This document shows, in pieces, positions 1 to 64,000 of a stretch of DNA of 64,000 nt. The notes under the pieces are model-generated. The model saw nothing but the letters and a program-made list of their open reading frames with translations, was not told the origin of the DNA and searched no databases. The position numbers were made by a program, and so were the translations under genes. Within the stretch, counting starts at the first letter, position 1. The number at the start of each line of letters is the position of its first letter. The stretch comes from Thermoplasmata archaeon (GTDB taxonomy: Archaea > Thermoplasmatota > Thermoplasmata > Lutacidiplasmatales > UBA184), in contig DAHXNZ010000005.1 of assembly GCA_027365105.1 (NCBI GenBank), forward strand, positions 1-64,000. Direction: 5' to 3'.

Positions 1-1
1 C

Positions 2-88
2 CTGCGAGCGGTGAGTTACAACCTGAGGAGGCTGGCGTATCTGAAGTGGACCGAACGGGAGCTACGGCTGGATCGAATCGCCGCCTGA
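2..88 (+). CDS. C-terminal end of a transposase-like protein (partial)
   Basis: An open frame enters from the left edge and stops with TGA at 86-88, giving 28 residues that contain the string YNLRRL followed by a charged tail. A YNLRRL-like segment near the C-terminus is seen in DDE transposases of the IS4/IS5 type, so this may be the end of an insertion-sequence transposase. The piece is too short to be certain. The non-coding stretch that follows would fit the right flank of an element, but I could not recognise an inverted repeat. Confidence 0.35.
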   Translation: MRAVSYNLRRLAYLKWTERELRLDRIAA

Positions 89-720
89 CGAGAGGGGAAC
101 ACGGGAGGTTTTGTCCCAAGCTCGGGCATGGGGCGCGGAATCGCATTTCCCGAGGGAACCCCGCTCGGCCGAGTGAATCGGACCCCGGGGTGGGGGAGGG
201 CTGAGATCGAGGACCACCGCGGATCGGGGCCCGTGACTCTTCCCCCCGTCATCCCGGGATCCTTCACCCGCCGACGATCCCGCCGGTGGAGGGTCGCCAT
301 GACCTCCCATGCCGTCACCGGTCCGCTCGTACCGGCCGGGGGGTTGATCCCAGGGCACGATCGAAGCCGGCCGCGCGAGTCCGCTCCGCTGCCTGCGCGC
401 GGGATCGGCGGGGCGCCCGGGGCCGAACCGGCCCGAGCCATCGGATTCCGGGGCCCCGGATCCTTCGCTGAGCCCGGCGCCGCGCGGGCCCTTGGCCGGT
501 CGGGCGACCGCGGGGGCCCCCGTCGATCAGGTCCGCGAAGATCGCGGGAGGGTGCTACGCGCACCCCGCGGGGCCGAATCGAACCGGATCGGGGAGTGGA
601 CCGCCGACGAGGTCGTCCCCTCAAGGTAGCCCCGCCGCGGACTCGCCATGGGTCCTCGGAGGGCGGCCGCTTCGGGACCGGCGGGTCAGGGGGTTTCGGA
701 ACGTGCAGATGGGGCGGAAC
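89..720. other. Intergenic stretch with no recognisable gene
   Basis: About 630 bases without a supportable gene. Long open frames exist on both strands, but they are Arg/Pro/Gly-rich, typical of chance ORFs at this GC content, and match no family I know. I looked for conserved cores of RNase P RNA and SRP RNA and did not find them. It may be degraded flank of the transposase-like fragment on its left. Confidence 0.5.
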
Positions 721-729
721 GGTTAATAG
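721..729 (+). promoter_or_regulatory. TATA-like box for the Lrp-domain gene
   Basis: The AT-rich GGTTAATAG lies in very GC-rich sequence about 30 nt before the GTG start at 757, the spacing expected of an archaeal TATA box serving a leaderless transcript. Confidence 0.55.
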
Positions 730-756
730 CCGGTCCCCCACCTCGACGGGCCATCT

Positions 757-990
757 GTGGAGCTCATCTATCTTCTGGCCCGGGTCGACGTCGGCCGGCT
801 GGAGGAGGTCGTGCACCGCCTCCAGGAGATCCGGGAGGTCGCCGAGGTCCAGGCGGTCACCGGCCCGTACGACGTGATCGTGAAGGTGGAGGCCGAGCGG
901 ATCCCGACCGCGCTCGACGTGGTGCTGCAGCGGATCCGGAAGATCCCGGGCCTCCTCACCACGGAGACTTTGGTCGCGGTCGGGCGCTGA
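757..990 (+). CDS. Stand-alone Lrp/AsnC ligand-binding (RAM) domain protein
   Basis: This 77-residue protein starts with GTG and reads as a single Lrp/AsnC effector-binding domain: a beta strand (VELIYLLARVDVG), a helix containing EEVVHRLQEI, then AVTGPYDVIVKVEA, which carries the family's G-x-Y-D segment. There is no helix-turn-helix, so it does not bind DNA by itself. Family members of this size assemble into dimers or decamers that sense amino acids or partner with full-length Lrp proteins. The TATA-like box about 30 nt upstream supports the GTG start and a leaderless mRNA. The peroxiredoxin gene 58 nt downstream has its own TATA-like box. Confidence 0.8.
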   Translation: MELIYLLARVDVGRLEEVVHRLQEIREVAEVQAVTGPYDVIVKVEAERIPTALDVVLQRIRKIPGLLTTETLVAVGR

Positions 991-1018
991 GGCCCCGGGG
1001 CCGGAGCCCGGGGGCGAA

Positions 1019-1026
1019 GGATAAGA
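1019..1026 (+). promoter_or_regulatory. TATA-like box for the peroxiredoxin gene
   Basis: GGATAAGA is centred about 27 nt upstream of the ATG at 1049, again consistent with leaderless transcription. Confidence 0.5.
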
Positions 1027-1048
1027 CCTCGGGGTACCTGGGGAGAGC

Positions 1049-1489
1049 ATGGTCGACGTAGGGGCCAAAGCGCCCGATTTTGACGCGAAGCTGGCCGACG
1101 GCTCGCCGTTTCGGCTCTCCTCCCTGAAGGGCGCCTCCGTGATCCTCTACTTTTACCCGAAGGCGGACACTCCCGGCTGCACCATCGAGTCGAAGGGCTT
1201 CCGTGACGACCATGCCCAGTACCGCACGCGGAAGGTCGAGGTCGTCGGGGTCAGCGTCGACGACTGCCCGGCCCAGAAGGCCTTCGCCGAGAAGTACGGG
1301 CTCCCGTTCCGCCTCGTCGCGGACCCGGAAAAGTCGGTGGCCCGGGCCTACGGCGTGCTCGGCCCTCAGGGCGTGGCCCGGCGGGTCTCCTTCCTCCTGG
1401 GGCCGGACCACGAGGTCCTCGAGATCGTCGACAGCCCGAAGGCCGACATCCATCTCGCCGCGGCGCGGCGTCGTTTTCTCGGCGCCTAG
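1049..1489 (+). CDS. Peroxiredoxin, BCP/PrxQ type
   Basis: This 146-residue thioredoxin-fold thiol peroxidase would reduce hydrogen peroxide and organic hydroperoxides in the cytoplasm. The peroxidatic site is the DTPGCT motif, with the catalytic cysteine at residue 44. In BCP proteins of the E. coli type the resolving cysteine lies five residues later, but here that position (49) is lysine. A second cysteine at residue 73 (VDDCPAQ) could resolve the sulfenic acid as in the other PrxQ subtype, otherwise the enzyme would be 1-Cys. Length is normal for the family. The next gene (MMPL exporter) is convergent, about 40 nt away. Confidence 0.92.
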   Translation: MVDVGAKAPDFDAKLADGSPFRLSSLKGASVILYFYPKADTPGCTIESKGFRDDHAQYRTRKVEVVGVSVDDCPAQKAFAEKYGLPFRLVADPEKSVARAYGVLGPQGVARRVSFLLGPDHEVLEIVDSPKADIHLAAARRRFLGA

Positions 1490-1528
1490 ACTCCTCCCGG
1501 GCGTCGGGTCGGGCGCGCATCGGCCCGC

Positions 1529-4500
1529 TCAGGGCCGGGGGGGTTCCGCGGGAGGGGCGCCCCGAGCCGGGGAGCCCCGGCCAAAGAACCCCCAGACCCG
1601 ATCCCCGAGGAGTTGGAGCGCGGCCGGGACCAGGTAGGTCCGGACCACCATCGCGTCCAGCACGACCGCCACGGCGACCGAGAAGCCGATCGCCCGCAGG
1701 ATCGTGAAGTTCCCCACCGACAGGATCGCGAAGGCGCTCGCCAGGATGATCGCGGCGGCGGTGATGATCCCCCCGGTCCGGCCGACGGCAGTGACCGCCG
1801 CGTCGCTGGACCCTCGGCCCCGCATCCGCTCCTCGCGGACCCGGGTCAGGAGGAAGATGTTGTAGTCGATCCCGAGCCCGAGGATGAGGATGAACAGGAC
1901 GGTCGGCACGAAGAAGAAGAGGGGCAACCCCAGTCCCTGCTGCAGGGTGAGGTCGGTGAGCGCCCACGACCAGAGGATCGAGAGCCCGATCGTCCCGACC
2001 GCCATGAGGGGGAGGATCCAGCTCCGCAGGACGACCGCGAGGACGAGGAAGAGTCCGACGCTGACCGCCACGACCAGCCTCAGGGTCGCCTGGGAGGTCT
2101 GCTGGGCGAGGTCCCGGGTCGCCGGGGCCCCGCCCGCATAGGCGGCCTTTTCGAGGGCCGGATGGTCCACGGCATACGCCTGGACCGAGGAGGCGATCGA
2201 ATCGATCGCCTGGATCGCGGTCACCGAAAGTCCGCTCGCGTTCGTCTGGATCGCGACGAGCGCGGTCCGTCCGTCGAGCCCGACGTACGTCGAGACCAGC
2301 TGGTGGAGTTCGAGCTGTACGGCCGGGGGCAGCTGGCCGAACTCGAGCCAGTCGGAGAGCGGCGCCCCGCCCGGACCCACGAGCGATTGGACCCGGGCGA
2401 CCCCGGGCGTCCCGCCTACCCGTTGGGTCAGGTTCGCGAGGTCGGAGAGCTCGGTCGCGTTGACGGCCGTGCCGAGGACGAGTGGGCTGCGGAACGTGAG
2501 CAGCGCGGTCGATGGGAACGCGAAGCCGGGGCCGAACTGCCGGCCGAGCTCACTGAGCCCGTCGGTCGCCGAACTCCCGCTCGGAAGCTGCCGGTAGAAG
2601 TCGTAGGAGATCGGAACCGAGAGCGCGATGAGCCCGAGCGGGATCGAGACGATCAGGATGAGGGCCACGATCGATCGGGGCCGCCGCTGGCTGAGCCGGC
2701 CGGCGCGGTAAAAGTAGGTGCGCTCGCCCCGCAGCCGGTCGCGGACCCCCGCGGCATGCCGCTCGAACCGGGCGCCGCTGGTCGGCCAGAAGATCCGGGG
2801 GCCGAGCAGCCGCAACGCGGCCGGAACGAGGGTGAGCGAGAGGAGGACCGTGATGAGGATGGCCAGCGAGAGGACCATCCCCCACTGGCTCAGCAGGCTG
2901 ACCCCGCTGAAGGCGAGGGCCAAGGTGGCCAGGATCGCCGTCGCTCCGCTCGTCGCCACCGACTGCCCGGCCCAGGTCGTCGCCCGGACGACCGCCTCCT
3001 CCCGGCTCCGGCCGGCCACCAGTTCCTCCCGGTACCGGGCCACGATGAAGACCGAATAGTCGGTCCCGATCCCGAGGACAAACGTGGTTTCGAGCGTGAT
3101 GGCCGTCGAGTCGACGTGGCCGAAGAGGGTCGCCAGGAGCACGAGGCCGCCGAGCCCGATCGCGAGCGCGGTGCCGATCCCCGCGAATGTGACGAGGGGG
3201 GTCAGCGGGCTGCGGAAGTAGAGCATCGTGATGATCAGCAGCGTCCCGAGCGTCAGCGGAAGGACGAGGGCCAACGAGCTCGCCAGCACGGTGCTCTCGT
3301 CCTGGTCCAGGGGCGCCGGGCCGGTCTGGTAGGCCGTGAACCGGTGGGCCGGGTCGGACCGGTGGAGGACGTTCGTCAGGAGACCCTGGAGGGCGGTCAC
3401 GTCCTGGAAGACCGGCGAGGCGCCCGCGGCATCGGTATAGCTGTCGGACACCCGGAACCCGATCTGGATCAGGCTCGCGGTTCCCCCGGGGCTCACCCAG
3501 GAGTCCTGGAGGGATGCGGGCACCGGCAGCGGCTCCTGGGCCAGCGTCGTGCCGGCCACAAGGCGCTGCGCGAAGGTGAGCAGCGCCGAGGGCGACGGCG
3601 GAGTGGTTCCGAACTCCGTGAGGACCGTCTGGACCCAGGATGCGGGATACGGAGCCAGGAAGCCCGGGGTGGCGTCCTGGACGGCCGAGGCGATCGCGGA
3701 GGGTTCGGTATAGTTGGAAAGCCCGAGGTCCGCGAGGACGACCCGCCCCGGGGTCCGTTCGGCCGGGTTCGATATTTCGGCATCGATGAGAGGGGCGAGG
3801 TTGATCCGGGCCGCCGCTTCGACGCAGGCGACCTGGGCCGCGGTGCCGTTCGCCGAGGCGCACCTTAGGGTGCCGTTGAAGCCGGAACCGGATCCGTTGT
3901 ATCCAAAGTAGACCGCCTGCAGGACGGCCCGTTCGTACGGCGCGGTCGAGCCGCTGAACTGGGCCTGGGTCGCCACGTAGGCCGGGTAGTTGGAATCGGA
4001 CGGCGGGGCACTCGTGTTCTGGGCGACCATCCGGCTCCAGGTGGCGTAGAAGAGGGCCGGCGGCGCCCAGAGGAGCTGCGCCGATTCGTTGACCGCCGTG
4101 CGGAGCTCCGCAGCGAGCTTCCAGGTCGCGTCGGCCTGCCCCGCCAGGTACTCCGCATAGCTCGAATAGATGCTGGCGACCGAACTGACGTAGCGGAGGG
4201 CCGGATCGTTCTCGATCGCCGAGGTCAAGTTGAGTACGGCTCGCTGGGCATACGCGTCGGTCACGTTCGAGCCCACGATCAGGATCAGGCTGGACGTCGG
4301 GGCGCCCGTGGTGTTCGGGAAGAGCAGGGCGAGTTCGGCCGCCGCCTGGCCGCTCGGTGAATTGGAGGGGAGGTTCGTCGCCGAGTTGTTGGTGACCGAT
4401 CCGAGCAGGGGCAGAAACGGGAGCGTGATCACCAGGACCGCGACCCAGAACGCGACCGGGTACCAGGGGTGCCGGACAATCCAGCGCCCCAGGGCGCGGA

Positions 4501-4546
4501 ACATTCGGGGGCCCCGCCCTTGATGGAGTTCCTCCTCCGAGTGCAC
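1529..4546 (-). CDS. RND/MMPL-family membrane exporter
   Basis: This 1005-residue protein has the duplicated RND layout: an N-terminal membrane segment after RWIVRHPWYP, a large extracytoplasmic domain of about 330 residues rich in N-glycosylation sequons, a cluster of about five membrane segments, then a second helix, a second external domain and a second cluster. The membrane-embedded acidic motifs GIGTDYSVFIVARYREE and GLGIDYNIFLLTRVREE mark the proton-relay helix of each half as in MmpL/SecDF-like transporters. The likely role is proton-driven export of lipids or hydrophobic compounds; the substrate is unknown. The GTG start is placed about 27 nt after a TATA-like CTTATGAAG on this strand, so the mRNA should be leaderless. 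A related 882-residue protein lies at 30036-32684. Confidence 0.88.
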   Translation of the reverse strand: MHSEEELHQGRGPRMFRALGRWIVRHPWYPVAFWVAVLVITLPFLPLLGSVTNNSATNLPSNSPSGQAAAELALLFPNTTGAPTSSLILIVGSNVTDAYAQRAVLNLTSAIENDPALRYVSSVASIYSSYAEYLAGQADATWKLAAELRTAVNESAQLLWAPPALFYATWSRMVAQNTSAPPSDSNYPAYVATQAQFSGSTAPYERAVLQAVYFGYNGSGSGFNGTLRCASANGTAAQVACVEAAARINLAPLIDAEISNPAERTPGRVVLADLGLSNYTEPSAIASAVQDATPGFLAPYPASWVQTVLTEFGTTPPSPSALLTFAQRLVAGTTLAQEPLPVPASLQDSWVSPGGTASLIQIGFRVSDSYTDAAGASPVFQDVTALQGLLTNVLHRSDPAHRFTAYQTGPAPLDQDESTVLASSLALVLPLTLGTLLIITMLYFRSPLTPLVTFAGIGTALAIGLGGLVLLATLFGHVDSTAITLETTFVLGIGTDYSVFIVARYREELVAGRSREEAVVRATTWAGQSVATSGATAILATLALAFSGVSLLSQWGMVLSLAILITVLLSLTLVPAALRLLGPRIFWPTSGARFERHAAGVRDRLRGERTYFYRAGRLSQRRPRSIVALILIVSIPLGLIALSVPISYDFYRQLPSGSSATDGLSELGRQFGPGFAFPSTALLTFRSPLVLGTAVNATELSDLANLTQRVGGTPGVARVQSLVGPGGAPLSDWLEFGQLPPAVQLELHQLVSTYVGLDGRTALVAIQTNASGLSVTAIQAIDSIASSVQAYAVDHPALEKAAYAGGAPATRDLAQQTSQATLRLVVAVSVGLFLVLAVVLRSWILPLMAVGTIGLSILWSWALTDLTLQQGLGLPLFFFVPTVLFILILGLGIDYNIFLLTRVREERMRGRGSSDAAVTAVGRTGGIITAAAIILASAFAILSVGNFTILRAIGFSVAVAVVLDAMVVRTYLVPAALQLLGDRVWGFFGRGSPARGAPPAEPPRP

Positions 4547-4568
4547 GGTCTCACCGGCAGAGATGCTC

Positions 4569-4577
4569 CTTCATAAG
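4569..4577 (-). promoter_or_regulatory. TATA-like box for the MMPL exporter
   Basis: On the minus strand CTTATGAAG sits about 27 nt before the GTG start at 4546 and overlaps the stop codon of the upstream pseudouridine synthase gene. Confidence 0.45.
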
Positions 4578-5533
4578 CCGTGGGGGGCCGCGGCGCTGGA
4601 CGGCTTCGGGGGAGGGGGCCGCCAGAGCGGGAGGTAGTCGGTCGCTTCGGCGAGGACCCGTCGGGTCTCGACCACCCAGCCGGACCGGACCGTGCCGAGC
4701 TCCTCGGAGCCCACCCGGGCCTCGCCGACCGCCACGATCTCCCCCCGACGGTTGACCATCGCGACCGAGGCCCCTCGGGCAAATGGGGTGGGAAGGTGGA
4801 GGATCCCGCCCCGCGCGAGCGACGCGCCGTGGGCGACGGCCGCCGCCGCCGCCTCCTTGAGCAGGATCTTCGGGAACTCCTGCCAAACCTCCTCGAGGGG
4901 GTGGAGCGCCGCGAGCGCCGGCCCCAGATCGCCGGTCCGGGCCCGCGCGAGGGCGTCCTCCAATTCGGTGACCGTGATCGACCGGTCCTCCCGGAACGGG
5001 CCGGTGCCGACCCGACGCAGTTCCTCGAGGTGGGCTTCGGTGCCCAGCGCCTCCCCGAGGTCGACCGCGAGCGTGCGCAGGTAGGTCCCTGAATCGGCGG
5101 TCACATCGAGCAGCACCCTCGGCGGATCGATCTCCACGATCGACAGCCGGTGGATCCGCCGGATCCGGCGCTCCCGCTTGACCGCCGAACGGACCGGCGG
5201 GGTCTGGAAGATCGCCGACTGGAACTCCGACGCGACCCGTTCAATCTCGGCGACCGGGACCGGGCCGTGGAGGACCATCACCCCGACGTACCGCTTCGAG
5301 AACTCGAGGACCAGCGGGATCAGCTTGAGGGCGCGGCCGACCCCGACCCAGAGGAGGCCCGAGACGTTCGGGTCCAGCGTCCCGGCGTGCCCGGCCCGCT
5401 CGACGCCGAGCAGATCCCGCACCCAGGCGGTCACCTGGTGGGAGGACGGTCCGCGAGGCTTGTCGATCAGGAGGAAGGTGCCGGCGGAGAGCCGGTCGGT
5501 CAGTTCGTCCGGCCACGGGGCGACCGCGGTCAC
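4571..5533 (-). CDS. cbf5: tRNA/rRNA pseudouridine synthase Cbf5 (TruB family)
   Basis: This 320-residue archaeal Cbf5/TruB enzyme isomerises uridine to pseudouridine, guided by H/ACA RNAs in rRNA and stand-alone at position 55 of tRNA. The catalytic aspartate is D54 in the motif HAGTLDP, followed by SGLLWVGVGRALKL. The KYVGVMVLHG strand and the SGTYLRTLAVDLGE segment are also typical. A C-terminal PUA domain occupies roughly residues 215-295 (AHGASLARGGI, VAMVNRRGEIVAVG). The GTG start overlaps the stop of cytidylate kinase (GTGA), so the two genes are probably translationally coupled. In many archaea this gene closes the same ribosomal protein supercluster, as here. Confidence 0.95.
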   Translation of the reverse strand: MTAVAPWPDELTDRLSAGTFLLIDKPRGPSSHQVTAWVRDLLGVERAGHAGTLDPNVSGLLWVGVGRALKLIPLVLEFSKRYVGVMVLHGPVPVAEIERVASEFQSAIFQTPPVRSAVKRERRIRRIHRLSIVEIDPPRVLLDVTADSGTYLRTLAVDLGEALGTEAHLEELRRVGTGPFREDRSITVTELEDALARARTGDLGPALAALHPLEEVWQEFPKILLKEAAAAAVAHGASLARGGILHLPTPFARGASVAMVNRRGEIVAVGEARVGSEELGTVRSGWVVETRRVLAEATDYLPLWRPPPPKPSSAAAPHGL

Positions 5534-6066
5534 CCGGATCCCCCCGGCAGCCGTCCGATGAGCCGCTCGACCACGTCGGGGGGCGTCAGGTCCGACGAGT
5601 CGATGGTCGTGTCGTCCGACTCGGCGGTGAGGTCGATGCCGTAGAGTCGCCGGTACCGGGCGATCTCGCTCGCCTCCCGCCCGGCGATCCGGCGGGCGGC
5701 CTCCTCGATCCCGAGGCCGTCCCGATGCGCCACCCGGGCCGCCCGGATCTCGGGCCGGGCCGTCACGATGAACCCGTAGACGGCCACCCCTCGGCGGCGG
5801 GCGAGCGGCCCCTGGATCCGTCCGTCGAGGACATGCCCCGGCCGGGCGAACTCCTGGACCCGCCGGTCGAGCCGCTCGTCGACCTCGGGGTGCGCCAGCG
5901 CGAACCCCGAATACTCCTCGACGGTCATGCCCCGCGCCCGGCCCTCGGCCCGGAAAAACTCTCCGACGGAGACGTACGTGAGGCCGAGGCGGAGCGCGAG
6001 CGCCCGCCCGGCGGTCGACTTGCCCCCGCCGGGGGGTCCCCCGAGGGTGATCGGGCGGTCGATCAC
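5530..6066 (-). CDS. cmk: Cytidylate kinase
   Basis: This 178-residue archaeal-type CMP kinase phosphorylates CMP/dCMP with ATP. The P-loop GPPGGGKST lies at residues 10-18 and is followed by a helix and the TYVSVGEFFR segment. HVLDGRIQGPLA, the RVAHRDG region and REASEIARYRRLYGID match the NMP-binding and lid regions of archaeal CMK. The start is taken as the GTG at 6066, which overlaps the DUF106 stop as GTGA. The open frame continues upstream, but only as shadow of the DUF106 gene. Confidence 0.92.
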   Translation of the reverse strand: MIDRPITLGGPPGGGKSTAGRALALRLGLTYVSVGEFFRAEGRARGMTVEEYSGFALAHPEVDERLDRRVQEFARPGHVLDGRIQGPLARRRGVAVYGFIVTARPEIRAARVAHRDGLGIEEAARRIAGREASEIARYRRLYGIDLTAESDDTTIDSSDLTPPDVVERLIGRLPGGSG

Positions 6067-6896
6067 GAGGAGCCCCCCGTCGCGGCGGGAGCCGACCGCG
6101 CGATCGGGAGGCCTTTGCGTTCGGCGTAGCGCTGGAGCCAGTAGTGCTTCAGCAGCCGTCGGAAGATCAGCGACAGGGGCACCGTGTAGAGGCTGAAGAT
6201 CACGAACCAGACCGGGATTGGCCCGATGATCGTCGTCATGAGGTTCACCGAGGTCCCGCCGAGGAAGATGGTCTGCTGGGCCACCGTGGCGTCCCCGATC
6301 ACGACCCCCACCCAGCTGTAGATGAGGATCAGCAGGAACCAGGTGATCGCCATCCCCTTGAACTGCGCGATCGAGACCTCGCTCGAGAGCCGGGTCAGTC
6401 GGTCCTGGTGGGGCCGGAGGGCCGCCGTCCGGTCCTTTTTCCCGGATCGGATCGCCTCCATCTGGACCTTCCGGAACGCCGAGCTCCACTTCTGGACCGT
6501 CGCGGCCTTGACCCAATCGGTCGCCCAGTTGTACGCGAGGGCGGTGATCAGCATCTCGATCGCCCCGGCGAGGGCCATCGTGACCAGGATGTGCTGGCTC
6601 CCGAAGCCGATCGCGAGGTAGAGCGGGCCCGGGTGGGCCGGGCTGGTCCCGAGCAGGCTGATGATCGAGTTCCGGGCGCTCGCGTCGATGAGCATCCACA
6701 ACCCGAGCATCCCGAGGAAGACGAGGACGAAGGTCGAGAACTTGAAGGTCGGGGGCGGGGGGCGGACCGCCAGGCGGGGCGCCGGCGAGTCGGCCGGAGC
6801 CGTCGGTTCGCTGACGGTCTCCGCTTCGGGCTCCGTCTCGGTCTCGTCGTCGGGCTCCGAGGCCGAGGAAAGGGGCGTATCCTCCGAGAGCGGCAT
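6063..6896 (-). CDS. DUF106/EMC3-like membrane insertase (Oxa1 superfamily)
   Basis: This 277-residue protein belongs to the archaeal DUF106 family, related to eukaryotic EMC3/TMCO1 and bacterial YidC, which helps insert short membrane proteins. An acidic, proline-rich cytoplasmic N-terminus (about 50 residues) precedes a membrane helix (FSTFVLVFLGMLGLWMLID), a second helix, a charged coiled-coil-like stretch (KAATVQKWSSAFRKVQMEAI) and then two to three helices near the C-terminus. It lies between secY and cmk, the usual archaeal location, five bases after secY. Co-expression with the translocon fits an insertion role. Confidence 0.85.
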   Translation of the reverse strand: MPLSEDTPLSSASEPDDETETEPEAETVSEPTAPADSPAPRLAVRPPPPTFKFSTFVLVFLGMLGLWMLIDASARNSIISLLGTSPAHPGPLYLAIGFGSQHILVTMALAGAIEMLITALAYNWATDWVKAATVQKWSSAFRKVQMEAIRSGKKDRTAALRPHQDRLTRLSSEVSIAQFKGMAITWFLLILIYSWVGVVIGDATVAQQTIFLGGTSVNLMTTIIGPIPVWFVIFSLYTVPLSLIFRRLLKHYWLQRYAERKGLPIARSAPAATGGSS

Positions 6897-6900
6897 GGGG

Positions 6901-8664
6901 CTAGGCCTCCCCGCCGATGAAGCGCCGCAGGAGCGGATTCATTTCCATCAGCTGCTCCTGGCCCATCGCTTCGTAGAGGTTGATGATGATCCCGACCATC
7001 AGCAGCACCCCGGTGCCGCTCGCGCTGCCCACCGTCCCGATGAGGTCGGCCCCGGCGGCGAGCGCCCCGACGGCTGCGCCGGAGATGACGGTGATGACGG
7101 GGATGTACCGTTCGAGGACGCGCCGCAGCACCCGGGGCTCCCGACGGAATCCGGGGATCTGCATGCCGGACGATTCGATCTGGCGGGCGACCGCCTCCGG
7201 ACCCATGTTCGTCGTCTGGATCCAGAACTTCGCGAACAGGATCGACCCCCCGACCATCGCCCCGAAGTAGACGACCACGTGGAGGAGTCCTTGCCACCAG
7301 GCGTGGCCCAGGAGGTAGGTGCCGTACGTGGCCGGGTTCAGGATCGGCAACAGCCAGGACTCCAGTCCGTTGACCTGGGAGAGGTAGAACGCCCCACCCG
7401 TGAGCGGCGTGGTCTGTTGGATCGCCAACGCCGTCGCCTGGGCGGCCGTCGGGTACCCGCCGATCCACCACTGGTGCCCGATCAGGGGGAAGCTCGCGAG
7501 CGTCGGGTTGGTCCAGAGCAGGATGCTGAACATCGAGACGTTGGCGAGGAGGGCCGCCATCAGGATGACCGGGATGTTGGAGGCGTAGATCAGGCGGAGC
7601 GGGTAGCGGCCCCGGGCGCCGCGGGCCTCCGCGTGGGAGAGCGGAAGCTCGATGCGCGTCGACTCGGTCCACGCGACCACGAAGAAGATGACCGCGGTCC
7701 CGACCAGCGCGATGATCGGATTCGGCGGATGGAGGAAGACCTGTTCCCAGCCCCCTTGGGACATCTGGGCGGGCGTGAAGGTGGTCAGGAAGTAGATCGT
7801 CTTCGGGATCGTGCCGCTCGGCGGGTTCGCGGTGCTGATCGCGCCCGCCGAGCCGGGCAACCAGTTGAGCGTCCCTTGGACGATCTGCTGGCTGACCCCC
7901 GCCGCGATGAAGAGCGAAATTCCGCTGCCGATCCCCCACTTGGAGATCACCTCGTCCATCAGGAAGACCAGGTAGCTGCCGAAGGCGATCTGGGCGATGA
8001 TGATCGCGTTCGCCAGGAGGACGCCGTTGCCCGGCGAGGCCGAGTTGAGGCTGGCCACGATCGAGGAGGAGGGCGAGAGGTAGCCGAAGACCTGGGGGAC
8101 CGCCTCGACGAAGATCATGACGAGGACAAGGATCTTCTGGGCCGACTGGTAGGTGCCCTTGTCCTCGTCATCGGTCAGGTCGAGGTTGATGATCTTCGCC
8201 CCGACGAAGAGCTGCATCACGATCGAGGCGGTGACGATCGGTCCGATGCCGAGTTGCATCAGCGTCCCCTGGGCTCCGGCGAGGATCGCCCGGTAGCTCG
8301 CGAAGAGATCGATGACCGTGGCCTGGTCGACACCGAAGAGGAAGATGTTGGTCAGGAGGAAGTAGAGCAGGACGATGCCGATCGTCCAGAACATCTTCGT
8401 ACGGAAGTGGACGTGCCCCTTCGGTTGGGTGATGGCCGGAAGCCGGCCGGCGATCGGTTTGAGACCGTAGAGCTTCGACTTCGGCCCGCTGTAGGAGAGG
8501 CCCAAGTAGAGGAGACCGAACAGGACGAAGGTGATGACGGCGGTGAGGCCCAGGGCGATCGGCGTCGGGTGCGCCCAGAACCAGGCGAGGGCGACCAGGC
8601 CCACCGCGATCACCCCGAGCGGGATGGCCCAGCGCGTGTCCCGGGGGATCTCCTCGTCTACCAT
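6901..8664 (-). CDS. secY: Preprotein translocase subunit SecY
   Basis: This 587-residue pore subunit of the Sec61/SecYEG channel moves unfolded proteins across, or into, the membrane. About ten hydrophobic segments are visible. An N-terminal region with additional membrane segments precedes the plug-containing part near MQLGIGPIVTASIVMQLFVGAK, a highly conserved SecY segment. The cytosolic loop TESTRIELPLSHAEARGARGRYPLRLIYASNIPVI contacts the ribosome. It is longer than the usual 430-490 residues because of an N-terminal extension and a long external insert near residues 390-440. A strong TATA box 30 nt upstream suggests that secY and the genes behind it have their own leaderless promoter although they follow the ribosomal block. 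Confidence 0.97.
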   Translation of the reverse strand: MVDEEIPRDTRWAIPLGVIAVGLVALAWFWAHPTPIALGLTAVITFVLFGLLYLGLSYSGPKSKLYGLKPIAGRLPAITQPKGHVHFRTKMFWTIGIVLLYFLLTNIFLFGVDQATVIDLFASYRAILAGAQGTLMQLGIGPIVTASIVMQLFVGAKIINLDLTDDEDKGTYQSAQKILVLVMIFVEAVPQVFGYLSPSSSIVASLNSASPGNGVLLANAIIIAQIAFGSYLVFLMDEVISKWGIGSGISLFIAAGVSQQIVQGTLNWLPGSAGAISTANPPSGTIPKTIYFLTTFTPAQMSQGGWEQVFLHPPNPIIALVGTAVIFFVVAWTESTRIELPLSHAEARGARGRYPLRLIYASNIPVILMAALLANVSMFSILLWTNPTLASFPLIGHQWWIGGYPTAAQATALAIQQTTPLTGGAFYLSQVNGLESWLLPILNPATYGTYLLGHAWWQGLLHVVVYFGAMVGGSILFAKFWIQTTNMGPEAVARQIESSGMQIPGFRREPRVLRRVLERYIPVITVISGAAVGALAAGADLIGTVGSASGTGVLLMVGIIINLYEAMGQEQLMEMNPLLRRFIGGEA

Positions 8665-8692
8665 GATGCGCGAGCCATCGAGCAGTGGGCCG

Positions 8693-8702
8693 ATTTATAT
8701 AG
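8693..8702 (-). promoter_or_regulatory. TATA box for secY
   Basis: CTATATAAAT on the minus strand lies about 30 nt before the secY ATG at 8664. It is one of the clearest TATA boxes in the window and splits secY-DUF106-cmk-cbf5 from the upstream ribosomal genes as a possible separate transcription unit. Confidence 0.75.
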
Positions 8703-8761
8703 TCTGCGGGGGGAGAACCGCGCTCCGGACCTTGACCCAGGCCGTTCGGGCCGCATCCCGC

Positions 8762-9193
8762 TCACGCGTCCGGGGCCTTCGGCGGCTCGGGGAGCCGCTC
8801 GACCTTCGTGAGCGCGTGCTTGGTCGCATGGCCGACGTAGACCTGCCAGGCCCCTTCGAGACGGCCCCCGCCGAGGAGCCGGTCGACCCCGGCCTTCGAA
8901 AGGTCGGCCACATACCGCTCCCCGTCCTTGCGCACCGCCCGGGCCGCCTCCAGGATCGGAAGGAACTTCGGAAGGTCCCCGACGTTGAGCGTGGTCGGGT
9001 GGGCGACGATCTCGGGGGGTCGCTTGAAGCCGTGACGGCCGAAGTGGTCCGGCGCGTAGATCAGCATCGACTTGAACTTGTACTTGTGGAGCCCGGCGTT
9101 GCCCCGGCCCCCCTGCTTCCCGGCGCCCCGTCCCGCCTTGATCCCCCGACCGTGGGTCCTGAGCCCCCGGAACTTCCGCGTGCGACTCGGCAT
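8762..9193 (-). CDS. rpl15: Large ribosomal subunit protein uL15
   Basis: This 143-residue protein has the basic, glycine-rich N-terminus typical of uL15 (FRGLRTHGRGIKAGRGAGKQGG) that threads into 23S rRNA, followed by a globular part containing HFGRHGFKRPPEI and the C-terminal VYVGHATKHALTKVERL. It closes the spc-like part of the block. The ATG at 9193 is preceded by purine-rich sequence in the 10-nt gap after uL30. Confidence 0.95.
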   Translation of the reverse strand: MPSRTRKFRGLRTHGRGIKAGRGAGKQGGRGNAGLHKYKFKSMLIYAPDHFGRHGFKRPPEIVAHPTTLNVGDLPKFLPILEAARAVRKDGERYVADLSKAGVDRLLGGGRLEGAWQVYVGHATKHALTKVERLPEPPKAPDA

Positions 9194-9203
9194 CCTCGTT
9201 CCC

Positions 9204-9665
9204 TCACACCATCCGTCGAACCAGATCGTTGACCGCGCGGCCCCGGTACCCCAAGGCGCCGCCGAGAGAAAACGGCTTCTTGGTGGACCGCCACCCCCCT
9301 TTCGGCGCCTTGAGCCGGAAGAGGGGCTTGAGACCGGCCACGCGGGCCAGCCCGCCTTCAGTGACGGACCGGGTGACCTCCGAGAGGTTCGGGAGCCGGA
9401 CCAGCTCCTCGAGCGTCTTGGGGTCGGTAAGCCCGGCCCCATTGACCGCTTCGCCGCGCTGCGCCAAGAGCAACTCCAGGGTCTCCGGTTCCGCCTCGCC
9501 CCAGGTGACGTACCCCTGAACCTTGTGCAGCATGCCGCGGACCTGGGCCTCCTCGGCGACCACGGTCGCGTGGTTGGCCCGGGTAAGGTGGAGGAAGCGG
9601 AGGGTCTCCTGGATCTCATGACCGGAATGGATCCCGCCGCGGACCCGTACGACCAGGAAGGCCAT
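9204..9665 (-). CDS. rpl30: Large ribosomal subunit protein uL30
   Basis: The 153-residue archaeal form of uL30 is long, like eukaryotic L7, rather than the 60-residue bacterial form. It begins AFLVVRVRGGIHSGHEIQETLRFLHL and ends with KGGWRSTKKPFSLGGALGYRG, both diagnostic. It binds 23S rRNA helices in the large subunit. Its start lies directly after the uS5 stop. Confidence 0.95.
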   Translation of the reverse strand: MAFLVVRVRGGIHSGHEIQETLRFLHLTRANHATVVAEEAQVRGMLHKVQGYVTWGEAEPETLELLLAQRGEAVNGAGLTDPKTLEELVRLPNLSEVTRSVTEGGLARVAGLKPLFRLKAPKGGWRSTKKPFSLGGALGYRGRAVNDLVRRMV

Positions 9666-10529
9666 CTAGGTCCCTCCCGAGGGGGTCGAGGGCCTCGGCG
9701 CGCCGCCGGCCGACGCCGGCCTCGCGGGCCCGCGGCCCGGAGGACGTCCGCCGCGCGGACCGCCCATCGGACGGCGCCGGCCGCGGCCTCCGCGGCCGCC
9801 CATCGGTCGAGGGCCGTCCTCCTTCGGAGGCAGGATCGATGCGCCGACCCCTCCCCGGACGATCTTGAGCCGGTCGGAATCCTCCGAAGCGACCTTGATC
9901 TGCGAGAGCGCGACCAGGGCACCGTACGCGGCCTGGGCGTAATTGACGGTGGTCTTGGTGTGCCCGTCGGTGTAGCCCCAGGCGTCGGTGATACCGGCGA
10001 ACCTCAGGATCGGCTTCGCGACATCGCCGACCGCGAGCCCGACGCCCCGGGGCGCCGGCTTGAAGGTGACGACCACCGATCCGGAGCGGCCCCGCACCTG
10101 GAACGGTACCGTGTGGGAGCGGCCGCAGCCGCACTCCCAGCTGCCGCACCCCCGGTAGATCTCGACCAGTTCGAGCTTCGCCCGGTCGATCGCCCGGCGG
10201 ATCGTCGGGCCGACTTCGCGTCCCTTGGCCCGGCCGAGGCCGACGAACCCATCGCCGTTGCCGACGACGACGGTCACGGCGAATTTGAACCGTCGGCCGG
10301 AGTCGGTCATCCGTTGAACCATGTTGACGTCCAGGACCTCGTCGTGGAGGCCCGGAAGGAGCTTGTCGACGATCTGGGCCTCCCGCAGCGGAAGGCCGGT
10401 GCGGATCGCCTGGCTCATCGTGGCAATCTCACCGGACGCCACGCGCCGGCCGAGCTCGGTCTTGGGCACCCACGGTGCCTCGGGGGCGGGACCCGAGGGA
10501 GGGCCCTGGGCCGGTCCCATCGCGCTCAC
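9666..10529 (-). CDS. rps5: Small ribosomal subunit protein uS5 with RG/P-rich C-terminal tail
   Basis: The 287-residue uS5 helps form the mRNA entry site and contributes to decoding fidelity. The double-stranded-RNA-binding N-domain contains RRFKFAVTVVVGNGDGFVGLGRAKG and is followed by the C-domain FAGITDAWGYTDGHTKTTVNYAQAAYGALVAL. A CGSWECGCGRSH segment gives three clustered cysteines as in archaeal S5. The last roughly 55 residues form a low-complexity Gly/Arg/Pro tail beyond the usual archaeal length. The GTG start overlaps the uL18 stop (GTGA). Confidence 0.95.
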   Translation of the reverse strand: MSAMGPAQGPPSGPAPEAPWVPKTELGRRVASGEIATMSQAIRTGLPLREAQIVDKLLPGLHDEVLDVNMVQRMTDSGRRFKFAVTVVVGNGDGFVGLGRAKGREVGPTIRRAIDRAKLELVEIYRGCGSWECGCGRSHTVPFQVRGRSGSVVVTFKPAPRGVGLAVGDVAKPILRFAGITDAWGYTDGHTKTTVNYAQAAYGALVALSQIKVASEDSDRLKIVRGGVGASILPPKEDGPRPMGGRGGRGRRRPMGGPRGGRPPGRGPARPASAGGAPRPSTPSGGT

Positions 10530-11050
10530 GAGGCCTCCGTCCGCGCCGAGAGGGTCGGCAACTTCTGCTTGTACATTTCGAGAGGCTGGGGCAACGGCTG
10601 GGGCAGGTGCTTGCCGTTGAGCCGGTCGGCCGTGGGGAATCCTTCGTCACGGTGCGGCACCTCCAGGCCGGCATCGAGCAGACCCTTGAGGGCCGCGAGC
10701 AGCCGGCCGCCCGGCGTCGGACGCCGTAGTCCCGCATCGAGGACCGCCCTCGTGGCCCCGGCGCCTTGGGCCCGAAGCCCGGCCAGGTAGCCGGTCAGGT
10801 ACGCCGCGGGCGTGGAGGCCAGGCTCTTGGTGGGAAATTCAATCTGGCCGAGCTCGTCGCTCGAGGCGGCCGCGAGCACCCGGTCCCCGACCGGGTCGTA
10901 GGTCGTGAGCGAAATCCGGATCCGGGTGTGGGAGAACCGGACGACCGCGCGGGGCCGGTCCGACTTGAGGAGCCGGAGGCGGGCCCGGTAGTCGGTACGT
11001 CCCTCCCGGCGGCGGCGGAAGGCGACCCGATAGCGAGGTCCCGTGCTCAT
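10526..11050 (-). CDS. rpl18: Large ribosomal subunit protein uL18
   Basis: This 174-residue 5S rRNA-binding protein is part of the central protuberance with uL5. YRVAFRRRREGRTDYRARLRLLKSDRPRAVVRFSH is the signature N-terminus, and AYLTGYLAGLRAQGAG and AVLDAGLRRPTPGGRLLAALKGLLDAGLEVPH complete the family pattern. Stop/start overlap of the ATGA kind joins it to eL19 upstream. Confidence 0.96.
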   Translation of the reverse strand: MSTGPRYRVAFRRRREGRTDYRARLRLLKSDRPRAVVRFSHTRIRISLTTYDPVGDRVLAAASSDELGQIEFPTKSLASTPAAYLTGYLAGLRAQGAGATRAVLDAGLRRPTPGGRLLAALKGLLDAGLEVPHRDEGFPTADRLNGKHLPQPLPQPLEMYKQKLPTLSARTEAS

Positions 11051-11505
11051 GACTCCTCCGTGAGGTGACCCGCGAGCTTCAGGTTCATTTTAAGGTGCGC
11101 CCGACTGCGGAACATCCCGCCCTTCGCCCGCCGGTAGAACTCCCGGTAGACCGAGGGGGTAATCTTCTTCGAGTCCCGGAGCGCCGCGAGTTCCTCCCGT
11201 TGGGCGCGGATCCGTCGGATCCAGCGTTCCTTGCGGGGGATGCGCGACGCCGGGGTTCCCCGCCGGGATCCGGGCCCCTGGTGGCGGCCCTTCGCCACCT
11301 CCCGGGCGTGCTGCTTTGCCCGGGCGCGGGAAGTGCCCTGAATCGCCTGGCGACGAATCGCACCGGACTTGACCGCCTTTCGGATATCGGCCCGGGTCAC
11401 CGCCTCGGTCAACTGCTCCTCGCTCGCGGGGTCGAGCCAGACCCGGCCCTCGCCGCACTTGAGGATGTCGGCGGCCATGCGGCGCTGATTGCTGAGGTCA
11501 CTCAT
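11047..11505 (-). CDS. rpl19e: Large ribosomal subunit protein eL19
   Basis: This 152-residue protein is found only in archaea and eukaryotes. The start DLSNQRRMAADILKCGEGRVWLDP and the basic middle (GRHQGPGSRRGTPASRIPRKERWIRRIR) are characteristic, as is the long helical C-terminus (YREFYRRAKGGMFRSRAHLKMNL). It contacts 23S rRNA and bridges to the small subunit. ATGA overlap with eL32 suggests translational coupling. Confidence 0.96.
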   Translation of the reverse strand: MSDLSNQRRMAADILKCGEGRVWLDPASEEQLTEAVTRADIRKAVKSGAIRRQAIQGTSRARAKQHAREVAKGRHQGPGSRRGTPASRIPRKERWIRRIRAQREELAALRDSKKITPSVYREFYRRAKGGMFRSRAHLKMNLKLAGHLTEES

Positions 11506-12080
11506 GTCGATGCCTCCGGTTCGCTCCGGACGATGGGGTTCAGCACATGGACACCCAGCTTGCGGGCGACCTCCTCGAGGATCAGCCGCCGGCGGGTGCC
11601 GACGGTCCGGGCGATGACGGCCGCGTCGCGTTCGCGGTCGAGCCGCTCCATTTCCGAGGAGTTGCGCACGAGCACCGGGCGGAAGCCGGTCGGCGTCCGT
11701 CCCCGGACCAGGGCCGGCGAGCGGTAGCCGATGCTGACGATCTCGGGACGGTAGCCGTAGTGCCGGCGCTGCTTCGATTGGAGCCCTCGGGGGCGGCGCC
11801 AGGATTCGTCGCGGCCGATCCGGAAGTACCGGCCGCGCGCCTGCCGTCCAAAGAACGGGCGGCGGCGCCCGATCTGTCGGCGCTCCGCGAGGAGCTTCGC
11901 CTCCGCCGGGTCGAGCACCGGGCGTCGCGGCGGCTTCGGGACCGGGCTCTCGGAGATCGCCGGTTCGGCCGAAGCGGGTGCCGCCTCGGCCTTGGGGGCC
12001 GGCTTGCGGGGACGAGTACGGGTCTTCGGGGAGTCGGTGACCGCGATCGCCCCCGAGCTTCCGGGCTCCGGGTCGCTCAC
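11502..12080 (-). CDS. rpl32e: Large ribosomal subunit protein eL32 with N-terminal extension
   Basis: The 192-residue eL32 core starts near residue 65 (RRRPFFGRQ) and contains SWRRPRGLQSKQRRHYGYRPEIVSIGYRSP, the family signature, then RLILEEVARKLGVHVLNP. About 60 residues of Ala/Pro/Lys-rich sequence precede the core, longer than in the common archaeal form. Its GTG start overlaps the uL6 stop as GTGA. Confidence 0.93.
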   Translation of the reverse strand: MSDPEPGSSGAIAVTDSPKTRTRPRKPAPKAEAAPASAEPAISESPVPKPPRRPVLDPAEAKLLAERRQIGRRRPFFGRQARGRYFRIGRDESWRRPRGLQSKQRRHYGYRPEIVSIGYRSPALVRGRTPTGFRPVLVRNSSEMERLDRERDAAVIARTVGTRRRLILEEVARKLGVHVLNPIVRSEPEAST

Positions 12081-12643
12081 GGCCCCGCCTCCTTGATGTG
12101 AGCCCGCTGGACGAGGTAGATCCCGTCCTGGAAGACCCGGGGGTCGTAGTTGCGGATGCGGGTCGCCCGCTCGATGTTCGCCGCGCTCTGGCCGACCCGT
12201 TCAATGTCGGTACCGCTCAGGGTGACGAACTCCCCGTCGACCGCGGCGCTCACGCCGGCGACCAGACGTGCGGTCCGGGGGTACTTCTCCCCGAGGAAGT
12301 TCTCGATCTGGATCTCGCCCTCCTTCGCCTGGACCTTCATCGGGAAGTGGGCGGCGACGGACTTCATGCGGGCCTCGACGCCCCGGCTGACCCCGAGGGT
12401 CAGGTTGCGGACATGGGCGACCCAGGTCCCCAGGAGCGCTCGGGCCTGCTTGCGCTCGGGCGGCAGCACGAGGGTGAGCTTCACCTGGTCGGCGGCCATC
12501 TCGACCCGGAACAGATCGCTCGGGAAGGGCCGGGTGACGCTCCCGAGGGGGCCCTTCGCCTCAAGCGTCCGGTCGTGGGCGACGACCCGGACCCCCGTCG
12601 GGATCGGGACGGTGGCGGTGAGGAAAGCCGGCTCAGTAGACAT
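12077..12643 (-). CDS. rpl6: Large ribosomal subunit protein uL6
   Basis: This 188-residue protein has two repeated alpha/beta domains; the second carries VGQSAANIERATRIRNYDPRVFQDGIYLV, the archaeal/eukaryotic version of the C-terminal motif. It sits near the sarcin-ricin loop of the large subunit. The ATG at 12643 is chosen over a TTG two codons upstream. It overlaps the end of uS8 by 11 nt. Confidence 0.95.
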   Translation of the reverse strand: MSTEPAFLTATVPIPTGVRVVAHDRTLEAKGPLGSVTRPFPSDLFRVEMAADQVKLTLVLPPERKQARALLGTWVAHVRNLTLGVSRGVEARMKSVAAHFPMKVQAKEGEIQIENFLGEKYPRTARLVAGVSAAVDGEFVTLSGTDIERVGQSAANIERATRIRNYDPRVFQDGIYLVQRAHIKEAGP

Positions 12644-13022
12644 ACGCAATCAGCCTCCCGCCCAGCTTCTGCTCCCGCGCCTGCCGCTGGGTGAGGACGC
12701 CCCGGCTCGTCGAGACGACGAGCAGGCCGAAGTCCTGTGCCGGCAGGAACCGGGACTCATACCGTTCCAGCTCCCCGTGGGGGACCGCCGTCCGCGGCTT
12801 GATGACGCCGCAGGCGTTGATCCGGCGGGACAGCTGAACCTCGTACCGGCCGCCCCGGCCGTCGGGAATGAAGGCGAACTCCTGGATGTACTGATGCTCC
12901 CGGAAGATCCGGAGGACCTCGCCGACCAGCCGGGACACCGGGGCGAGCTCGACCTTGGACTGCCCCTGGAGGTCGGCATGCCGGAGCGTGACGAGCGCAT
13001 CGTTCAACAGATCGTGCCGCAT
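12633..13022 (-). CDS. rps8: Small ribosomal subunit protein uS8
   Basis: This 129-residue protein binds the central domain of 16S rRNA. Its N-terminal domain is DLLNDALVTLRHADLQGQSKVELAPVSRL and the C-terminal part ends RFLPAQDFGLLVVSTSRGVLTQRQAREQKLGGRLIAYVY, with the STSRGV motif that contacts rRNA. Length is standard. Confidence 0.97.
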   Translation of the reverse strand: MRHDLLNDALVTLRHADLQGQSKVELAPVSRLVGEVLRIFREHQYIQEFAFIPDGRGGRYEVQLSRRINACGVIKPRTAVPHGELERYESRFLPAQDFGLLVVSTSRGVLTQRQAREQKLGGRLIAYVY

Positions 13023-13032
13023 ACTCCTCTCC

Positions 13033-13179
13033 TCACTGGTACTTGTGGAACCCGAGGTCGGTCGCAACCTCGCGGAAGCACTGGCGGCAGATGTGGAGCC
13101 CGTAGCGGCGGACGATGCCACGCTTGCGGTCGCAACGAAGGCATCCCACCTTCCGGCCGAACAGCTTCTTCGGTTTCAT
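13033..13179 (-). CDS. rps14: Small ribosomal subunit protein uS14, zinc-binding type
   Basis: This 48-residue protein is too short for most ORF cut-offs. Read from ATG 13179, it starts [20 protein letters not shown] and contains two C-x2-C pairs (CLRC and CRQC) that bind zinc, as in archaeal S14/S29. It ends DLGFHKYQ. It lies between uL5 and uS8, the expected archaeal place, with 2 nt after uL5. Confidence 0.95.
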
Positions 13180-13181
13180 GA

Positions 13182-13706
13182 TCACTCCAGGAACGCCACC
13201 TGGAAGCGTTCCTTCAGGAACTCCCGGGTCTCCTCGCGCGTCGCCCGGACCCGGCCGGGCAGCGGCTTCGGGCCGATCCTCCGGTCCCGGAGCCGCCAGC
13301 CGGCCCGGCCCATCTCGACGCAGATGTCCATGCCGTGGATCCCGATCTGCGGATCGTACCGCAGGCCCGTGAAGTCGGTATAGTCGGCGATGCCGAAGGA
13401 GAAGTTGCCCCGGGGATCGATCGAGTCCGGATCGAGCTGCCGGTCGCGGGCCTCGAAGGCCCGCTGGAGAAACTCGACCGCCGCGTCGCCCCGGAGCGTC
13501 ACCTTGGCGCCGATCTCCTGGCCGGCGCGGATGCCGAAGTCCCGGTTCGTCGAACGGGCCCGGGTCGCGACCGGCTTCTGCCGGGTGATCATCTGGAGCA
13601 CCCGCTCGGCTTTGGCGCGGGCCTCGCCGGAGTCCCCGACCCCGGAGTTCACGACGACCTTGATCACCCGGAGGCTCCGGGCGTGGGACGATGCGGGCGC
13701 GCTCAT
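13182..13706 (-). CDS. rpl5: Large ribosomal subunit protein uL5
   Basis: This 174-residue partner of uL18 binds 5S rRNA and the P-site tRNA elbow. Recognisable segments are [44 protein letters not shown] and [13 protein letters not shown]. The ATG at 13706 overlaps the eS4 stop as ATGA; the open frame upstream is shadow of eS4. Confidence 0.96.
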
Positions 13707-14419
13707 CGGGTCGCCCCCGCCGTCAGGGTCAGGATCGGCGCGGCCTCGCCGACCACGAAGACGTACTGCTTGGTCGTCGCAAAGCCTTCCTTGAAGTGGA
13801 CCAGGTTCGGCTGCGAGGAGTTGCGGACCTCGATCCGCTCGACATGGGCGAACTGACCCACATGGCTCCCGCCCGAGACGAAGGCAAGTCGGCCCGGGGC
13901 GAGCGGGAGATGATCGAGGACCTTCTGGCCGGGGAGTTCCATCTTGATCGAATCCCCGACGTGGTACTCCGAGTCCGGGGCGACCAGAAGGTTCCGGCCG
14001 TCGTGGAGCGTCATCTGGACCTGCCCCCCGCGGACCGTCTGCTTCGAGCGGATGCGCCCAATCTTCACGGTCGCCTCGGCGGGAGGAATCGCCACGAGGA
14101 CCAGCTTGCCGCGGACGTTCTTGACCACCCGGTAGTGCTCGTTCAAGGGCGCGGACAGGGAGACGGCATCCATGAGCCCGACACCGCGGGCCAGGTCGTG
14201 GACGATCTCGCCGTCGACCCGGACCTGGCCGGCATTGACGAGGAGCCGGGCCTCCCGGGTCGAACGGACGATCCGGCGCATGTCGCGGAGCACGTGGAGG
14301 AGGGGCATCGATTGGTCCTGAGCGTGGGGTCCGGCCCGGGGCCTCAGCACCCATCGGGTGCCTTTGCGGGGGATCGTCCAGGTCCGGGGCGCCGCCCGCC
14401 GCTTGAGTCGAAGCGTCAT
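13703..14419 (-). CDS. rps4e: Small ribosomal subunit protein eS4
   Basis: This 238-residue protein of the archaeal/eukaryotic type starts HLKR-like ([25 protein letters not shown]), has an S4 RNA-binding domain ([21 protein letters not shown]) and a KOW-containing C-terminal half ([16 protein letters not shown]). It sits between uL24 and uL5 as in other archaea. ATGA overlap with uL24. Confidence 0.96.
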
Positions 14420-14886
14420 GCCTTCTCCTCCGGCGCAACGTCCGACGGGACCGCCGGCGCCGAGGTCCCTTCCGAGGGAGTCTCGACCGCCGGGGTCTCG
14501 CCCCGCTCCTCCGGGGTCAGTTCCTCGGCGTTGACCTGAAGCATCCGGCGGCGCCACGGGTCGGCGAGATTCAGTCGAACGAGAAGGAGCCGGTTGGCCC
14601 GGACCGGGAGCGCGGTCATCTTCTCCTCCCCGGTCTTGACCGTCACATTCTCGAGAGTGACGGTGTACGACTGTCGGTCGACACGGGCGATCCGCTCCTC
14701 CTGGCCGACAAAGCTGCCGGCCATGACCCGCACCGTGTCCCCCTTTCGGACCGGCAGCGACCGCGCGTGGAATCGGGCCCGCAGCTCTCGGGAGAGGGGC
14801 GCCGACATGCGCAGCCTTCGGCTCGGCGGGGAAGCTTCGTAGAGCGCCCGGCGTTGGCGGCGTGGGGAATGGGGAGAACCTTTCAT
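14416..14886 (-). CDS. rpl24: Large ribosomal subunit protein uL24 with acidic tail
   Basis: The 156-residue archaeal uL24 N-terminus RRQRRALYEASPPSRRLRMSAPLSRELR is followed by the KOW motif PVRKGDTVRVMAGSFVGQEERIARVD. The last about 35 residues are rich in Glu, Pro, Ala and Thr and extend beyond the usual end. A GGAGG Shine-Dalgarno sequence lies 10 nt before the ATG, which supports this start in the 14-nt gap after uL14. Confidence 0.95.
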   Translation of the reverse strand: MKGSPHSPRRQRRALYEASPPSRRLRMSAPLSRELRARFHARSLPVRKGDTVRVMAGSFVGQEERIARVDRQSYTVTLENVTVKTGEEKMTALPVRANRLLLVRLNLADPWRRRMLQVNAEELTPEERGETPAVETPSEGTSAPAVPSDVAPEEKA

Positions 14887-14900
14887 GACTGCCTAACCTC

Positions 14901-15299
14901 CTACAGGATGATCGACGAGGCGGCCGCGATCCGGGGCCATCGCTCGGCGGCCTCCTTGGCGACCGGGCCCTTGATCTGGGATCCCTTGATCTCGCCGGTC
15001 TCGGTCGTAATCACCGCCGCGTTGTCCTCGAACTCAAGGCGGGTCCCGTCGGCCCGGCGGATCGCCGACCGGCTCCGGACGATGACCGCATGGAGCACCT
15101 GACGGCGCATCTCGGGCGTGCCTTTCTTGACCGAGACGATGACCAGGTCGGCGATGCCCGCGCGCGGGTAGCGCCGGTGGGTGCCGTGCCAGTTCCGGAC
15201 GGCGATGATCTCGACGACCTTCGCACCGGTGTTGTCGACGCAGTCGAGCCGCGCTCCCTTCGGGAGCCCCCGACCCCGACGGCCAGCGAGGCCCTTCAT
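14901..15299 (-). CDS. rpl14: Large ribosomal subunit protein uL14
   Basis: This 132-residue protein contacts 16S rRNA across the subunit interface. It carries [28 protein letters not shown], the family signature, and [26 protein letters not shown]. The ATGA overlap with uS17 continues the coupled chain. Confidence 0.97.
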
Positions 15300-15712
15300 G
15301 GGGTGGCCTCCGGGGTCGGGGGCGCGCCCTGAGGGTCGTCCCCGGGGACAACGACCGCCGCCTCCCCGAGATCTTCGACGATGCAGTAGGCGACCACCTT
15401 GCTGATGGGGCGGGTCTCGGCGATGCGGACCCGGTGGCCCAACGGGACTCCGAGGCAGATCGGCGCATGGGCAAGGTAGCGGCGCCGCCGCTTCTCGTAG
15501 CGTTCGTACTTCGGCACGTAATGGAGGAGCGTCCGTTCGACGACGGCGGTCCGCTGCATCGCGGTCGACACGACGACCCCTTCGAGCACCTGGCCGCGCA
15601 CCGAGAGCCGACCGTGGAACGGGCAGTGCGGGTCGTCACAGACGTTCTTCGGTGCCCGGACGTCGAGACCGATGTCCCGGGCGTGGGCTCGAGCGGAGGA
15701 GGTGGGGGTCAT
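15296..15712 (-). CDS. rps17: Small ribosomal subunit protein uS17
   Basis: The 138-residue archaeal form has an N-terminal extension with DDPHCPFHG, then the OB-fold core [19 protein letters not shown] and the C-terminal [23 protein letters not shown] Pro/Ala-rich tail follows. It is joined by ATGA to the RNase P component gene upstream of it. Confidence 0.95.
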
Positions 15713-16056
15713 GGAGATCTCCGGAGACCGCCGAGCAGGAGCCGCTTGGTGCGGTCTTCGGGCCGCATCCGAAGGTCCTCTCCTCTTAACGATATCTCTC
15801 GACCTTCGAGGAGGAGGCGGGCCTCCAAGCCGGTCTTGGGGATACAGAGCGGGCGGTCCCGCCCGGGGACCGTGACACGGAAGGTTCCGAGGGTCTCATC
15901 CCGGAGCACGCCGGAGATCGGCAGGCGGGAGAGGCCCGGCGCACGGTCGATCGTGATGGGGCTGCCCAAGATCTCGCCCGCCAACCGTTCCCGGACGGCC
16001 CGGTCAAATGAGGTGCGTAGGTCGGTCCGGATCGCCATCGTTCGCTCCACCCTCAC
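15709..16056 (-). CDS. rnp1: RNase P protein component 1 (Rpp29/POP4)
   Basis: This 115-residue protein subunit of archaeal RNase P cooperates with the catalytic RNA in tRNA 5'-end maturation. The beta-barrel core reads ITIDRAPGLSRLPISGVLRDETLGTFRV, and the motif RGEDLRMRPEDRTKRLLLGG is the family's conserved C-terminus (RPEDR). The GTG start overlaps the uL29 stop as GTGA. A SUI1/eIF1 gene is often found between uL29 and rnp1 in Euryarchaeota and is missing here. Confidence 0.9.
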   Translation of the reverse strand: MRVERTMAIRTDLRTSFDRAVRERLAGEILGSPITIDRAPGLSRLPISGVLRDETLGTFRVTVPGRDRPLCIPKTGLEARLLLEGREISLRGEDLRMRPEDRTKRLLLGGLRRSP

Positions 16057-16274
16057 GGGCTCCGGCGGGCCGCGGCGATCCGCCGCTCGCTCAGCACGGT
16101 CAACGACCGGGCGACGTTGGTTCTCAGCGCCCGCATCCGGCCGGGGCTCGGCGGGGCTCCTCCCATCGCGGCCACGCCGCGTTCCCGCAGGAGGTCGTTT
16201 TCCGCCTCCTGAATCTTGCGCAGCAGCTCCTCATCGGTGAGGGCCCGCAGCTCCTTGAGCCGGAGCAGGCTCAT
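16053..16274 (-). CDS. rpl29: Large ribosomal subunit protein uL29
   Basis: This 73-residue two-helix protein sits near the polypeptide exit tunnel. MSLLRLKELRALTDEELLRKIQEAENDLLRER and the C-terminal RALRTNVARSLTVLSERR match the family. Its ATG at 16274 overlaps the uS3 stop (ATGA). Confidence 0.94.
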   Translation of the reverse strand: MSLLRLKELRALTDEELLRKIQEAENDLLRERGVAAMGGAPPSPGRMRALRTNVARSLTVLSERRIAAARRSP

Positions 16275-16957
16275 GGGAGGATCTCCGGGTCGGCCGGCGG
16301 AACCACGACTTTCGGATCGTCGAGCGGGGGCAGGTCGACGACCACCGGCTTCGGGCGTTCCTCGATCCCCTTCACGCGAATCTCGTCCGGCAACTTCGCC
16401 GACGGGCGCATGATCCAGACATTGACTCCGATGACGCCGGGCTTGAGACGCGCCTGGTAGAATCCCTTGCCCATGAAGAGGTGGACCGCTTCGCCGCAGT
16501 ACTTGATCGTCCCGGCCTTGAACCGTTCGGTCCGATGCCGCTCTCCCGTGAGCTTCCCCGAAAGGATCACCTGGCAGCCCCGCGCACCCGACTCCATGAT
16601 GCGGCGCACGGTCGAGTGTCCGGCGCGACGGAAGTGCCAGCCCCGTTCGAGGGTGTTGGCCAACTTCTCCGACATGAGCTGGGCGTTGAGGTTCGGCTCC
16701 CGCTCCTCCTGGACCTCGATCTGGGGGTTGTCCAGCTGGAAGCGGCTCTGGATGTCGCCGGTGAGCCGCTTGATCAGCTCGCCCCGCCGGCCAATCAGGA
16801 TGCCGGGCCGTTCGCAGATCAGGGTGACCCGGGTCCCCATGGGCGTGCGCTGGATGTCGAGGCCGCCGAATCCGGCCCGGGCGCTCTCCTGGACCAGATA
16901 GTCCTTCAGGAGGACGCGCCGCATCTGTTCCTGGATGACCTTGCGCTCGGTGCTCAC
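16271..16957 (-). CDS. rps3: Small ribosomal subunit protein uS3
   Basis: The 228-residue uS3 has a KH domain with the GxxG-type loop (GILIGRRGELIKRL) and a C-terminal domain with GARGCQVILSGKLTGERHRTERFKAG and KPGVIGVNVWIM. It lines the mRNA entry tunnel. The start is the GTG at 16957, which overlaps the uL22 stop as GTGA; the longer upstream frame is shadow. Confidence 0.96.
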   Translation of the reverse strand: MSTERKVIQEQMRRVLLKDYLVQESARAGFGGLDIQRTPMGTRVTLICERPGILIGRRGELIKRLTGDIQSRFQLDNPQIEVQEEREPNLNAQLMSEKLANTLERGWHFRRAGHSTVRRIMESGARGCQVILSGKLTGERHRTERFKAGTIKYCGEAVHLFMGKGFYQARLKPGVIGVNVWIMRPSAKLPDEIRVKGIEERPKPVVVDLPPLDDPKVVVPPADPEILP

Positions 16958-17412
16958 GACTCTTCCTCCGGCTCGGCCAGCACAATCTCGACGTTGGTGG
17001 TCTGCTCGTTCCACGCCGTCGCCCGTCCCTGGGCCCGGGGCATCGACGCCTTGCGGATCCGTCCCCGGGCGCAGGCCGCGACCTCGACCACGAGCCGTTC
17101 CCCGTCCATTCCCTCGTAGTCGGCGTTCGCCTCCGCGTTCGCGAGGATCTGGAGCAGCTGGCGGGCGACCTTCGGTGAGTACCGTCCCGGGCCGACCCCC
17201 CGGTGGTGGGCGGTCTCCTGGTTGTAGCGCCGGTACGGGATCGCCTTGCGGAGGGCGACCGCCTCCTCGAGGACCGACCGGGCCCGGGCGAGGGGAAGCC
17301 CCCGGATCGCGTTGAGCGCCTCGTAGGTCTTCTTGGGGGACATCGGGATCTCGAGGCCGCGAGCCCGCGCGACGGCCCGCGTCCTCGGACCCTGGTAGGT
17401 GTATCCTTTCAT
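16954..17412 (-). CDS. rpl22: Large ribosomal subunit protein uL22
   Basis: The 152-residue protein's extended loop lines the exit tunnel. Recognisable parts are MSPKKTYEALNAIRGLPLARARSVLEEAVALRKAIPYRRYN and LLQILANAEANADYEGMD. I place the start at ATG 17412 because a GGAGG lies about 8 nt before it; a GTG at 17430 that would overlap the uS19 stop is the alternative and adds six residues. Confidence 0.93.
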   Translation of the reverse strand: MKGYTYQGPRTRAVARARGLEIPMSPKKTYEALNAIRGLPLARARSVLEEAVALRKAIPYRRYNQETAHHRGVGPGRYSPKVARQLLQILANAEANADYEGMDGERLVVEVAACARGRIRKASMPRAQGRATAWNEQTTNVEIVLAEPEEES

Positions 17413-17426
17413 GACTTCGTCCTCCC

Positions 17427-17852
17427 TCACTTGAGCGGCATGAACTTGGACGAGCGCGTCGCGCCGACTCCGGGGCCGGAGTGCTTCTCAAAGCGCCGGG
17501 TGAGCGAAAACTCGCCCAGGTAGTGGCCGATCATCTCCGGTCGGACCTCGATCTCCTTGAACTCCTTGCCGGTGTGGATCGCCACGCGGCGGCCGACGTG
17601 CTCGGGCAGGATGAGGGCGTCCCGGCAGTGGGTCCGGACGACCTTCTCCGCGGGGGTCGTGCGCATCCGGTCCAGGAACCTCAGGGTCTCGGTATTGAAT
17701 CCGCGTCGGATCGAGCGCCGGGCCCGGGCCGGCAGGACCGTCGCGAGCTCCTCGAGGGACATGCCCTTGAGGTCGGCCAGGGTTCGGCCCCGGTACGCAA
17801 ACTCCCGCTTGCGTCGGGCCTCGACCTTCTTGGTGCGTCGTGCTTTTGGCAT
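17427..17852 (-). CDS. rps19: Small ribosomal subunit protein uS19
   Basis: This 141-residue protein sits at the head of the small subunit. EFAYRGRTLADLKGMSLEELATVLPARARRSIRRG is the archaeal N-terminal region; VRTHCRDALILPEHVGRRVAIHTGKEFKEIEVRPEMIGHYLGEFSLTR is the conserved core. It follows uL2 after 6 nt. Confidence 0.96.
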   Translation of the reverse strand: MPKARRTKKVEARRKREFAYRGRTLADLKGMSLEELATVLPARARRSIRRGFNTETLRFLDRMRTTPAEKVVRTHCRDALILPEHVGRRVAIHTGKEFKEIEVRPEMIGHYLGEFSLTRRFEKHSGPGVGATRSSKFMPLK

Positions 17853-17858
17853 GAACCG

Positions 17859-18587
17859 TTATCCTCCCTTCTCGGACGCCCGCGTCTTCTTGCGCCGCTG
17901 GGACCGCGAGAACCGGCCGACCTTGGCCCCGGGCCAGGTGCCGGAACCGACGGTGCTGGGGCGCCCCACATGCTGGTGAGCGCCGCCACCGAACGGGTGG
18001 TTGACGGGGTTCATGGCGACGCCGCGGACCTTGAACGGCGCCCGGGCAAGCGACCGCGTGCTCCAGACTTTCTTTCCCGCCTTGACGATCGGGCGCTCGC
18101 CGCGACCCCCGCCCGCGACCGCCCCGACCTGGGCCCGGCAGGTGGCCAGAAACCGCTTGAACGCCCCGCTCGGGAGCTGGACCGTGACCTCGACACCCGT
18201 GTGGGCGACGACGAGCGCGCTGCCCCCGGCGGCTCGGACGAGGCGGCCCCCATCATAGGGCTTGACCTCGATGTTTGAGATCAGTGTGCCGTCGGGAATG
18301 CGGGCCAGTTCGAGGATCGACCCGCGCTCGACCGCCCCTTCATGGAGCTGGATCTTGTCTCCGGTCGCGAGGCCGGCGATGGCGAGCGTGCGGAGCTCCT
18401 TGCCGTCCGGCCCGTCGATCCGCGCGACCGGCGCCGACCGGCCGGGCGCGTGCTCCAGTCCGACCACCGTGCCCACGCCGATGAGCGAAGGTGCGGGGTG
18501 GTAAATCGGTCCGTGGTGCCGGTGGCTCGGGGAGGTCCAAGCCCCCGTGCCTGCCCCCCGGCGCCGGGAGCCGACCCGCTTGCCCAT
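17859..18587 (-). CDS. rpl2: Large ribosomal subunit protein uL2
   Basis: The 242-residue uL2 is needed for subunit association and peptidyl transfer. It includes the OB-fold (GKELRTLAIAGLATGDKIQLHEGA), the SH3-like domain, and the catalytic-centre loop GVAMNPVNHPFGGGAHQH with the essential histidine. A basic C-terminal tail follows. Its ATG is overlapped by the stop of uL23 (TAATG). Confidence 0.97.
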   Translation of the reverse strand: MGKRVGSRRRGAGTGAWTSPSHRHHGPIYHPAPSLIGVGTVVGLEHAPGRSAPVARIDGPDGKELRTLAIAGLATGDKIQLHEGAVERGSILELARIPDGTLISNIEVKPYDGGRLVRAAGGSALVVAHTGVEVTVQLPSGAFKRFLATCRAQVGAVAGGGRGERPIVKAGKKVWSTRSLARAPFKVRGVAMNPVNHPFGGGAHQHVGRPSTVGSGTWPGAKVGRFSRSQRRKKTRASEKGG

Positions 18588-18850
18588 TAGAACACTCCTG
18601 CCCGGCTGCCGATGTCCTCGCTCGAGTAACCCGAGGCGAACTTGACCGTCGCGATCTTGCCGACGCGCACGATCTTGATGTTGACCTTGTCGACCTTGCA
18701 CTGGTAGAGCTCTTCGACCGCCCGCTTGACCTCGGCGCGGGTCGCGCGGCGATCGACCGAGAATTCGAGCTTGTTCTGCCGCTCCATCTCGTCCATCGAC
18801 TTTTCGGTGACGTAGGCGTGCAGCAGGATCCGGTGCCGTAGGTCGCTCAT
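18587..18850 (-). CDS. rpl23: Large ribosomal subunit protein uL23
   Basis: This 87-residue protein forms part of the docking site at the exit tunnel for SRP and chaperones. HAYVTEKSMDEMERQNKLEFSVDRRATRAEVKRAVEELYQCKVDKVNI is diagnostic. The ATG at 18850 overlaps the uL4 stop as ATGA; the upstream frame is shadow. Confidence 0.96.
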   Translation of the reverse strand: MSDLRHRILLHAYVTEKSMDEMERQNKLEFSVDRRATRAEVKRAVEELYQCKVDKVNIKIVRVGKIATVKFASGYSSEDIGSRAGVF

Positions 18851-19674
18851 GGTTTCTGGCCCTCCAGCCGCTCGGCCAAGGAGCTCAACGCAGCGCGGGA
18901 GAAGATCGTCACCCGTCCGGGATCGCCGCCGGGCGCCAGGTCCTCGGTGGTCAGACGGCGCACGTCGACCACGTCGACCCCGGGCAGGTTGCGGAACCCG
19001 GAGGCCTGGCCGGGGCCGGCGGTCACGACGAGGAGGCTCCGAGGGGTGCGCCGGACCCGCCCGCGGCGTTTGCCGCGTCCGGCCCGAAGGTGGCTGTGGT
19101 CCTGGGCCCGTTCGACATCCGAGGCGAGGTTCAGCCGATCGAGGAGCGAGACCGCCTCCCGGGTCTCCCGGATCGCTTCGATCCCGGGCTCCACGATGAG
19201 CGGGAGCGTCAGTCCCTCGGGGATCGCATGCCCTCGGGCCCGGGCGAGCCTCTCCTCCCGCGTCGCCGCGAGCGCGGAGGCGAACGCCTTCTTCCGTTCC
19301 TTGGTGTTGATCTTGAGGGTCCAGATCCGGTCGGTCCGGGGCGGGTGGGCCGGGCGGCCGCCGACAGTGTTCGGGGCCTGGGCCCCGCGCATCGAATCCA
19401 TGAGGCGGGGCGTTCGGGAGACACCTTTGCCTTTGCCGGACCACTGGACCGAATGGCGGAGCCCCGCGGTGGGGGAGGTGCCGTAGGCCTGGCGGCGGTT
19501 CGCCCGGGCCGCCAGGACCGCCCGGCGGATCAGGTCGGGACGGACCGGTTCCGAAAAGGCGAGCGGCAACTGGACATGTTCGGTCGACGAGCCGTCGAGT
19601 GCAAGGACCGGGGCCCGGTGATGGGGCGGGTGGTGCTCGACCTCGGAAGGCCGGCCGTGGGGGGTCGTCGTCAT
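18847..19674 (-). CDS. rpl4: Large ribosomal subunit protein uL4
   Basis: The 275-residue archaeal/eukaryotic L4 (L1e) type contains RANRRQAYGTSPTAGLRHSVQWSGKGKGVSRTPR, which forms the loop entering the tunnel, and KERKKAFASALAATREERL. It ends with VDVVDVRRLTTEDLAPGGDPGRVTIFSRAAL, the conserved C-terminal strand pattern. Confidence 0.96.
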   Translation of the reverse strand: MTTTPHGRPSEVEHHPPHHRAPVLALDGSSTEHVQLPLAFSEPVRPDLIRRAVLAARANRRQAYGTSPTAGLRHSVQWSGKGKGVSRTPRLMDSMRGAQAPNTVGGRPAHPPRTDRIWTLKINTKERKKAFASALAATREERLARARGHAIPEGLTLPLIVEPGIEAIRETREAVSLLDRLNLASDVERAQDHSHLRAGRGKRRGRVRRTPRSLLVVTAGPGQASGFRNLPGVDVVDVRRLTTEDLAPGGDPGRVTIFSRAALSSLAERLEGQKP

Positions 19675-20672
19675 GTGCCCTGCTTCGACCGGACGCTGAG
19701 GTAGCGGAGGTCGACCTTCTCGACGGTGACGACCCGGCGGCGCATCGGGCTTCGAAGACGGATCAACCGCTTCGCCGGACCGGGGAGGGAGCCGTGGAGG
19801 ACGAGGCAGCCGCTGCGGACCTCCCCGTAGTTCGGGAAGCCGCCGGCCGGGGTGATCGGGTCGGTCCGCGGGTCGGGAACGACCTTGAGGACGCGCAGGT
19901 TGAACTGCGTCCTTCGGTGGTAGCCCTGCTGGCCGGCCTGGGGGATCCGGTACGAGACGAAGCTCGGGTTGTGGGGTCCGAGGGTCCCGATCATGCGTCG
20001 GTGCTTGCTGTTCTTCCGGGGCTGGAGCTTGACCCCCCAGCGCTGGATGTGGCCCTGGAATCCGAATCCCTTCGTGACCCCCAGCACATCGACGAACTCG
20101 CCCTCCTTGGCCAGCTGTTCCACGGGGAGTTCGGTGCCGAGCCGCTCGAGGGCGAAGGCCTTGCGTTCCTCCATCTTCTCCCCCGCGACACGGACCTCGA
20201 AGAGCCGACCGACCTTCTCCCCGACCGCGTAGACGTGCTCGGGCTGGGTGTGGAGGATCAACCGGACCTCGTCCCCGGGCGCCGACTTGAACCGCTCGAT
20301 CTCCTCGGCCGAACTCTCGGCGTGCGCAGGCATGCGCCGGACCAGGGCCGGGTGGTCGGTGCCCTTCCAGGCCTCGGCCGTTACCCGCCGGCCGTAGGGT
20401 CCCCGGCGGTAGACCCGAGCCCCGACCGCCCGGAGGGGAGGGACTTCGACGACCGTCACCGGGACCGAAACCTCCTGACCGGCGGTCGTCGACCGCTTGC
20501 GGTAATCGACGATGAACGCGTGCGTCATGCCGACCTTGTAGCCGGCGAACCCCTCCAGCGAAGGGTTCTTGCCTCCGGGGCCCCAGGATCGGATCCGGGG
20601 CAGCGGCCGCACGGCCCGGGATCGGGGCGAGAATGCGAGGGATCCGCGTCGGGGACGATGTCGTCGTGCCAT
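19671..20672 (-). CDS. rpl3: Large ribosomal subunit protein uL3
   Basis: The 333-residue archaeal-length uL3 is an early assembly protein of the 50S subunit. Motifs include GSLAFSPRSRA, YKVGMTHAFIVD, DVLGVTKGFGFQGHIQRWGVKLQPRKNSKHRR and PGPAKRLIRLRSPMR. It is the first gene of the ribosomal block; a TATA box about 50 nt upstream implies a short leader of around 25 nt. Confidence 0.97.
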   Translation of the reverse strand: MARRHRPRRGSLAFSPRSRAVRPLPRIRSWGPGGKNPSLEGFAGYKVGMTHAFIVDYRKRSTTAGQEVSVPVTVVEVPPLRAVGARVYRRGPYGRRVTAEAWKGTDHPALVRRMPAHAESSAEEIERFKSAPGDEVRLILHTQPEHVYAVGEKVGRLFEVRVAGEKMEERKAFALERLGTELPVEQLAKEGEFVDVLGVTKGFGFQGHIQRWGVKLQPRKNSKHRRMIGTLGPHNPSFVSYRIPQAGQQGYHRRTQFNLRVLKVVPDPRTDPITPAGGFPNYGEVRSGCLVLHGSLPGPAKRLIRLRSPMRRRVVTVEKVDLRYLSVRSKQGT

Positions 20673-20720
20673 CGGTAGTCGGAGGGTCCTGCCTCCGGTG
20701 GGGCTCGGGGAGAAAGGTGC

Positions 20721-20729
20721 CCTATATAA
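20721..20729 (-). promoter_or_regulatory. TATA box of the ribosomal protein operon
   Basis: A TATATA core (20723-20728) lies in GC-rich sequence about 50 nt before the uL3 ATG. It is the only clear promoter before secY and should drive transcription of the ribosomal block from uL3 to uL15. Confidence 0.7.
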
Positions 20730-20922
20730 CGGCTCGCGCGGCTCCGAGGCGGCGGGCGGCCGGGAGGCGCAGCGACCGGCGAGGAAGCGGCCGGAACCGG
20801 ACCGCTCCTGAACGCGCGCGTAGAGGACCGCGGCCTGGGGGCATCGATCCAGCCCATGAGGTTAAGCCGCCCGCGACCCTCCCCGTCGGGTCCGGAGGAG
20901 TTCTACGGCCGGCAGCGGTGGG

Positions 20923-22173
20923 GTGACACTCGAGCAGATCCGCGGAGCGGCCCGGAGTCTCGCCGGCGAGATCCTGCCGACCCCCTTGATCCGGGCCCCC
21001 CGTTTTCCCGGTCTCGAATCCGTGGAGCTGTACCTGAAGCTGGAAAACCTCCAGTGGACCGGATCGTTCAAGCTCCGAGGGGCCATGAACTGCCTCGCGC
21101 ACCTGCCGCCCGAAACCCTCCGCCGGGGCGTGGTCGCCGCCTCGGCCGGCAACCACGCTCAGGGGGTCGCCTATGCCGGACGGGCGCGGGGCATTCCGGT
21201 CACGGTCGTCATGGCGCAGAACGCCTCCCCCCTCAAAGTCGCGGCGACGCGGTCGCTCGGGGCGACCGTGATCCTGCAGGGGTCCAATTACGACGAGGCG
21301 AAGCAGTTCGCCGTCGCCCTCGCCGAACGGGAGGATCGGGCCTTCATCCCCGCGTTCGACGATCCCCACGTCATCGCCGGCCAGGGTACGGTCGGGCTCG
21401 AGATCCTCGAGGCGCTTCCGGCCACGGCCGCCATCGTCGCCGGCGTCGGGGGAGGCGGACTCCTCGCCGGGATCGCGGTGGCGGCCCGGGCCCTCGGGGG
21501 CCCGAGGGTCCGGATCATCGGAGTGCAGCCCACGGGCGTGGACTCGTTCCGGCCCGCGATCGAGGCCGGTCGGGTCGTGACCGTGGCTCCGCCTCGCACC
21601 TTTGCGGACGGCCTGGCGACGCGGGAGGTCGGTCGGCTCCCGCTCGAGATCCTTCGGGCGGCCCGGGCCGAGGCCTGGACGGTCGAGGACCCCGAGATCG
21701 CTCGCGCCTCGTTCCTTCTCCTCGAACAGGCGAAGGTCCTGGCCGAGGGGGCCGGATCGGCGCCGCTCGCCGGGTTGATGAAACATGCCGATCGCCTGCC
21801 CGACGGGCCGATCGTGGCGGTCGTTTCCGGGGGCAACCTCGATCCGTTCGTCCTCGATCGGGTCCTGTGGTACGGCCTGGTGGCGGAGGGCCGCCTGCTC
21901 CGGCTTCGCGCCCTGCTGGACGACCGCCCGGGGCAACTGAACCGGTTTCTCCAGGTCGCCACCGACCAGGGCGCCAACATCCGACAGATCCACCACGAGC
22001 GGGAAGCGCCCGGCGGCGGACCGACCGAGGTGCGGGTCGAGGTCGAGCTCGAGGTCGAGGGACCCGACCATGCGGGCCGGCTCGTCGAGGCCTATCGGGG
22101 GTCGGGCTGGAACATCCGGTCGGTCCCGCTCGTCCCCGACCTCCGGTCCGATCCCCAGGGCACGGGCCGGTAA
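20923..22173 (+). CDS. ilvA: Threonine ammonia-lyase (threonine dehydratase) with ACT domain
   Basis: This 416-residue fold-type II PLP enzyme deaminates threonine to 2-oxobutyrate, a precursor of isoleucine. The PLP lysine is K50 in TGSFKLRGA, and the phosphate-binding glycine loop is GVGGGGLLAG at about residue 175. ASAGNHAQGVAYAG is also typical. The last about 90 residues form an ACT domain (LRALLDDRPGQLNRFLQVATDQGANIRQIHHER), suggesting allosteric feedback. The GTG start is the first in frame; a GAGGTTAAG promoter-like element lies about 60 nt upstream. It is divergent from the ribosomal operon. Confidence 0.93.
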   Translation: MTLEQIRGAARSLAGEILPTPLIRAPRFPGLESVELYLKLENLQWTGSFKLRGAMNCLAHLPPETLRRGVVAASAGNHAQGVAYAGRARGIPVTVVMAQNASPLKVAATRSLGATVILQGSNYDEAKQFAVALAEREDRAFIPAFDDPHVIAGQGTVGLEILEALPATAAIVAGVGGGGLLAGIAVAARALGGPRVRIIGVQPTGVDSFRPAIEAGRVVTVAPPRTFADGLATREVGRLPLEILRAARAEAWTVEDPEIARASFLLLEQAKVLAEGAGSAPLAGLMKHADRLPDGPIVAVVSGGNLDPFVLDRVLWYGLVAEGRLLRLRALLDDRPGQLNRFLQVATDQGANIRQIHHEREAPGGGPTEVRVEVELEVEGPDHAGRLVEAYRGSGWNIRSVPLVPDLRSDPQGTGR

Positions 22174-22180
22174 TCAAGTC

Positions 22181-22188
22181 GTAAATAG
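22181..22188 (+). promoter_or_regulatory. TATA-like box for the DUF2203 gene
   Basis: GTAAATAG lies just after ilvA and about 35 nt before the ATG at 22219. It argues against the in-frame ATG at 22201, which would lie before the expected transcription start. Confidence 0.55.
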
Positions 22189-22218
22189 ACCTCGGCGCTT
22201 ATGGGAGCCGGAGGAACC

Positions 22219-22707
22219 ATGCCCGAACGACCCCGACGCGTCCGACGCTACGCCGGCAGCCCGAGGATCTGGACCGTCGAGGAGGCGAACGCACGGATCG
22301 ACTCGCTGACCGAGCTCCTGGTGGGGCTTCGGGCGTGGGCGGTCCGCCTTCGGGCGATCCTTGGCGAGCTCGGTCGCCTGCGCGAATTCTGGGGCACCGA
22401 GATCGGATCGCCGGATCACCCCGACGGGAGGGTCCACCAGCGGCTCGAGGCCGAGCGGCAGCGGCTCGCCCGTTCGATCGAGTCGGAGGTCCAGTCGCTC
22501 TTCACCGACGGCATCGAGGTCAAGGACCTCGATAGCGGCCTGGTCGACTTCTATACGAGGGCGTTCGGCGAAATGTCCTACCTGTGCTGGCAGCGGGGCG
22601 AAGCCCAGGTCGGCTTCTACCACGCCCTGACCGAAGGGTACCGGCACCGCCGCCCGATCCCGTCGTCGGACGATCCCCACCCGACCACCACCCACCATAC
22701 CGCCTGA
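22219..22707 (+). CDS. DUF2203 family protein
   Basis: A 162-residue protein of unknown function. The family is recognised from WTVEEANARIDSL near the N-terminus, GIEVKDLDSGLVDFYTRAFGEMSYLCWQRGEAQVGFYHALTEGY in the C-terminal half, and a helical middle that looks like coiled coil. I choose ATG 22219, which has a GGAGG about 5 nt before it, over ATG 22201. Members occur in bacteria and archaea, with no established role. It lies alone between ilvA and a convergent membrane protein. Confidence 0.82.
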   Translation: MPERPRRVRRYAGSPRIWTVEEANARIDSLTELLVGLRAWAVRLRAILGELGRLREFWGTEIGSPDHPDGRVHQRLEAERQRLARSIESEVQSLFTDGIEVKDLDSGLVDFYTRAFGEMSYLCWQRGEAQVGFYHALTEGYRHRRPIPSSDDPHPTTTHHTA

Positions 22708-22749
22708 AGCCTCCCGTGCCGCGTCCGGCCCCGGAACGCGCGGGCGGAG

Positions 22750-23673
22750 TCAGATCTCGGGGGGATCACCGAGCCGGACCGCCTCGGTCAGTCGGGCGGC
22801 CACGACATACGCTCCGAGGCCGGCGAGCGGTCCGGAGGCGAGCCAGAGGAGCGGCGCCACCTGGGCGACCCCGGTGAGGAGGATCGCGACCGGGGCCAGC
22901 AGGACCGCCGCGCCGCCGGCAATGCCGATCGGGCGCCGGCCATCCCGGTAGGTGTGGCGGGCCGCGACGGCCGCGACGACGGCCCCCCCGAGGATCAGCA
23001 CGGCCGTCGCTCCGAAGGTGGCGATGAGTCCCGCGAGGTTCAGGAACGGGCTGACCGTGTCGGTCGAGGTGTTTCCCGGGCCGCCCGGGGCCAGGACGAA
23101 GGTGAGGCCGGTCGTCGGCCCGGCCGAGTAGATCGCCGAGACGAAGGTGACCAGAACCTGGGGGGCGTATCCGGCGAGCGTGGCGTTGATCTGGATCGCG
23201 CCGGCGGGGATCTCGATGAATCGGAACTCGCCGTGGGCGCCGAGCGTGAGGCTCCGTTCCGTGCCGGAGTCGTCGGTCAGGACGACCCGACCTCCCGAGG
23301 CCGGCAGGGTCCCGAAGGGGGTCGACCGGAGGACGACCCCGCTCACCGTGACCCCGAGCGGACGGGCGGCATCGTACCCTTCGACCAGGAGCGCCCCCGC
23401 GATCCCGGCGGCGAGCAGCGCGGCGGCGAGGAGGACCGCGGCGAGACCCCGCCTCGGGTCCCGGCGGCGGCGCGGGGGGAGCCGGGGAACGGGATATAGC
23501 CCCGGGACGACCTCCCAGCGGAAGAGGGGCGGCGGGTCGCGGGCGCCCAGCAGCGCGACCGGCCGGGAGCAGTGGGGACAGGGGACCCAAGGCACGGGCC
23601 CGACGGACGGAGGGGCGGCCCGAAAGAGCCCCCCGCAGGCGGGACACCGGAGCGACGAAGGGCCGGCCGCCAT
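22750..23673 (-). CDS. Zinc-ribbon membrane protein with carboxypeptidase-regulatory-like domain
   Basis: A 307-residue protein not assigned to a named family. The N-terminus holds a zinc ribbon (CPACGGLF at about residue 10 and CPHCSRPV about 25 residues later). A membrane helix follows near residues 75-95 (LAAVLLAAALLAAGIAGALL), then an external beta domain resembling CarboxypepD_reg (LGVTVSGVVLRSTPF, GRVVLTDDSGTERSLTLGAHGEFRFIEIPAG, ATLAGYAPQ), and three or four C-terminal membrane helices. The start at ATG 23673 lies about 30 nt after an AT-rich GATATC element. Export to the membrane with a cytosolic metal-binding head is inferred. Confidence 0.7.
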   Translation of the reverse strand: MAAGPSSLRCPACGGLFRAAPPSVGPVPWVPCPHCSRPVALLGARDPPPLFRWEVVPGLYPVPRLPPRRRRDPRRGLAAVLLAAALLAAGIAGALLVEGYDAARPLGVTVSGVVLRSTPFGTLPASGGRVVLTDDSGTERSLTLGAHGEFRFIEIPAGAIQINATLAGYAPQVLVTFVSAIYSAGPTTGLTFVLAPGGPGNTSTDTVSPFLNLAGLIATFGATAVLILGGAVVAAVAARHTYRDGRRPIGIAGGAAVLLAPVAILLTGVAQVAPLLWLASGPLAGLGAYVVAARLTEAVRLGDPPEI

Positions 23674-23697
23674 CGTCCGGTCCGCATCCAGCGACCG

Positions 23698-23706
23698 TTG
23701 ATATCG
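23698..23706 (-). promoter_or_regulatory. AT-rich element between divergent genes
   Basis: The sequence around GATATC is the only AT-rich spot between the zinc-ribbon membrane protein (starting at 23673 on the minus strand) and DUF99 (plus strand). Its distance of about 28 nt to the minus-strand ATG fits a TATA box. Confidence 0.35.
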
Positions 23707-24336
23707 TTGGGGCGTGCGCTCCAGCGACCGCACCTCCGGGTCGTCGGGGTCGACGACGGAGCCTTCCGACGGAGTTCGGTCCGAGCACCCCTCGCGGCGA
23801 TCCAGCTGTCGCTGCCCCGCCGCATCGAGGCCGTCGGACGATCGTTCGTCACCGTCGACGGCCGCGATGCGACCGATCGCATCCTGCGCCTCGTCCGGGC
23901 CACCGCGCACGTCCCGGACCTGCGGGCCCTCCTGCTGGACGGTCCCCTGGTGGGAGGGTTCAACGTGGTCGACCTCGACCGCCTCGCCGGGGAGCTTCGG
24001 CTCCCGGTCGTGACGGTCTCCCGGCGCCGTCCGGACCTCCCCCGGATCCGGGAGGTGCTCGAGCGGTACTTTCCCGAGGATGCGGCCGAGCGGTGGCGGC
24101 TCCTCCGCCGCCATCCCCCGCGCCCCTGGACCCGGTCGCCCGCATCGCTGTGGGGCACGGTCCTCGGGGCCGGCCGCCGCGAAGCCGCCCGGCTCCTCGA
24201 ACGGTCCGCCGTCGACGGGCGATGGCCGGAGCCGCTTCGCCTCGCCCACCTAGTCGCCTCGGCGGGTCGGACCCGGAGGGCGGCGGTCGGGCGAAGGATT
24301 AAGCGACCCCGGGGCTCATTGCGACCGGGCCTGTAG
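23707..24336 (+). CDS. DUF99 family protein (UPF0215)
   Basis: About 209 residues, archaeal DUF99. LRVVGVDDGAFRR, FVTVDGRDATDRILRLV, LLLDGPLVGGFNVVDLDRLAGELRLPVVTVSRR and IREVLERYF are the family landmarks; the fold is endonuclease V-like, but activity is not established. The start is uncertain: there is no ATG or GTG in frame before the conserved DDG, so a TTG at 23707 or 23698 is assumed. The stop TAG (24334-24336) lies inside the tRNA-Arg gene, so the two genes overlap by 10 nt. Confidence 0.8.
   Translation: MGRALQRPHLRVVGVDDGAFRRSSVRAPLAAIQLSLPRRIEAVGRSFVTVDGRDATDRILRLVRATAHVPDLRALLLDGPLVGGFNVVDLDRLAGELRLPVVTVSRRRPDLPRIREVLERYFPEDAAERWRLLRRHPPRPWTRSPASLWGTVLGAGRREAARLLERSAVDGRWPEPLRLAHLVASAGRTRRAAVGRRIKRPRGSLRPGL
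24294..24302 (+). promoter_or_regulatory. TATA-like box for tRNA-Arg
   Basis: An AGGATTAAG element lies about 28 nt before the tRNA 5' end, inside the DUF99 coding sequence. Confidence 0.5.
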
Positions 24337-24432
24337 CTTAGCTTGGATAAAGTACTGGCCTTCTAAGCCAGCATCCTCGGGTTCAAAGGCTCCGGCAGCA
24401 TCGGGCCGGGGCGGGAACTCCCGACAGGCCCG
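24327..24432 (+). tRNA. tRNA-Arg (anticodon TCT) with a T-loop insertion
   Basis: The acceptor stem GGGCCTG pairs perfectly with CAGGCCC at 24425-24431. The D-stem is GCTT/AAGT, and the anticodon stem CTGGC/GCCAG closes the loop CTTCTAA, giving anticodon TCT at 24362-24364. The T-stem is TCGGG/CCCGA. The T-loop is split: TTCAAA (24382-24387) is followed by 31 extra nucleotides before T24419 and the 3' half of the T-stem. Without the insertion the tRNA is canonical (loop TTCAAAT). CCA is not encoded. The gene overlaps the DUF99 stop on the same strand and, antisense, the last 70 nt of the glycosyltransferase gene. Confidence 0.88.
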
Positions 24433-25631
24433 CCCTCCTCCGGCAGGGCGCCGGGGATCCCGTTCTGGGCGGCCCGGTAGATGGCGAGGTACCGGTCGGT
24501 CATGACCTCAAGCGATGCGGTCCGCCGGACCCAGCGGAGACCGGCCCCGGCCAGCCGCTCCCGCTCCTCGGGCCGGTCGAGGAGTTCGGTCAGGATCCGA
24601 TGGAGCGCCGGGGGGTCGGCGGGATCGGCCAGCCGTCCGGTCGCCCCGTCGGTGATGATCTCGGCCGGTCCGCCGAGGCGGAGCGCGACGACACAAGCCC
24701 CCGAGGCCATCGCCTCGAGGAGCGCGATCCCGCCCGTATCGCTGACCGAAGGGAGGACGAAGATCGAGCTCGCCGCCAGCAGCGAGGCCTTCTCCTCCTC
24801 CGGGACCGAATCGACCAGTCGGACCCGCTCGCGCAGGTGTCGGTCCCGGGCGAGTCGGTCCCGGACCGCCGCCTCCTCCGGGCCGCGCCCGGCGACGACC
24901 GCCCGGAACTCGGTCTTGGGCCGGGCGGCCGCGACCGCGTCCAGGAAGCGGTGGATCCCCTTGTCCCGGGTCCACCGGGCGAGGTAGGTGACAATCGGTC
25001 GGTCGTCCCAGCCTTCCCGGCTCCGCCAGTCGGGGAGGTGCCACCCGGGGGCGAACCGGTCGGTGTCGATCCCGTTCGGCAGGATCTGGACTGGAGGTCG
25101 GAACGGCTTTTTCGCGTGGGCATCCAGCACGGCCTTGGCCGCCCGGGACGGTGTGGTGACCCGGTCGCACCGCCAGTACAGCCCCAGATTGAACCACCAC
25201 GCGCACCGGAAAAAGATCGGGACGAACCACTTCTGGGGCAGGCTCTCGCGCATGGCCCACAGATCGGTGTGGAAGGTGCCGACGAGGGGGATCCGAAAGT
25301 GCCGGGCGGAGAGGAAGCCGAGCGAACCCACCCCGCCCGGGGAGTGGAGGTGGACCACGTCCGCCCCGCTCAGCCCCTCGCCCCGGAGCGAGAGGTAGGG
25401 AAACACCGGCCAGCGGTACTGACCGTAGAGCGGGACGGGCACCGCCCGCAGCCGGCGGACCCGGACCCCCGAGGGCCGGGTCTCGACGGGCGTCGAGGCC
25501 TTCCTCCCGCCGGGAGCGTACACCCGGATCGAGTGGCCCCGACGGGCCAGCGAGTCGGCGAGGTCGGCGGTGACCCGGGCCACTCCGTCGTGGGTCGGCA
25601 GGAACGAGTCGGTGAACAGGGCGATCTCCAT
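24363..25631 (-). CDS. Glycosyltransferase family 4 protein
   Basis: A 422-residue GT-B fold enzyme. The N-terminal acceptor domain starts IALFTDSFLPTHDGVARVTADLADSLARRGH, with VVHLHSPGGVGSLG and GTFHTDLWAMRE. The donor domain carries PNGIDTDRFAPG, LARWTRDKGIHRFLDAV, VVAGRGPEE and the E-x7-E motif in GGIALLEAMASGACVVA. Related enzymes transfer sugars to diacylglycerol or to phosphoinositol-type acceptors. It is the last gene of the mevalonate operon, 21 nt after DUF835, which hints at lipid head-group glycosylation. Its last about 23 codons run antisense through the tRNA-Arg gene, and the stop codon lies within the tRNA. Confidence 0.88.
   Translation of the reverse strand: MEIALFTDSFLPTHDGVARVTADLADSLARRGHSIRVYAPGGRKASTPVETRPSGVRVRRLRAVPVPLYGQYRWPVFPYLSLRGEGLSGADVVHLHSPGGVGSLGFLSARHFRIPLVGTFHTDLWAMRESLPQKWFVPIFFRCAWWFNLGLYWRCDRVTTPSRAAKAVLDAHAKKPFRPPVQILPNGIDTDRFAPGWHLPDWRSREGWDDRPIVTYLARWTRDKGIHRFLDAVAAARPKTEFRAVVAGRGPEEAAVRDRLARDRHLRERVRLVDSVPEEEKASLLAASSIFVLPSVSDTGGIALLEAMASGACVVALRLGGPAEIITDGATGRLADPADPPALHRILTELLDRPEERERLAGAGLRWVRRTASLEVMTDRYLAIYRAAQNGIPGALPEEGGPVGSSRPGPMLPEPLNPRMLA
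24388..24418 (+). other. Probable intron in the T-loop of tRNA-Arg (position 59/60)
   Basis: The 31-nt insertion contains a hairpin (CTCCGGC pairing with GCCGGGG, 8-nt loop) and ends in GGGAAC. Because of the run of A at the left junction, the splice point could lie anywhere from position 56/57 to 59/60. In the precursor GGGTTC (24379-24384) can pair with GAACTC (24415-24420), a helix that competes with the mature T-stem. I did not find a canonical 3-4-3 bulge-helix-bulge by eye. Confidence 0.7.
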
Positions 25632-25652
25632 CGGTGGCGGGTCCCCAGCGGA

Positions 25653-26408
25653 TCAGCTTGGCCCGTCAAAGAGATGCGAGAGCCTACTAAAATCCCGCGG
25701 CTCCAGTGCCGAAGGGTCGACCGAGACGATCAGGCCCGCTCGGGCCTCCTCGACCGTGTCGAGGAGCCAGCGGACGAAGTGGAGGACGAGCTCCGGGGTC
25801 AGGGAGGTCAGCAGGAACTCGAGAGCGTCGAGATAGATCCAGGCCCCCGACGGTCCCTCGAGGGCGTTGCGGATCCGGCCGCTGAGTTCGCTGAGGGATC
25901 CCGCCGCCGAGGGGTTGTCGATTCCGCTGGGCCGCAGATCCACCCGCCGGTCGTCGGGCACCCCCGGCAGGTCGGGAGGGCGTCGCGAGATGAGCAGCAC
26001 CCGGGGGGCCCCGGGGGCGGCACCCCGGATCAGGCTGAGCGCACGTTCGGGGCGGGGCTCCGGCACGAGGTAGCCCCGGCCGGGGGTGACCGGCGGCGCA
26101 CTCCGGCCGGCCGGGGAACCGCTCCACGGACGAGGGGGCGCCGGGGCGGTCGCCCAGACGGCGCGTCGGGGGGGGGCGAGCAGGGTCCGTCGCTTGACCT
26201 CGACCTCTTCGGCGAGCCGGGCGACCCGGCTTTCGAGCAGCATCCGGAGCTCGGCGGGGCTGTGGCCGCGCGCGGCATGTTCGATCATCTCCCGGAGGGC
26301 CGTCCGGATTCCCTCTTCGTAGCCCAGAGCGTACGCCCGCGCGAACTCCTCATCCGGCGGCCGCTCCGAGCCGATCCGGCTGCGCGGCTCGGAGTTCCGA
26401 CCCTCCAC
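25653..26408 (-). CDS. DUF835 domain protein
   Basis: A 251-residue protein. The first part is a basic, helical segment (residues about 20-75) with a probable coiled coil (LESRVARLAEEVEVKRRTLL). The DUF835 domain follows from about residue 110: YLVPEPRPERALSLI, APRVLLISRRPPDLPG, GAWIYLDALEFLLTSLTPELVLHFVRWLLDTVEEARAGLIVSVDPSAL. The family is common in euryarchaea, often in signalling proteins, with unknown function. The start is the GTG at 26408, preceded by AGGAG; a longer frame upstream overlaps DUF35 and is shadow. Confidence 0.75.
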   Translation of the reverse strand: MEGRNSEPRSRIGSERPPDEEFARAYALGYEEGIRTALREMIEHAARGHSPAELRMLLESRVARLAEEVEVKRRTLLAPPRRAVWATAPAPPRPWSGSPAGRSAPPVTPGRGYLVPEPRPERALSLIRGAAPGAPRVLLISRRPPDLPGVPDDRRVDLRPSGIDNPSAAGSLSELSGRIRNALEGPSGAWIYLDALEFLLTSLTPELVLHFVRWLLDTVEEARAGLIVSVDPSALEPRDFSRLSHLFDGPS

Positions 26409-26416
26409 GGCCGCTC

Positions 26417-26857
26417 CTAGCCCGGGGGGGAGGTCCGTCCGGGCGCTCCCGGCTCCCGCGGGGTAAACTTGTAACCGTAGTGGATGACCCCGGCCTTGCC
26501 CTCCTCCCGGAGCTTCCGGAACGTCGCCCGGACCGCGAGCCCGATCGAGACCTCCGAGGGGGTGACGTCGACGATCTGGCCCGTCAGGACCGGACCTTCG
26601 GGCGTACGGACGAGGGCGAGAACATAGGGGACCTGCATCTCGAATCCCTCGGCGGCGTCGTGGACGACCGTGTAGGAGATCACCTCCCCGTCCCCCGTCA
26701 GCTGGATCGGCTGCATCTTGCCGATTGATTCGCGGTGGTGGGTGCAGTTCGGGCAGACGGCGCGGGGCGGGAAGTAGACCTGCCGGCAGACGGCGCACTT
26801 CGACGCCCCGAGGTTGTACCGCTGCGGCGTCGCTCTCCAGAAACGTGCGATCGACAT
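26417..26857 (-). CDS. DUF35 OB-fold acyl-CoA scaffold protein
   Basis: A 146-residue protein with an N-terminal rubredoxin-like zinc ribbon (CAVC and CPNC) and a C-terminal OB-fold (GDGEVISYTVVHDAAEGFEMQVPYVLALVRT). In archaea this protein bridges acetoacetyl-CoA thiolase and HMG-CoA synthase in a channelling complex that starts the mevalonate pathway, holding the shared CoA pantetheine site. Gene order here (HMG-CoA synthase, thiolase, DUF35) is that of the known complex. All four zinc ligands are present, unlike the second DUF35 copy at 56025. Confidence 0.9.
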   Translation of the reverse strand: MSIARFWRATPQRYNLGASKCAVCRQVYFPPRAVCPNCTHHRESIGKMQPIQLTGDGEVISYTVVHDAAEGFEMQVPYVLALVRTPEGPVLTGQIVDVTPSEVSIGLAVRATFRKLREEGKAGVIHYGYKFTPREPGAPGRTSPPG

Positions 26858-26866
26858 CTTCGCTCC

Positions 26867-28039
26867 CTAGGGTTCCCTCCGTTCGAGAAGGTGGACCACA
26901 CTGGTCGCCCCGGTCCCGCCGACGTCGTGGGTGAGGCCGATCCGGGCCCCGGGGACCTGGCGCTCCCCCGCCTGACCGCGCAGTTGTCGGACGATCTCGA
27001 CGACCTGGGCGACCCCGACGGCGCCGAAGGGGCGCCCCTGGGCCTTGAGGCCGCCGGAGGGGTTCATCATCAGCCGGCCCTGGCCGGTGAACTCTCCCCG
27101 TTCGACCGCCGGTCCGGCGCGGCCCTTCTCCACGAACCCGAGGTCCTCGAGGGCGAGCAGCGCGCTGATCGTATACCCGTCATGGATCTCGGCCACCTGG
27201 ACGTCCGACGGCGAGAGGTGCGCCGTCCGGAACGCGGTCTCGGCGGCGACGCGCGTCGACTCCAGGACCGTCGGGTCCTGCCGGTGCTGGACGGCCATCG
27301 TATCGGTCGCGACGCTGCTCGCGGCGATGCGGATCGGGATCTCGGTGTGCCGCTTCGCCTCGGAGAGCGGCCCGAGGACGACCGCCGCGGCGCCGTCGCT
27401 GAGCGGCGCGCAGTCGAACATGCCGAGCGGTTCCGCGACCCGGCTCGCGGCGAGCACCTGGGCCACCGTGAGTGGGTTGCGGTAGTGGGCGAGCGGGTTC
27501 TTCGCCCCCATCGCATGGGCGTGGACCGCAACCCGGGCCAGCTGCTCCGGGGTGGTGCCGTACTGGTGCATGTGGCGCCGGGCGATGAGCGCCCAAAGCG
27601 CCGGCAAGGTCGCCCCGAAGACGACCTCCCACTCCTGGTCGGCGGAGGCGCTGGCGATCTGGTTGCCGGTCGTATCGGGGACGTCGGTCAGCTTCTCCGC
27701 GCCGCCGACCACGACGTAGTCGTATTGGCCGCTCGCCACCGCGAGGTAGCCCTGATGCAACGCGAGGGAGCCCGAAGCGCCCCCGCCCTCGATTCGGATC
27801 GCCGGAAGGTGCCGTCCCGCCAGCCCGGCGTAGTCGAGGATCAAGGGGGCGATGTGCTCCTGGTCGAGAAGCGGGCCGCTCGCCATGCTGCCGAGATAGA
27901 GGGCACTCAGGTCCTTGGAGGAGAGCTTCGCGTCCACGAGGGCCTCGAGCCCGGCCTCGATCCCGATCTCCCGGAACGAGCGGTCCCAGAGTTCGCCGAA
28001 CCGGGTCATCCCGATCCCGAGGACCGCGACCTCCCGCAT
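26867..28039 (-). CDS. Thiolase-fold protein of the mevalonate operon, catalytic Cys and His replaced
   Basis: A 390-residue SCP2-type thiolase fold: REVAVLGIGMTRFGELWDRSFREI, GQYDYVVVGGAEKLTD, AEIHDGYTISALLALEDLGF, MNPSGGLKAQG. By position it should make acetoacetyl-CoA for HMG-CoA synthase, 2 nt upstream. However, the nucleophilic cysteine expected in the (C)ASG motif is glycine (G87 in EGGGASG), and the GHP-x-GATG motif reads GRPFGAVG (R336 for His). The second thiolase in the window (54844) has C88 and H338 at the matching places. It could be a structural pseudo-enzyme of the complex or use a different mechanism. Confidence 0.85.
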   Translation of the reverse strand: MREVAVLGIGMTRFGELWDRSFREIGIEAGLEALVDAKLSSKDLSALYLGSMASGPLLDQEHIAPLILDYAGLAGRHLPAIRIEGGGASGSLALHQGYLAVASGQYDYVVVGGAEKLTDVPDTTGNQIASASADQEWEVVFGATLPALWALIARRHMHQYGTTPEQLARVAVHAHAMGAKNPLAHYRNPLTVAQVLAASRVAEPLGMFDCAPLSDGAAAVVLGPLSEAKRHTEIPIRIAASSVATDTMAVQHRQDPTVLESTRVAAETAFRTAHLSPSDVQVAEIHDGYTISALLALEDLGFVEKGRAGPAVERGEFTGQGRLMMNPSGGLKAQGRPFGAVGVAQVVEIVRQLRGQAGERQVPGARIGLTHDVGGTGATSVVHLLERREP

Positions 28040-28041
28040 CG

Positions 28042-29094
28042 TCAGCTCCCCCCCATGTGGATCTTGCCGCGGAACTTGGCGTAGACCGCATAGTTGAGGA
28101 AGGTCCCGCCGTGGAGGTAGCTCTCCACCGACGGCCCGAGGGCCCGGGCGAAGCTCTTGAGTTCGGGCGTGGTCTCGATATCGAAGGCGTCGCTGCCCGC
28201 CCCGCTCCCGTACCCGACCATGAGGATCCGCTCGCCCGGGTCGGCGTGGTCGAGGACGTTGGCGAGCCCGATCAGGGCCGCCCCGGAGTAGGTGTTGCCG
28301 ATGAACGGCGTCACGAGGCCGTAGCGCATCTGGTCGTCGGTGAACCCCAGCTGCTTGCCGACACGCTGCGGGAACTTTCCGTTCGGCTGGTGGAAGACCA
28401 CGTGCTGGTAGGAGGCCGGGGTGGTCCCGGCGACCTCCATGAGGTGGTGCGCACACTCGGTGACGTGCTTGAAGTAGGCCGGTTCGCCGGTGAACCGCCC
28501 GCTGTGGGACGGGTAGCGCTGCCCTTCTCGGCGCCAGAAGTCCGGCGTGTCGGTGGTGTAGCTCACGGTGTGGTGGATCCGGGCGATCACCCGCTGGCGG
28601 CCGATGGCGAACGCGGCGCCTCCCGCGCTCGCCGAGTACTCGAGTGCATCGCCCGGGGCGCCCTGGCTCGTGTCGGTCCCGATCGCCACGCCCAGGTCGA
28701 TCATCCGGGCCCCGACGAGGCCGAGGCAGGTCTGGATGGCGGCCGTGCCCGCCTTGCAGGCGAACTCGAAGTCGGCGGCGGTGAGATGCGGGGCCGCCCC
28801 CACCGCCTGGGCGACGACGGTGGCGGTCGGCTTGACCGCGTACGGGTGGGACTCGGAGCCGACATAGAGCGCGCCAATCGACTGCGGGTCGATCCGGCCG
28901 CGCTGGAGCGCCTGGCGCAGCGCCTCGGTCGAGATCGTGATCGTGTCCTCGTCCGGCGACGGGACGCTTTTCTGGACGATGTAGAGGCCCTGGCCCATCG
29001 CGGCACCATCGGCGCCCCAGACCGACCCGATCTCGGCCGGGGCGATCCGGTACTTCGGGACATACGCTCCGTAGCTCACAATTCCAGCGTCCAT
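28042..29094 (-). CDS. Hydroxymethylglutaryl-CoA synthase, archaeal type
   Basis: The 350-residue enzyme condenses acetyl-CoA with acetoacetyl-CoA to HMG-CoA, the second step of isoprenoid lipid synthesis. The active-site triad is visible: Glu in [11 protein letters not shown] (E82), the acylated cysteine in FEFACKAGT (C113), and His in [10 protein letters not shown] (H235). [20 protein letters not shown] and [12 protein letters not shown] follow. I choose ATG 29094 ([15 protein letters not shown]-terminus) with GGAGGA 10 nt before it; ATG 29112, overlapping the upstream regulator's stop, is possible. It is grouped with thiolase and DUF35. Confidence 0.95.
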
Positions 29095-29111
29095 GCGGTG
29101 GGTTTCCTCCA

Positions 29112-29789
29112 TTACATTCGCTCCAAACGAGTCAGGATCTCGGGAGGGCGAAGGGCGGTGGTCAGGAGCGGGATCCGCTCGACCTCGCTGAGGCGGACCG
29201 CGAGGGGATCGACGCGCCCCGGATCGGAAAAGATCACGGCGGAAGGCTTGAGGGGATGGGCCCGGACCGCGACCATCGGAGAGCGGCCGTACTTGACCTG
29301 CGAGAAGATGAGCGCCCGTTGGGTCGTCCAGCCGAACACCTCGGAGTACCGGGTGGCATCGATCGAAAGGATCGCCTTCGGGGCATCGATGAGCGTGAAG
29401 CCATGGATGTCCCGGTGGAGGTCGACCGAGCTGACCGCCACCGCCTCGAGGCGGGAGGCGAGCTTGGGGAGCGGCACCGCGGCGGAGAACTCCCGCCGGC
29501 CCAGGATTCCCAGGGAGGCCGGTAGGCCCCCGAGCTGCTGGTACATCCGCCCGCCGTGGTGATGATCGACCTCGACCAAGGCGTCGACATACCGGCGGAT
29601 GAAGGCCGCGCCGGGGCTCGCGCGTCGTTCCGACTCGTAGTCGCTGATGACCGAAGGGACCGTCGCGAGTTGGTGGGCGAGATCTCGTTGGGTGATCCCG
29701 AAGTCCTCCCGCCACTTGCGGAGGGTACGGCCGGGGTGGGGGCTCAGCACGACTTCCCCGGCGATCTTCTCCCGGATCTCCGCGTCCAC
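29112..29789 (-). CDS. XRE-type helix-turn-helix transcriptional regulator (COG1709-like)
   Basis: A 225-residue protein with an N-terminal helix-turn-helix of the Cro/C1 type ([49 protein letters not shown], residues about 24-72) and a C-terminal domain of unknown ligand ([33 protein letters not shown]). Related archaeal regulators often sit next to HMG-CoA synthase, so it may control the mevalonate operon and its own promoter. It starts with GTG about 25 nt after a TATA box, so the operon mRNA is probably leaderless. Confidence 0.85.
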
Positions 29790-29810
29790 GGCCCCGGGAG
29801 TCGAATCACG

Positions 29811-29819
29811 GTATAAATC
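29811..29819 (-). promoter_or_regulatory. TATA box of the mevalonate operon
   Basis: On the minus strand GATTTATAC lies about 25 nt before the GTG start of the regulator. It is flanked by CGGTACCG, a palindrome that could be an operator. Confidence 0.65.
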
Positions 29820-29871
29820 GGTACCGTTCCTGTCGTTCTCTGGGTTCGACAGGAGCCGAATGTCGGGGGAA

Positions 29872-29970
29872 TGGACCGGGCGAGAGTTTCCGGAGGCGGG
29901 GGGCCGCCTCCCTTTGAACTCGCGACCTCTACCTTGCCAAGGTAGCGATCTTCCGCTGATCTACCGGCCC
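29872..29970 (-). tRNA. tRNA-Ala (anticodon GGC) with a T-loop insertion
   Basis: Read on the minus strand from 29970: acceptor GGGCCGG pairs with CCGGTCC (29879-29873), including the G3:U70 pair that identifies tRNA-Ala. The D-stem is GATC/GATC, and the anticodon stem CTACC/GGTAG closes TTGGCAA with anticodon GGC. The T-stem is GCGAG/CTCGC. The loop starts TTCAAA and is interrupted by 27 nt before the last T. Removal restores GTTCAAAT and a perfect tRNA ending in discriminator A (29872); CCA is not encoded. A TATA-like box lies upstream. Confidence 0.9.
29886..29912 (-). other. Probable intron in the T-loop of tRNA-Ala (position 59/60)
   Basis: The 27-nt insertion contains a perfect 8-bp hairpin (GGAGGCGG with CCGCCTCC, loop CCCC) and ends GGAAAC. 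It sits at the same T-loop position as in tRNA-Arg, and both inserts begin GG and end AAC. GAGTT of the T-arm can pair with AACTC across the right junction in the precursor. No canonical bulge-helix-bulge was identified by eye. Confidence 0.72.
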
Positions 29971-29998
29971 AACCCCGAGGGCCCCAGTCCGGCCGGGG

Positions 29999-30007
29999 CA
30001 TAAACCC
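29999..30007 (-). promoter_or_regulatory. TATA-like box for tRNA-Ala
   Basis: GGTTTATGC on the minus strand lies about 30 nt before the tRNA 5' end, within the 65-nt gap behind the MMPL gene. Confidence 0.5.
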
Positions 30008-30035
30008 TTGCCGCCAAATCGCCGGTTCCGCCGCC

Positions 30036-32684
30036 CTACATCCTCCGACGGGCGACCGCGAGGATCGCGGGAAAGTAGTACAGCCGGACGAGGAAGGTGT
30101 CAATGACGAGTGAAATCGCAAAGGCGATCCCGAGCTGCTGGAGGAAGCCGAGGGGCTGGAGGCCGAGGGACCCGAGGGAGGCGGCGAGGATCAGGCCCAG
30201 GCTGGTGACGACCGCTCCCGAATAGCCGATCCCCCGGGGGATTGCCCGCCGGGGCGGCTCGCGCCGTTGCTCCTCGACGACCCGGCTCAGGATGAAGACC
30301 GTGTAGTCGTTGCCCAGGGAAACCAGGATGACGAACAGAATCAGCGGGATGAGGTAGATCAGAGCCTCGTGGAGCAGGTAGGTCGAGATGAAGTAGAGAA
30401 GTACCGTCGTGGCCGTAATGGAGAGGTAGACGCCCGACAGCGAAATGAGCGGGTAGATCAGCGATCGGAACGCGAGACCTAGGACGGCTCCGATCAGGAC
30501 GACGATCAGGAGCTCGAGTTCCGGATACAGGACCTGGTTCTGGCTCTTCTGGTCGACGACCCCGGCCGCGGCTCCTCCGACGATCCATCCGGGATGGGCC
30601 CGGAGCGACAGGACGAACGCCGACCCTCCGTCGCTGAAAGGGCTCGCGACCGAATACAGGTTCCAGTACGCCCAAGACCCGTTCGAGAAGAGATAGCCGG
30701 TCGCCCCCGAAAGTGTCGCACCGGCCGAGCCGTTCGGCGCGAGGTCGTGCCCCAGCAGGAAGGGGCCCGTACCGCTCGCCAGGCCCGGGGTCGTGTGCAT
30801 CGCCGCGGCGGCCCGGTAGAGGATCGCGGTCCCGGCGGGGGTCAGGCTTCCGTTGGCGGCCAGATACCCCGAAGGATCGTGGACCAGCACCGTGGTCGGG
30901 AACAGGAGGTTGGCTCCGAAGGCCGATTGGAGCGCGTCCTGGGCCCGGACGCTCGGGAAGGAGGCGGGCAGGCCCTGGGTGATGTCGTAGCTGGTCGGTA
31001 CGGTCAAGGCGGCGACCACGACCGGGATCGCGACGATCCCGACGACCGCGAGGACCACCCACCGGTGCCGGACGGAGGCGTCGGCGGCCCGGTAGAAGAC
31101 CGACCGCTCAAGAGGCCGGGAACGGGGCGCGCGGCCCGGGGCGAGGAAGACCCTGGGCCCGAGGAAGCTCGTGATCACCGGGAGCAGGGTCGCCTCGCAG
31201 ACCCCCACCAGGAGGACGGTGACAAAGAGGACCGGCCCCCACGTAGAAATTCCGGGGAGGAAGGACAGCGCCCCGAGGCCGGCCGCGACCGTGACCGCGC
31301 TGGTCAGGATGGCAGCTCCCGCCGTTTCGGTCGCCCGCTCGATCGCCCGGTTGGGCGCGAGGCCCTCCCTCAGCCCTTCCCGGTACCGGTAGAGCAGGAA
31401 GACCAGGAAATCGGTCGCGATTCCGAGGACCACCGCCGTGAGCACGTAGGTCACGATGTAGTTGACCGGTCCGATGAACGCCCCCGTGAGGAGGATCCCG
31501 AAGTACCCGAAGAGGGTGCCCGTGCCAACGAACCCCACCGCGAGGATCGGGGCGACCCATGAGCGAAGCGTGATGAAGACCGCGACCGCCAGCAGGATGA
31601 AGGTGAGCCCGAACAGGAACCCCTCCGAAGCGCTCGCCGCTTGGGAGTCGTAGCTGACCGCCCCGTTCCCCGCGACCCCTGCAGCCGATCCGAAGAAGGC
31701 GGTGGCGACGGTCCGAATTTCCGGGACTGCGGCCTGGGCGGGGTAGAAGTTGTCGGCACCGCGAAAGCCGTCGGGCACGCTGAAGCGCACATAGATGAGG
31801 CTGACCTCCCCGTTGGGACTGACGAAGGGGGCCCGCAGGGCCGCCGAGGCAGCCAGCCAGCCGTCGGTCGTCACGAACCGTAATCCCCCATCCCCGGGAG
31901 CGGCAAAGGCCGAGACCAGCGTGCCGGGGATCGGGTGCCCGAATATCGTGAGGCCCCCCAGAGCCAGCCACCCGCCGACCAGGGTCGGGAGGGCCGTAGT
32001 GGCGTTCGTCACGGTCGTGCGAGCCAGGAGGAAGCGGCCCGGGGCCGGGTCAGGGAGGAACGGGAGGGCGGTCGAGCGGACCGCCCCGGTCACCAAGGCG
32101 GAGGCCGCCACTCCTGCCGAATAGTTGTCCAGGAGGGCCTGCCGGAACGCCTGGGGATACCCGCCGGGGGGGCCGCCGGAGCGATTGTAGGTCGAGTTGA
32201 TGGTCGCTTGGGCCCCGGACCAGTTCGCGAAGAACGCGGTGGGAAATCCCCAGGCCTGACGCGAGAGGGCTTCGAAGAGGGTTGAATTGGCGGCGATCGC
32301 CGGTCGGGCCGGGTCGAGGGCGGAGTCGAGTGCGCCGGCGAGGGCCGAGCAGATCGAGCTCGTGGAGTTGAAGTCGCGGATGTGGGCCTGCTCGACGGCG
32401 TTCGAGAGCCCATACGTCGCGTTGCAGTAGGCGGGTCCCGGCGAGGTCGCGTTCTGGACGACCACGAAGAGGGTCGAGACCTGCGGGCTCGCCCGGGCCA
32501 GCAGCGCCTGGGCTTGGGCCGACTGGCTACCGGCGACCGAGCTCCCGCTCGAAGAGTAGCTGACGTAGCCTTGGTAGAGGCCGGCCACCGGAGCCATCGC
32601 GAGCAGGATCACGATCCAGACGAGAAGCACGGCTCGCCGCCGCTTCAGCAGGGCCCGGGCCCAGGTCCTCCCGGAATCGACCAT
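30036..32684 (-). CDS. RND/MMPL-family membrane exporter (second copy)
   Basis: An 882-residue relative of the protein at 1529-4546: an N-terminal helix (AVLLVWIVILLAMAPVAGL), a sequon-rich external domain, a five-helix block containing GIATDFLVFLLYRYREGL, a second helix and external domain, and a final block with SLGNDYTVFILSRVVEE. The acidic residues in these D-Y/F motifs are the proposed proton-relay sites. The substrate is unknown. The start is ATG 32684, about 40 nt after a TATTAAA box; the in-frame GTG at 32714 lies too close to that box to be transcribed. Confidence 0.87.
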   Translation of the reverse strand: MVDSGRTWARALLKRRRAVLLVWIVILLAMAPVAGLYQGYVSYSSSGSSVAGSQSAQAQALLARASPQVSTLFVVVQNATSPGPAYCNATYGLSNAVEQAHIRDFNSTSSICSALAGALDSALDPARPAIAANSTLFEALSRQAWGFPTAFFANWSGAQATINSTYNRSGGPPGGYPQAFRQALLDNYSAGVAASALVTGAVRSTALPFLPDPAPGRFLLARTTVTNATTALPTLVGGWLALGGLTIFGHPIPGTLVSAFAAPGDGGLRFVTTDGWLAASAALRAPFVSPNGEVSLIYVRFSVPDGFRGADNFYPAQAAVPEIRTVATAFFGSAAGVAGNGAVSYDSQAASASEGFLFGLTFILLAVAVFITLRSWVAPILAVGFVGTGTLFGYFGILLTGAFIGPVNYIVTYVLTAVVLGIATDFLVFLLYRYREGLREGLAPNRAIERATETAGAAILTSAVTVAAGLGALSFLPGISTWGPVLFVTVLLVGVCEATLLPVITSFLGPRVFLAPGRAPRSRPLERSVFYRAADASVRHRWVVLAVVGIVAIPVVVAALTVPTSYDITQGLPASFPSVRAQDALQSAFGANLLFPTTVLVHDPSGYLAANGSLTPAGTAILYRAAAAMHTTPGLASGTGPFLLGHDLAPNGSAGATLSGATGYLFSNGSWAYWNLYSVASPFSDGGSAFVLSLRAHPGWIVGGAAAGVVDQKSQNQVLYPELELLIVVLIGAVLGLAFRSLIYPLISLSGVYLSITATTVLLYFISTYLLHEALIYLIPLILFVILVSLGNDYTVFILSRVVEEQRREPPRRAIPRGIGYSGAVVTSLGLILAASLGSLGLQPLGFLQQLGIAFAISLVIDTFLVRLYYFPAILAVARRRM

Positions 32685-32724
32685 AGGACCCGGGGCCGAC
32701 ACTGGGAGCGGCACGCCGGAGGCC

Positions 32725-32731
32725 TATTAAA
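32725..32731 (-). promoter_or_regulatory. TATA-like box for the second MMPL exporter
   Basis: TTTAATA on the minus strand lies about 42 nt before ATG 32684 and only 11 nt before the alternative GTG, which decides the start in favour of the ATG. Confidence 0.55.
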
Positions 32732-32802
32732 GGGGACCTTCCGAGGGCGGCCTCCCGGGAGGCCACGACAACGCTTTTGGGGAGCGGGCCGCTGCGTTTT
32801 CC

Positions 32803-33162
32803 GTGGCGGACACAGGAACAGACGCGGACCCCCTCGGGATGCTCATGAAAAGCACCGGGGATCTTCTCCGGCCCGAAGAGCTGGTGCGGGAGGCGACCCG
32901 AGACATCGTCAAGGCGGAGATCCGCCATCACATCGAAAAAACCCTCCACGACGATCCGAAGCTCGCGAAGGACCTGCGCGATGCGGTCCGTTCCCTCCTC
33001 GAGGCCCGGGCGCTGGAGTACGCGGCGCTTGTTCGGGTCGGGGCGTGCACCGCCCGCCTGGGCATCTCCGCGCTCCCCGACGAGATGCGCAAGAGCCTCA
33101 CGAAGGATCTGCTCGACGTTCTCGCTCGGGAGATCGGGCAGATCGTGGACCGTTCGCTCTGA
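32803..33162 (+). CDS. Hypothetical alpha-helical protein
   Basis: A 119-residue protein I do not recognise. It is predicted to be almost entirely helical and charged (LLRPEELVREATRDIVKAEIRHHIEKTL, AKDLRDAVRSLLEARALEYAALVRVG, DEMRKSLTKDLLDVLAREIGQIVD), with no membrane segment or signal peptide. It starts with GTG. Its last 65 nt overlap the 3' end of the convergent cysteine desulfurase gene. The codon pattern and balanced composition, unlike the Arg/Pro-rich shadows, suggest a real gene. Confidence 0.6.
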   Translation: MADTGTDADPLGMLMKSTGDLLRPEELVREATRDIVKAEIRHHIEKTLHDDPKLAKDLRDAVRSLLEARALEYAALVRVGACTARLGISALPDEMRKSLTKDLLDVLAREIGQIVDRSL

Positions 33163-34399
33163 GCGGACGCGGCCCCCCCCGGTCGGGGATGCGGACCAGC
33201 AGTTCTTGGATTCCTTGGACCAGGCGACGGACCTCGTCGACCGTGTTGTAGAGATAGAAGGACGCCCGGACCGATCCGGTCAGACCCCGCTCGGCGTACC
33301 ACGAGTGGACACAATGCTGGCCGGAACGGACGAGTACCCGGTAGCCTTCGTCCAGGAAGAGCGCCACGTCGTGGGCATCGACACCGGCCAGTGTGAACCC
33401 CAGGATGCTCGGTCGGTCCCCGGGCAACGCCGGTCCCAGGATCGTGATCCGGGGTTCGTCGGCCAAGGCCCGGGTCGCGACCCGGTTGAGCGCCGCCTGG
33501 TGGCGGCGGACCGCCTCGAGGCCGGCCCGTGCGAGGAACCGGAGGCCCGCATGGGCGCCGAGGATCCCGGCGTAGTTCTGAAGACCGGCCTCGAACCGGT
33601 AAGGTGGTGGGCGGAGCCGGTGGGTCCGCTGGGTGGACCACTCGACGGTCTCGCCGCCGAGGTTGAGGGGAGCGATCCGGTCCAGAGCCCCGGGGGCGGA
33701 AAGCAGGGCCCCGACCCCGGTCGGACCGAGCATCTTGTGCGCGGAGACCGCGTAGAAGCTCGCCCCGATCCGCTTCAGGTCGACGGCTTCGTGGGGAGCG
33801 GCCTGGCATCCATCCAAGAGGACCTCGGCTCCCCGGTCGCGGGCGATCTCGCTGATCGCCCGGACCGGCAGGCTCCGCCCGTCGAGGTTCGAGGTATGAA
33901 AGAGGCTGATCAGCCGGGGCCGGAGCCGGTCGACCTCTGCCGAAAACCGATCGAGGTCGAATCTCCCGTCGTCCTCGAGGGCGAACGTGTGGAGGCGCAG
34001 GCGCCGCTCCTCGGCGAGCCGCTGCCAGACGACGAGGTTCGAATTGTGCTCCTGGTCCGAGACCAGCACGCGGTCGCCCCGTCGCCACGGGTAGCCTCGG
34101 GCGACGAGGTTGATCGCCTCGGTCGCATTGCGGAGGAAGACCACCGGGCCGGCGTCGCCCAGGCCGAACCAGCGGCTGAAGGCCGATCGAGCCGCCTCGA
34201 CCCGCTCGCCGGCCGCCGTCGAGAATCGGTGCCGGCTCCGGCCCGCGCAGCCTGGGAATTGGGTGTAGTACTCCTCCATCGCGGCGAGGACGGTCCGCGG
34301 AACAAGCGACATGCAGGCCGAATCCAGGTACGCCACCGACCCGTCGGGGCCCTCCGCGGCGAGCGCCGGAAACTCGGAGCGCAGGCGGGCCCGGTTCAT
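33098..34399 (-). CDS. Cysteine desulfurase / selenocysteine lyase family (SufS/Csd-like)
   Basis: A 433-residue class V aminotransferase. The PLP lysine lies in AVSAHKMLGPTGVGAL; cofactor contacts include FLRNATEAINLVA, SDQEHNSNLVVWQ and LLDGCQAAPHEAVDL. The catalytic cysteine is in VRSGQHCVH, the SufS-type position, so persulfide chemistry for Fe-S assembly is plausible. It ends with a basic tail overlapping the convergent hypothetical gene. It is translationally coupled (ATGA) to an M20 amidohydrolase upstream, an unusual partner; no sufBCD genes are nearby. Confidence 0.85.
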   Translation of the reverse strand: MNRARLRSEFPALAAEGPDGSVAYLDSACMSLVPRTVLAAMEEYYTQFPGCAGRSRHRFSTAAGERVEAARSAFSRWFGLGDAGPVVFLRNATEAINLVARGYPWRRGDRVLVSDQEHNSNLVVWQRLAEERRLRLHTFALEDDGRFDLDRFSAEVDRLRPRLISLFHTSNLDGRSLPVRAISEIARDRGAEVLLDGCQAAPHEAVDLKRIGASFYAVSAHKMLGPTGVGALLSAPGALDRIAPLNLGGETVEWSTQRTHRLRPPPYRFEAGLQNYAGILGAHAGLRFLARAGLEAVRRHQAALNRVATRALADEPRITILGPALPGDRPSILGFTLAGVDAHDVALFLDEGYRVLVRSGQHCVHSWYAERGLTGSVRASFYLYNTVDEVRRLVQGIQELLVRIPDRGGPRPLRANGPRSARSPERERRADPS

Positions 34400-35586
34400 T
34401 GGGCCCCACCGCCGAGGGCCGCCGCACCGGCCGCCAGGGAGGCCGCCGCAACGGCCAGCGTCTCGTCCGGGGGGAGGAACCGGGGGCTGTGAAGACTCTC
34501 CGGGGTCCCCGGGCGACCGGCCCCCACGAAAAAGAAGCACCCCGGTACCTTGCCCAGGTACCGGGCGAAGTCCTCGGCCCCCATGACCGGTCCGGGCAGC
34601 TCCCGGACGCGGTCCGGGCCGAGCTCCGCCCGGAGTGCCTGGCGCACCCGGTCGGTCGGATCCGGGGGGTTGATGAGGGCCGGGTACCCCCGGCGAAACT
34701 CGGTCGTAGCCCGGAGGCCCGACGATCGGGCAATCCCGGCCACTCGGTGCCGGAGTTCCTGCTCGAGCGCATTGCGGGTCTCGGGCCGGACGGTCCGGAT
34801 CGTGCCGGTCAGCTCGGCCTCACCGGCCAGGATGTTGTGGCGCGTCCCTCCGTGGAAGGTGCCGACCGTGACCACCGCGGGATCGATCGGGTCCCGCCTC
34901 CGGCTCACCAGGGTCTGGAGGCCCGTGACGATCTCGGCTCCCGTGACCACCGCGTCCAGCCCCCGGTGGGGGTAGCCGGCGTGGCCGGAACGGCCGCGGA
35001 CCCGGATCCTAAACCCATCGGCGGCCGCCATCAGCGCCCCGGTCCGGAGCCCCACCGTTCCGACCGGCAGGCCGGGTTCGACGTGCGCGCCCAGGATCGC
35101 ATGGACCCGCGGGGCCCGCAGGATGCCGCGGGCGATCCATGGGCCCGCGCCCCCGGTCTCCCCTTCTTCTTCGGCGGGCTGGAAGATCAGCCGGAATCGA
35201 CGGCTCGGGAGCACCTCCCGCAGCATCTCCGCGGCGCCGAGGAGGGCGGCCATGTGCACATCGTGGCCGCAGGCATGCATCACCCCCGGGGTCCGGGAGG
35301 CCTCCGGAGCACCGGTGGCTTCCCGGACCGGGAGAGCGTCCATATCGGCCCGGAGAGCGATCACCGGGCCCTCACCTTCGGCCGACTCCCGGACCGCAAC
35401 GCCGGTGAAGCCCTTCGGGGCCTCCGGGTCGAAGCCGAGCTCCTGGAGAATCCCGATCAGGCGATCCCGGGTCGCCGACTCCTGGTTCGAGAGTTCCGGG
35501 AACCGGTGGAACTCTCGACGCCATCGGAGGAGCGTCGGGAGGATCTTCCGGGCCCTCGTGAGCCACGGGCCGGTTCGCGGTGCCAC
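34396..35586 (-). CDS. M20-family amidohydrolase / metallopeptidase
   Basis: A 396-residue zinc amidohydrolase (M20D). Metal-binding motifs are visible: HACGHDVHMAALLG, PAEEEGETGGAGPWI, and a late MGAEDFARYL. The substrate is likely an N-acyl amino acid or amidated metabolite; members include hippurate and indole-3-acetyl-amino acid hydrolases. GTG 35586 is taken as start because GGTTAAGG lies about 26 nt upstream; a longer frame is shadow. It is co-transcribed with the cysteine desulfurase, so the two may act on one sulfur-containing amino acid derivative, a guess. Confidence 0.88.
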   Translation of the reverse strand: MAPRTGPWLTRARKILPTLLRWRREFHRFPELSNQESATRDRLIGILQELGFDPEAPKGFTGVAVRESAEGEGPVIALRADMDALPVREATGAPEASRTPGVMHACGHDVHMAALLGAAEMLREVLPSRRFRLIFQPAEEEGETGGAGPWIARGILRAPRVHAILGAHVEPGLPVGTVGLRTGALMAAADGFRIRVRGRSGHAGYPHRGLDAVVTGAEIVTGLQTLVSRRRDPIDPAVVTVGTFHGGTRHNILAGEAELTGTIRTVRPETRNALEQELRHRVAGIARSSGLRATTEFRRGYPALINPPDPTDRVRQALRAELGPDRVRELPGPVMGAEDFARYLGKVPGCFFFVGAGRPGTPESLHSPRFLPPDETLAVAAASLAAGAAALGGGAQ

Positions 35587-35607
35587 GGTTTGGGGAGGGC
35601 GTCCGGG

Positions 35608-35615
35608 CCTTAACC
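35608..35615 (-). promoter_or_regulatory. TATA-like box for the M20 amidohydrolase
   Basis: GGTTAAGG on the minus strand, about 26 nt before the GTG start; a leaderless arrangement. Confidence 0.5.
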
Positions 35616-35677
35616 TTCCCGGCTCGGCCCGCCGGGGACGCGCCCACGGGCGACGACACGCCGGTCCGGGCGCGGAG

Positions 35678-35686
35678 AAAAGTTTA
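35678..35686 (+). promoter_or_regulatory. TATA-like box for the small winged-helix-like gene
   Basis: AAAAGTTTA lies about 28 nt before the ATG at 35711 in otherwise GC-rich sequence. Confidence 0.5.
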
Positions 35687-35710
35687 GTGCCTCCCGGACC
35701 TCCCGAACGC

Positions 35711-35935
35711 ATGGCCTCCCCCTTGTCCCCCCGGGGAATTCCCCCCGCGGCGCTCCGTGCGACCTTGGAGATCCTGCGGGTCCATACGACACCGATCAAG
35801 CGCCGGGTCCTTCTCGAAGAGTTGGATCGTCAAGGCCACCGCATCTCGCTCGCCGGACTCAACCGGATCCTCCAGCACTGCGCCGAGAACCACTGGACCA
35901 TCGACCGACCCGAGGGGGTGGGTCTCCACCCGTGA
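35711..35935 (+). CDS. Small winged-helix-like protein of unknown function
   Basis: A 74-residue protein, not recognised. After a Pro-rich N-terminus it reads as three helices with the spacing of a winged helix: ALRATLEILRVHTTPIKRRVLLEEL, ISLAGLNRILQHCAENHWTI. It may be a small DNA-binding protein. The promoter-like box at the leaderless distance, start codon and lack of overlap with another gene support it. It precedes dnaK by 144 nt. Confidence 0.55.
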   Translation: MASPLSPRGIPPAALRATLEILRVHTTPIKRRVLLEELDRQGHRISLAGLNRILQHCAENHWTIDRPEGVGLHP

Positions 35936-36008
35936 TCGAGGGGACCCATCCTTCCGCCGGAGCCGCGCCGTTGGAGGTTCGCTCTCCGCCGGTCCGCGAT
36001 AGGGGGTC

Positions 36009-36017
36009 TTTTTATAC
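36009..36017 (+). promoter_or_regulatory. TATA box for dnaK
   Basis: TTTTTATAC lies about 65 nt before the ATG, leaving a leader of around 40 nt. The leader ends in a GGAGG Shine-Dalgarno sequence 6-10 nt before ATG 36080, unlike most single genes here, which look leaderless. Confidence 0.6.
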
Positions 36018-36079
36018 GAGTGCTTTCTTTCTAATGCGGGTAACCTGGGCGGAGCCACCCTCCGGTCCAGGAGGCATCA

Positions 36080-37987
36080 ATGAGTAAAATCATCGGGATT
36101 GACCTAGGGACGAGCAATTCGGCGGCGGCGGTACTGGAGGGCGGACGGGCGACGATCGTGCCCAGCGCCGAAGGGACTACCGTGGGGGGGGGCAAGGCGT
36201 TCCCCTCGTATGTGGCCTTCACCAAGGACGGGCAGCTCATCGTGGGGGAACCGGCCCGACGCCAGGCGGTTTCCAACCCGGAAGGCACCGTCTCGGCGTT
36301 CAAGCGCAAGATGGGGACCGACCACCGCTATCGGATCTTTGGGAAGGAGTACTCGCCGCAGCAGCTGAGCGCCTTCCTCCTGCAGAAGATCAAGCGGGAC
36401 GCCGAGGCCTATCTTGGCGAGAAGGTGGAGAAGGCGGTCATCACGGTCCCGGCCTACTTCAACGACAACCAGCGACAGGCCACCAAGGACGCCGGTTCGA
36501 TCGCCGGGCTGGAGGTCGTCCGGATCATCAATGAACCGACCGCCGCCTCGCTCGCCTATGGCGTGGACAAGGCCGGCAAGAACCAGAAGATCCTCGTCTT
36601 CGACCTGGGCGGGGGCACGCTCGATGTGACCATCATGGAGTTCGGGGACGGCGTCTTCGAGGTGCTCTCGACCAGCGGGGACACCCAGCTGGGGGGCACC
36701 GACATGGATCTGGCCCTGACCGAGTACATCGCGTCGGAGTTCCAGAAGGAGTCCGGCATCGACATCCGCAAGGACAAGATGGCGATGCAGCGCGTCCGGG
36801 ACGCCGCCGAAAAGGCGAAGATCGAACTCTCCTCGACCCTGGAGACATCCATCAACCTGCCCTTCCTGAGCGCGACCCAAGAGGGCCCGAAGCATCTCGC
36901 GTTGCCTCTCACCCGCGCCAAGCTCGAGGATTTGATCCGACCGACGGTGGAACGGTGCCGAACTCCCGTGGAGCAGGCGATCCGGGATGCCAAGATCACG
37001 AAGGAGCAGATCGACCGGATCGTTCTCGTAGGCGGGCCGACCCGGATGCCGATCGTCCATCGGTTCCTGGAGCAGACGGTGGGACGCCCGATCGAACGCG
37101 GGGTGGATCCGATGGAGTGCGTCGCGATGGGGGCCGCCATCCAGGCGGGAGTCCTCGGCGGTGAGGTCAAGGATGTGCTCCTCCTCGACGTCACGCCCCT
37201 GTCCCTGGGGCTCGTCACGTTGGGCGGTGTCTTCACCAAGCTCATCGATCGCAACACGACCATCCCGACCCGCAAGAGCCAGACGTTCACCACCGCCGCC
37301 GACAACCAGCCCACGGTCGAGATCCGGGTGTACCAGGGGGAGCGACCGATGGCCAGCGACAACGTCGAGCTCGGCAGCTTCCTGCTGAGCGGGATTCCGC
37401 CGGCGCCTCGGGGCGTGCCTCAGATCGAGGTCACCTTCGACATCGATGCCAATGGGATCCTCAACGTCTCCGCGAAGGACCAGGCGAGTGGGAAGAAGCA
37501 GGGGATCACGATCCAAGCCCCCAACAAACTCTCGAAGGACGAGGTCCAACGGATGGTCCAGCAGGCCGAGGAGTTCGCGGAGGAGGACCGCAAGAAGGCC
37601 CTCCGGGTCGAAGCCCGCAACCTCGCCGAGAGCCTGGCCTACGAGGCGGAGCGGACCGTGCGGGAATCCCGGGCCAAGCTCTCCGACTCTGAGGTCGCGG
37701 AGATTGAGGCGAAGACCAAGGAGCTCCGGGAGCTCCTCGGTCGGGACGACGCGTCGGCCGAGGCGATCCGCGCGAAGACCGACGAACTCACCCGCGCCCT
37801 TCACGCGGTCGCGCAGAAGCTGTACCAGCAGTCCCCGCCCCCTTCGGGGCCCTCCGGGCCGGCCGGGGAGGCCGGCCCTGCCGAGCCGGAGAGCCCCCCG
37901 GGCGGCGCGAGCCCGCCCGGCGGCGCTTCGGCGGTCGACGCCGACTTCAAGGTCGTCGACTCCGGCGAGGCTCAAGACCATCCCTAG
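36080..37987 (+). CDS. dnaK: Molecular chaperone DnaK (Hsp70)
   Basis: A 635-residue ATP-driven chaperone. The nucleotide-binding domain shows [61 protein letters not shown] and [17 protein letters not shown]. The substrate-binding domain contains [37 protein letters not shown] and [15 protein letters not shown] Pro/Gly/Ala-rich tail ends the protein. Archaeal DnaK genes are thought to be of bacterial origin; dnaJ and grpE, usually beside it, are not in this window. It overlaps the convergent citrate synthase stop by 4 nt. Confidence 0.97.
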
Positions 37988-39117
37988 AGGTTCGTCGCGG
38001 GACCGGGCCGAGGCCAGGAACGAGGGGGCGTGGGGCCGTCGTACTCGAACTCGGGCTGGATGAGGCGGTTGCGGCCCGCCTGCTCGAGCGCGTGGGCGAC
38101 CCAACCCACGCTTCGGGCCACGGCAAATGTGGGTGTGAACCACTCGGGCGTGAGCCCGACCCCTTCGAGGACCAGCGAACCGTAGTAGTCGACGTTCGGG
38201 TACAGCCCCCCGCCCGGGCGGGACGCGGCGAGCGCCGCGCGGGCGGCGCGGTCGGTCGCCTCGGCGAGTCGGAGCCGTTCGGGCCGCGCCACCGAGCGGG
38301 CGACTTCGTGGAGGACCACCGACCGGGGGTCCTCGACCCGATAGGTCCGATGACCGAAGCCGGGGATGCGGCCACCCCGGCTGAGCCGCTCGGAGATCAC
38401 CGTCTCGATGTGGTGGACGGTCCCGATCTCGTCGAGAAACGCCGATACGTCCGCGGGGGCCCCTCCATGCGCCGGACCCTTGAGGGCTCCGAGCGCGGCG
38501 ATGAACGCGCTGACCAGATCGGACCGGGTCGAGAGGACCACCCGCAGGGCGAAGGTCGAGGGGTTCATTCCGTGGTCGGCGAGAAGGCCGGCGTAGATCC
38601 CAAGGGCCCTGCGGCGCTCCGGGGTCGGGGGCAGCGTTCCCACGCGATCGAGGTAGCGATCCAGGTGGGATGCGTGAGCGCCCGGCCGGACCGGGGCGTC
38701 GGCCCGACGCTGGCCGTGGGCCGCCAGAAGCTCGGCGACCGCCCCGGCCAGCGCCAACCCCTGTTCCCGGCCGGGGGGGTAGGCGAACCGGTCATCTCCG
38801 AGGGCGCTGAGGCTGGTTCTCAGGGCGTCGAGGGGGGGCGTTTCCGGAGGGATCCGCTCCAGAATCGGGAGCGCTTGTTGCGCCAGCACGCGGCCGGTCT
38901 CCAGGTGACCCTCGATCTCCGACGGGGGGTCGCTCGCCGGAGGTTCGCCCCAGATGAGGAGGTAGGCGATCGACTCATACGGAACCCGGACGGCAAGTTC
39001 GCCGGCATCGAATCCCCGATACCAGAGCCGGCCCTCGGCGCCCTCCGGAAAGCTGACTCCCGACGGTCCCAGGATCACGCCTTCCAGGCCTCCGCGCCGA
39101 ACCGAGCCTGCACCCAT
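37984..39117 (-). CDS. Citrate synthase (possibly 2-methylcitrate synthase)
   Basis: A 377-residue enzyme condensing acetyl-CoA (or propionyl-CoA) with oxaloacetate. The catalytic residues are present: His in [17 protein letters not shown], His in [14 protein letters not shown] and Asp in [26 protein letters not shown] is the conserved substrate loop. Length and sequence fit the short archaeal type, which cannot be separated from methylcitrate synthase by motif alone. A TATA-like box about 25 nt upstream suggests a leaderless monocistronic mRNA. Confidence 0.93.
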
Positions 39118-39137
39118 CCCCCCGCCACCGGGACGGA

Positions 39138-39146
39138 GGATAAAAG
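39138..39146 (-). promoter_or_regulatory. TATA-like box for citrate synthase
   Basis: CTTTTATCC on the minus strand lies about 25 nt before the ATG at 39117. Confidence 0.6.
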
Positions 39147-39147
39147 G

Positions 39148-40252
39148 CCAAAACCCGCGCGACCTCGCGGATTTTCCCCGCGCCTCACGGCCGTGACAGT
39201 CTGTCGCGTCCCTGGATCCGGTCGAGGGCCCGCAAGGCTCGGACGGAACCCGCTCCGAGCGAGGTTCCGCCGTTCGTGGCGTCTGGGGACAGCGCCGCTG
39301 GCCGGGGAGCCAGATGAGGTTCGGGGGGTCTGCGGGCCCCGGCGGGCTGACTTCGATCGACAGGGCGACTGAAGAGTACGTCGGCCGTGCCGAAATGCGA
39401 GGCCCGCGGAACGCTCCCGACGTGACCGGCGGAGCGTTGCGTCACGGGGCCGGTTCGGCGGGTGAGGGGTGAAAGAAGCTCGGGGCGCGGAAGCCCTCAT
39501 CTCGAGGCCGTCGGCCCGCCCGGCCGGCCCCTCTCATCCTAGCTCCTCCAGTTCCGACGCGAACGCTCCCCGATACCGGGCTCTCTCTGGCTTCTCGAGG
39601 ACGGCTCCCCGGGGCAGGGAATCCACCCATCGGCCCGCGGCCGGAGAAGGTTCCTGCCGGCACCTTCCGGCGTCCCCCTCGCCGAGCCTCCGGAGGTCGT
39701 CGTGTGCCCCGGCCCTCCGATGCCCCTCCGCTTCCGGCCCCGGGGGGACCCAGAGACCCCGAATCCTCGACCGGCACTTCGTCGCCACGAAGGTCGCCCC
39801 CACCCGGCCGTCGCAACCCGTTCGGTGGCCTCCCGGCCCAAGCCAGGGAGCCCAGCCACCAGCAATCCCGCACCGGTCCCCGTCGATCCCGACCCTCCCC
39901 AAACTGAGACGGCATCGTGACCGGGCGTTCTCCCCGATCCGGGCCACCCCTCTCGGGGACTCGGAGTCGCCCTCGCTTCGATGGGCATCCCGATCCCCTT
40001 CTCCCGCGGCACGCCCCGCGCTCACCACCGCAAGCCGTGCGGGTTACTTCGCCTCCGGCCCCCCGTAGGGCGGGATCCGGTAGCCCCCGTGGGCGGCCCT
40101 GAGGTCTGTGTCCTCCGGCGCCTGGTCCCGGGCCGAGTGCTCCGGGATCCTCTGGGGCGGCGTTCGTCGGTGGATGCGGTGCCCGGGGTGGTCGCGTCGT
40201 CGGCGGAGGGAACCCATCTCCCTGCCCCGGAACGGCATCTCGCGGGAGAAAG
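39148..40252. other. 1.1-kb stretch with no recognisable gene
   Basis: Open frames are present on both strands, but none matches a family with confidence, and all are low-complexity Arg/Pro/Gly-rich. One minus-strand frame (about 39534-40028) has a more protein-like C-terminal end (PRGAVLEKPERARYRGAFASELEELG) and could be a decayed gene; I cannot name it. No tRNA, terminator-like or repeat structure was identified. Confidence 0.4.
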
Positions 40253-40259
40253 GTTAAAA
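40253..40259 (+). promoter_or_regulatory. TATA-like box for the lsm operon
   Basis: GTTAAAA lies about 28 nt before the ATG at 40284; leaderless spacing. Confidence 0.6.
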
Positions 40260-40283
40260 CCGCGGCCCCGCGTCCGAGGACCC

Positions 40284-40526
40284 ATGACCCTAACCCCGTC
40301 GGGCCTGCTGACCCGGGCGATTGACCAGGAGGTCGAGTTGCTCCTGAAGGACAACCGGTCCCTCCGGGGGCAGTTGATGGGATTTGACGACCACATGAAC
40401 TTGGTACTGTCCGGGGCCCAGGAGCGGGATGGCGATCGGAGCCGGCACCTCGGCCTCGTCGTCGTCCGTGGATCGAATGTCACCTCTCTCAATGCACCCC
40501 ACGGAGCCATTTCCAAGGCACCGTGA
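40284..40526 (+). CDS. Sm-like RNA-binding protein (Lsm)
   Basis: An 80-residue archaeal Sm protein forming a heptameric ring that binds U-rich RNA. The Sm1 motif (VELLLKDNRSLRGQLMGFDDHMNLVL) and the Sm2 motif (LGLVVVRGSNVTSL) are both present. It opens an operon with ribK; the stop overlaps the ribK start as GTGA. The TATA-like box fixes the start. Confidence 0.92.
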   Translation: MTLTPSGLLTRAIDQEVELLLKDNRSLRGQLMGFDDHMNLVLSGAQERDGDRSRHLGLVVVRGSNVTSLNAPHGAISKAP

Positions 40527-41236
40527 CCGCTTCGGAGAACGGAGCGCCGCCGTCGCCCGCGACCCGCCCCCGCCGGGTCAAGGGCGATGCGATTTACATC
40601 CTCCGCCGGCTGGCGCTGGACGGCGCCGATCGAGCGCCGATCACGGTCACGTCGGCGGAGCTCGGCGCCCGCGCGGGCTTCAGCCAACAGGCGGCCGACC
40701 GGTACCTGGTCGACCTGGCCCAGCGCGGCCTGATCGTCCGCACCCTCGCCGCCCGGGGCCAGAGGATCGAGCTCACTTCCGCGGCCTTGGAGTTGCTCCA
40801 GGGAGAGTACCACCTCTACCGCCGGCTGTTTGATGGCCCGAGCCGGGTCCGCTTCGACGGGACGGTGGCGAGCGGGCTCGGGGAAGGCCGCTACTACCTC
40901 AGCCAACCGGGATACGTGCTCCAGTTTGCCGAGCGGCTGGGGTACCGCCCCTACCCCGGTACCTTGAACGTTCGGCTCGAAGGCGACGCACTCCGGACGG
41001 CCGGTCTGCTCAAACACTGGACCGGAATCCGGATCGACGGATTCGATGCGAGCGGCCGGAGTTTTGGTGGAGCCCAGTGCTTCCGGGCCCGGTTGAACGG
41101 CCACGATGGTCATCTCATTCACCCGGACCGGACTCATTACCGGGATGTGGTCGAGTTCATCTCCAGCGACTGCCTGCGGGAAGCGCTCGGCCTGGTCGAT
41201 GGGGCCCGGGTGGCGATCGAGCTGGAGGAGTCGTAG
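40523..41236 (+). CDS. ribK: CTP-dependent riboflavin kinase with N-terminal winged-helix (RbkR-like)
   Basis: A 237-residue fusion. Residues about 20-95 are a winged helix (ILRRLALDGADRAPITVTSAELGARAGFSQQAADRYLVDLAQRGLIVR). Residues about 100-237 are the archaeal CTP-dependent riboflavin kinase: GLGEGRYYLSQPGYVLQFAERLGYRPYPGTLNVRL, and the late HYRDVVEFISSDCLREALGL. It converts riboflavin to FMN, and the DNA-binding part in related RbkR proteins represses riboflavin genes. The GTG start is coupled to lsm. Confidence 0.93.
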   Translation: MTASENGAPPSPATRPRRVKGDAIYILRRLALDGADRAPITVTSAELGARAGFSQQAADRYLVDLAQRGLIVRTLAARGQRIELTSAALELLQGEYHLYRRLFDGPSRVRFDGTVASGLGEGRYYLSQPGYVLQFAERLGYRPYPGTLNVRLEGDALRTAGLLKHWTGIRIDGFDASGRSFGGAQCFRARLNGHDGHLIHPDRTHYRDVVEFISSDCLREALGLVDGARVAIELEES

Positions 41237-42250
41237 ATGACGACCCTGGCTCGCAGCGTGGCGGTCGAGCGTCGACCGCCTCCCGCCGCGCCGCCGGACG
41301 CCCGTCGGTACGTGAACCGGTGGCGGGAACCGGAGGCGATTGGCGGGGAGCCGGTGACCGCGTTCGTGATGATCCTGCGGACCCGCGGCTGCTACTGGGC
41401 CGACCTCAAAGGGTGCTCGATGTGCGGCTACGCCAAGGACACGCTCGGCCGATCGGCCACGCCCGAGGAGCTGGCCGGTCAGATCGACCGGCTCGCCGAG
41501 GAGTACCGAGGGGAGCCCTACGTGAAGGTCTACACCTCGGGCAGCTTCCTCGACGACCGGGAGGTCGACCCCGAAAGCCGGGGCCGCCTCCTCCGGGCGT
41601 TTTCGGGCGCCCGGCGGCTCCTGTTCGAAACGCTGCCCGAGTTTGCCCAGGCCTCCGCCCTCGGTCCGCTGCGGGAGAGCTTTCCCGGCGAACTCGAAGT
41701 CGCCCTGGGGTTGGAGTCGACCGACCCGGTGGTCCTGGAACGGCTGGTCAACAAGGGATCCCCCCCGTCAGAGTACCTGGCGGCGGCCGACCGGATCCGG
41801 GCCTGGGGGCTTCGCGCCAAGGCCTATCTCCTGCTCAAGCCGCCGTACCTGACGGAGGAAGAGTCGATCCGCGATGTGGTACGGTCGGTGACGGAGGCGG
41901 CGCCGCACGTGGATACGCTTTCGATCAATCCGGTCCACATCCAGAACGGAACGGTCGTGGAGCATCTCTACCGACGGCGACGCTACCGCCCTCCTTGGCT
42001 CTGGAGCGTCGTCGAGTCGCTCCGGGCGGGATCGGTTCGGCGGGGGCCGGCCCGGCTGGTCTCGTTCCCGACCGCCGGGGGGCTCCCGAGGGGACCCCAC
42101 AACTGCGGGCGATGCGACCGGGAGGTCTTGGCCGCGATCGAGTCGGCGTCGCTGACCCAGACGTTCGACGGCCTTGAGGCCCTGGACTGCCCCTGCCGGA
42201 GCCAGTGGCAGGCCCAACGGGCGCTCGAACCCCTCGGAATCGAGGCATGA
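41237..42250 (+). CDS. Radical SAM archaeosine synthase subunit RaSEA
   Basis: A 337-residue radical SAM protein. The cluster cysteines form the C-x7-C-x2-C pattern (CYWADLKGCSMC) typical of RaSEA (COG1244), which with ArcS converts the lysine adduct of preQ0 in tRNA position 15 to archaeosine. Further landmarks are VYTSGSFLDDREV, LGLESTDPVVLERLVNKGSPP and a C-terminal cysteine cluster (HNCGRCDREV, CPCR). It starts directly after the ribK stop and overlaps nadE as ATGA. The arcS partner is not in this window. Confidence 0.9.
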   Translation: MTTLARSVAVERRPPPAAPPDARRYVNRWREPEAIGGEPVTAFVMILRTRGCYWADLKGCSMCGYAKDTLGRSATPEELAGQIDRLAEEYRGEPYVKVYTSGSFLDDREVDPESRGRLLRAFSGARRLLFETLPEFAQASALGPLRESFPGELEVALGLESTDPVVLERLVNKGSPPSEYLAAADRIRAWGLRAKAYLLLKPPYLTEEESIRDVVRSVTEAAPHVDTLSINPVHIQNGTVVEHLYRRRRYRPPWLWSVVESLRAGSVRRGPARLVSFPTAGGLPRGPHNCGRCDREVLAAIESASLTQTFDGLEALDCPCRSQWQAQRALEPLGIEA

Positions 42251-43020
42251 ACGAGCTGGTTCCGGCCACCGATCCTTCAGAGCCCGGCCGGATCCACCGC
42301 TTCCTGGCCCGGGAGGTCGAGGCGGCCGGAGCGACCGGGGTCGTCCTCGGGCTCTCGGGCGGGATCGACAGTGCCCTGACCGCCCGGCTCGCCCGGGACG
42401 CCCTCGGTCCCGAGCGCGTCCTCGGCCTCCTGCTGCCGGACCGTCGGTATCCGGTCGCGCTCCGGGAGGAGACGGTCGGCTACGCGCGCGATCTCGGCAT
42501 CCGCTCGGAGGTGATCGAGATCGCGCCGATCGAGGACCGGGTGGGCGCCGCTCTCGGCTCCGGCGTCGACCGGATCGATCAGGGGAACATCAAGGCCCGG
42601 ATCCGGATGCTGCTGCTCTACGCCCGGGCGCGGCCCCTCGGTCGACTGGTCCTCGGAACCGGCAACCGTTCGGAGCTCCGCCTAGGGTATTTTACCAAGC
42701 ATGGGGACGGAGGGTGCGATCTGCAGCCCCTGGGGCACCTCTACAAGACCCAGGTCCGAGGCCTCGCCACCCGGCTGGGACTCCCGGCCGCGATCCAGGA
42801 GCGGGCCCCGACGGCCGGCCTTTGGGACGGTCAAACCGATGAGGCCGAACTGGGGCTCCCGTACTCGGTGCTCGACCCGATCCTGGTCGGCCTGGACCGC
42901 GGCCTCGAGGTCGAGGAGATCGCCCGGCGGACCGGGCGGCCGCCGGACGAGGTCCGGACGGTGGCGGCCCGGGTCGAGAAGCACCGCCATAAGCGGCTCC
43001 TCCCCCCGGTGCCGGCCTGA
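42247..43020 (+). CDS. nadE: NH3-dependent NAD+ synthetase
   Basis: A 257-residue enzyme amidating deamido-NAD with ammonia and ATP, last step of NAD biosynthesis. The PP-loop LGLSGGIDSAL lies at residues about 35-45, and the LGTGNRSELRLGYFTKHGDGGCDLQPLGHLYKTQVRGLA segment is diagnostic. There is no glutaminase domain, so ammonia or a separate glutaminase is used. ATG 42247 overlaps the RaSEA stop as ATGA; the frame extends a little upstream as shadow. Confidence 0.95.
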   Translation: MNELVPATDPSEPGRIHRFLAREVEAAGATGVVLGLSGGIDSALTARLARDALGPERVLGLLLPDRRYPVALREETVGYARDLGIRSEVIEIAPIEDRVGAALGSGVDRIDQGNIKARIRMLLLYARARPLGRLVLGTGNRSELRLGYFTKHGDGGCDLQPLGHLYKTQVRGLATRLGLPAAIQERAPTAGLWDGQTDEAELGLPYSVLDPILVGLDRGLEVEEIARRTGRPPDEVRTVAARVEKHRHKRLLPPVPA

Positions 43021-43091
43021 CCCGAAGACGTCGCACAACCTTTTACCCTCGACCGCCTGACTCCGCCCGTCCGAATTTCGGCTGCGACTCC

Positions 43092-43889
43092 ATGGATCGT
43101 TCAACGTACCAGCGACTCTACGACACCCTCGTCACTCTCGACGACGTACGGCGGCTCACCCAGGAAGAACACTGGGACGAGGAGCTGCTCTTCGTCATTC
43201 ACACGCACCGGGTCACCCGGGATGCCACCCGCCGATTTTACGTGGTCAAGCGGCAGGTGCCGAAGCTCGCGGCCCAGTACCGTCGGGGCCGGACGATCCT
43301 CGAGATCGCCCGGGAGTGGAAGTTTCCCCCGGTCCTGATGGGCCAGATCCTGCTCGGCGAACTCGGCGTACCGCGGAAGAAGGTCTGGCAGGCGTTCCTC
43401 CATCCGGACCAGGTGCCCGATCCTCGGATGCGGAGCGAGGTCGAAGCGCTGCTCGCGGCCGACATGATCTATTCCCCCCACGGGATGGAACTCCAGAGGG
43501 AGCGCGGGCGGCGCGGGGAGGATCGCCTCCACCAGTGGCTCGATCGCCACGGCATCAGCTACCGGACCGAGGAGGATCTCCGCGGCAAGTTTGCGAAGAC
43601 CCCGGACGCGTTGCTCGACTCCCCGATCGTCTTCCTGGGCCAAAAGCTGAGCTGGATCGAGTCGAAGGCCAACTTCGGGGACGACGTGGAGCTCCGCAAG
43701 AACCTGAAACGGCAGTTGGGTCCCTACACGGAACTTTTCGGGGAGGGCGCCGTCGTCTACTGGTACGGGTTCGTCGAGGGCGCGGACTCGCCGCCCGGGG
43801 TCCTGCTCTGGGACGGTCCGACGATCGAGGGGCTTACGCCCACGGTCCTACCGAAGACCTCGGCTGCTCGGCCTGATCCCCCGTCGTGA
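43092..43889 (+). CDS. CDIN1/TPD-domain protein, putative PD-(D/E)XK nuclease
   Basis: A 265-residue archaeal homologue of human CDIN1 (C15orf41). The N-terminal half is helical with two helix-turn-helix-like units (RRGRTILEIAREWKFPPVLMGQILLGELGV). The C-terminal half has RGRRGEDRLHQWLDRHGISYRTEEDLRGKFAKTPDALLD, with the TPD motif, and LSWIESKANFG, the ESK half of a PD-(D/E)XK active site. Biochemical function is uncertain, possibly a structure-specific nuclease. Its 3' end overlaps hisS antisense by 56 nt. Confidence 0.85.
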   Translation: MDRSTYQRLYDTLVTLDDVRRLTQEEHWDEELLFVIHTHRVTRDATRRFYVVKRQVPKLAAQYRRGRTILEIAREWKFPPVLMGQILLGELGVPRKKVWQAFLHPDQVPDPRMRSEVEALLAADMIYSPHGMELQRERGRRGEDRLHQWLDRHGISYRTEEDLRGKFAKTPDALLDSPIVFLGQKLSWIESKANFGDDVELRKNLKRQLGPYTELFGEGAVVYWYGFVEGADSPPGVLLWDGPTIEGLTPTVLPKTSAARPDPPS

Positions 43890-45174
43890 GGTCCCGGACC
43901 AGCACCACGCCCCGCTCGAGTTCGCGCGGGGCAATTAGCACGGCCCGGCGTGCGCGGCGGCCTGCCTCCCTGAGCTGCCGGGTCGTCGAGCGCCCCATCA
44001 GATCCAGATCGACCGACCTCCCGGCCGATCGGAGCTCCGCGGTGAGCCGGAGCGCCTCGGCTCGCAGTTCGGGGGTCATCGCGACGACATAGAAGTCCAG
44101 GAGGGGTTCGCCGTCGGGCCACCGTCCGGCCGACCGCAGAAGCTGCTCCAACGTCTGGTCCCCGATGGCGAGCCCGACCGCCGGGGTCGGGGGTCCGCCG
44201 AAGAGTTCGACCAGGCGGTCGTACCGACCCCCGCCGAAGAGGGCCCGGCCGTCGCCCGAGCGGGCGAACCCTTCAAAGACCGAGGAGGTGTAATACGCGA
44301 GACCCCGGACCACCGTCGGATCGAAGACCCAGCGGTCGCCGAGGCCGGCGGCCTCGGCCATCGTCGCCAGCCGCCGGAGCCGGTCGGCCCCCGCGAGGGC
44401 GGCCGAATCGAGTCCCCAGTCCCGGATCCGGTCGAAGAATCCGGCCAGGGTGGCGGCGGAAAGACCGGGACCGACCGTCGCGAAGAGATCGGCCAGGTCC
44501 CGGGCGGAATCGGCCGCGAGACCGGCCGTCTCCAGTTCCCGTAGGAACGCCGACCGGTCCATCTTCCGGAACTGGTCGACGGCCCGGAAGAACCGGACCC
44601 CCTCCCGGGCGCCGAGGGCGCGCCCCATCCCCTCCGCGAGCGCCCGGTCGTTGACCCGGAACGCGTAGAGCCCTGCGGCTCCGGCGGCGTCGAGGGCCAG
44701 GCCCGCCGCCGCGAGCACGTCGACCTCGGCCTCGAGACCCCCGACGCCCAGGATGTCGAGGTTGAACTGCAGAAACTCCCGGGTCCGGCCGGCCTGCGGC
44801 TCCTCGTAGCGCCAGAGCCGGGCGACCGTGAACCATTTGACCGGTAGGGGTTCGGAGGCGGCGCGCCCGGCAAAGATCCGCGCGAGCGATGGGGTCGTCT
44901 CCGGGGTCAGGGCAACCTCCCGGTCGCCTTTATCCCGAAACGCCCAGACCTGGCTCGCGATCTCGTCCCCGCTCTTTTCCCGATAGAGGTCGAGGGGCTC
45001 GACACTCGGGGTCTCGAGTTCCCTGAACCCGGCCCGCCGCGCTGCCGCGCGCATCCGGCGGCGAATCTCGGAGCGGGCGCCGGCCTCCGGCGGCGGATAG
45101 TCCCGGAACCCTCGGAGAGGCTGCGGGGCAACATCCTTCCCCGGCGGGGTCCGGGAGCTGTCCTCCGACGTCAT
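43834..45174 (-). CDS. hisS: Histidyl-tRNA synthetase
   Basis: A 446-residue class II synthetase. Motif 1 lies around FRELETPSVEPLDLY, motif 2 in WRYEEPQAGRTREFLQFNLDILG, the histidine motif RGLAYYTSSVFE at about residue 285, and motif 3 in ALFGGGRYDRLVELFGG with GLAIGDQTLEQLL. The anticodon-binding domain occupies the last about 95 residues. ATG 45174 is the only reasonable start. No TATA-like box is visible upstream, where the sequence is TnpB remnant, so its promoter is unclear. Confidence 0.96.
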   Translation of the reverse strand: MTSEDSSRTPPGKDVAPQPLRGFRDYPPPEAGARSEIRRRMRAAARRAGFRELETPSVEPLDLYREKSGDEIASQVWAFRDKGDREVALTPETTPSLARIFAGRAASEPLPVKWFTVARLWRYEEPQAGRTREFLQFNLDILGVGGLEAEVDVLAAAGLALDAAGAAGLYAFRVNDRALAEGMGRALGAREGVRFFRAVDQFRKMDRSAFLRELETAGLAADSARDLADLFATVGPGLSAATLAGFFDRIRDWGLDSAALAGADRLRRLATMAEAAGLGDRWVFDPTVVRGLAYYTSSVFEGFARSGDGRALFGGGRYDRLVELFGGPPTPAVGLAIGDQTLEQLLRSAGRWPDGEPLLDFYVVAMTPELRAEALRLTAELRSAGRSVDLDLMGRSTTRQLREAGRRARRAVLIAPRELERGVVLVRDLTTGDQAEQPRSSVGPWA

Positions 45175-45299
45175 CGTGCCCTCGCCGAAGCGAGGGGCAG
45201 TCGGGGCATCCTCGATCGGGCTCGTCGCCCCCTTCGGTACGATGGAGGTCCGGCCTTCACCGGCGTTGATTCCCCGGTGCCCATGGGGTCCTGGCCGAA

Positions 45300-46117
45300 T
45301 GCGGGAGCGAGGAGGGTCCTCGCGGCGTTCAGGTCCCGGTCGAGCCGCAGACCGCTCCGACGCTCGTACGCCGGGTCCTCGAGCGCGGCCGGCCGGGTGG
45401 GCGGGAGGCCGAATCCCGAGCCCGAAGGGGATCTCCTCTTCATGGGGAGCCCCAGGAATCGGTCGGAGCCACCCGCCTCCCTGCGTTCCGACATTGGCCG
45501 GAGCATCCCGCCGCCGGCGGGCCCCGGGAACTGCCCGTCCTCCGCCTGCGCCGGTTCATTCCCCCGATCGCCCGGAGATCGAACCGTCGCGTCCAGTCGG
45601 GCGTGACCTGGTGGGTCAGGCTCCGTCGCGGGTTCCCCCCCATCGAGAGCCACGGTCCAGACCCCGGCCCGGCCTTCGGCGGCCCACGATGGACCTGGGG
45701 GGGAAGGTCCCATGCCCTCGATCGACGGAGGCGCCGCGAATCGTTCCGCCCCGGCCCAGTAGCGGGGAATCGTGGGCGTCGGGACTGGTGAGCCGCGTGA
45801 CCCTCAGCGTGAACCGTGGGAGGTCGGGTCTGCCCCCCTCCCTCACCCGCCCGAAGGAGGGGTGAATTCCGGCGTCGGGCCGGGCCCGGGGCCCTTGGGT
45901 CCGAAGGCCGTACACCCTTCCAAGCTCCACGGTGTCCCGGTCGCTCCGGTGCGTGGGGCCCCGTCTCAGGTCCGGATCGGAAACCTCGCCCTGCTCGGTC
46001 CACCCCGTCTCGTGCCGGGGTTCGGGGGCCTGGGTCCCGAGAAGGCGCAGCGCGCCGGAGGGGTTCCCGTTCCGGATTCGGAAACAGGCAGAGGCGGTAG
46101 TTGAACCAGAGATACAT
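45300..46117 (-). pseudogene. tnpB: Decayed TnpB (IS200/IS605-type) gene
   Basis: Three TnpB landmarks occur in order on the minus strand, but in different reading frames. An N-terminal piece from ATG 46117 reads MYLWFNYRLCLFPNPERE; the mid region at 45805-45846 reads VREGGRPDLPRFTL (the family's RRVRKGxKPGFPRF-like segment); the C-terminal RuvC-III-like segment at 45309-45353 reads GLRLDRDLNAARTLL. The span is about 0.8 kb against about 1.1 kb for intact genes, so deletions and at least two frameshifts are implied. No TnpA or intact ends were seen. Flanks 45175-45299 and 46118-46279 hold nothing else. Confidence 0.75.
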
Positions 46118-46279
46118 CTTCGGCGATGGCGCCCGCTCCATGCCCACGGCACAGATAAGCGGCGTGCCAACCCCCGGTGAATTGGGGGGTCGGTGCGGGC
46201 GGCATGGTCGCCCACGAAGCCAGTGCGCCCGGCATACCTCCGGGGCCGGGCCCTGACCGGCACGCAGGGCGCCCTCCCT

Positions 46280-47614
46280 TCAGGGTTCGGGACCTCGGGG
46301 GGCCAGGTGGCGCCGAGCCGATGGGGTCGGGTGGACGGGGCCCCGATCGAGGGAAGGCGGCGGGGCGACCGGGAGGGCCGACTCCGGGGGCCGACGCATC
46401 CGACAGCGATCGCAGCGAAACCCTCGGCCCCGGCCGAGGGAGTGCATCTGCCGGTGACAGTCGGGGCATTGAGGGGGCCGCGCCCGGCGGATCCGGGGGG
46501 ATGGCTGGAGGAGTTCCAGGCCCTCCAGGCGGACCGTCTCCGTGGCGCCACAGCTGCCCCAGATCCGGACCCGGTCCCCGCTCCGGAGCTGCTGCGCTGC
46601 CTTGGGGAGGGTCTTGGTGGGTTCGAAGGCGAGGCAGCTCCGGGAGGCTCCGAGCCGGTCGGTCAGAAGGAACTCGACATGGCCCCCGCGACGCGCAATC
46701 GGGTCCGTGGCCAGGGTACCCACCACGCAGGCCGACTCATACGGTCCCAGATCGGAGAAGGTCCCGGGCCGGAGGTGATCCCCGGTCCCTTGGTTGGTGA
46801 CGAAGAGGAGCCACCGCTCCCACGGCTCGGTGCGGGAGAGCTCCCCGTGGGCGCGCCGGGCCGCGCGATGATCGGTCGAGCGGAGCCCGTAGAGGATTGG
46901 GCAGGCGGTGTGGGGGGCCACCAACAGCCTCCGGGTACGCCGATCGTAGCAGAGAAAGAGTTCCGGATGGCGGGACGAGACCCGTCGGATCTCTTCGGGA
47001 TCGATTCTCCGGGGGGTACCCCACCGTTCGGGAAAGCGATAGGCGATGAGCTCGAACGTGACCCGGCGCCCGGGCCAGGCCAACGCGGCGGTCGCCCCCA
47101 CGAGCCCTCGTCGGCTCCCCAAGGTCCGGCTCTCGGCCCCGATCCGGACGAGCTCCGGCTCCACCTCCGCCGGGTCGACGACGGTCCGGACCGCCCGGAA
47201 GTAGAGGCCGGGGGCCGGGAGGCGCCGGGAGGCCACCAGCGCCGGATCGGTCTCCGGTTCCCCGACCCGGGAGTGGGTGAGGATTTGGGCCCATGCCGCG
47301 GCTCGGAGCTGGGACGCGTCGGGCTCGGCCAGCCTGCGGCCGGCGGCGTAGGCCCAGACGGGGCGGTCGTCGAGGCGGCCGACCAGCTGCCGGGGGCCCG
47401 TCCCGCGCCCGAACCGGGCCGCGAGCGCCGCGTTGCCCCGGGTCTTCCATGGGATGTTCGGGTTCAGGCGGACCAGGCGGGGCAACCCGATCAGGTCATG
47501 GCCAAGATCCCGGGCGGTCCGGACGACTTCGGTGAGGACATACGTGGTACACCCCCCCCGGGGGGAGTCGGTGTCGTCGAGAGCAATCCAGATGGCTCCC
47601 ACCCCCGGGCGCAC
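46280..47614 (-). CDS. tiaS: tRNA(Ile2) 2-agmatinylcytidine synthetase TiaS
   Basis: A 444-residue enzyme that attaches agmatine to C34 of tRNA-Ile2 so that it reads AUA. The kinase-like N-domain begins IWIALDDTDSPRGGCTTYVLTEV; VRLNPNIPWKTRGNAALA, YDRRTRRLLVAPHTACPILYGLRS and an OB-fold (LGASRSCLAFEPTKTLPKAAQQLRSGDRVRIWG) follow. The C-terminus has a zinc ribbon (CPDCHRQM ... CDRC). It starts with GTG 9 nt after korB. Confidence 0.93.
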   Translation of the reverse strand: MRPGVGAIWIALDDTDSPRGGCTTYVLTEVVRTARDLGHDLIGLPRLVRLNPNIPWKTRGNAALAARFGRGTGPRQLVGRLDDRPVWAYAAGRRLAEPDASQLRAAAWAQILTHSRVGEPETDPALVASRRLPAPGLYFRAVRTVVDPAEVEPELVRIGAESRTLGSRRGLVGATAALAWPGRRVTFELIAYRFPERWGTPRRIDPEEIRRVSSRHPELFLCYDRRTRRLLVAPHTACPILYGLRSTDHRAARRAHGELSRTEPWERWLLFVTNQGTGDHLRPGTFSDLGPYESACVVGTLATDPIARRGGHVEFLLTDRLGASRSCLAFEPTKTLPKAAQQLRSGDRVRIWGSCGATETVRLEGLELLQPSPRIRRARPPQCPDCHRQMHSLGRGRGFRCDRCRMRRPPESALPVAPPPSLDRGPVHPTPSARRHLAPRGPEP

Positions 47615-47623
47615 GTCCGCGCG

Positions 47624-48496
47624 CTAGCCGATCGCTTGCAGTAGCTTCCGGTAGTCCGGCAGGTTCGGTTCCAGGCCGATGTCGGCCCGGGCCGGCCCGA
47701 TCCGGTCGGGCAGGAGCTTGAGCTCGAGCGAGGAGGGGGCGGTCGACGCCTCGGCGGGGCGGTGCATGACGCCAATCGGGATTCGCCCCTTTTCCATGGT
47801 TTCCGTACAGAGCCGGAAAACGGTCGCCCGGTCGGTGGGGTCATACCCGGGCAGGGTCGAAATGTCGAGGATCTTCTCGCGCCAGAGTTTGAAGGTGTCG
47901 TTGTACGTCACGCACGGGGAGAGATCCTCGACGAACGCGAATCCCCGGCCGGCGCGGTTGAAGGCCAAGGCCTCCTCGAGGATCTTGGTCATCGTCTTGG
48001 GATCCCCCGAGAAGGTCCGGGCGATGAAATTGTCGGCCCGAACCGAGAGGGCGGCGAGGACCGCATCGAACGGCGGCTCCACATTCCCTTCGAATCCGAC
48101 CACGCTCGTCGGGGAGGCCTGGCCCTTGGTGAGCCCGTAGGTCTCGTTGTTCATGACGACGTAGAGGATCGAGACGTTCTTCTTGAACGCATGCATGAAG
48201 TGGCCCATGCCGATGGCGTAGCCGTCGCCGTCTCCGCCGGCGGCCACGACGGTGAGCTGGGGGTTGGCGAGCTTGATTCCGACCGCTTGGGCCAATAGGC
48301 GCCCGTGCAGGGCGTGGATCCCGTTCAGTTCAAGGAAGTTATGGATCCCGCCGGAACAGCCGATCCCTCCCACGACCGTGAGTTCGTGCTGGGGGACCTT
48401 CTGATTGGCCGCCGCCCGCTTGAGGGCCGCGAGGACTCCGAAGTCGCCGCATCCCGGACACCAGGTCGACTGGACCGGCTGGAAGGATTTCGCCAT
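47624..48496 (-). CDS. korB: 2-oxoacid:ferredoxin oxidoreductase, beta subunit
   Basis: A 290-residue TPP-binding subunit. It has WCPGCGDFGVLAALKRA, the first cluster-ligand cysteines, GGIGCSGGIHNFLELNGIHALHGR, and the TPP motif GGDGDGYAIGMGHFMHAFKKNVSILYVVMNNETYGLTKGQ. It decarboxylates a 2-oxoacid, likely 2-oxoglutarate or a branched 2-oxoacid, and passes electrons to ferredoxin. The stop of korA is immediately before the ATG, so the two form one unit; no separate ferredoxin subunit is present. Confidence 0.93.
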   Translation of the reverse strand: MAKSFQPVQSTWCPGCGDFGVLAALKRAAANQKVPQHELTVVGGIGCSGGIHNFLELNGIHALHGRLLAQAVGIKLANPQLTVVAAGGDGDGYAIGMGHFMHAFKKNVSILYVVMNNETYGLTKGQASPTSVVGFEGNVEPPFDAVLAALSVRADNFIARTFSGDPKTMTKILEEALAFNRAGRGFAFVEDLSPCVTYNDTFKLWREKILDISTLPGYDPTDRATVFRLCTETMEKGRIPIGVMHRPAEASTAPSSLELKLLPDRIGPARADIGLEPNLPDYRKLLQAIG

Positions 48497-50281
48497 CTAC
48501 TTCCCCTCCGTGATCGAACGGACGATCTCGGGAGCTCGGAAGGTAAACCCGTCGTATTTCACGAGCGATCGGAGCTTCGCATGGTACTGAGGGAGGACCT
48601 CCCGGAGGAGCCCGGCGAGCTGTCCGGTATAGTTGTGTTCGACCACATGAGCGATCTCGACGGAGTCGAGGAAAGGAGCGAGTTCGTGGGCCGGCAGCGG
48701 CCAGAGGGTCCGAAGCTGAAGGTAGCGGCTCGGGATCCCTTGGGCGGCCAAGAGCTGTTGAGCCTCCCGCACCGGTCCTCCGGTGCTGCCAAAGCCGATG
48801 AGACCCAGCCGGGCCTGGTCGGACCCGTAGATCCGCGCCGGGGGAAGTTCCGACCGCGCCGCGGTGAGCTTGCCCATCCGCTTCGCCATCATCTTCCGCC
48901 GATTGACCGGATTGACCGAGACATGACCCCACTCGTCATGTTCATTCCCGGTCACCTCTCCCCAGATGCCGGGGGTGCCCGGGGGCATGTAGCGGCTCCG
49001 GCCGCTGTCGGAGAATTCGTAAGTCTTGTACTCCGCGCGCCGGGCGAGTTCCTCCGGGGTCCACAATCCCGACCGGTCGATCTTGACCTTGGACGGGTCG
49101 AACCGCGGAGAGGTGGTGGTGTTCTGGGAGAGTGCCTGATCGAGCAGCAGGATCACCGGGAGCCGCCACCGCTCGGCCAGGTTGAGCGATTCGGCCGCCA
49201 GGTAGAACGCATCTTCAGGGTTTTCGGGGGAGAGAATGAACCGTGGATACTCGCCATGGCCCAGATGGACCAGGTGGGTCAGGTCCGACTGTTCGTGCCG
49301 GGTCGGCTGGCCGGTGGACGGCCCGACCCGCTGGCAGTCGACCACCACCAGGGGAATTTCGGCCGCTCCGGCATGGCCGATCCCTTCGGTCATCAGGGAG
49401 AGGCCGGGGCCGCTCGTCGATGTGATCGCGCGGGCTCCCGCATAGGCGGCCCCGATGACCATGTTGATGGCGGCCAGCTCATCCTCGGCCTGTCGGACGA
49501 CGCCGTGGTAGGCCGGGAGGTACCGCATCAGGTACTCCATCACCTCCGTCGCCGGGGTAATCGGATAGCCGGCAAAGAACCGTCCTCCCCCCACAACGAA
49601 GCCCAAGGCGGCGGCCTGGTTCCCGGTCGTGAGGACCAGATCATGGGCGGCTCCCGGCAGGATGTTCCAGCGGGCCGTGATGCCGGCATCCTTCGCCGCC
49701 GTCTGACCGAGTTCGAGTGCGCGCAGGTTCTTCGTCAGCGCCTCGCCGCCCCGTCGTTGGAACCGGTCCTCGATCACCTTGCGGGTCCGGCCGGGATCGA
49801 AACCCATCAGGATCGAGATCGCCCCGTAGGCCGCGGTGTTCTTGTAGATCGGCTGGCCAATCGCACCGCCGACAAGAGTGGCGAACGGGAAGCCGACCGC
49901 CCGGGGATCGTTGAGCTGGAAGACCGACGAATCGTAGAGGATCCATCCCTCGGAGGAAAGTTCCGCTCGACCAATCTCGGCGGCCTCTTGGTCAAAGGCG
50001 AGGATAAGGTCCACCGTCGGCTTGACCGCCGCGATCGGGTTTCGGCTCGCCCGAACCGAGGCGTCGGCATGGCCGCCCCGGATTCGGGAAAGGACCGTCC
50101 TCGACGTATAGATGTAGAGCCCCTGGGTGCGGAAGTACCGGCCCAGCAGATCGGAAACGGTCAGCGTTCCATCGCCGCCCTGACCGCCAATCATCACGCT
50201 CACGTCGTCCAACTCATGGACCGGGTTCGACGAGGCGGGCGAGCGGACTGCAGGGGTGGGAGGTGCGCTGGAGATGCTCAT
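48497..50281 (-). CDS. korA: 2-oxoacid:ferredoxin oxidoreductase, alpha subunit (gamma-alpha fusion)
   Basis: A 594-residue protein with a gamma-type domain (residues about 25-200: DVSVMIGGQGGDGTLTVSDLLGRYFRTQGLYIYTSRTVLSRIRGGHADASVR) fused to the alpha domain (AAALGFVVGGGRFFAGYPITPATEVMEYLM, GAYAGARAITSTSGPGLSLMTEGIG, GPSTGQPTRHEQSDL). YPITPxT is characteristic. In the two-subunit enzymes this pairs with korB. ATG 50281 has GAGG/GGAG just upstream and a TATA box about 55 nt away. Confidence 0.93.
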   Translation of the reverse strand: MSISSAPPTPAVRSPASSNPVHELDDVSVMIGGQGGDGTLTVSDLLGRYFRTQGLYIYTSRTVLSRIRGGHADASVRASRNPIAAVKPTVDLILAFDQEAAEIGRAELSSEGWILYDSSVFQLNDPRAVGFPFATLVGGAIGQPIYKNTAAYGAISILMGFDPGRTRKVIEDRFQRRGGEALTKNLRALELGQTAAKDAGITARWNILPGAAHDLVLTTGNQAAALGFVVGGGRFFAGYPITPATEVMEYLMRYLPAYHGVVRQAEDELAAINMVIGAAYAGARAITSTSGPGLSLMTEGIGHAGAAEIPLVVVDCQRVGPSTGQPTRHEQSDLTHLVHLGHGEYPRFILSPENPEDAFYLAAESLNLAERWRLPVILLLDQALSQNTTTSPRFDPSKVKIDRSGLWTPEELARRAEYKTYEFSDSGRSRYMPPGTPGIWGEVTGNEHDEWGHVSVNPVNRRKMMAKRMGKLTAARSELPPARIYGSDQARLGLIGFGSTGGPVREAQQLLAAQGIPSRYLQLRTLWPLPAHELAPFLDSVEIAHVVEHNYTGQLAGLLREVLPQYHAKLRSLVKYDGFTFRAPEIVRSITEGK

Positions 50282-50333
50282 TTGCTCCTCGAACGGAGCC
50301 GTCGGCCGGCTCCGGCCGTTTCAGCCGAGCCCT

Positions 50334-50342
50334 GTATTTAAG
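50334..50342 (-). promoter_or_regulatory. TATA box for korAB
   Basis: CTTAAATAC on the minus strand about 55 nt before the korA ATG implies a leader of about 27 nt, which ends with a GAGGAG ribosome binding site. Confidence 0.6.
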
Positions 50343-50621
50343 GGATAAGCTAGGACCGCGCCCCGAGGTCCGCCGTCACCGACTCGGGCCGTGCGGATGG
50401 GGCCGAAGGAGGGCGGTCGGCATCCCGGGCCGGTCTCGCAAACCTGCGCCGCCCGGCCCCGGGCTTGTCTCTAGCGACGGGTGGGGCGGCCTCGGGAGTG
50501 CGGAGCATCCGTTCACGGCCGACCCCGCGGCCTTCACACGCCGATCCGAAATCCGTCCGGAAGCGGCGGGGGATGGTCGGGTCGACACCGCGTTCTGTCG
50601 GCGGGCCGGACCGGTCGCGAA
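50343..50621. other. Intergenic region between divergent korA and leuA-like operons
   Basis: The gene-free gap of 371 nt (50282-50652) lies between the two start codons. It holds a promoter at each end; the middle has only chance frames and no recognisable RNA or operator. Confidence 0.5.
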
Positions 50622-50630
50622 GCCTTATGT
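50622..50630 (+). promoter_or_regulatory. TATA-like box for the leuA-like operon
   Basis: GCCTTATGT lies about 27 nt before the ATG at 50653; leaderless spacing. Confidence 0.5.
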
Positions 50631-50652
50631 CGCCCGACGGGATTCCACGCCG

Positions 50653-51906
50653 ATGGCGGACGAGCAGTTGGTGGAGGAGTACCATGGTCGAACGGCGGCC
50701 TCCCGGCACATTCCGCCCCGCATCGTCTGGTGGGACGAAACCCTGCGCGACGGAGAGCAGACTCCCGGGGTCCACTTTTCTCCCGAAGAAAAGCTGCGGA
50801 TTGCCGAGGTGCTGAGCGAGATCGGTGTTCCGCTCATCGACGCCGGAATTCCCGTGGTGTCGGACGCGGAGGCCCAGGCGGTGCGCCGGCTCGCGAATGC
50901 CGGGCTCAAGGCCGATATCCTTGCCTCGGCCCGGACCGTGCCCTCCGACGTCGAGGCGGTGATCGCCACCGGGGTCAAGCATATCGCGGTCTTCGTCGCC
51001 GCGAGTCCGGTGCATCTGCGGTTCAAGCTCAAGATGACCCCGGACCAGGTCGTGGCCGCCGCGGTGGATTCGATCCGACGGGCCAAAGAGGCCGGCCTCC
51101 ACGTGGCCTTCGTGACGGAGGACACGGTCCGGGCCCCGATGGATTTCGTCGAGCGCCTCTACCGCGAGGCGATCCATGCCGGCGCCGACCGCCTGGTCGT
51201 CTCCGACACGGTCGGCATCATGACCCCCCTCACCTTCCGATGGTTCTTGGATGAGTTCCGACGCCGTCTTCGGCCCACCGACCTTTCGGTCCATTGCCAC
51301 AACGATTTCGGCCTCGCCACGGCCAACACCCTGACCGCGCTGGAAGCCGGCGCCGTCGCACCCCACACGTGCGTGAACGGCCTGGGCGAGCGCGCCGGCA
51401 ATGCGTCGTTCGAGGAGGTGGTCCTGCTCCTCGAATCGATCTACGGGGTTCCCACCGGGATCCGCACGGAGCGGCTTTTCGAGCTCTCCCAGCTGGTCGA
51501 GGAGATCTCGGGGGTTCCGGTGCCACCGAACAAGGCGATTGTCGGGTACAATGCGTTTTCCCACGAAGCGGGGATCCACACCCACGGGATCCTGGCCCAC
51601 ACGCTCACCTACGAACCGATCCAGCCCGAACTCGTCGGACGGCACCGGGAGATGATCCTGGGAAAGCACACCGGGAAGGCGGCGCTGGTCGAGAAGCTCC
51701 GGGAGCGCGGGATCGCCGCGTCGGACCCCCAACTCGCCGCCCTGTTGGAGCGGATCAAGGTCGATTCGGAACGCCGCACCAAGGACGAACTCCGGAGCTT
51801 CCTGCTCGAATACCGAACCCGCTACGGCCATCCGGGCCTTTCCGACCATGACTTCTGGGAGATGGTCGAGGCGCTCCGGATCGCCCCGATGGGAGGGGCG
51901 CCATGA
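50653..51906 (+). CDS. 2-isopropylmalate / homocitrate synthase family protein
   Basis: A 417-residue Claisen-type condensing enzyme. WWDETLRDGEQTPGVHFSPEEKLRIAEVL is the catalytic motif; SVHCHNDFGLATANTL carries the metal-binding His pair; NGLGERAGNASFEEVV and SHEAGIHTHGILAHTLTYEPIQPELVGRHREMILGKHTGK follow. The C-terminal LeuA regulatory domain is absent, as in homocitrate synthase/AksA. It makes 2-isopropylmalate, homocitrate or a related 2-alkylmalate. It starts a six-gene chain with LeuC-, LeuD- and LeuB-like enzymes, which together extend a 2-oxoacid by one carbon. Confidence 0.88.
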   Translation: MADEQLVEEYHGRTAASRHIPPRIVWWDETLRDGEQTPGVHFSPEEKLRIAEVLSEIGVPLIDAGIPVVSDAEAQAVRRLANAGLKADILASARTVPSDVEAVIATGVKHIAVFVAASPVHLRFKLKMTPDQVVAAAVDSIRRAKEAGLHVAFVTEDTVRAPMDFVERLYREAIHAGADRLVVSDTVGIMTPLTFRWFLDEFRRRLRPTDLSVHCHNDFGLATANTLTALEAGAVAPHTCVNGLGERAGNASFEEVVLLLESIYGVPTGIRTERLFELSQLVEEISGVPVPPNKAIVGYNAFSHEAGIHTHGILAHTLTYEPIQPELVGRHREMILGKHTGKAALVEKLRERGIAASDPQLAALLERIKVDSERRTKDELRSFLLEYRTRYGHPGLSDHDFWEMVEALRIAPMGGAP

Positions 51907-53180
51907 GCCGCCCGGCCGGCCAGACCCTTGCCGAAAAGGTCCTGGCCCGTTCGGCCGGCGTCGAGCGGGTCGTTCCCGGGGAGATTGTCGAAGGGAAAGT
52001 CGACCTTGCGATGATGCACGAACAGGGGGCGCAGACGGTCGGTCCGTTCCATGAGATGGGGGCCGACCGGGTCTGGGATCCCGATCGGGTCGTGATCGCC
52101 ATCGACCATTGGGTTCCCGCCTCCACCGAAGGCGCCGCGGTCCTGCACCGGATCCTCCGGAAGTTCGCGGCCGAGACCCACCTTCCCCATTTCTACGATG
52201 TCGGGAACCACGGGATCTGCCACCAGATCCTGGCCGAGAACGGCTGGGTCGTTCCCGGCGACCTGGCCGTCGGGACCGATTCCCACACGAACATGCTCGG
52301 GGCGATGGGGGCGGTCGCGACCGGGATCGGGCCGACCGAAATGGCCGCCGTCCTGGCCTTGGGCCGGCTCTGGCTCAAGGTCCCTCCCACCATCCGGGTC
52401 CGGGTGACCGGAACGCTGGGGCGCGGGGTCACCGCCAAGGACATCGTCCTGAGGGCCCTGGGAGAGATCAAGACGACCGGGGCCACCTACAAGGCCATCG
52501 AGTTCTGTGGGCCGACCATCGAGCGGCTGACGATGCCCGAACGGTTTACCCTCTGCAACATGACCACCGAGATGGGGGCCAAGTGCGGCATGGTCTCCCC
52601 CGATGCGACGACCTTCGACTTCCTCCGCCCGATCGCAAAGCACCCCATGCACCCCTTGGTTCCGGATCCCGATGCGGCCTACGAGCGGACGGTCGAGATC
52701 AACGTCGACGGGATGGCCCCGATGGTGGCCTGTCCGTACTCTCCGGACAACGTACGCCCGTTACCGGAGGTTGCCCGCGAGCACATCAAGGTCGACCAAG
52801 TCTTCCTCGGCTCCTGCACGAACGCCCGGATCGAGGATATCCGGGAGGCGGCCGCCCTGCTGAAGGGCCACCACGTCGCTCCGGGGGTGCGGTTCATCGT
52901 CTCCCCGGCGTCGACCTCCATCTACCACCAATGTCTCACGGAGGGGCTCATCGAACTCTTCACGGACGCCGGGGCGGTCTTCACGAATTCGAGTTGCTCG
53001 GCATGCTTTGGGGGTAACATGGGGATCCTCGCCCCCGACGAGGTCTGTGCCTCGTCGTCCAACCGCAACTTCCCGGGGCGGATGGGTCCCAAGGAGGCCC
53101 GGATCTATCTGATGTCACCGGCGGCAACCGTCGCGGCGGCGATCCGCGGCGAGATCGCCGACCCCCGGGAGTTCCTGTAG
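51903..53180 (+). CDS. 3-isopropylmalate dehydratase / homoaconitase large subunit
   Basis: A 425-residue aconitase-family protein. TLAEKVLARSAG and DLAVGTDSHTNMLGAMGAVATGIGPTEMA precede the [4Fe-4S] ligands VFLGSCTNARIEDIREAA and SSCSACFGGNMGILAPDE. It isomerises the 2-hydroxy acid from the preceding enzyme. The ATG overlaps the previous stop (ATGA). Confidence 0.92.
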   Translation: MSRPAGQTLAEKVLARSAGVERVVPGEIVEGKVDLAMMHEQGAQTVGPFHEMGADRVWDPDRVVIAIDHWVPASTEGAAVLHRILRKFAAETHLPHFYDVGNHGICHQILAENGWVVPGDLAVGTDSHTNMLGAMGAVATGIGPTEMAAVLALGRLWLKVPPTIRVRVTGTLGRGVTAKDIVLRALGEIKTTGATYKAIEFCGPTIERLTMPERFTLCNMTTEMGAKCGMVSPDATTFDFLRPIAKHPMHPLVPDPDAAYERTVEINVDGMAPMVACPYSPDNVRPLPEVAREHIKVDQVFLGSCTNARIEDIREAAALLKGHHVAPGVRFIVSPASTSIYHQCLTEGLIELFTDAGAVFTNSSCSACFGGNMGILAPDEVCASSSNRNFPGRMGPKEARIYLMSPAATVAAAIRGEIADPREFL

Positions 53181-53189
53181 GAGGTCCCG

Positions 53190-53717
53190 ATGAAGACGCT
53201 CATCGAAGGCAAGGTGTGGGTCCTTGGTCGGGATGTCGATACCGACCAGATCATTTCGGGGAAGTATCTCACGATCATCGATCCCGAGGAGCTCAAAAAG
53301 CATGTTTTCGAGATTGCCCTGCCCGAGTTTGCCCGGGGGGCGCGTCGGGGCGACGTCGTCGTCGCCGACGAGAATTTCGGATCCGGCTCGAGCCGGGAGC
53401 ACGCTCCGCAGGCGCTGAGAGCGATTGGGGTCGGCGCGATCGTCGCCGACTCCTTTGCCCGGATCTTTTACCGAAATTCGATCAACCTGGGGATCCCCAC
53501 CATCGAGGCCCGCGGCGTCCGGGCAATGTTCGAGGCGGGGGATCCGATCCGGATCGACATGACCCAAGGCACCGTGACGAACGCCCGCTCCGGCGCCCGG
53601 CTGAACTTCCCTCCGCTCCCGCCCCACCTCCTCTCCCTCCTCGAGGCCGGCGGGCTCGTCGAGAAGGTCCGCTCGGAGCTCCAGGCCCGTCGGGCGTCGG
53701 CGGGAGGTCCCCCGTGA
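53190..53717 (+). CDS. 3-isopropylmalate dehydratase / homoaconitase small subunit
   Basis: A 175-residue swivel subunit. GRDVDTDQIISGKYLTIIDPEELKKHVFE contains the substrate-specificity loop; here it reads YLTI, which matches neither the YLRT of archaeal homoaconitase nor the YLVY-like loop of isopropylmalate isomerase that I know, so specificity stays open. ADENFGSGSSREHAPQALRAIGVGAIVADSFARIFYRNSINLGIP is conserved. A Shine-Dalgarno-like GGAGG lies in the 9-nt gap before the ATG. Confidence 0.92.
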   Translation: MKTLIEGKVWVLGRDVDTDQIISGKYLTIIDPEELKKHVFEIALPEFARGARRGDVVVADENFGSGSSREHAPQALRAIGVGAIVADSFARIFYRNSINLGIPTIEARGVRAMFEAGDPIRIDMTQGTVTNARSGARLNFPPLPPHLLSLLEAGGLVEKVRSELQARRASAGGPP

Positions 53718-54847
53718 GCCGCTCGACCTACGACATCGTGGTCCTCCCCGGGGATGGGACCGGCCCCGAGGTCGTCCGCGAGGGGGAAAAGATCCTGACC
53801 GCTTTGGCCGAAGGGGGACCCGCCCCCTGGAGGCTGAGGAGCTTCCCCGGAGGAGCCCAGTACTACCAGAAGACCGGGCGGGAGTGGGAACCCGAGGCCG
53901 AAGCCGCGACGCAGACCGCCGATGCGATCCTGCTCGGCGCGGTCGGCTGGCCGGGGATTTCGCTGCCGTCGGGCGACATCGCGGGCGCGGCGTTGGTGCT
54001 CGGCCTCCGCCAGCGGTTAGACCTCTACGCGAATGTCCGACCCTGCCGCCTGTACCCGGGGGTTCAGCACCGGATCAGCGGCACCTTCAAGCAGGTCTGG
54101 GAACCAAAATCGGTCGATATGGTCATCGTCCGGGAAAATACCGAGGATCTCTACGCCCCGTTCCACGGTCGGCTGCGCCGAGCCGAAGAGACCGAACTCG
54201 CCATCGACACCCGGGTCATCACTCGCAAGGGATCCGAACGGGTCATCCGGACCGCCTTCGAAATTGCGCAGCGTCGGGATCGGGGTGCGCCCGAGGACGG
54301 GGTCCGTCGGGTCACCTGCGTCGACAAATCGAACGTGATGGAAGGCTGCCGGTTCTTCCGGGAAACCTTCGACCGCGTGGCCGCCGAGTACTCGGGCATC
54401 GAGCGGGACTATGCTTACGTGGACGCCTTCACCCAGTGGATCGTCCGGAATCCCGAACATTTCAATGTGGTCGTGGCCACCAACATGATGGGGGACATCA
54501 TCACCGATCTGGCTTCGGTGCTCCAGGGCGGCATGGGACTTGCCGCCGGCGGCAACATTGGCGACGGCCACGGGATGTTCGAACCGGTCCACGGCAGCTC
54601 GCCCAAGTATGCGGGCCGAAACCAGGTCAACCCCTTTGCGACCTTCTTCGCGGTCGAGATGATGCTCCGCTGGCTCGGGGACCGGCACCAGGATGCCGGC
54701 CTGATCGGCCAGGCGGAACGCCTGGAGAAGGCCCTCGCCGGGAGCCTCGCCGATGGACGGGCCCGCAGCTACGATCAGGGCGGCCATGCGACGACCTCGG
54801 AGGTCGGGGACCGGGTCGCCGAAGCGATCCGGGGGGTCCGCTCGTGA
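53714..54847 (+). CDS. Isocitrate/isopropylmalate dehydrogenase family (beta-decarboxylating)
   Basis: A 377-residue enzyme that oxidises and decarboxylates the 3-hydroxy acid made by the isomerase. VLPGDGTGPEVVREGEKIL, LRQRLDLYANVRPCRLYPGV, IVRENTEDLYAPFHG, VDKSNVMEGCRFFRETF, VVATNMMGDIITDLASVLQGGMGLAAGGNIG and FEPVHGSSPKYAG are the family motifs. 3-Isopropylmalate, homoisocitrate and related substrates cannot be told apart by these. The GTG overlaps the LeuD-like stop as GTGA, and its own stop overlaps the next GTG. Confidence 0.9.
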   Translation: MSRSTYDIVVLPGDGTGPEVVREGEKILTALAEGGPAPWRLRSFPGGAQYYQKTGREWEPEAEAATQTADAILLGAVGWPGISLPSGDIAGAALVLGLRQRLDLYANVRPCRLYPGVQHRISGTFKQVWEPKSVDMVIVRENTEDLYAPFHGRLRRAEETELAIDTRVITRKGSERVIRTAFEIAQRRDRGAPEDGVRRVTCVDKSNVMEGCRFFRETFDRVAAEYSGIERDYAYVDAFTQWIVRNPEHFNVVVATNMMGDIITDLASVLQGGMGLAAGGNIGDGHGMFEPVHGSSPKYAGRNQVNPFATFFAVEMMLRWLGDRHQDAGLIGQAERLEKALAGSLADGRARSYDQGGHATTSEVGDRVAEAIRGVRS

Positions 54848-56028
54848 ACGGGCGGAGGGTAGCCCTGGTGGGCGGAGCGACCACGAAGTTCGGGATCCGG
54901 GCGGCGAGCTGGCCCGAACTCGTGCAGGAGGCCGGTGCGGCACTGTTTGCGGCGGTCCCGGGCTTGGATTCGGACCGGGTCGACTCCCTGTTCGTGGGGG
55001 CCGCCGAACCGGAACGGTTTGCGTTCCAGTCCCATGTGGCGCCCCTGGCGGCGGAGCAGATGGGGCTCAAGCCGTTCCGCATCCTCCAACGGACCGAACT
55101 TGCCTGCGCATCGGGCCAGTCGGCGATCCGGTCGGCCTACGCTGCGATCGCGTCGGGGCTCAGTGACGTGGCGGTCTGTGTGGGGGTCGAGAAGATGAAC
55201 CTTCCGTCCATGGCCGAGGCCAACACCTCGATGGCGTGCGTCATGGACCGGCCATGGGACGGGGCTCACGGCGCGACCGCGCCCCCGTTCTTTGCGATGG
55301 TGGCCCAGCGCCACATGCGCGAATATGGGACGACCGAGGAGATGATGGCGGCCGTCTCTGAGAAGAATCATCGCTTCGCCAACACCAATCCCACGGCCCA
55401 GTTCCACGAGAAGACGTTCTCCCGGGAGAAGTTGCTGCGGCTGCCGTGGGTCGCTCCCCCGCTCCGCCTCGGGGACTGTTCCTCCATGACCGATGGTGCG
55501 GCCGCGGTCGTGCTGGTCGCGGAGGAGCTCGCGCCCGAGTTCACCGACACGCCCGTCTGGATCCGGGGAACGGGCCAGTATTCCGACTTTCACAACCTGG
55601 CCCACGCCGGTTCACTCACCGAGTGGACCGGACTTCGGCGGGCCGCCCAGGAGGCGCTGCGGTCGGCCCGCCTGACGATCGACGATGTCGATTTTGCCGA
55701 GCTCCACGACTGTTTTACCATCTCGGAGATCATCGAGTACGAGGCGCTCGGGCTCTGCCCGGCGGGCCAGGGGGGGTCCTTTGTCCTGGACGGACAGGCC
55801 GACATCGGAGGGAAGCTCGTGGTGAACCCCCGGGGCGGGCTCCTGGGATGCGGGCACCCCTTGGGGGCCACCGGGATCGCCCAGGCGGTCGAGGTCGTCC
55901 AGCAGATGACCCACCGGGTGCCGGCCGCCCGCCAGGTCCCCCGGCCCGGGGTCGCACTGGTGCACAACCTTTCGGGCAGCGCCAATGTCCACTCGGTCAT
56001 GGTCTACAGCCGGGAGGCGGCCGCATGA
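54844..56028 (+). CDS. Thiolase (SCP2/acetyl-CoA acetyltransferase type), catalytically complete
   Basis: A 394-residue thiolase with nucleophilic C88 in ELACASGQSA, the NRH-like His in AELHDCFTISEII, and the GHP motif GCGHPLGATG (H338). It cleaves or forms a 3-oxoacyl-CoA. The GTG overlaps the dehydrogenase stop as GTGA, so it belongs to the chain-elongation operon, where a thiolase is unexpected. It is paired with DUF35 downstream (ATGA), the same arrangement as in the mevalonate complex. Confidence 0.9.
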   Translation: MNGRRVALVGGATTKFGIRAASWPELVQEAGAALFAAVPGLDSDRVDSLFVGAAEPERFAFQSHVAPLAAEQMGLKPFRILQRTELACASGQSAIRSAYAAIASGLSDVAVCVGVEKMNLPSMAEANTSMACVMDRPWDGAHGATAPPFFAMVAQRHMREYGTTEEMMAAVSEKNHRFANTNPTAQFHEKTFSREKLLRLPWVAPPLRLGDCSSMTDGAAAVVLVAEELAPEFTDTPVWIRGTGQYSDFHNLAHAGSLTEWTGLRRAAQEALRSARLTIDDVDFAELHDCFTISEIIEYEALGLCPAGQGGSFVLDGQADIGGKLVVNPRGGLLGCGHPLGATGIAQAVEVVQQMTHRVPAARQVPRPGVALVHNLSGSANVHSVMVYSREAAA

Positions 56029-56579
56029 GCGACGCCTCGCTCCCGGCCACCTCGGGGACGCGTCCGAAGCCGCCCGGTCGAGCCGATGGTCCTTCGGCAT
56101 CCCCCCCGTTCCTGCTCGACTTCTTCCCCTTGGAAGGGCCGGAGCAGACCCGGCTCGCCCCCTTCTACGCCGCGCTCGGCGAGGGCCGGTTCACCACGAC
56201 CCGGTGCCGAACGGACGGGTCGCTTCACTGGCCACCGAGAGTGGTCTGTCCGTCCTGCCATCGGGAGGATCTCGAGTGGGTCGAACTCCCCCGCGAGGCG
56301 ACCATCTACGCCTTCAGCACCGTCCTCGTCGGTGCGCCCCTCGGCATGGAGGCCGACCTCCCGTTCTGCGTGGGGCTGGTGGACCTGGACGGGGTTCCCC
56401 TACGCCTGTTCAGCCGGATCGCCGGACCCGTCTCCCCCGGACCCTCGATCGGTGATCGGGTCCGATTCGAGCCGTTCGATCTTCCGGATGGACGGCGGTT
56501 TTACCGGTTCCGCGTGGTGAACGAGCCGACCGGGGTCGGGAAAGCCGAGCCCCCCAGGGACCCCTCCGCTCATCGGTAG
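56025..56579 (+). CDS. DUF35 OB-fold acyl-CoA scaffold protein, second copy
   Basis: A 184-residue partner of the thiolase upstream. After a 35-residue Pro-rich N-terminus, LAPFYAALGEGRFTTTRC, then a zinc-ribbon region with CPSCH but only one cysteine (CRTDG) in the first knuckle, so zinc binding may be lost or altered. An OB-fold follows: EATIYAFSTVLVGAPLGMEADLPFCVGLVDLDGVPLRLFSRI. It likely bridges the thiolase to another CoA enzyme. It ends the operon 52 nt before aglB. Confidence 0.88.
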   Translation: MSDASLPATSGTRPKPPGRADGPSASPPFLLDFFPLEGPEQTRLAPFYAALGEGRFTTTRCRTDGSLHWPPRVVCPSCHREDLEWVELPREATIYAFSTVLVGAPLGMEADLPFCVGLVDLDGVPLRLFSRIAGPVSPGPSIGDRVRFEPFDLPDGRRFYRFRVVNEPTGVGKAEPPRDPSAHR

Positions 56580-56581
56580 GC

Positions 56582-56590
56582 TATTTATAC
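56582..56590 (+). promoter_or_regulatory. TATA box for aglB
   Basis: TATTTATAC immediately follows the DUF35 stop and lies about 45 nt before the aglB ATG, leaving a short leader with a TAGGAG ribosome binding site. Confidence 0.65.
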
Positions 56591-56631
56591 ACGTCCCAGG
56601 TCTCGCGGCCTTCCGGTAGGAGTGGCCCTCG

Positions 56632-59600
56632 ATGGATTCGTCGCAACGGGAGTGGTGGCACCGTCACGGGTGGACCATCGGCCTGCTGGTCACCGCCTTC
56701 GGCCTCGCCATGGCCATCCGGACCATCTTCAACGTCCCGGTCCTGGAGGAGTTCGGGAACCTCTACGTCTACGCGGGCGGCTCCGACTCCTACTACCACT
56801 CGCGGGTGATGACCTATATCATCCTCAACCACACCAACCTGATCCTCGACCCGCTCCTCAAGTATCCGTTTGGGGCAATCAACCCCCGGGAGCCGCTGTT
56901 CGACTGGATGAACGCGATCCTCGGTCTCGTTTTCGCCCCGTTCTTCGGGGGCAACGCGAACGTGGCGGGCGCCTTCTTCCTGAACATCCAGGGCCCTCTC
57001 TGGGCCGCCCTCTCCGTCTTTCCGGTCTACCTGATCGGGAAGGAGGTCTCCTCGCGCCGGATGGGTCTCATCGCCGCGATGATCTTCCCGTTCTTCCCGG
57101 CCAGCATCGACTCGTCGACCCTGGGCTACGGAAACTATCTCTCGTTCTATACCTTCGTGATCCTGATTACCGTCTACGCCTACATTCGGACCCTCAAGGC
57201 CACCGGCACGCGACGCTGGGTCGTGAGCTACCGGCAGCCACGGGAGATCGGGCGCGGGCTCAAGGCGTTCCTGCGGGAGGAACGGATGGCCGTCAAGTGG
57301 GCCGTGTTCACCGGGGTCTGCTTCGGTGCCCTCGCGCTCTCCTGGCAGGGCTACACCTACTTCGTCGCGGTCGTGGCCATCTTTCTGACGGTCGGGTTCA
57401 TCATCGAACGGATCCGCCACGTCGATATGTTCGGGACGTACGTGGTCACTCTCATCGTCGGGATCATCGGGTTCCCGATGGCCTTCCCCTACTACATCGT
57501 CCAGCACGAGTTCGCCGGCTGGTTCGACCTTCCGTTGCTCCTGTTCTTCGGAGCCCTGTTGCTGCTGCTCCCGTTCATGTTCATGCGGGACGTCCCATGG
57601 GTCTTTTCAGTCCCCGCCCTGATCGGGACCTACGTGGCCGGCGCGCTGGTCCTGGCCATCTTTCTGCCCAACTTCTTCATCAATATTGTCACGGGGCAGG
57701 GCTACTTCGTCAAGACCCTGATCTACTCCACGGTCGCCGAAGCCCAGGCGCCGTCGCTGGACCAGCTCGTGATCGGGTATGGCCTCGTCACATTCTACCT
57801 GGCCCTGGTCGGGGTCGCCCTCTACGCGTGGGGCTGGATCCGGGCGCGGTATTCCCGGATCGGCCTCGTCTTCCTCGTCTTCGGGGTCCTCTCGATCTAC
57901 CTCCCGATCTCGGCGTCCAAGTTCTTCCTCATCGGGGCCCCGGGGTTCGCCCTCCTGGCCGCCGAGACCCTTCGGCGGGCGATCGACTATGCCGGTTATC
58001 CCGAACTGCGCCGGACCGTGACCCACCTCTCGGATACCCGCAGCCAGTTTTCGGCGTTCCGGAAGGCGCTCAAGCCCCGCCACATCGCAATCCTGCTGAT
58101 TGTGGTCGGCCTGCTCCTGCCGAACATCTGGATCTCCATCGATGCGGGGATCCCGGGCAACACCAAGACCCAGCTTTCCGAGCAGGTCTACAACACCCTG
58201 CCCCCAGGACTCCAGCCGACCACCTCCTCCGCCTCCCAGAACATCTTCGGGGCGGCCGGCACCGAGCTCGACACGCCGAATCAGTATGACTCTGCCATGT
58301 ACAGTTGGCTGGGAACGCAGGATACCCAGTTACCGATCCAGGACCGACCGGCCTTCATCAGTTGGTGGGATTACGGGTTCCAAGAGATGGATCAGGGGCA
58401 GCACCCGGTCGTGGCCGACAACTTCCAGAACGGGATCGACCCGGGGGGGCAGTTCCTTCTGGCTCAAAACGAGTCGATCGCGATCGGAGTCCTGACGACG
58501 GCTCTCTTGTTTGCCGAAATGACGAAGACCGGCGGGCACACCCTGCCCGCCGCGCTGGCCGAAACGCTGCAGCGGGACGGGATTGATGTGGCCGAACTGA
58601 CCCACCTCCTGGCCGATACATCGGCCGACTTCCGGACCGTGGTCAACAACCCCGGAAAATACCTTCCGGTCAACCCCTCCACGATGACCCTGGACAATGC
58701 GATGTACTTTGCGGTCTCCTACTTCCTGGCCGACTCCCTCCCGCTCTCCGGGGTCGCCCAGGTCTACAACGACGTGCAGGCATTCACCGGCTGGACGATC
58801 CGGTACGCCATGACCGACATGCGTCTCTTTCCGTTTTCGGGGTCCGACACCGGGATCTTCTACGCCCCGGCCGATCTCGTCGGCCGGGTCGTCAACTCGG
58901 TCGGCGTCCCGACGACGTTCTTCAATGTGACGGTGCTCGGAACCGATGGCAACACCTACCCTCTTGGCCAGTTGCCCGCGAATGTCGGCGCGGTCCAGTA
59001 CAACATCAACTACTTCGCTCCATTCTACAAGTCGATGATCTATCGGACTTACATCGGCTACAACGGCACCGATGTGGGCCTCTCCGGCGGCATCCCCGGC
59101 CTGTCCGGAGCCGCCGCCAGCTATCCGATCGAACCGGGCTGGATGATGCAGCACTTCCAGGTCGTCTATCAGACCGCCTACTACTGCCCCTCCAAGACGG
59201 AGGCCCAGACCAACTCGAACTGCTTCACCGCGATGAACAAGCCCACGGCGGTGAGCTTGGCGAACAAGACCGGCGGGGTGACCGACCTGACTGCGAATTC
59301 GTACTTCAACGGCGGAGGAGCGATGCTCGAGTACTACCCCGGCCAGACGATCCTCGGTCGGGTTGTCCTCCCCGACGGTCAGCCGGTTCCCGGAGCCCGG
59401 GTGACCATTTTCGACAGCTGGGGGATCCCCCACATGACCGTCACCACCGGCCCGGACGGATCCTTCTCCCTCGTGGCCCCCCCGGGGAACGACACCCTCA
59501 ACATCACCACCGGGAGCTTTGACCCCTACACCCAGCAGGACTCCTTGAGCCTCAAGCGCGTCCCCCTCGACATTCCCGATGCCGTCGGCCTGAGCCTCAA

Positions 59601-62600
59601 CGCGCCTCCCCGGCCGCTGACCGTGACGCTCGGCGCCGGTCGGGTCCAGGGGTTCGTCTACTGGAACTCCGCCAACAACTCGACCTACATCCCCACCACC
59701 GATGCCGTGATCCCGGGCGCCCAGGTGGTCCTCTGGGGAGGAAACAATACGACCCGGCTCAGTCAGGTGACCGATGCCAGCGGATCGTTTGACTTCACGA
59801 GCGTGCCCCCCGGCAACTACAATCTGAACATCCTCTACGACGGCCAGAACTACACGGAGGCCACCCGGTTCGTCGGAAACGGGTCCACCGTCAATGCGAC
59901 GACCGGTCTTCAATCGGCCAGCATCCGGGGCACCGTGTTGCTGAACGGGGTGGCTCCGGGCATCGGTTCCACCGTCACCCTCGGCAACCGGTCGGGCGTC
60001 GTCGCCACGACCACGGCCGGCACCAATGGCGCCTACAGCTTCAGCAACCTCGGGCCGGGAAACTACACCGTCCGCGCCGTCTCGGCCACGGTCTCGGGGT
60101 TCCAGTCGGCCGGGGTCCCGATCGAGATCCAGACCCCCGGCCAGTCGATCTCTCAGAACCTGACGGAGGTGGAGTATCAGAGCGTTGCGCTGCAGGTCCT
60201 GGCGGCGGGAGCACCGGCGGCTCACACGGCGGTCCGGTTCACCCTCCTGCCCTCGTTCGCCAACGCCTCGGCGTCGGTTCTCAGCCTTCAGGAAGGAGCC
60301 GCCAACAACTCCACGACGCTGTTTACCGGGAGCAACGGGGTCGTTCATGCCAGCCTGCCCGTCGGGAACTATTCCGTCTACGCCCTGACCACGGTCCAGG
60401 GGGTGCCCTATTCGGGGTTCACGTCGATCTATCCCTCGGTTTCCGGGAGCCTGACCACCCTCTTCCCCCCGCTGACGCTCGCCCCATCGGTCACGGTCCA
60501 CGGCACCGTCGTCCTTTCGGGGCCGATCTCGAATACGACGCGCACTTTGGTCGAGTTCTACAGCGGCCAGGGCGGCGAGGTTTCGACCTGGGTCCCGCCG
60601 AACTCCACTTCCTTTTCGCTATCGGTCCCCGCCGGGCCGTACACGGTCGTCGCCTGGCAGGGTTCCTCGAATCCTACTTCGACCTTGTACGCCACGATGC
60701 TGGCCTACAACACCTCCTCCGGAGCGCCGTTGACGTTGGCTCCGGTACCCACCCTGCGCTTCTCGTTCACGGTCGGGCAGTCCGCCTCCAACTCGACGGT
60801 CGTCGTTCCCGCTCCGCGCGCCGCCATCACCATCTCAGCGGGAGCCGCCTCGGTGTTTACGCGGGCCACGACCGGGGGCCAGGTCACCGGATACATTCCG
60901 TCGGTCCTGCCCTCGGGCACGACCTACTGTGTGTCGGCGGCCTCCTTCGCCTTCAACGCGTCCCAGCGCTGCGGGTTGAGCCCCTCGGAGCTCTCGGAGC
61001 TCACGGACCTCCCGATGACGTTGACCCCGGTGCCCGTGTCCCTTTCGGTCGTCGGGCTCCCCTCGGGCACCCCGGTCCAGGTGAACCTCACCGCGGAGAG
61101 TTCCACGGCCGTCAGCCTCACCCTGACCGGGGGACCCACCTTCCAGTTCCTGGCGGCTCCGGGCGACTACGGCGTCGGAGCCCGGGCCCAGGTCGGACCG
61201 GTCACAGTGTATCTCCCCCCGGAGACCTACACGACCACCATCGCTCCCGGCGCCCAACAGGTGACTTTGACCCTCCTCGTCGTCCCTCAGATCAACACCA
61301 CCGGGCGTCTCATCCTGCCGGCGGGCCTTAGCCCGTCCAATGTCACGGTTGAGCTCTCCTCCCCGCTGGTCAACGTCACCGTCAACGGAACCCAGTTCCT
61401 CAACGGATTCTATGCGGGCACCGGCAACTATTCGGTCCTGGCGATCGGGCGGTTGAACGGCACTCCGTATTCGACCCTGGCCAACATCACCGTGGGGAGC
61501 AACGGTCGGATTTCCGGACCCCTCAACCTGACCGCCGGGGGAGCGTCGGTGAGCGGCTCGCTGACGACGCTGACGGGCGGACTGGTCAATGCCACCACGT
61601 CCATCCTGTTCACGGCACCGAGCGGCGTGAACGTCCGAGTCTCCGCCAGCAACGGCCAGTATTCCACCATCCTGCCGTCACCGGGCGTCTATCAGGCGAG
61701 GGTCAACGCCACCCTCCAGGTTCCGACGGCCAACGGTACCACCGCTGTGGTCTACTCGACGGCCCCGGGCTACCAGTGCACGGTTTCGAACAGTTCTGCC
61801 CAGTGCAATATCCCGCTCGTGAGTCGGGCGTTGCTGGTCCCGGTCAACCTGACCCTGACCACCCTCGGGGCTCCCGGACCTGTCGCGGGAACGGTACGCC
61901 TGATCAACCTCAACGACACCGCGTTGGCACCGATCGTGCTCACGACCTCGACGGGCCGGCTTTCGGTCCCTCTGGAGCCGGGGGTCTACTCCGTCTACGC
62001 CAACAGCTCGTCGGTCGGCCAGCCCCTCGCCCGCTTCCAGTACGAGTCGGTCTTCAGTTCCGGGGTTTCGAACATCAGCCTTTCCCTCCGGCCCGCCTGG
62101 GTCGATCTTATTCAGATCCACTCTCCGTCCAAGCTCGGGTCCAGCCTGACGGGCGCCCAACTCAAGGTCGAGGATTCGATGGGCCGGAGCGTAGTCTTTC
62201 CCCTGGTTTCCATGAACTCCTCGCTCGCGGTCGCCCTCCCTCCGGGGAGCTACACGATCTCGGCATCGGCGGTAGGGTCCCCCTACGGAGCCGCGGTCAA
62301 CGCGACCGCATCGGCCCAGGTTCAGATCGTTTCGGGGAACCAAGCCACCCTGCTGACCTTGAGTTATCGGTTTACCGACTCCGTGGTCGGCCAGATCGTG
62401 GGCCCGAGTTCCGTGACGCTCCCGTACTCGGGCGGGAACGCGTCCTTCGGCTACGCCTTCACCAGCCTGTCGAACCAGCCGCTTTCATTGACCCTGGTCG
62501 GAACTCCCTCCTACTGGGGATTCCACTTTTCGGCCGCCAACGTGACCCTCGGGGTAAGCGGCTCGGCACGGACGGTATCGGGGGAAGTGACGATCACGGT

Positions 62601-63225
62601 GCCGTCAGGCACCCCGGTCGCCCACCCGGCCGTGTATCTGCAGGCCCAGTTCGCCAATGGAACGACCGAAGCCAGCATCTCCCCCACGATTGTCATCGCC
62701 CCGCACTCGGCGGCGAAGATCGGGCCCCTCCCGTCGGTGGCCCCCCAGGTCGGCCCGACCCGGGCGGTCCTGGCCCTGTACGTCGCGAACATTGGGAACC
62801 AGCCGGAGAACGTCACGGCCAACATCGCGAACCTGGGCCACTTGGCTCTGCTGGGGTGGAGGGCCAACTTCCTCAACGCGGGCCGAGTCGTGACCGCTCC
62901 CATCTATCTCAACACCGGGGCGAACCTCACCCTCGATGTCAACCTCACGGCCGTCGGCCCGGCCTCCCGCCTGCCTCAGTCGGTCCAGGTTTCAATCACG
63001 GTGGCCTCGACCGGGGTCCAACACTCGCTGACGCTCGCGGTACCGACCGCGGCGGTGGTGGTGGGCGCCCCCAATGCGACCGTGATCGGGCCCTCGATCG
63101 GGACTCCTACGACCCCGCTTCCGTCCTGGGTGATTCCGGTGGTCTCCTTCATCCCGGCCCTGGCGCTCGTCGTGGGGGTCCTCACCTACCAGTGGAACCG
63201 GACCCGCCGATGGAGCCGCCGATGA
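56632..63225 (+). CDS. aglB: Giant AglB/STT3 oligosaccharyltransferase with a repeat-rich extracytoplasmic region
   Basis: A 2197-residue protein. Residues 1 to about 505 carry about 13 membrane segments of the STT3 catalytic core, with the first acidic motif GGSDSYYH and SSTLGYGNYLSF. The acceptor-binding WWDYG motif is at residues 578-582, so the protein should N-glycosylate Asn-X-Ser/Thr sites from a dolichol-type donor. The soluble C-terminal domain runs to about residue 890. From about residue 900 a chain of carboxypeptidase-regulatory/Ig-like repeats (GRVVLPDGQPVPGARVTIFD, GTVLLNGVAPGIGSTVTLGN) with many sequons extends to a last membrane helix (VIPVVSFIPALALVVGVLTY) and a basic cytosolic end. 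Known AglB proteins are about 600-1000 residues. ATGA overlap links it to the next gene. Confidence 0.9.
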   Translation: MDSSQREWWHRHGWTIGLLVTAFGLAMAIRTIFNVPVLEEFGNLYVYAGGSDSYYHSRVMTYIILNHTNLILDPLLKYPFGAINPREPLFDWMNAILGLVFAPFFGGNANVAGAFFLNIQGPLWAALSVFPVYLIGKEVSSRRMGLIAAMIFPFFPASIDSSTLGYGNYLSFYTFVILITVYAYIRTLKATGTRRWVVSYRQPREIGRGLKAFLREERMAVKWAVFTGVCFGALALSWQGYTYFVAVVAIFLTVGFIIERIRHVDMFGTYVVTLIVGIIGFPMAFPYYIVQHEFAGWFDLPLLLFFGALLLLLPFMFMRDVPWVFSVPALIGTYVAGALVLAIFLPNFFINIVTGQGYFVKTLIYSTVAEAQAPSLDQLVIGYGLVTFYLALVGVALYAWGWIRARYSRIGLVFLVFGVLSIYLPISASKFFLIGAPGFALLAAETLRRAIDYAGYPELRRTVTHLSDTRSQFSAFRKALKPRHIAILLIVVGLLLPNIWISIDAGIPGNTKTQLSEQVYNTLPPGLQPTTSSASQNIFGAAGTELDTPNQYDSAMYSWLGTQDTQLPIQDRPAFISWWDYGFQEMDQGQHPVVADNFQNGIDPGGQFLLAQNESIAIGVLTTALLFAEMTKTGGHTLPAALAETLQRDGIDVAELTHLLADTSADFRTVVNNPGKYLPVNPSTMTLDNAMYFAVSYFLADSLPLSGVAQVYNDVQAFTGWTIRYAMTDMRLFPFSGSDTGIFYAPADLVGRVVNSVGVPTTFFNVTVLGTDGNTYPLGQLPANVGAVQYNINYFAPFYKSMIYRTYIGYNGTDVGLSGGIPGLSGAAASYPIEPGWMMQHFQVVYQTAYYCPSKTEAQTNSNCFTAMNKPTAVSLANKTGGVTDLTANSYFNGGGAMLEYYPGQTILGRVVLPDGQPVPGARVTIFDSWGIPHMTVTTGPDGSFSLVAPPGNDTLNITTGSFDPYTQQDSLSLKRVPLDIPDAVGLSLNAPPRPLTVTLGAGRVQGFVYWNSANNSTYIPTTDAVIPGAQVVLWGGNNTTRLSQVTDASGSFDFTSVPPGNYNLNILYDGQNYTEATRFVGNGSTVNATTGLQSASIRGTVLLNGVAPGIGSTVTLGNRSGVVATTTAGTNGAYSFSNLGPGNYTVRAVSATVSGFQSAGVPIEIQTPGQSISQNLTEVEYQSVALQVLAAGAPAAHTAVRFTLLPSFANASASVLSLQEGAANNSTTLFTGSNGVVHASLPVGNYSVYALTTVQGVPYSGFTSIYPSVSGSLTTLFPPLTLAPSVTVHGTVVLSGPISNTTRTLVEFYSGQGGEVSTWVPPNSTSFSLSVPAGPYTVVAWQGSSNPTSTLYATMLAYNTSSGAPLTLAPVPTLRFSFTVGQSASNSTVVVPAPRAAITISAGAASVFTRATTGGQVTGYIPSVLPSGTTYCVSAASFAFNASQRCGLSPSELSELTDLPMTLTPVPVSLSVVGLPSGTPVQVNLTAESSTAVSLTLTGGPTFQFLAAPGDYGVGARAQVGPVTVYLPPETYTTTIAPGAQQVTLTLLVVPQINTTGRLILPAGLSPSNVTVELSSPLVNVTVNGTQFLNGFYAGTGNYSVLAIGRLNGTPYSTLANITVGSNGRISGPLNLTAGGASVSGSLTTLTGGLVNATTSILFTAPSGVNVRVSASNGQYSTILPSPGVYQARVNATLQVPTANGTTAVVYSTAPGYQCTVSNSSAQCNIPLVSRALLVPVNLTLTTLGAPGPVAGTVRLINLNDTALAPIVLTTSTGRLSVPLEPGVYSVYANSSSVGQPLARFQYESVFSSGVSNISLSLRPAWVDLIQIHSPSKLGSSLTGAQLKVEDSMGRSVVFPLVSMNSSLAVALPPGSYTISASAVGSPYGAAVNATASAQVQIVSGNQATLLTLSYRFTDSVVGQIVGPSSVTLPYSGGNASFGYAFTSLSNQPLSLTLVGTPSYWGFHFSAANVTLGVSGSARTVSGEVTITVPSGTPVAHPAVYLQAQFANGTTEASISPTIVIAPHSAAKIGPLPSVAPQVGPTRAVLALYVANIGNQPENVTANIANLGHLALLGWRANFLNAGRVVTAPIYLNTGANLTLDVNLTAVGPASRLPQSVQVSITVASTGVQHSLTLAVPTAAVVVGAPNATVIGPSIGTPTTPLPSWVIPVVSFIPALALVVGVLTYQWNRTRRWSRR

Positions 63226-64000
63226 GGCGGTGGGAAACGGACCGCCTCGCCCCCGGGCTCGTCCTGCTGTTGGTCGTGGCGTTGGGCATGGCCGGCCTGG
63301 GCGTACCGTCGGCCTCGGCGGCCTCCGCTCCTCCGGCGGTCAACCTGACCGGGTATGTCCACGGGCCGAACGTCTTGGCCCTCTCGGGATCGGGAAGCTA
63401 CTTCATCAATGCGTCCGGCGGGCCGGCGGTGCTGCCCAACGGGACGGTCGCGGGGACCATCCAATACTATGCCTCGATGGCCGGCTCCAACCTGACCGGG
63501 GTCAGCTTCTTCCCGGCCAACGGCACGATCGGGCCGAAGGGACTGACGGCCAAGCTGACGGTCAACAACCTGACCCAGACCCTGGTGCTCCACCTCCTCA
63601 TCGCCTCGACCTACCAGACCCAGAACCAGTCGATCAACCTCACCGACACGGTCCGGGTCGTCCGGCCCTACGTCCTGACGGCGACCGTCGTCGCCGGAGC
63701 CCAGACGATCCTCTCGTTTGCCGCCACGGTCTCCTTGGACGGCCGGCCGGTCGGATCGGTCACCATTCCGACCCTGACCCCCCACCAAACCTATGCCTTG
63801 ACCTTCGACTATCCCACCTTGGGACTCTCCTCGGGCTGGCACACGTTCACGATCTCGGTCACCCACGCCCACGGCCTGGTCGAGTTCGCCGGCGGGGCGC
63901 AGACCTACTCCCAGTCGTTTTACATCCCGCCCGCGCCGGTCAACTACACCATCTGGTACATCGCAGGGATTGCCGCGTTCTTCGGGGCCATCTTTATATT
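63222..64000 (+). CDS. Secreted, sequon-rich membrane-anchored protein (3' end beyond the window)
   Basis: At least 259 residues; no stop before the window edge. A signal peptide follows RRWETDRLAPG (LVLLLVVALGMAGLGVPSASA), then a beta-rich external part with many Asn-X-Ser/Thr sites (VNLTGYVHG, FINASGG, LPNGTVAG, NNLTQTL). A membrane segment begins at YTIWYIAGIAAFFGAIF at the edge. ATGA overlap with aglB suggests coupled translation, and it may be a substrate or partner of the glycosylation enzyme. Family not recognised. Confidence 0.8.
   Translation, partial: MRRWETDRLAPGLVLLLVVALGMAGLGVPSASAASAPPAVNLTGYVHGPNVLALSGSGSYFINASGGPAVLPNGTVAGTIQYYASMAGSNLTGVSFFPANGTIGPKGLTAKLTVNNLTQTLVLHLLIASTYQTQNQSINLTDTVRVVRPYVLTATVVAGAQTILSFAATVSLDGRPVGSVTIPTLTPHQTYALTFDYPTLGLSSGWHTFTISVTHAHGLVEFAGGAQTYSQSFYIPPAPVNYTIWYIAGIAAFFGAIFI

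Follow-up and report, generated by a model that had tools for sequence, protein, structure and literature searches.

The window analysed here is a single stretch of 64,000 nucleotides, part of contig C157 in a 1.83-Mb genome that is 97.5% complete. It contains two tRNA genes, tRNA-Ala(GGC) and tRNA-Arg(TCT), and each carries an insert between nucleotides 59 and 60 of its T-loop. The genes and the parts of their predicted introns are given below. Bit scores in this list are those of R1, a covariance model that covers the T-arm together with the intron and was trained on 11 introns of this genome, and BHB refers to a motif with two 3-nt bulges and a 4-bp helix.

29872..29970, minus strand: pre-tRNA-Ala(GGC), with tRNA position 1 at 29970 and position 73 at 29872
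29913..29918, minus strand: T-loop nucleotides 54-59 of tRNA-Ala(GGC), TTCAAA; cut predicted after A59 from the BHB rule
29886..29912, minus strand: predicted 27-nt intron at 59/60 of tRNA-Ala(GGC), first nucleotide at 29912; 54.0 bits
29911-29904 and 29899-29892, minus strand: intron helix of tRNA-Ala(GGC), GGAGGCGG with CCGCCTCC
29891-29886, minus strand: intron BHB strand of tRNA-Ala(GGC), GGAAAC
29885..29885, minus strand: U60 of tRNA-Ala(GGC), last nucleotide of bulge 2; cut predicted 5' of U60
24327..24432, plus strand: pre-tRNA-Arg(TCT), interrupted likewise; 51.7 bits
24388..24418, plus strand: predicted 31-nt intron at 59/60 of tRNA-Arg(TCT), first nucleotide at 24388
24389-24396 and 24405-24412, plus strand: intron helix of tRNA-Arg(TCT), GCTCCGGC with GCCGGGGC
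24413-24418, plus strand: intron BHB strand of tRNA-Arg(TCT), GGGAAC

The acceptor, D, anticodon and T stems of tRNA-Ala(GGC) all pair. Its T-arm reads GCGAG-TTCAAA, then the 27-nt insert (GGGAGGCGGCCCCCCGCCTCCGGAAAC), then T-CTCGC, and is followed by the acceptor strand CCGGTCC. Within the predicted motif, U54, U55 and C56 are paired to the intron sequence GAA, A57 faces a G, and the first bulge includes A58 and A59. As the preliminary description stated, this gene is the second and only other tRNA of the window, and its 27-nt insertion follows TTCAAA at the same site as in tRNA-Arg(TCT). Both inserts indeed start with GG and finish with AAC, and each contains a hairpin of 8 bp. A third tRNA was not found in the window (C157:1-64000) by Rfam tRNA, ARAGORN or whole-genome searches.

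ARAGORN calls no tRNA at all in the window, missing both genes as they stand because of the inserts, and it reports Ala(ggc) only after in-silico splicing. The Rfam tRNA scores of the unspliced genes are 34.3 bits for tRNA-Arg(TCT) and 27.2 bits for tRNA-Ala(GGC).

A glycosyltransferase ORF on the minus strand (24363-25631) shares 70 nt at its 3' end with the opposite-strand tRNA-Arg(TCT) (24363-24432). Upstream of tRNA-Ala(GGC) is an MMPL-family transporter ORF (30036-32714, minus strand), and downstream on the same strand are thiolase and HMG-CoA-synthase-like ORFs (26867-29715, minus strand).

Interrupted tRNA genes in the genome and its relatives

The tRNA census is based on searches of the genome with the Rfam tRNA family and with R1. 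The Rfam family has 40 matches, and R1 recovers its 11 training introns and adds Leu-TAG, His-GTG and Lys-TTT, which brings the total to 43 tRNA genes. Of these, 14 (about a third) have a T-loop intron at 59/60, and the T-loops of the other 29 are uninterrupted. The whole-genome tabulation proposed in the preliminary description shows that the insertions are not confined to the two window loci. The introns are distributed as follows.

T-loop introns at 59/60 (14): Ala-GGC, Arg-TCT, Arg-TCG, Asn-GTT, Asp-GTC, Gln-CTG, Glu-CTC, Gly-TCC, His-GTG, Leu-TAG, Lys-TTT, Ser-CGA, Ser-GCT, Ser-GGA
D-loop introns (4): iMet (L038), Arg-GCG (L035), Lys-TTT (L167), Leu-TAG (L165)
Anticodon-loop introns (3): Met, Tyr, Leu-TAA

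The D-loop introns have clear BHB motifs. The Lys-TTT and Leu-TAG genes have a T-loop intron besides the D-loop intron, and relatives have D-loop insertions in these two tRNAs as well. The load of the genome is 21 introns in 19 of the 43 tRNA genes (about 44%). Trp and some Pro tRNA genes were not found in the family and model searches of this genome. For the tRNA at C201:51894 the label Pro-CGG was rejected; ARAGORN identifies it as Arg-TCG after splicing.

Removal of the inserts restores tRNAs, as is expected of an archaeal BHB tRNA intron. An in-silico cut at 59/60 yields an ARAGORN tRNA in all 11 precursors examined, whereas random deletions of equal length do so in 0 of 220 cases. Before splicing, ARAGORN calls two of the 11, presumably from a chance T-stem inside the intron. 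Both window inserts are thus very probably archaeal tRNA introns at 59/60, whose excision is predicted.

The preliminary description had also raised the possibility that the two window loci are pseudogenes with intact copies elsewhere. Low Rfam scores before splicing (27 and 34 bits) would be compatible with decay, but none of the stems is disrupted, the orthologues of five further genomes are interrupted at the same place, and the Rfam tRNA and R1 searches of this 97.5% complete genome revealed no other copy of Ala-GGC or Arg-TCT. Pseudogenes are therefore a scarcely credible explanation of interruptions that are conserved between species.

R1 was also used to survey the class in 250 genomes, 50 of which are from the window's family. 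Each of these 50 has 5 to 14 matches, and the set of interrupted tRNAs is largely common to the six family genomes that were compared. Together with the 14 introns of this genome, these results bear out the earlier suggestion of a lineage-wide expansion. Outside the family, most genomes have 0 to 2 matches, with up to 6 in family f25. A sample of the phylum contains scattered additional R1 matches, which are candidates by score alone. Relatives of the splicing endonuclease (EndA) of this genome occur in Thermoplasmata MAGs that include UBA184 and the AcS/SubAcS series, which have been described as the order Lutacidiplasmatales (PMC9287336), an order of soil archaea.

Interruption of the T-loop of tRNA-Arg(UCU) is a widespread feature of Thermoplasmata. 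Because this intron is also found outside the window's family (in G055, G126, G178, G029, G144 and G166), it may be ancestral in the class and the Ala-GGC intron a later gain, as judged from this distribution rather than from a tree. About 13 further tRNAs would then have gained a T-loop intron in Lutacidiplasmatales, if the direction was indeed one of gain. The near-complete genomes G055, G126 and G178, of family f8, each have a single T-loop intron match, which is in tRNA-Arg(TCT).

The 3' part of tRNA genes is a common integrase target. It might be speculated that the T-loop was favoured as an intron site because the interruption of this part is an advantage.

Splice motif of the T-loop introns

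Motif statistics were derived from 133 T-loop introns of 43 Thermoplasmata genomes. These introns have a common register in which a 7x7 region lies between the T-stem and the intron hairpin. The first strand of this region reads U54 U55 C56 R57 A58 A59^N1, and the second reads S G R A N N^U60. Between them the strands form a helix, H, with the pairs U54-A, U55-R, C56-G and R57-S, and two bulges of 3 nt each, AA^N and NN^U. This corresponds to a BHB motif, whose rule predicts a cut between the second and third base of each bulge.

The R1 survey prefers introns that resemble its training set, which introduces some selection into the percentages. In this collection, position 54 is paired in 130 of the 133 introns, position 55 in 133 and position 56 in 132, U60 is present in 132, and the T-stem in its normal register has 5/5 pairs in all 133. 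Position 57, which adds little to R1 scores, covaries with the intron base S (Fisher 4.6e-23 within the family). When G is at this position (n=44), the opposite base is C in 42 introns and A in 2, and when A is present, the opposite base is G in 70, U in 18, A in 1 and never C. The fourth H pair is standard in 60 of the 133 introns, and the remainder are mostly A.G. Because A57 introns usually have this A.G pair, their H comprises three standard pairs and a purine mismatch.

The minimum-energy fold includes the full H helix and the bulges for Gly-TCC, Arg-TCG and Gln-CTG, and Arg-TCG exemplifies a G57 intron for which this fold is the full BHB. For A57 introns, the 7x7 loop frequently stays unpaired in the energy model. 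H is poor in the Lys-TTT intron of this genome, where UUCG faces CGGC.

The intron helix is also conserved. In introns of at least 20 nt, 4.44 of 5 pairs can form, compared with 2.36 in shuffled sequences (maximum 2.71 in 1000). When the 11 introns of this genome are arranged as hBHBh', in which helices flank the BHB motif on both sides, 90.3% of cells pair versus 64.2% after shuffling, and sliding the arrangement by one or more columns leaves no more than 63% of cells paired. The covariation score of the same 11 introns is 0.686 versus a shuffled mean of 0.206 (0/500), and all five intron-helix pairs change on both sides.

The preliminary description had proposed a different pairing, in which GGGTT or GAGTT of the T-arm pairs with AACTC across the right junction. 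This pairing is possible in the two window precursors, but it is not conserved among the 133 introns: only about two thirds of them have C or T as the last intron base, which would be the partner of G53. The conserved pairing is instead that of U54-U55-C56-R57 with S-G-R-A. A BHB of the opposite orientation, with bulges 5' of H and a UURAANU T-loop, was also rejected, as it leaves H unpaired and C56 is lost.

Alternatively, the inserts might be kept in the mature tRNA as an extension of the T-loop. However, both exon halves of a normal T-loop, UUCRAA and U60, are preserved exactly, the inserts differ in sequence and length (13-39 nt) yet the splice-motif pairing stays, and those tRNAs of the genome that are not interrupted have a normal T-loop of 7 nt. 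Retention is therefore very improbable.

Splicing enzymes and proposed mechanism

A single PF01974 gene is present in the genome (L001:1456-2520, minus strand), and it consists of one 354-aa ORF with two units. The catalytic Y, H and K residues of EndA are in the C-terminal unit, with the motifs FKYG, VHARYL and VRKQ, and the protein is colinear with the A. fulgidus alpha'2 enzyme (1r0v) over 77-336. On the basis of these units and this colinearity, the EndA of this genome is assigned to the alpha'2 type, a single polypeptide with tandem units, which supplies the endonuclease type that the preliminary description had wished to see identified. Sequence comparison reveals no insertion at the site of the crenarchaeal specificity loop in this EndA or in those of its relatives. 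A lysine-bearing loop by the active site (CSL or ASL), as is associated with broad specificity, is likewise absent from that site. The segment YGSQVGARLELS is equal in length to that of A. fulgidus and M. jannaschii, and the 3p1y chain is 10 residues longer there, which fits what we take 3p1y to be, namely the loop-grafted A. fulgidus enzyme. A gene for the RtcB ligase is also present (548 bits).

Existing data indicate that alpha'2 EndA is narrow in specificity and that the loop determines its breadth (PMC6379350). Archaeal EndA recognizes the BHB motif without need of the tRNA mature domain, and the homodimeric EndA of Ferroplasma, which is also in Thermoplasmata, cleaves minimal BHBs placed in hairpin loops (PMC8707768). 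Homodimeric EndA is also able to cut bulge-helix-loop motifs, as cited in PMC8707768.

In the model that we consider highly probable, the T-loop inserts are hBHBh' introns that are spliced by alpha'2 EndA and RtcB. The anatomy, covariation and conservation of the motif, together with the enzyme inventory, underlie this model. In the precursor, the 5-bp T-stem would constitute the exon helix h and the intron hairpin would be h'. Pairing of U54-U55-C56-R57 with the intron S-G-R-A would give the central helix H, of 4 bp, which separates two 3-nt bulges, A58-A59^N and N-N^U60. Cleavage by the single alpha'2 EndA would be expected between the second and third base of each bulge, and ligation of A59 to U60 by RtcB would then create a normal UUCRAAU T-loop. 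The canonical 37/38 geometry would thereby be copied, since a stem of 5 bp and a loop of 7 nt are common to the T-arm and the anticodon arm, and the T-loop would be cut between loop nucleotides 6 and 7. Given a strict BHB in the T-arm and the Ferroplasma precedent, an ordinary EndA substrate is expected, and T-loop introns should be removable by the ordinary splicing enzyme.

The preliminary description had instead suggested that splicing possibly follows a relaxed substrate rule. In a rival reading of this kind, non-BHB inserts would be cut by a broadened EndA, as with the (alpha-beta)2 enzymes of Crenarchaeota or the epsilon2 enzyme of ARMAN. T-loop positions elsewhere are tied to broad-specificity enzymes (PMC6379350, PMC4033280), and genome G026, which belongs to the same order and a sister family, has at least 11 T-loop introns that are mostly 13-15 nt in length (L209, L215, L219, L222-L227, L323 and L346). 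These short introns keep H (UUCA/UGAA), but the intron helix is absent, and so they correspond to bulge-helix-loop motifs rather than to the hBHBh' arrangement of the window's family. They are often accompanied by anticodon-loop or D-loop introns. By sequence comparison, the sole EndA of G026 is alpha'2 too, without a specificity loop. A relaxed substrate rule may thus exist within the order, in G026, but not at the two window loci. Introns of the window's family retain H, both bulges and h', and the EndA features noted above, the uninserted loop site and the unextended segment, also argue against a broadened enzyme. Because these inserts form a near-canonical hBHBh', which suits a narrow alpha'2 enzyme, a relaxed rule is unnecessary in the window's family, and splicing of this kind is unlikely there.

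Comparison with known intron systems

Non-canonical tRNA introns have been tied to heteromeric or loop-bearing splicing endonucleases (PMC4090602, PMC4033280). In euryarchaea with alpha4 or alpha2 enzymes, <10% of tRNA genes are interrupted, with one canonical intron each (PMC4090602), and only three thermophilic methanogens are named as euryarchaea with non-canonical introns (PMC3218864). The lineage studied here breaks this pattern of few, all-canonical introns in alpha2 euryarchaea. A literature search, whose reach did not extend to Marck and Grosjean 2003, found no paper on tRNA introns in Lutacidiplasmatales.

On balance, we lean slightly toward a broader conclusion: that Lutacidiplasmatales maintain a near-crenarchaeal intron load (about 44% of genes, in T-, D- and anticodon loops) by using an alpha'2 enzyme without a known specificity loop, and that the G026 enzyme removes T-loop introns of 13-15 nt that lack the intron helix. 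If so, the rule of few introns at canonical positions in alpha2 archaea fails. The T-loop introns also represent a ready set of substrates for testing whether position or motif limits the enzyme. Tools without T-loop intron models miss such tRNAs, as ARAGORN did in the window.

ARMAN-2, with its epsilon2 enzyme, and Korarchaeum, with an alpha2 enzyme, are similar to this lineage in having non-canonical introns outside Crenarchaeota. However, their enzymes bear loops (the ASL in ARMAN-2 and, as reported in PMC4033280, a crenarchaeal-type loop in Korarchaeum), and none is seen in ours. Introns at 59/60 are themselves known, chiefly from Crenarchaeota (PMC4090602), and these share with ours their position, their presence in many genes per genome and their possible co-occurrence with other introns. 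In contrast, the crenarchaeal introns are processed by an (alpha-beta)2 enzyme and their motifs are often relaxed, whereas ours occur in a euryarchaeon of the Thermoplasmata whose alpha'2 enzyme lacks the crenarchaeal loop.

The canonical 37/38 intron has the same four-base H, two 3-nt bulges and intron helix, the same cut between loop nucleotides 6 and 7, in a 7-nt loop closed by a stem of 5 bp, and the same expected enzymes, EndA and RtcB. It differs in that our introns are in the T-loop, where the exon side of H is an almost invariant UUCR, and therefore the intron S-G-R-A is nearly fixed too. By reusing the universal UUCR as a half-motif, T-loop introns would stay within the strict BHB rule. 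Their position and abundance are thus unusual for the enzyme type, whereas the motif and the enzyme type are ordinary. Unusual position and unusual motif, which are usually conflated, come apart in this lineage.

Follow-up and report, generated by a model that had tools for sequence, protein, structure and literature searches.

A conserved extracytoplasmic arm on AglB and a coupled partner gene in class Thermoplasmata: a candidate two-component OST

Introduction

The OSTs of archaea have been described as single-subunit enzymes, among them the long-form AglB of A. fulgidus (PDB 5gmy/7e9s), a protein of 868 residues in which D161 and H163 of the second DXD motif coordinate the metal (PMC8342417). 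Prokaryotic homologs of the accessory, non-catalytic subunits of OST and TRAP have been reported in Asgard and TACK archaea (PMC10307638, PMC11417166). In the multi-subunit OST of eukaryotes and Asgard archaea, a catalytic STT3/AglB is accompanied by non-catalytic membrane proteins with beta-sandwich ectodomains, and it is an arrangement of this kind that we propose here.

The window that we analyzed is a stretch of 64,000 nucleotides (positions 1 to 64,000, forward strand, of contig DAHXNZ010000005.1 in assembly GCA_027365105.1) from a member of the Thermoplasmata. The AglB homolog encoded in it aligns with A. fulgidus AglB over the membrane region and shares the first DXD, TIXE, and WWDYG motifs with it, but adds about 1200 residues of beta-domains, a second membrane anchor, and a coupled partner, and the second DXD motif is replaced in the window's family. 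New here is the coupled partner gene directly 3' of aglB, and in the literature that we searched, whose coverage excludes most subscription journals, we found no description of an AglB arm together with such a partner. We consider it reasonably probable that the arm and the partner are the extracytoplasmic scaffold of a two-component OST.

Results and discussion

An AglB core with an altered metal motif

The open reading frame at 56632-63225 of the plus strand starts with ATG and runs uninterrupted in a single frame for 2197 aa. The NCBIfam model TIGR04154 (archaeo_STT3) covers its residues 18-809 with an E-value of 5e-62 and 210 bits, which is below the subfamily cut-off of 450 bits, and the Pfam STT3 match likewise falls short of its curated cut-off (21.5 vs 24.5 bits). 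Since the TIGR04154 match is this strong, and since the class AglB profile aligns with A. fulgidus AglB (PDB 5gmy) at E 1.3e-39 over about 485 residues of membrane region (AfAglB 3-487), the window protein is homologous to AglB. Both matches place the N-terminal membrane region at residues ~1-510 (56632..58161, plus strand). A simple hydropathy method gives 8 peaks in residues 1-560, and 8-12 in relatives, against the 13 TM helices that are standard for AglB.

Domain matches and motif alignment place the catalytic globular domain at residues ~511-895 (58162..59316, plus strand). It contains the WWDYG motif, as SWWDYGF at 577-583, which each of the 45 aligned family loci also has at this position, and the first DXD (GGSD) and TIXE (YSTVAEAQ) motifs are intact as well. 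The position of the second DXD motif (57124..57147, plus strand) reads GYGNYLSF; the motif is missing from the window protein and its family, while most class relatives keep ADHD (in the form ADHDAF) and AfAglB has DHH. Because of this loss we use the term AglB homolog for the window protein, and we infer its OST activity from the selection for sequons described below.

The catalytic domain is followed by a CarboxypepD_reg-like domain at residues ~896-985 (59317..59586, plus strand), which is delimited by the conservation profile, is matched by PF13620 in 35 of 35 members, and equals the catalytic core in conservation. AglB_L1 matches this region in only 1 of the 35 members (E 0.048), and a junction profile did not align AfAglB with the domain. 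This is probably AglB's own peripheral domain, so the added arm would begin near residue 986 and be ~1200 aa long. A first-pass annotation of this DNA had put the extra beta-repeat part at about 1300 residues from near residue 890; the extra part is present, with both of those figures revised.

An arm of constant length and order

Pfam finds three stretches of CarboxypepD_reg, together with CarbopepD_reg_2, SpaA, and SdrD_B, within residues 906-1175. Beyond the first CarboxypepD_reg domain there are about 12 beta-sandwich domains, of which the first ten or so are tandem prealbumin/CarboxypepD_reg-like domains recognized from the AlphaFold model, their P-G-x-Y signatures, and Pfam (residues ~986-1912; 59587..62367, plus strand), and the last two are Ig-like domains of NEW3 type with an N-x-G-N signature (residues ~1913-2150; 62368..63081, plus strand), seen in the model and matched by NPCBM_assoc/NEW3 in 6 of 40 members. 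A transmembrane helix then spans residues ~2167-2192 (63130..63207, plus strand), with its hydropathy peak at residue 2167, and the basic tail RTRRWSRR follows it. The earlier picture of a chain of beta-repeats held at its two ends is borne out by the model, in which tandem beta-sandwiches and the C-terminal helix appear at a mean pLDDT of 81, and by hydropathy, which calls the C-terminal TM in 39 of 40 class relatives.

AglB matches occur in 238 of 250 genomes of class Thermoplasmata, covering 84 of 85 genera, and in 95 of 101 genomes of the window's own family, and long AglB open frames of ~1830-2560 aa are the rule across the sampled class. The first-pass annotation had called for a search for similar fusions in Thermoplasmatota, and by these frames the armed AglB is the form that the enzyme takes throughout the class and not specific to the window genome. 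The window comes from an assembly of 201 contigs, from which one might suspect that an artifact had fused aglB to a surface-protein gene. The relatives refute this, leaving it a vanishingly small probability: the same frame stands open in dozens of independent genomes, single-contig ones included, and codon-level constraint is found on both sides of the junction, with dN/dS against the nearest genome of 0.03 in the core and 0.08-0.17 in the arm (0.16 in the partner). The 2197-aa frame, which shows no break, is thus genuine and not an isolated fusion event, and the dN/dS values indicate that purifying selection acts on the arm.

In adhesin stalks the number of repeats usually differs. That the arm is a stalk of this sort, or a polysaccharide-binding extension, fused to AglB was the main idea of the first-pass annotation, and CarboxypepD_reg, SpaA, and SdrD_B are indeed common in surface adhesins. 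A structural search with the arm (Foldseek and VIA-align) also returned pilins among generic beta-sandwich proteins, the best at Z 11.6 with an rmsd of 19 A. However, in 40 diverse relatives from 40 genomes the arm is collinear with the core at an identity of only 12-23% past residue 1200, the gap fraction is at most 0.16 in every 50-residue bin but one (0.31), and arm length stays within 1052-1265 aa (CV 0.040, compared with 0.024 for the core). Domain order is fixed across the class, the arm ends in a membrane anchor where a stalk would have a free tip, and the C-terminus (TPLPSWVIP...TRRWSRR) lacks the LPXTG of sortase-anchored MSCRAMM and pilin adhesins. With the invariant coupling of the partner gene also against it, we now regard the stalk as quite unlikely.

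The partner gene

Directly 3' of aglB on the plus strand is a gene for a protein of 273 aa with a signal peptide, two Ig-like/CARDB domains, and one TM (63222..64000, running on to contig position 64043), whose start lies over the aglB stop in a 4-bp ATGA overlap (63222..63225, plus strand). A homolog of this partner is found directly 3' of aglB and on the same strand in all 92 class loci, in 48 of them with the same -4 offset. Not one of 34 loci has any of five other window neighbors; the partner turns up in 21 of them by the single-sequence search used for those neighbors, and in all 34 by its own profile. We take this gene, which the first-pass annotation had passed over, to be the strongest clue to function, and the conserved pairing could also stem from co-regulation only.

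The structure model of the partner has a mean pLDDT of 90, and Pfam CARDB is matched in 45 of 46 members of the family, the second domain being CARDB-like. Its best structural match, through one domain, is to pilus chaperones of the Caf1M/FimC type (Z 11.1, 97 aligned). The end of the arm and the partner align with each other in hhalign (97% probability, E 3e-11, 152 columns), and the two may have a common Ig-like ancestry.

The partner adjoins aglB in diverged f8 genomes too (L218, L219), and outside the class as well (L211, L212, L230). In L228, from another lineage of the phylum, the AglB arm carries at its C-terminus a fused partner-like module with a TM (E 5e-19), and no partner gene standing on its own was found. 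Weaker fused matches in L208, L209, L214, and L204 (E 3e-8 to 4e-5) could be independent acquisitions, CARDB being a common domain. The appended module of L228 suggests fluid gene boundaries and, like the arm's own C-terminal anchor, would suit a polyprotein whose C-terminal portion is released by cleavage once made, to become an independent type I surface protein, but in none of the class loci inspected are arm and core separate genes, an unsystematic look at the protein brought up no cleavage signal, and we judge such processing very unlikely. In some lineages of the phylum the AglB frames are short (~1130-1430 aa) and have a few Ig-like domains; hydropathy calls no C-terminal TM in them, and no partner turned up nearby. 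The existence of these lineages means that the arm is dispensable for OST function as such.

Sequons and probable glycosylation of the arm

Residues 986-2150 contain 45 N-X-S/T sequons, compared with 15.4 expected from shuffling and 11 reversed S/T-x-N, while the AglB core has 5 against 4.5 expected. Arm sequons exceed expectation in 40 of 41 species at a mean ratio of 2.2, and over the 41 species forward sequons number 1375 and reverse ones 668. Selection favors N-X-S/T in the arm, which is therefore itself probably glycosylated.

If AglB glycosylates its own sequon-rich domains, the arm might mainly be a glycan-carrying shield that adds to the glycoprotein coat of these archaea, some of which have no S-layer. 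But the same enrichment is seen in the partner ectodomain (8 vs 2.0 expected) and in an unrelated surface protein of the same genome (56 vs 20.7 expected), so that it marks exposed proteins generally. The arm of L078 has no enrichment at all (7 vs 7.1 expected) and an unchanged architecture, and a shield would leave the fixed domain number and the partner unexplained. We therefore think a shield unlikely as the arm's main role. Self-glycosylation, which the first-pass annotation had proposed for the repeats, seems plausible on the strength of the sequons, but as something secondary to the main function.

A proposed two-component OST

In the scaffold reading that we favor, the membrane and catalytic part of AglB is followed outside the membrane by about twelve beta-sandwich domains, fixed in number and order, before the arm re-enters the membrane through its second anchor. 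The product of the coupled 3' gene is a small membrane protein of type I that has two Ig-like domains, and AglB and this partner would form one complex. Arm and partner together would make an extracytoplasmic frame beside the active site, keeping acceptor chains as they emerge, or else the protein export channel, positioned for glycosylation; both the position at a translocon and the effect on glycosylation are predictions of this model.

If this is true, a class-wide arm with an invariant partner would imply that archaea elsewhere also have a multi-part glycosylation machine, or that one has re-arisen there. For the cultured Thermoplasmatales Cuniculiplasma and Oxyplasma there are images of glycosylated pili and archaella (PMC12448462), and these organisms would make the OST proposal testable.

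Resemblance to NOMO and TRAP

The large beta-sandwich array of the arm recalls NOMO2, which in eukaryotes belongs to the BOS complex found at the multipass translocon and is associated there with nicalin and TMEM147; in our case the array and the OST are one polypeptide. In PDB sequence searches NOMO2 comes first for the arm profile (E 2e-35), but also for a control family of surface proteins with CarboxypepD_reg repeats (E 2e-19), and we dropped this match as proof of kinship. A phmmer search of the PDB with the single window arm gave zero matches at E 0.1. Pfam NOMO_5th is matched in 31 of 40 arms, at best 6e-18 for a whole arm, and in 2 of 25 members of the control family. No class genome exceeded the Pfam cut-off in a genome scan for NOMO_5th, and NOMO_3rd in the window reaches 16.6 bits against a cut-off of 27. 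Five sub-threshold NOMO_5th matches lie within frames 2116-2225 aa long, whose contig and strand agreed with AglB in the cases compared.

With TRAP beta the partner shares a signal peptide, Ig-like domains, and one TM, although it has two ectodomains; at an E of 0.1 or lower, TRAP_beta (PF05753) is matched in 2 of 46 partner members, the better of them at 0.01, and not in the window copy. Among the Pfam matches listed (the best 25 of 38 families for the partner and the best 25 of 47 for the arm), the Ost1, Wbp1, and Swp1 families do not appear. The resemblance of arm and partner to NOMO and TRAP is suggestive but stays under curated cut-offs. There is a small chance that a multi-subunit OST occurs in Thermoplasmatota, its NOMO/TRAP-like scaffold linked to protein export, and that it is either anciently related to the eukaryotic OST-translocon frame or arrived independently at the same solution. 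In the structural search with the arm, NOMO2 appeared at rank 34 (Z 8.6, 153 aligned).

Conservation of the long AglB frame

The aglB frame at 56632-63225 on the forward strand runs from an ATG start through 2197 residues without an internal stop. Residues 18-809 match the archaeal STT3 model TIGR04154 (archaeo_STT3) at E 5e-62, under the subfamily cut-off, and carboxypeptidase-regulatory and prealbumin-like domains follow before a terminal hydrophobic helix and basic tail, bearing out the first-pass annotation's proposal of an AglB, beta-repeats and a C-terminal membrane helix in a single frame. The assembly (1.83 Mb, 201 contigs, 97.5% complete) holds one AglB match. Comparable fusions, which that annotation had suggested looking for in Thermoplasmatota, proved to be the usual state: AglB is matched in 95 of the 101 genomes of the family, mostly in open frames near 2200 aa, and in 238 of 250 class genomes (84/85 genera), where the frame usually spans roughly 1830-2560 aa. 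Some class frames are shorter, and those in the subset inspected end at contig ends. Measured against the nearest relative (96% identity in the core), dN/dS comes to 0.03 for the core and 0.08-0.17 for the arm. An assembly artefact is ruled out by the long frames across family and class and by low dN/dS in both parts. The sole listed family match with an in-frame stop, a single TAG in locus L006 (G067:C34), lies on a 3905-base contig, and the stop is possibly a sequencing error given that length.

Architecture of the arm

When the window protein was aligned with 40 relatives from 40 class genomes, the arm was nearly gapless (gap fraction 0.31 in one 50-residue bin and at most 0.16 in all others), with identity to the window protein past residue 1200 falling to 12-23%. 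Counted from residue 986, arm length is 1052-1265 aa (CV 0.040, against 0.024 for the core), and a C-terminal TM call is present in 39 relatives and missing, at the threshold used, only from L079. The structure prediction proposed for the C-terminal extension gave, for residues 998-2197 (AlphaFold, 50-sequence alignment), an all-beta chain with a C-terminal helix; since mean pLDDT is 81 but pTM only 0.45, the folds of the individual domains can be trusted, but not how they are arranged relative to one another. By manual reading of conserved P-G-x-Y and N-x-G-N signatures rather than domain-parser output, the arm would comprise roughly ten domains of the prealbumin/CarboxypepD_reg-like type and two that are NEW3-like. 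The preceding domain, 896-985, equals the core in conservation and is probably part of AglB proper; AglB_L1 matches it in 1 of 35 members (E 0.048).

The best PDB match of the arm profile is NOMO2 (E 2e-35), which is also the first match (E 2e-19) of a control profile built from CarboxypepD_reg-repeat surface proteins of the same family of archaea. Pfam NOMO_5th matches 31/40 arms (best 6e-18, summed over repeats) versus 2/25 controls (best 2e-4). Across 250 class genomes it gives only five matches at E 0.001, none above the curated cut-off; each falls in an open frame, 2116-2225 aa long, whose contig and strand agree with AglB in the cases compared. We read this as an affinity of the arm to NOMO-type domains rather than membership. 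One control frame, G000:C168:35970-41699 on the reverse strand (also L229, L232), encodes 2118 aa with CarboxypepD_reg repeats and a hydrophobic C-terminus, and has homologues in 37/101 family genomes, often several per genome.

A partner gene and partner-like fusions

Directly 3' of aglB, a forward-strand gene from 63222 to contig position 64043 shares an ATGA overlap with the aglB stop and encodes a 273-aa partner with a signal peptide, two beta-sandwich domains and one TM (model pLDDT 90). A jackhmmer search placed a homologue directly 3' of aglB on the same strand in 92/92 class loci with at least 500 bp downstream, fewer of them independent since some are one genome from two collections; the offset is -4 in 48. 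As a control, five other neighbours in the window (LeuB-like, thiolase, DUF35-like and two lying further downstream) had homologues at none of the 34 loci that extend 3 kb or more to either side; the same kind of single-sequence search recovered the partner at 21 of these loci, and its profile at all 34. Diverged f8 genomes within the class (L218, L219) carry the pair too, as do L211, L212 and L230 outside it. TRAP_beta matches 2/46 partner proteins, with a best E of 0.01. Many partners (L118-L197) end in a tryptophan-bearing cytoplasmic tail such as PKWKK or RRPW, which the window copy lacks.

In L228 (family f41), a partner-like module with a TM closes the 2620-aa AglB frame (E 5e-19), and the locus yielded no free-standing partner gene. 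Weaker fused matches occur in L208, L209, L214 and L204 (E 3e-8 to 4e-5); because the matching part is CARDB-like, strong support for fusion is confined to L228. Short AglB frames of about 1130-1430 aa occur in other lineages (L206, L207, L213, L215-L217), and neither a C-terminal TM call nor a partner was found at these loci. In families f45 and f53 the frame often reaches about 3000-3300 aa; four loci there, L202-L205, are among the longest seen (~3050-3180 aa), three with extra arm-like domains.

Given the observed gene pairing, the constant arm and a single clear fusion, arm and partner most likely form a complex, an extracytoplasmic frame around the OST that would position acceptors or the export channel. 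Archaeal OSTs have been termed single-subunit (PMC8342417), and Asgard and TACK archaea are reported to have homologues of OST and TRAP accessory proteins (PMC10307638, PMC11417166). Our literature search, with most subscription journals outside its scope, found no prior account of an AglB arm and partner.

Sequons and the catalytic metal motif

The window arm carries 45 N-X-S/T sequons versus 15.4 expected (11 in the reversed motif), the partner ectodomain 8 versus 2.0, an unrelated surface protein 56 versus 20.7, and four cytosolic neighbours 0-2 versus 0.7-1.7. Totals in 41 species are 1375 forward and 668 reversed, with L078 an exception (7 versus 7.1 expected). Judged from sequence, this enrichment is a mark of exposure, and it suggests that the lineage has an active N-glycosylation pathway, without singling out the arm as main acceptor.

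The metal ligands of A. fulgidus AglB are D47, D161 and H163 (PMC8342417). In the window protein the first DXD, TIXE and WWDYG motifs are intact, and the second DXD position (57124-57147, forward strand) reads GYGNYL where most class relatives have ADHD. The 12 commonest family readings there, covering 40 aligned loci, have A/G-N-Y in 39 and FGYADYQSY in one; elsewhere the position reads GGYD (family f27), GLFD (f31) or GRMH (f19).
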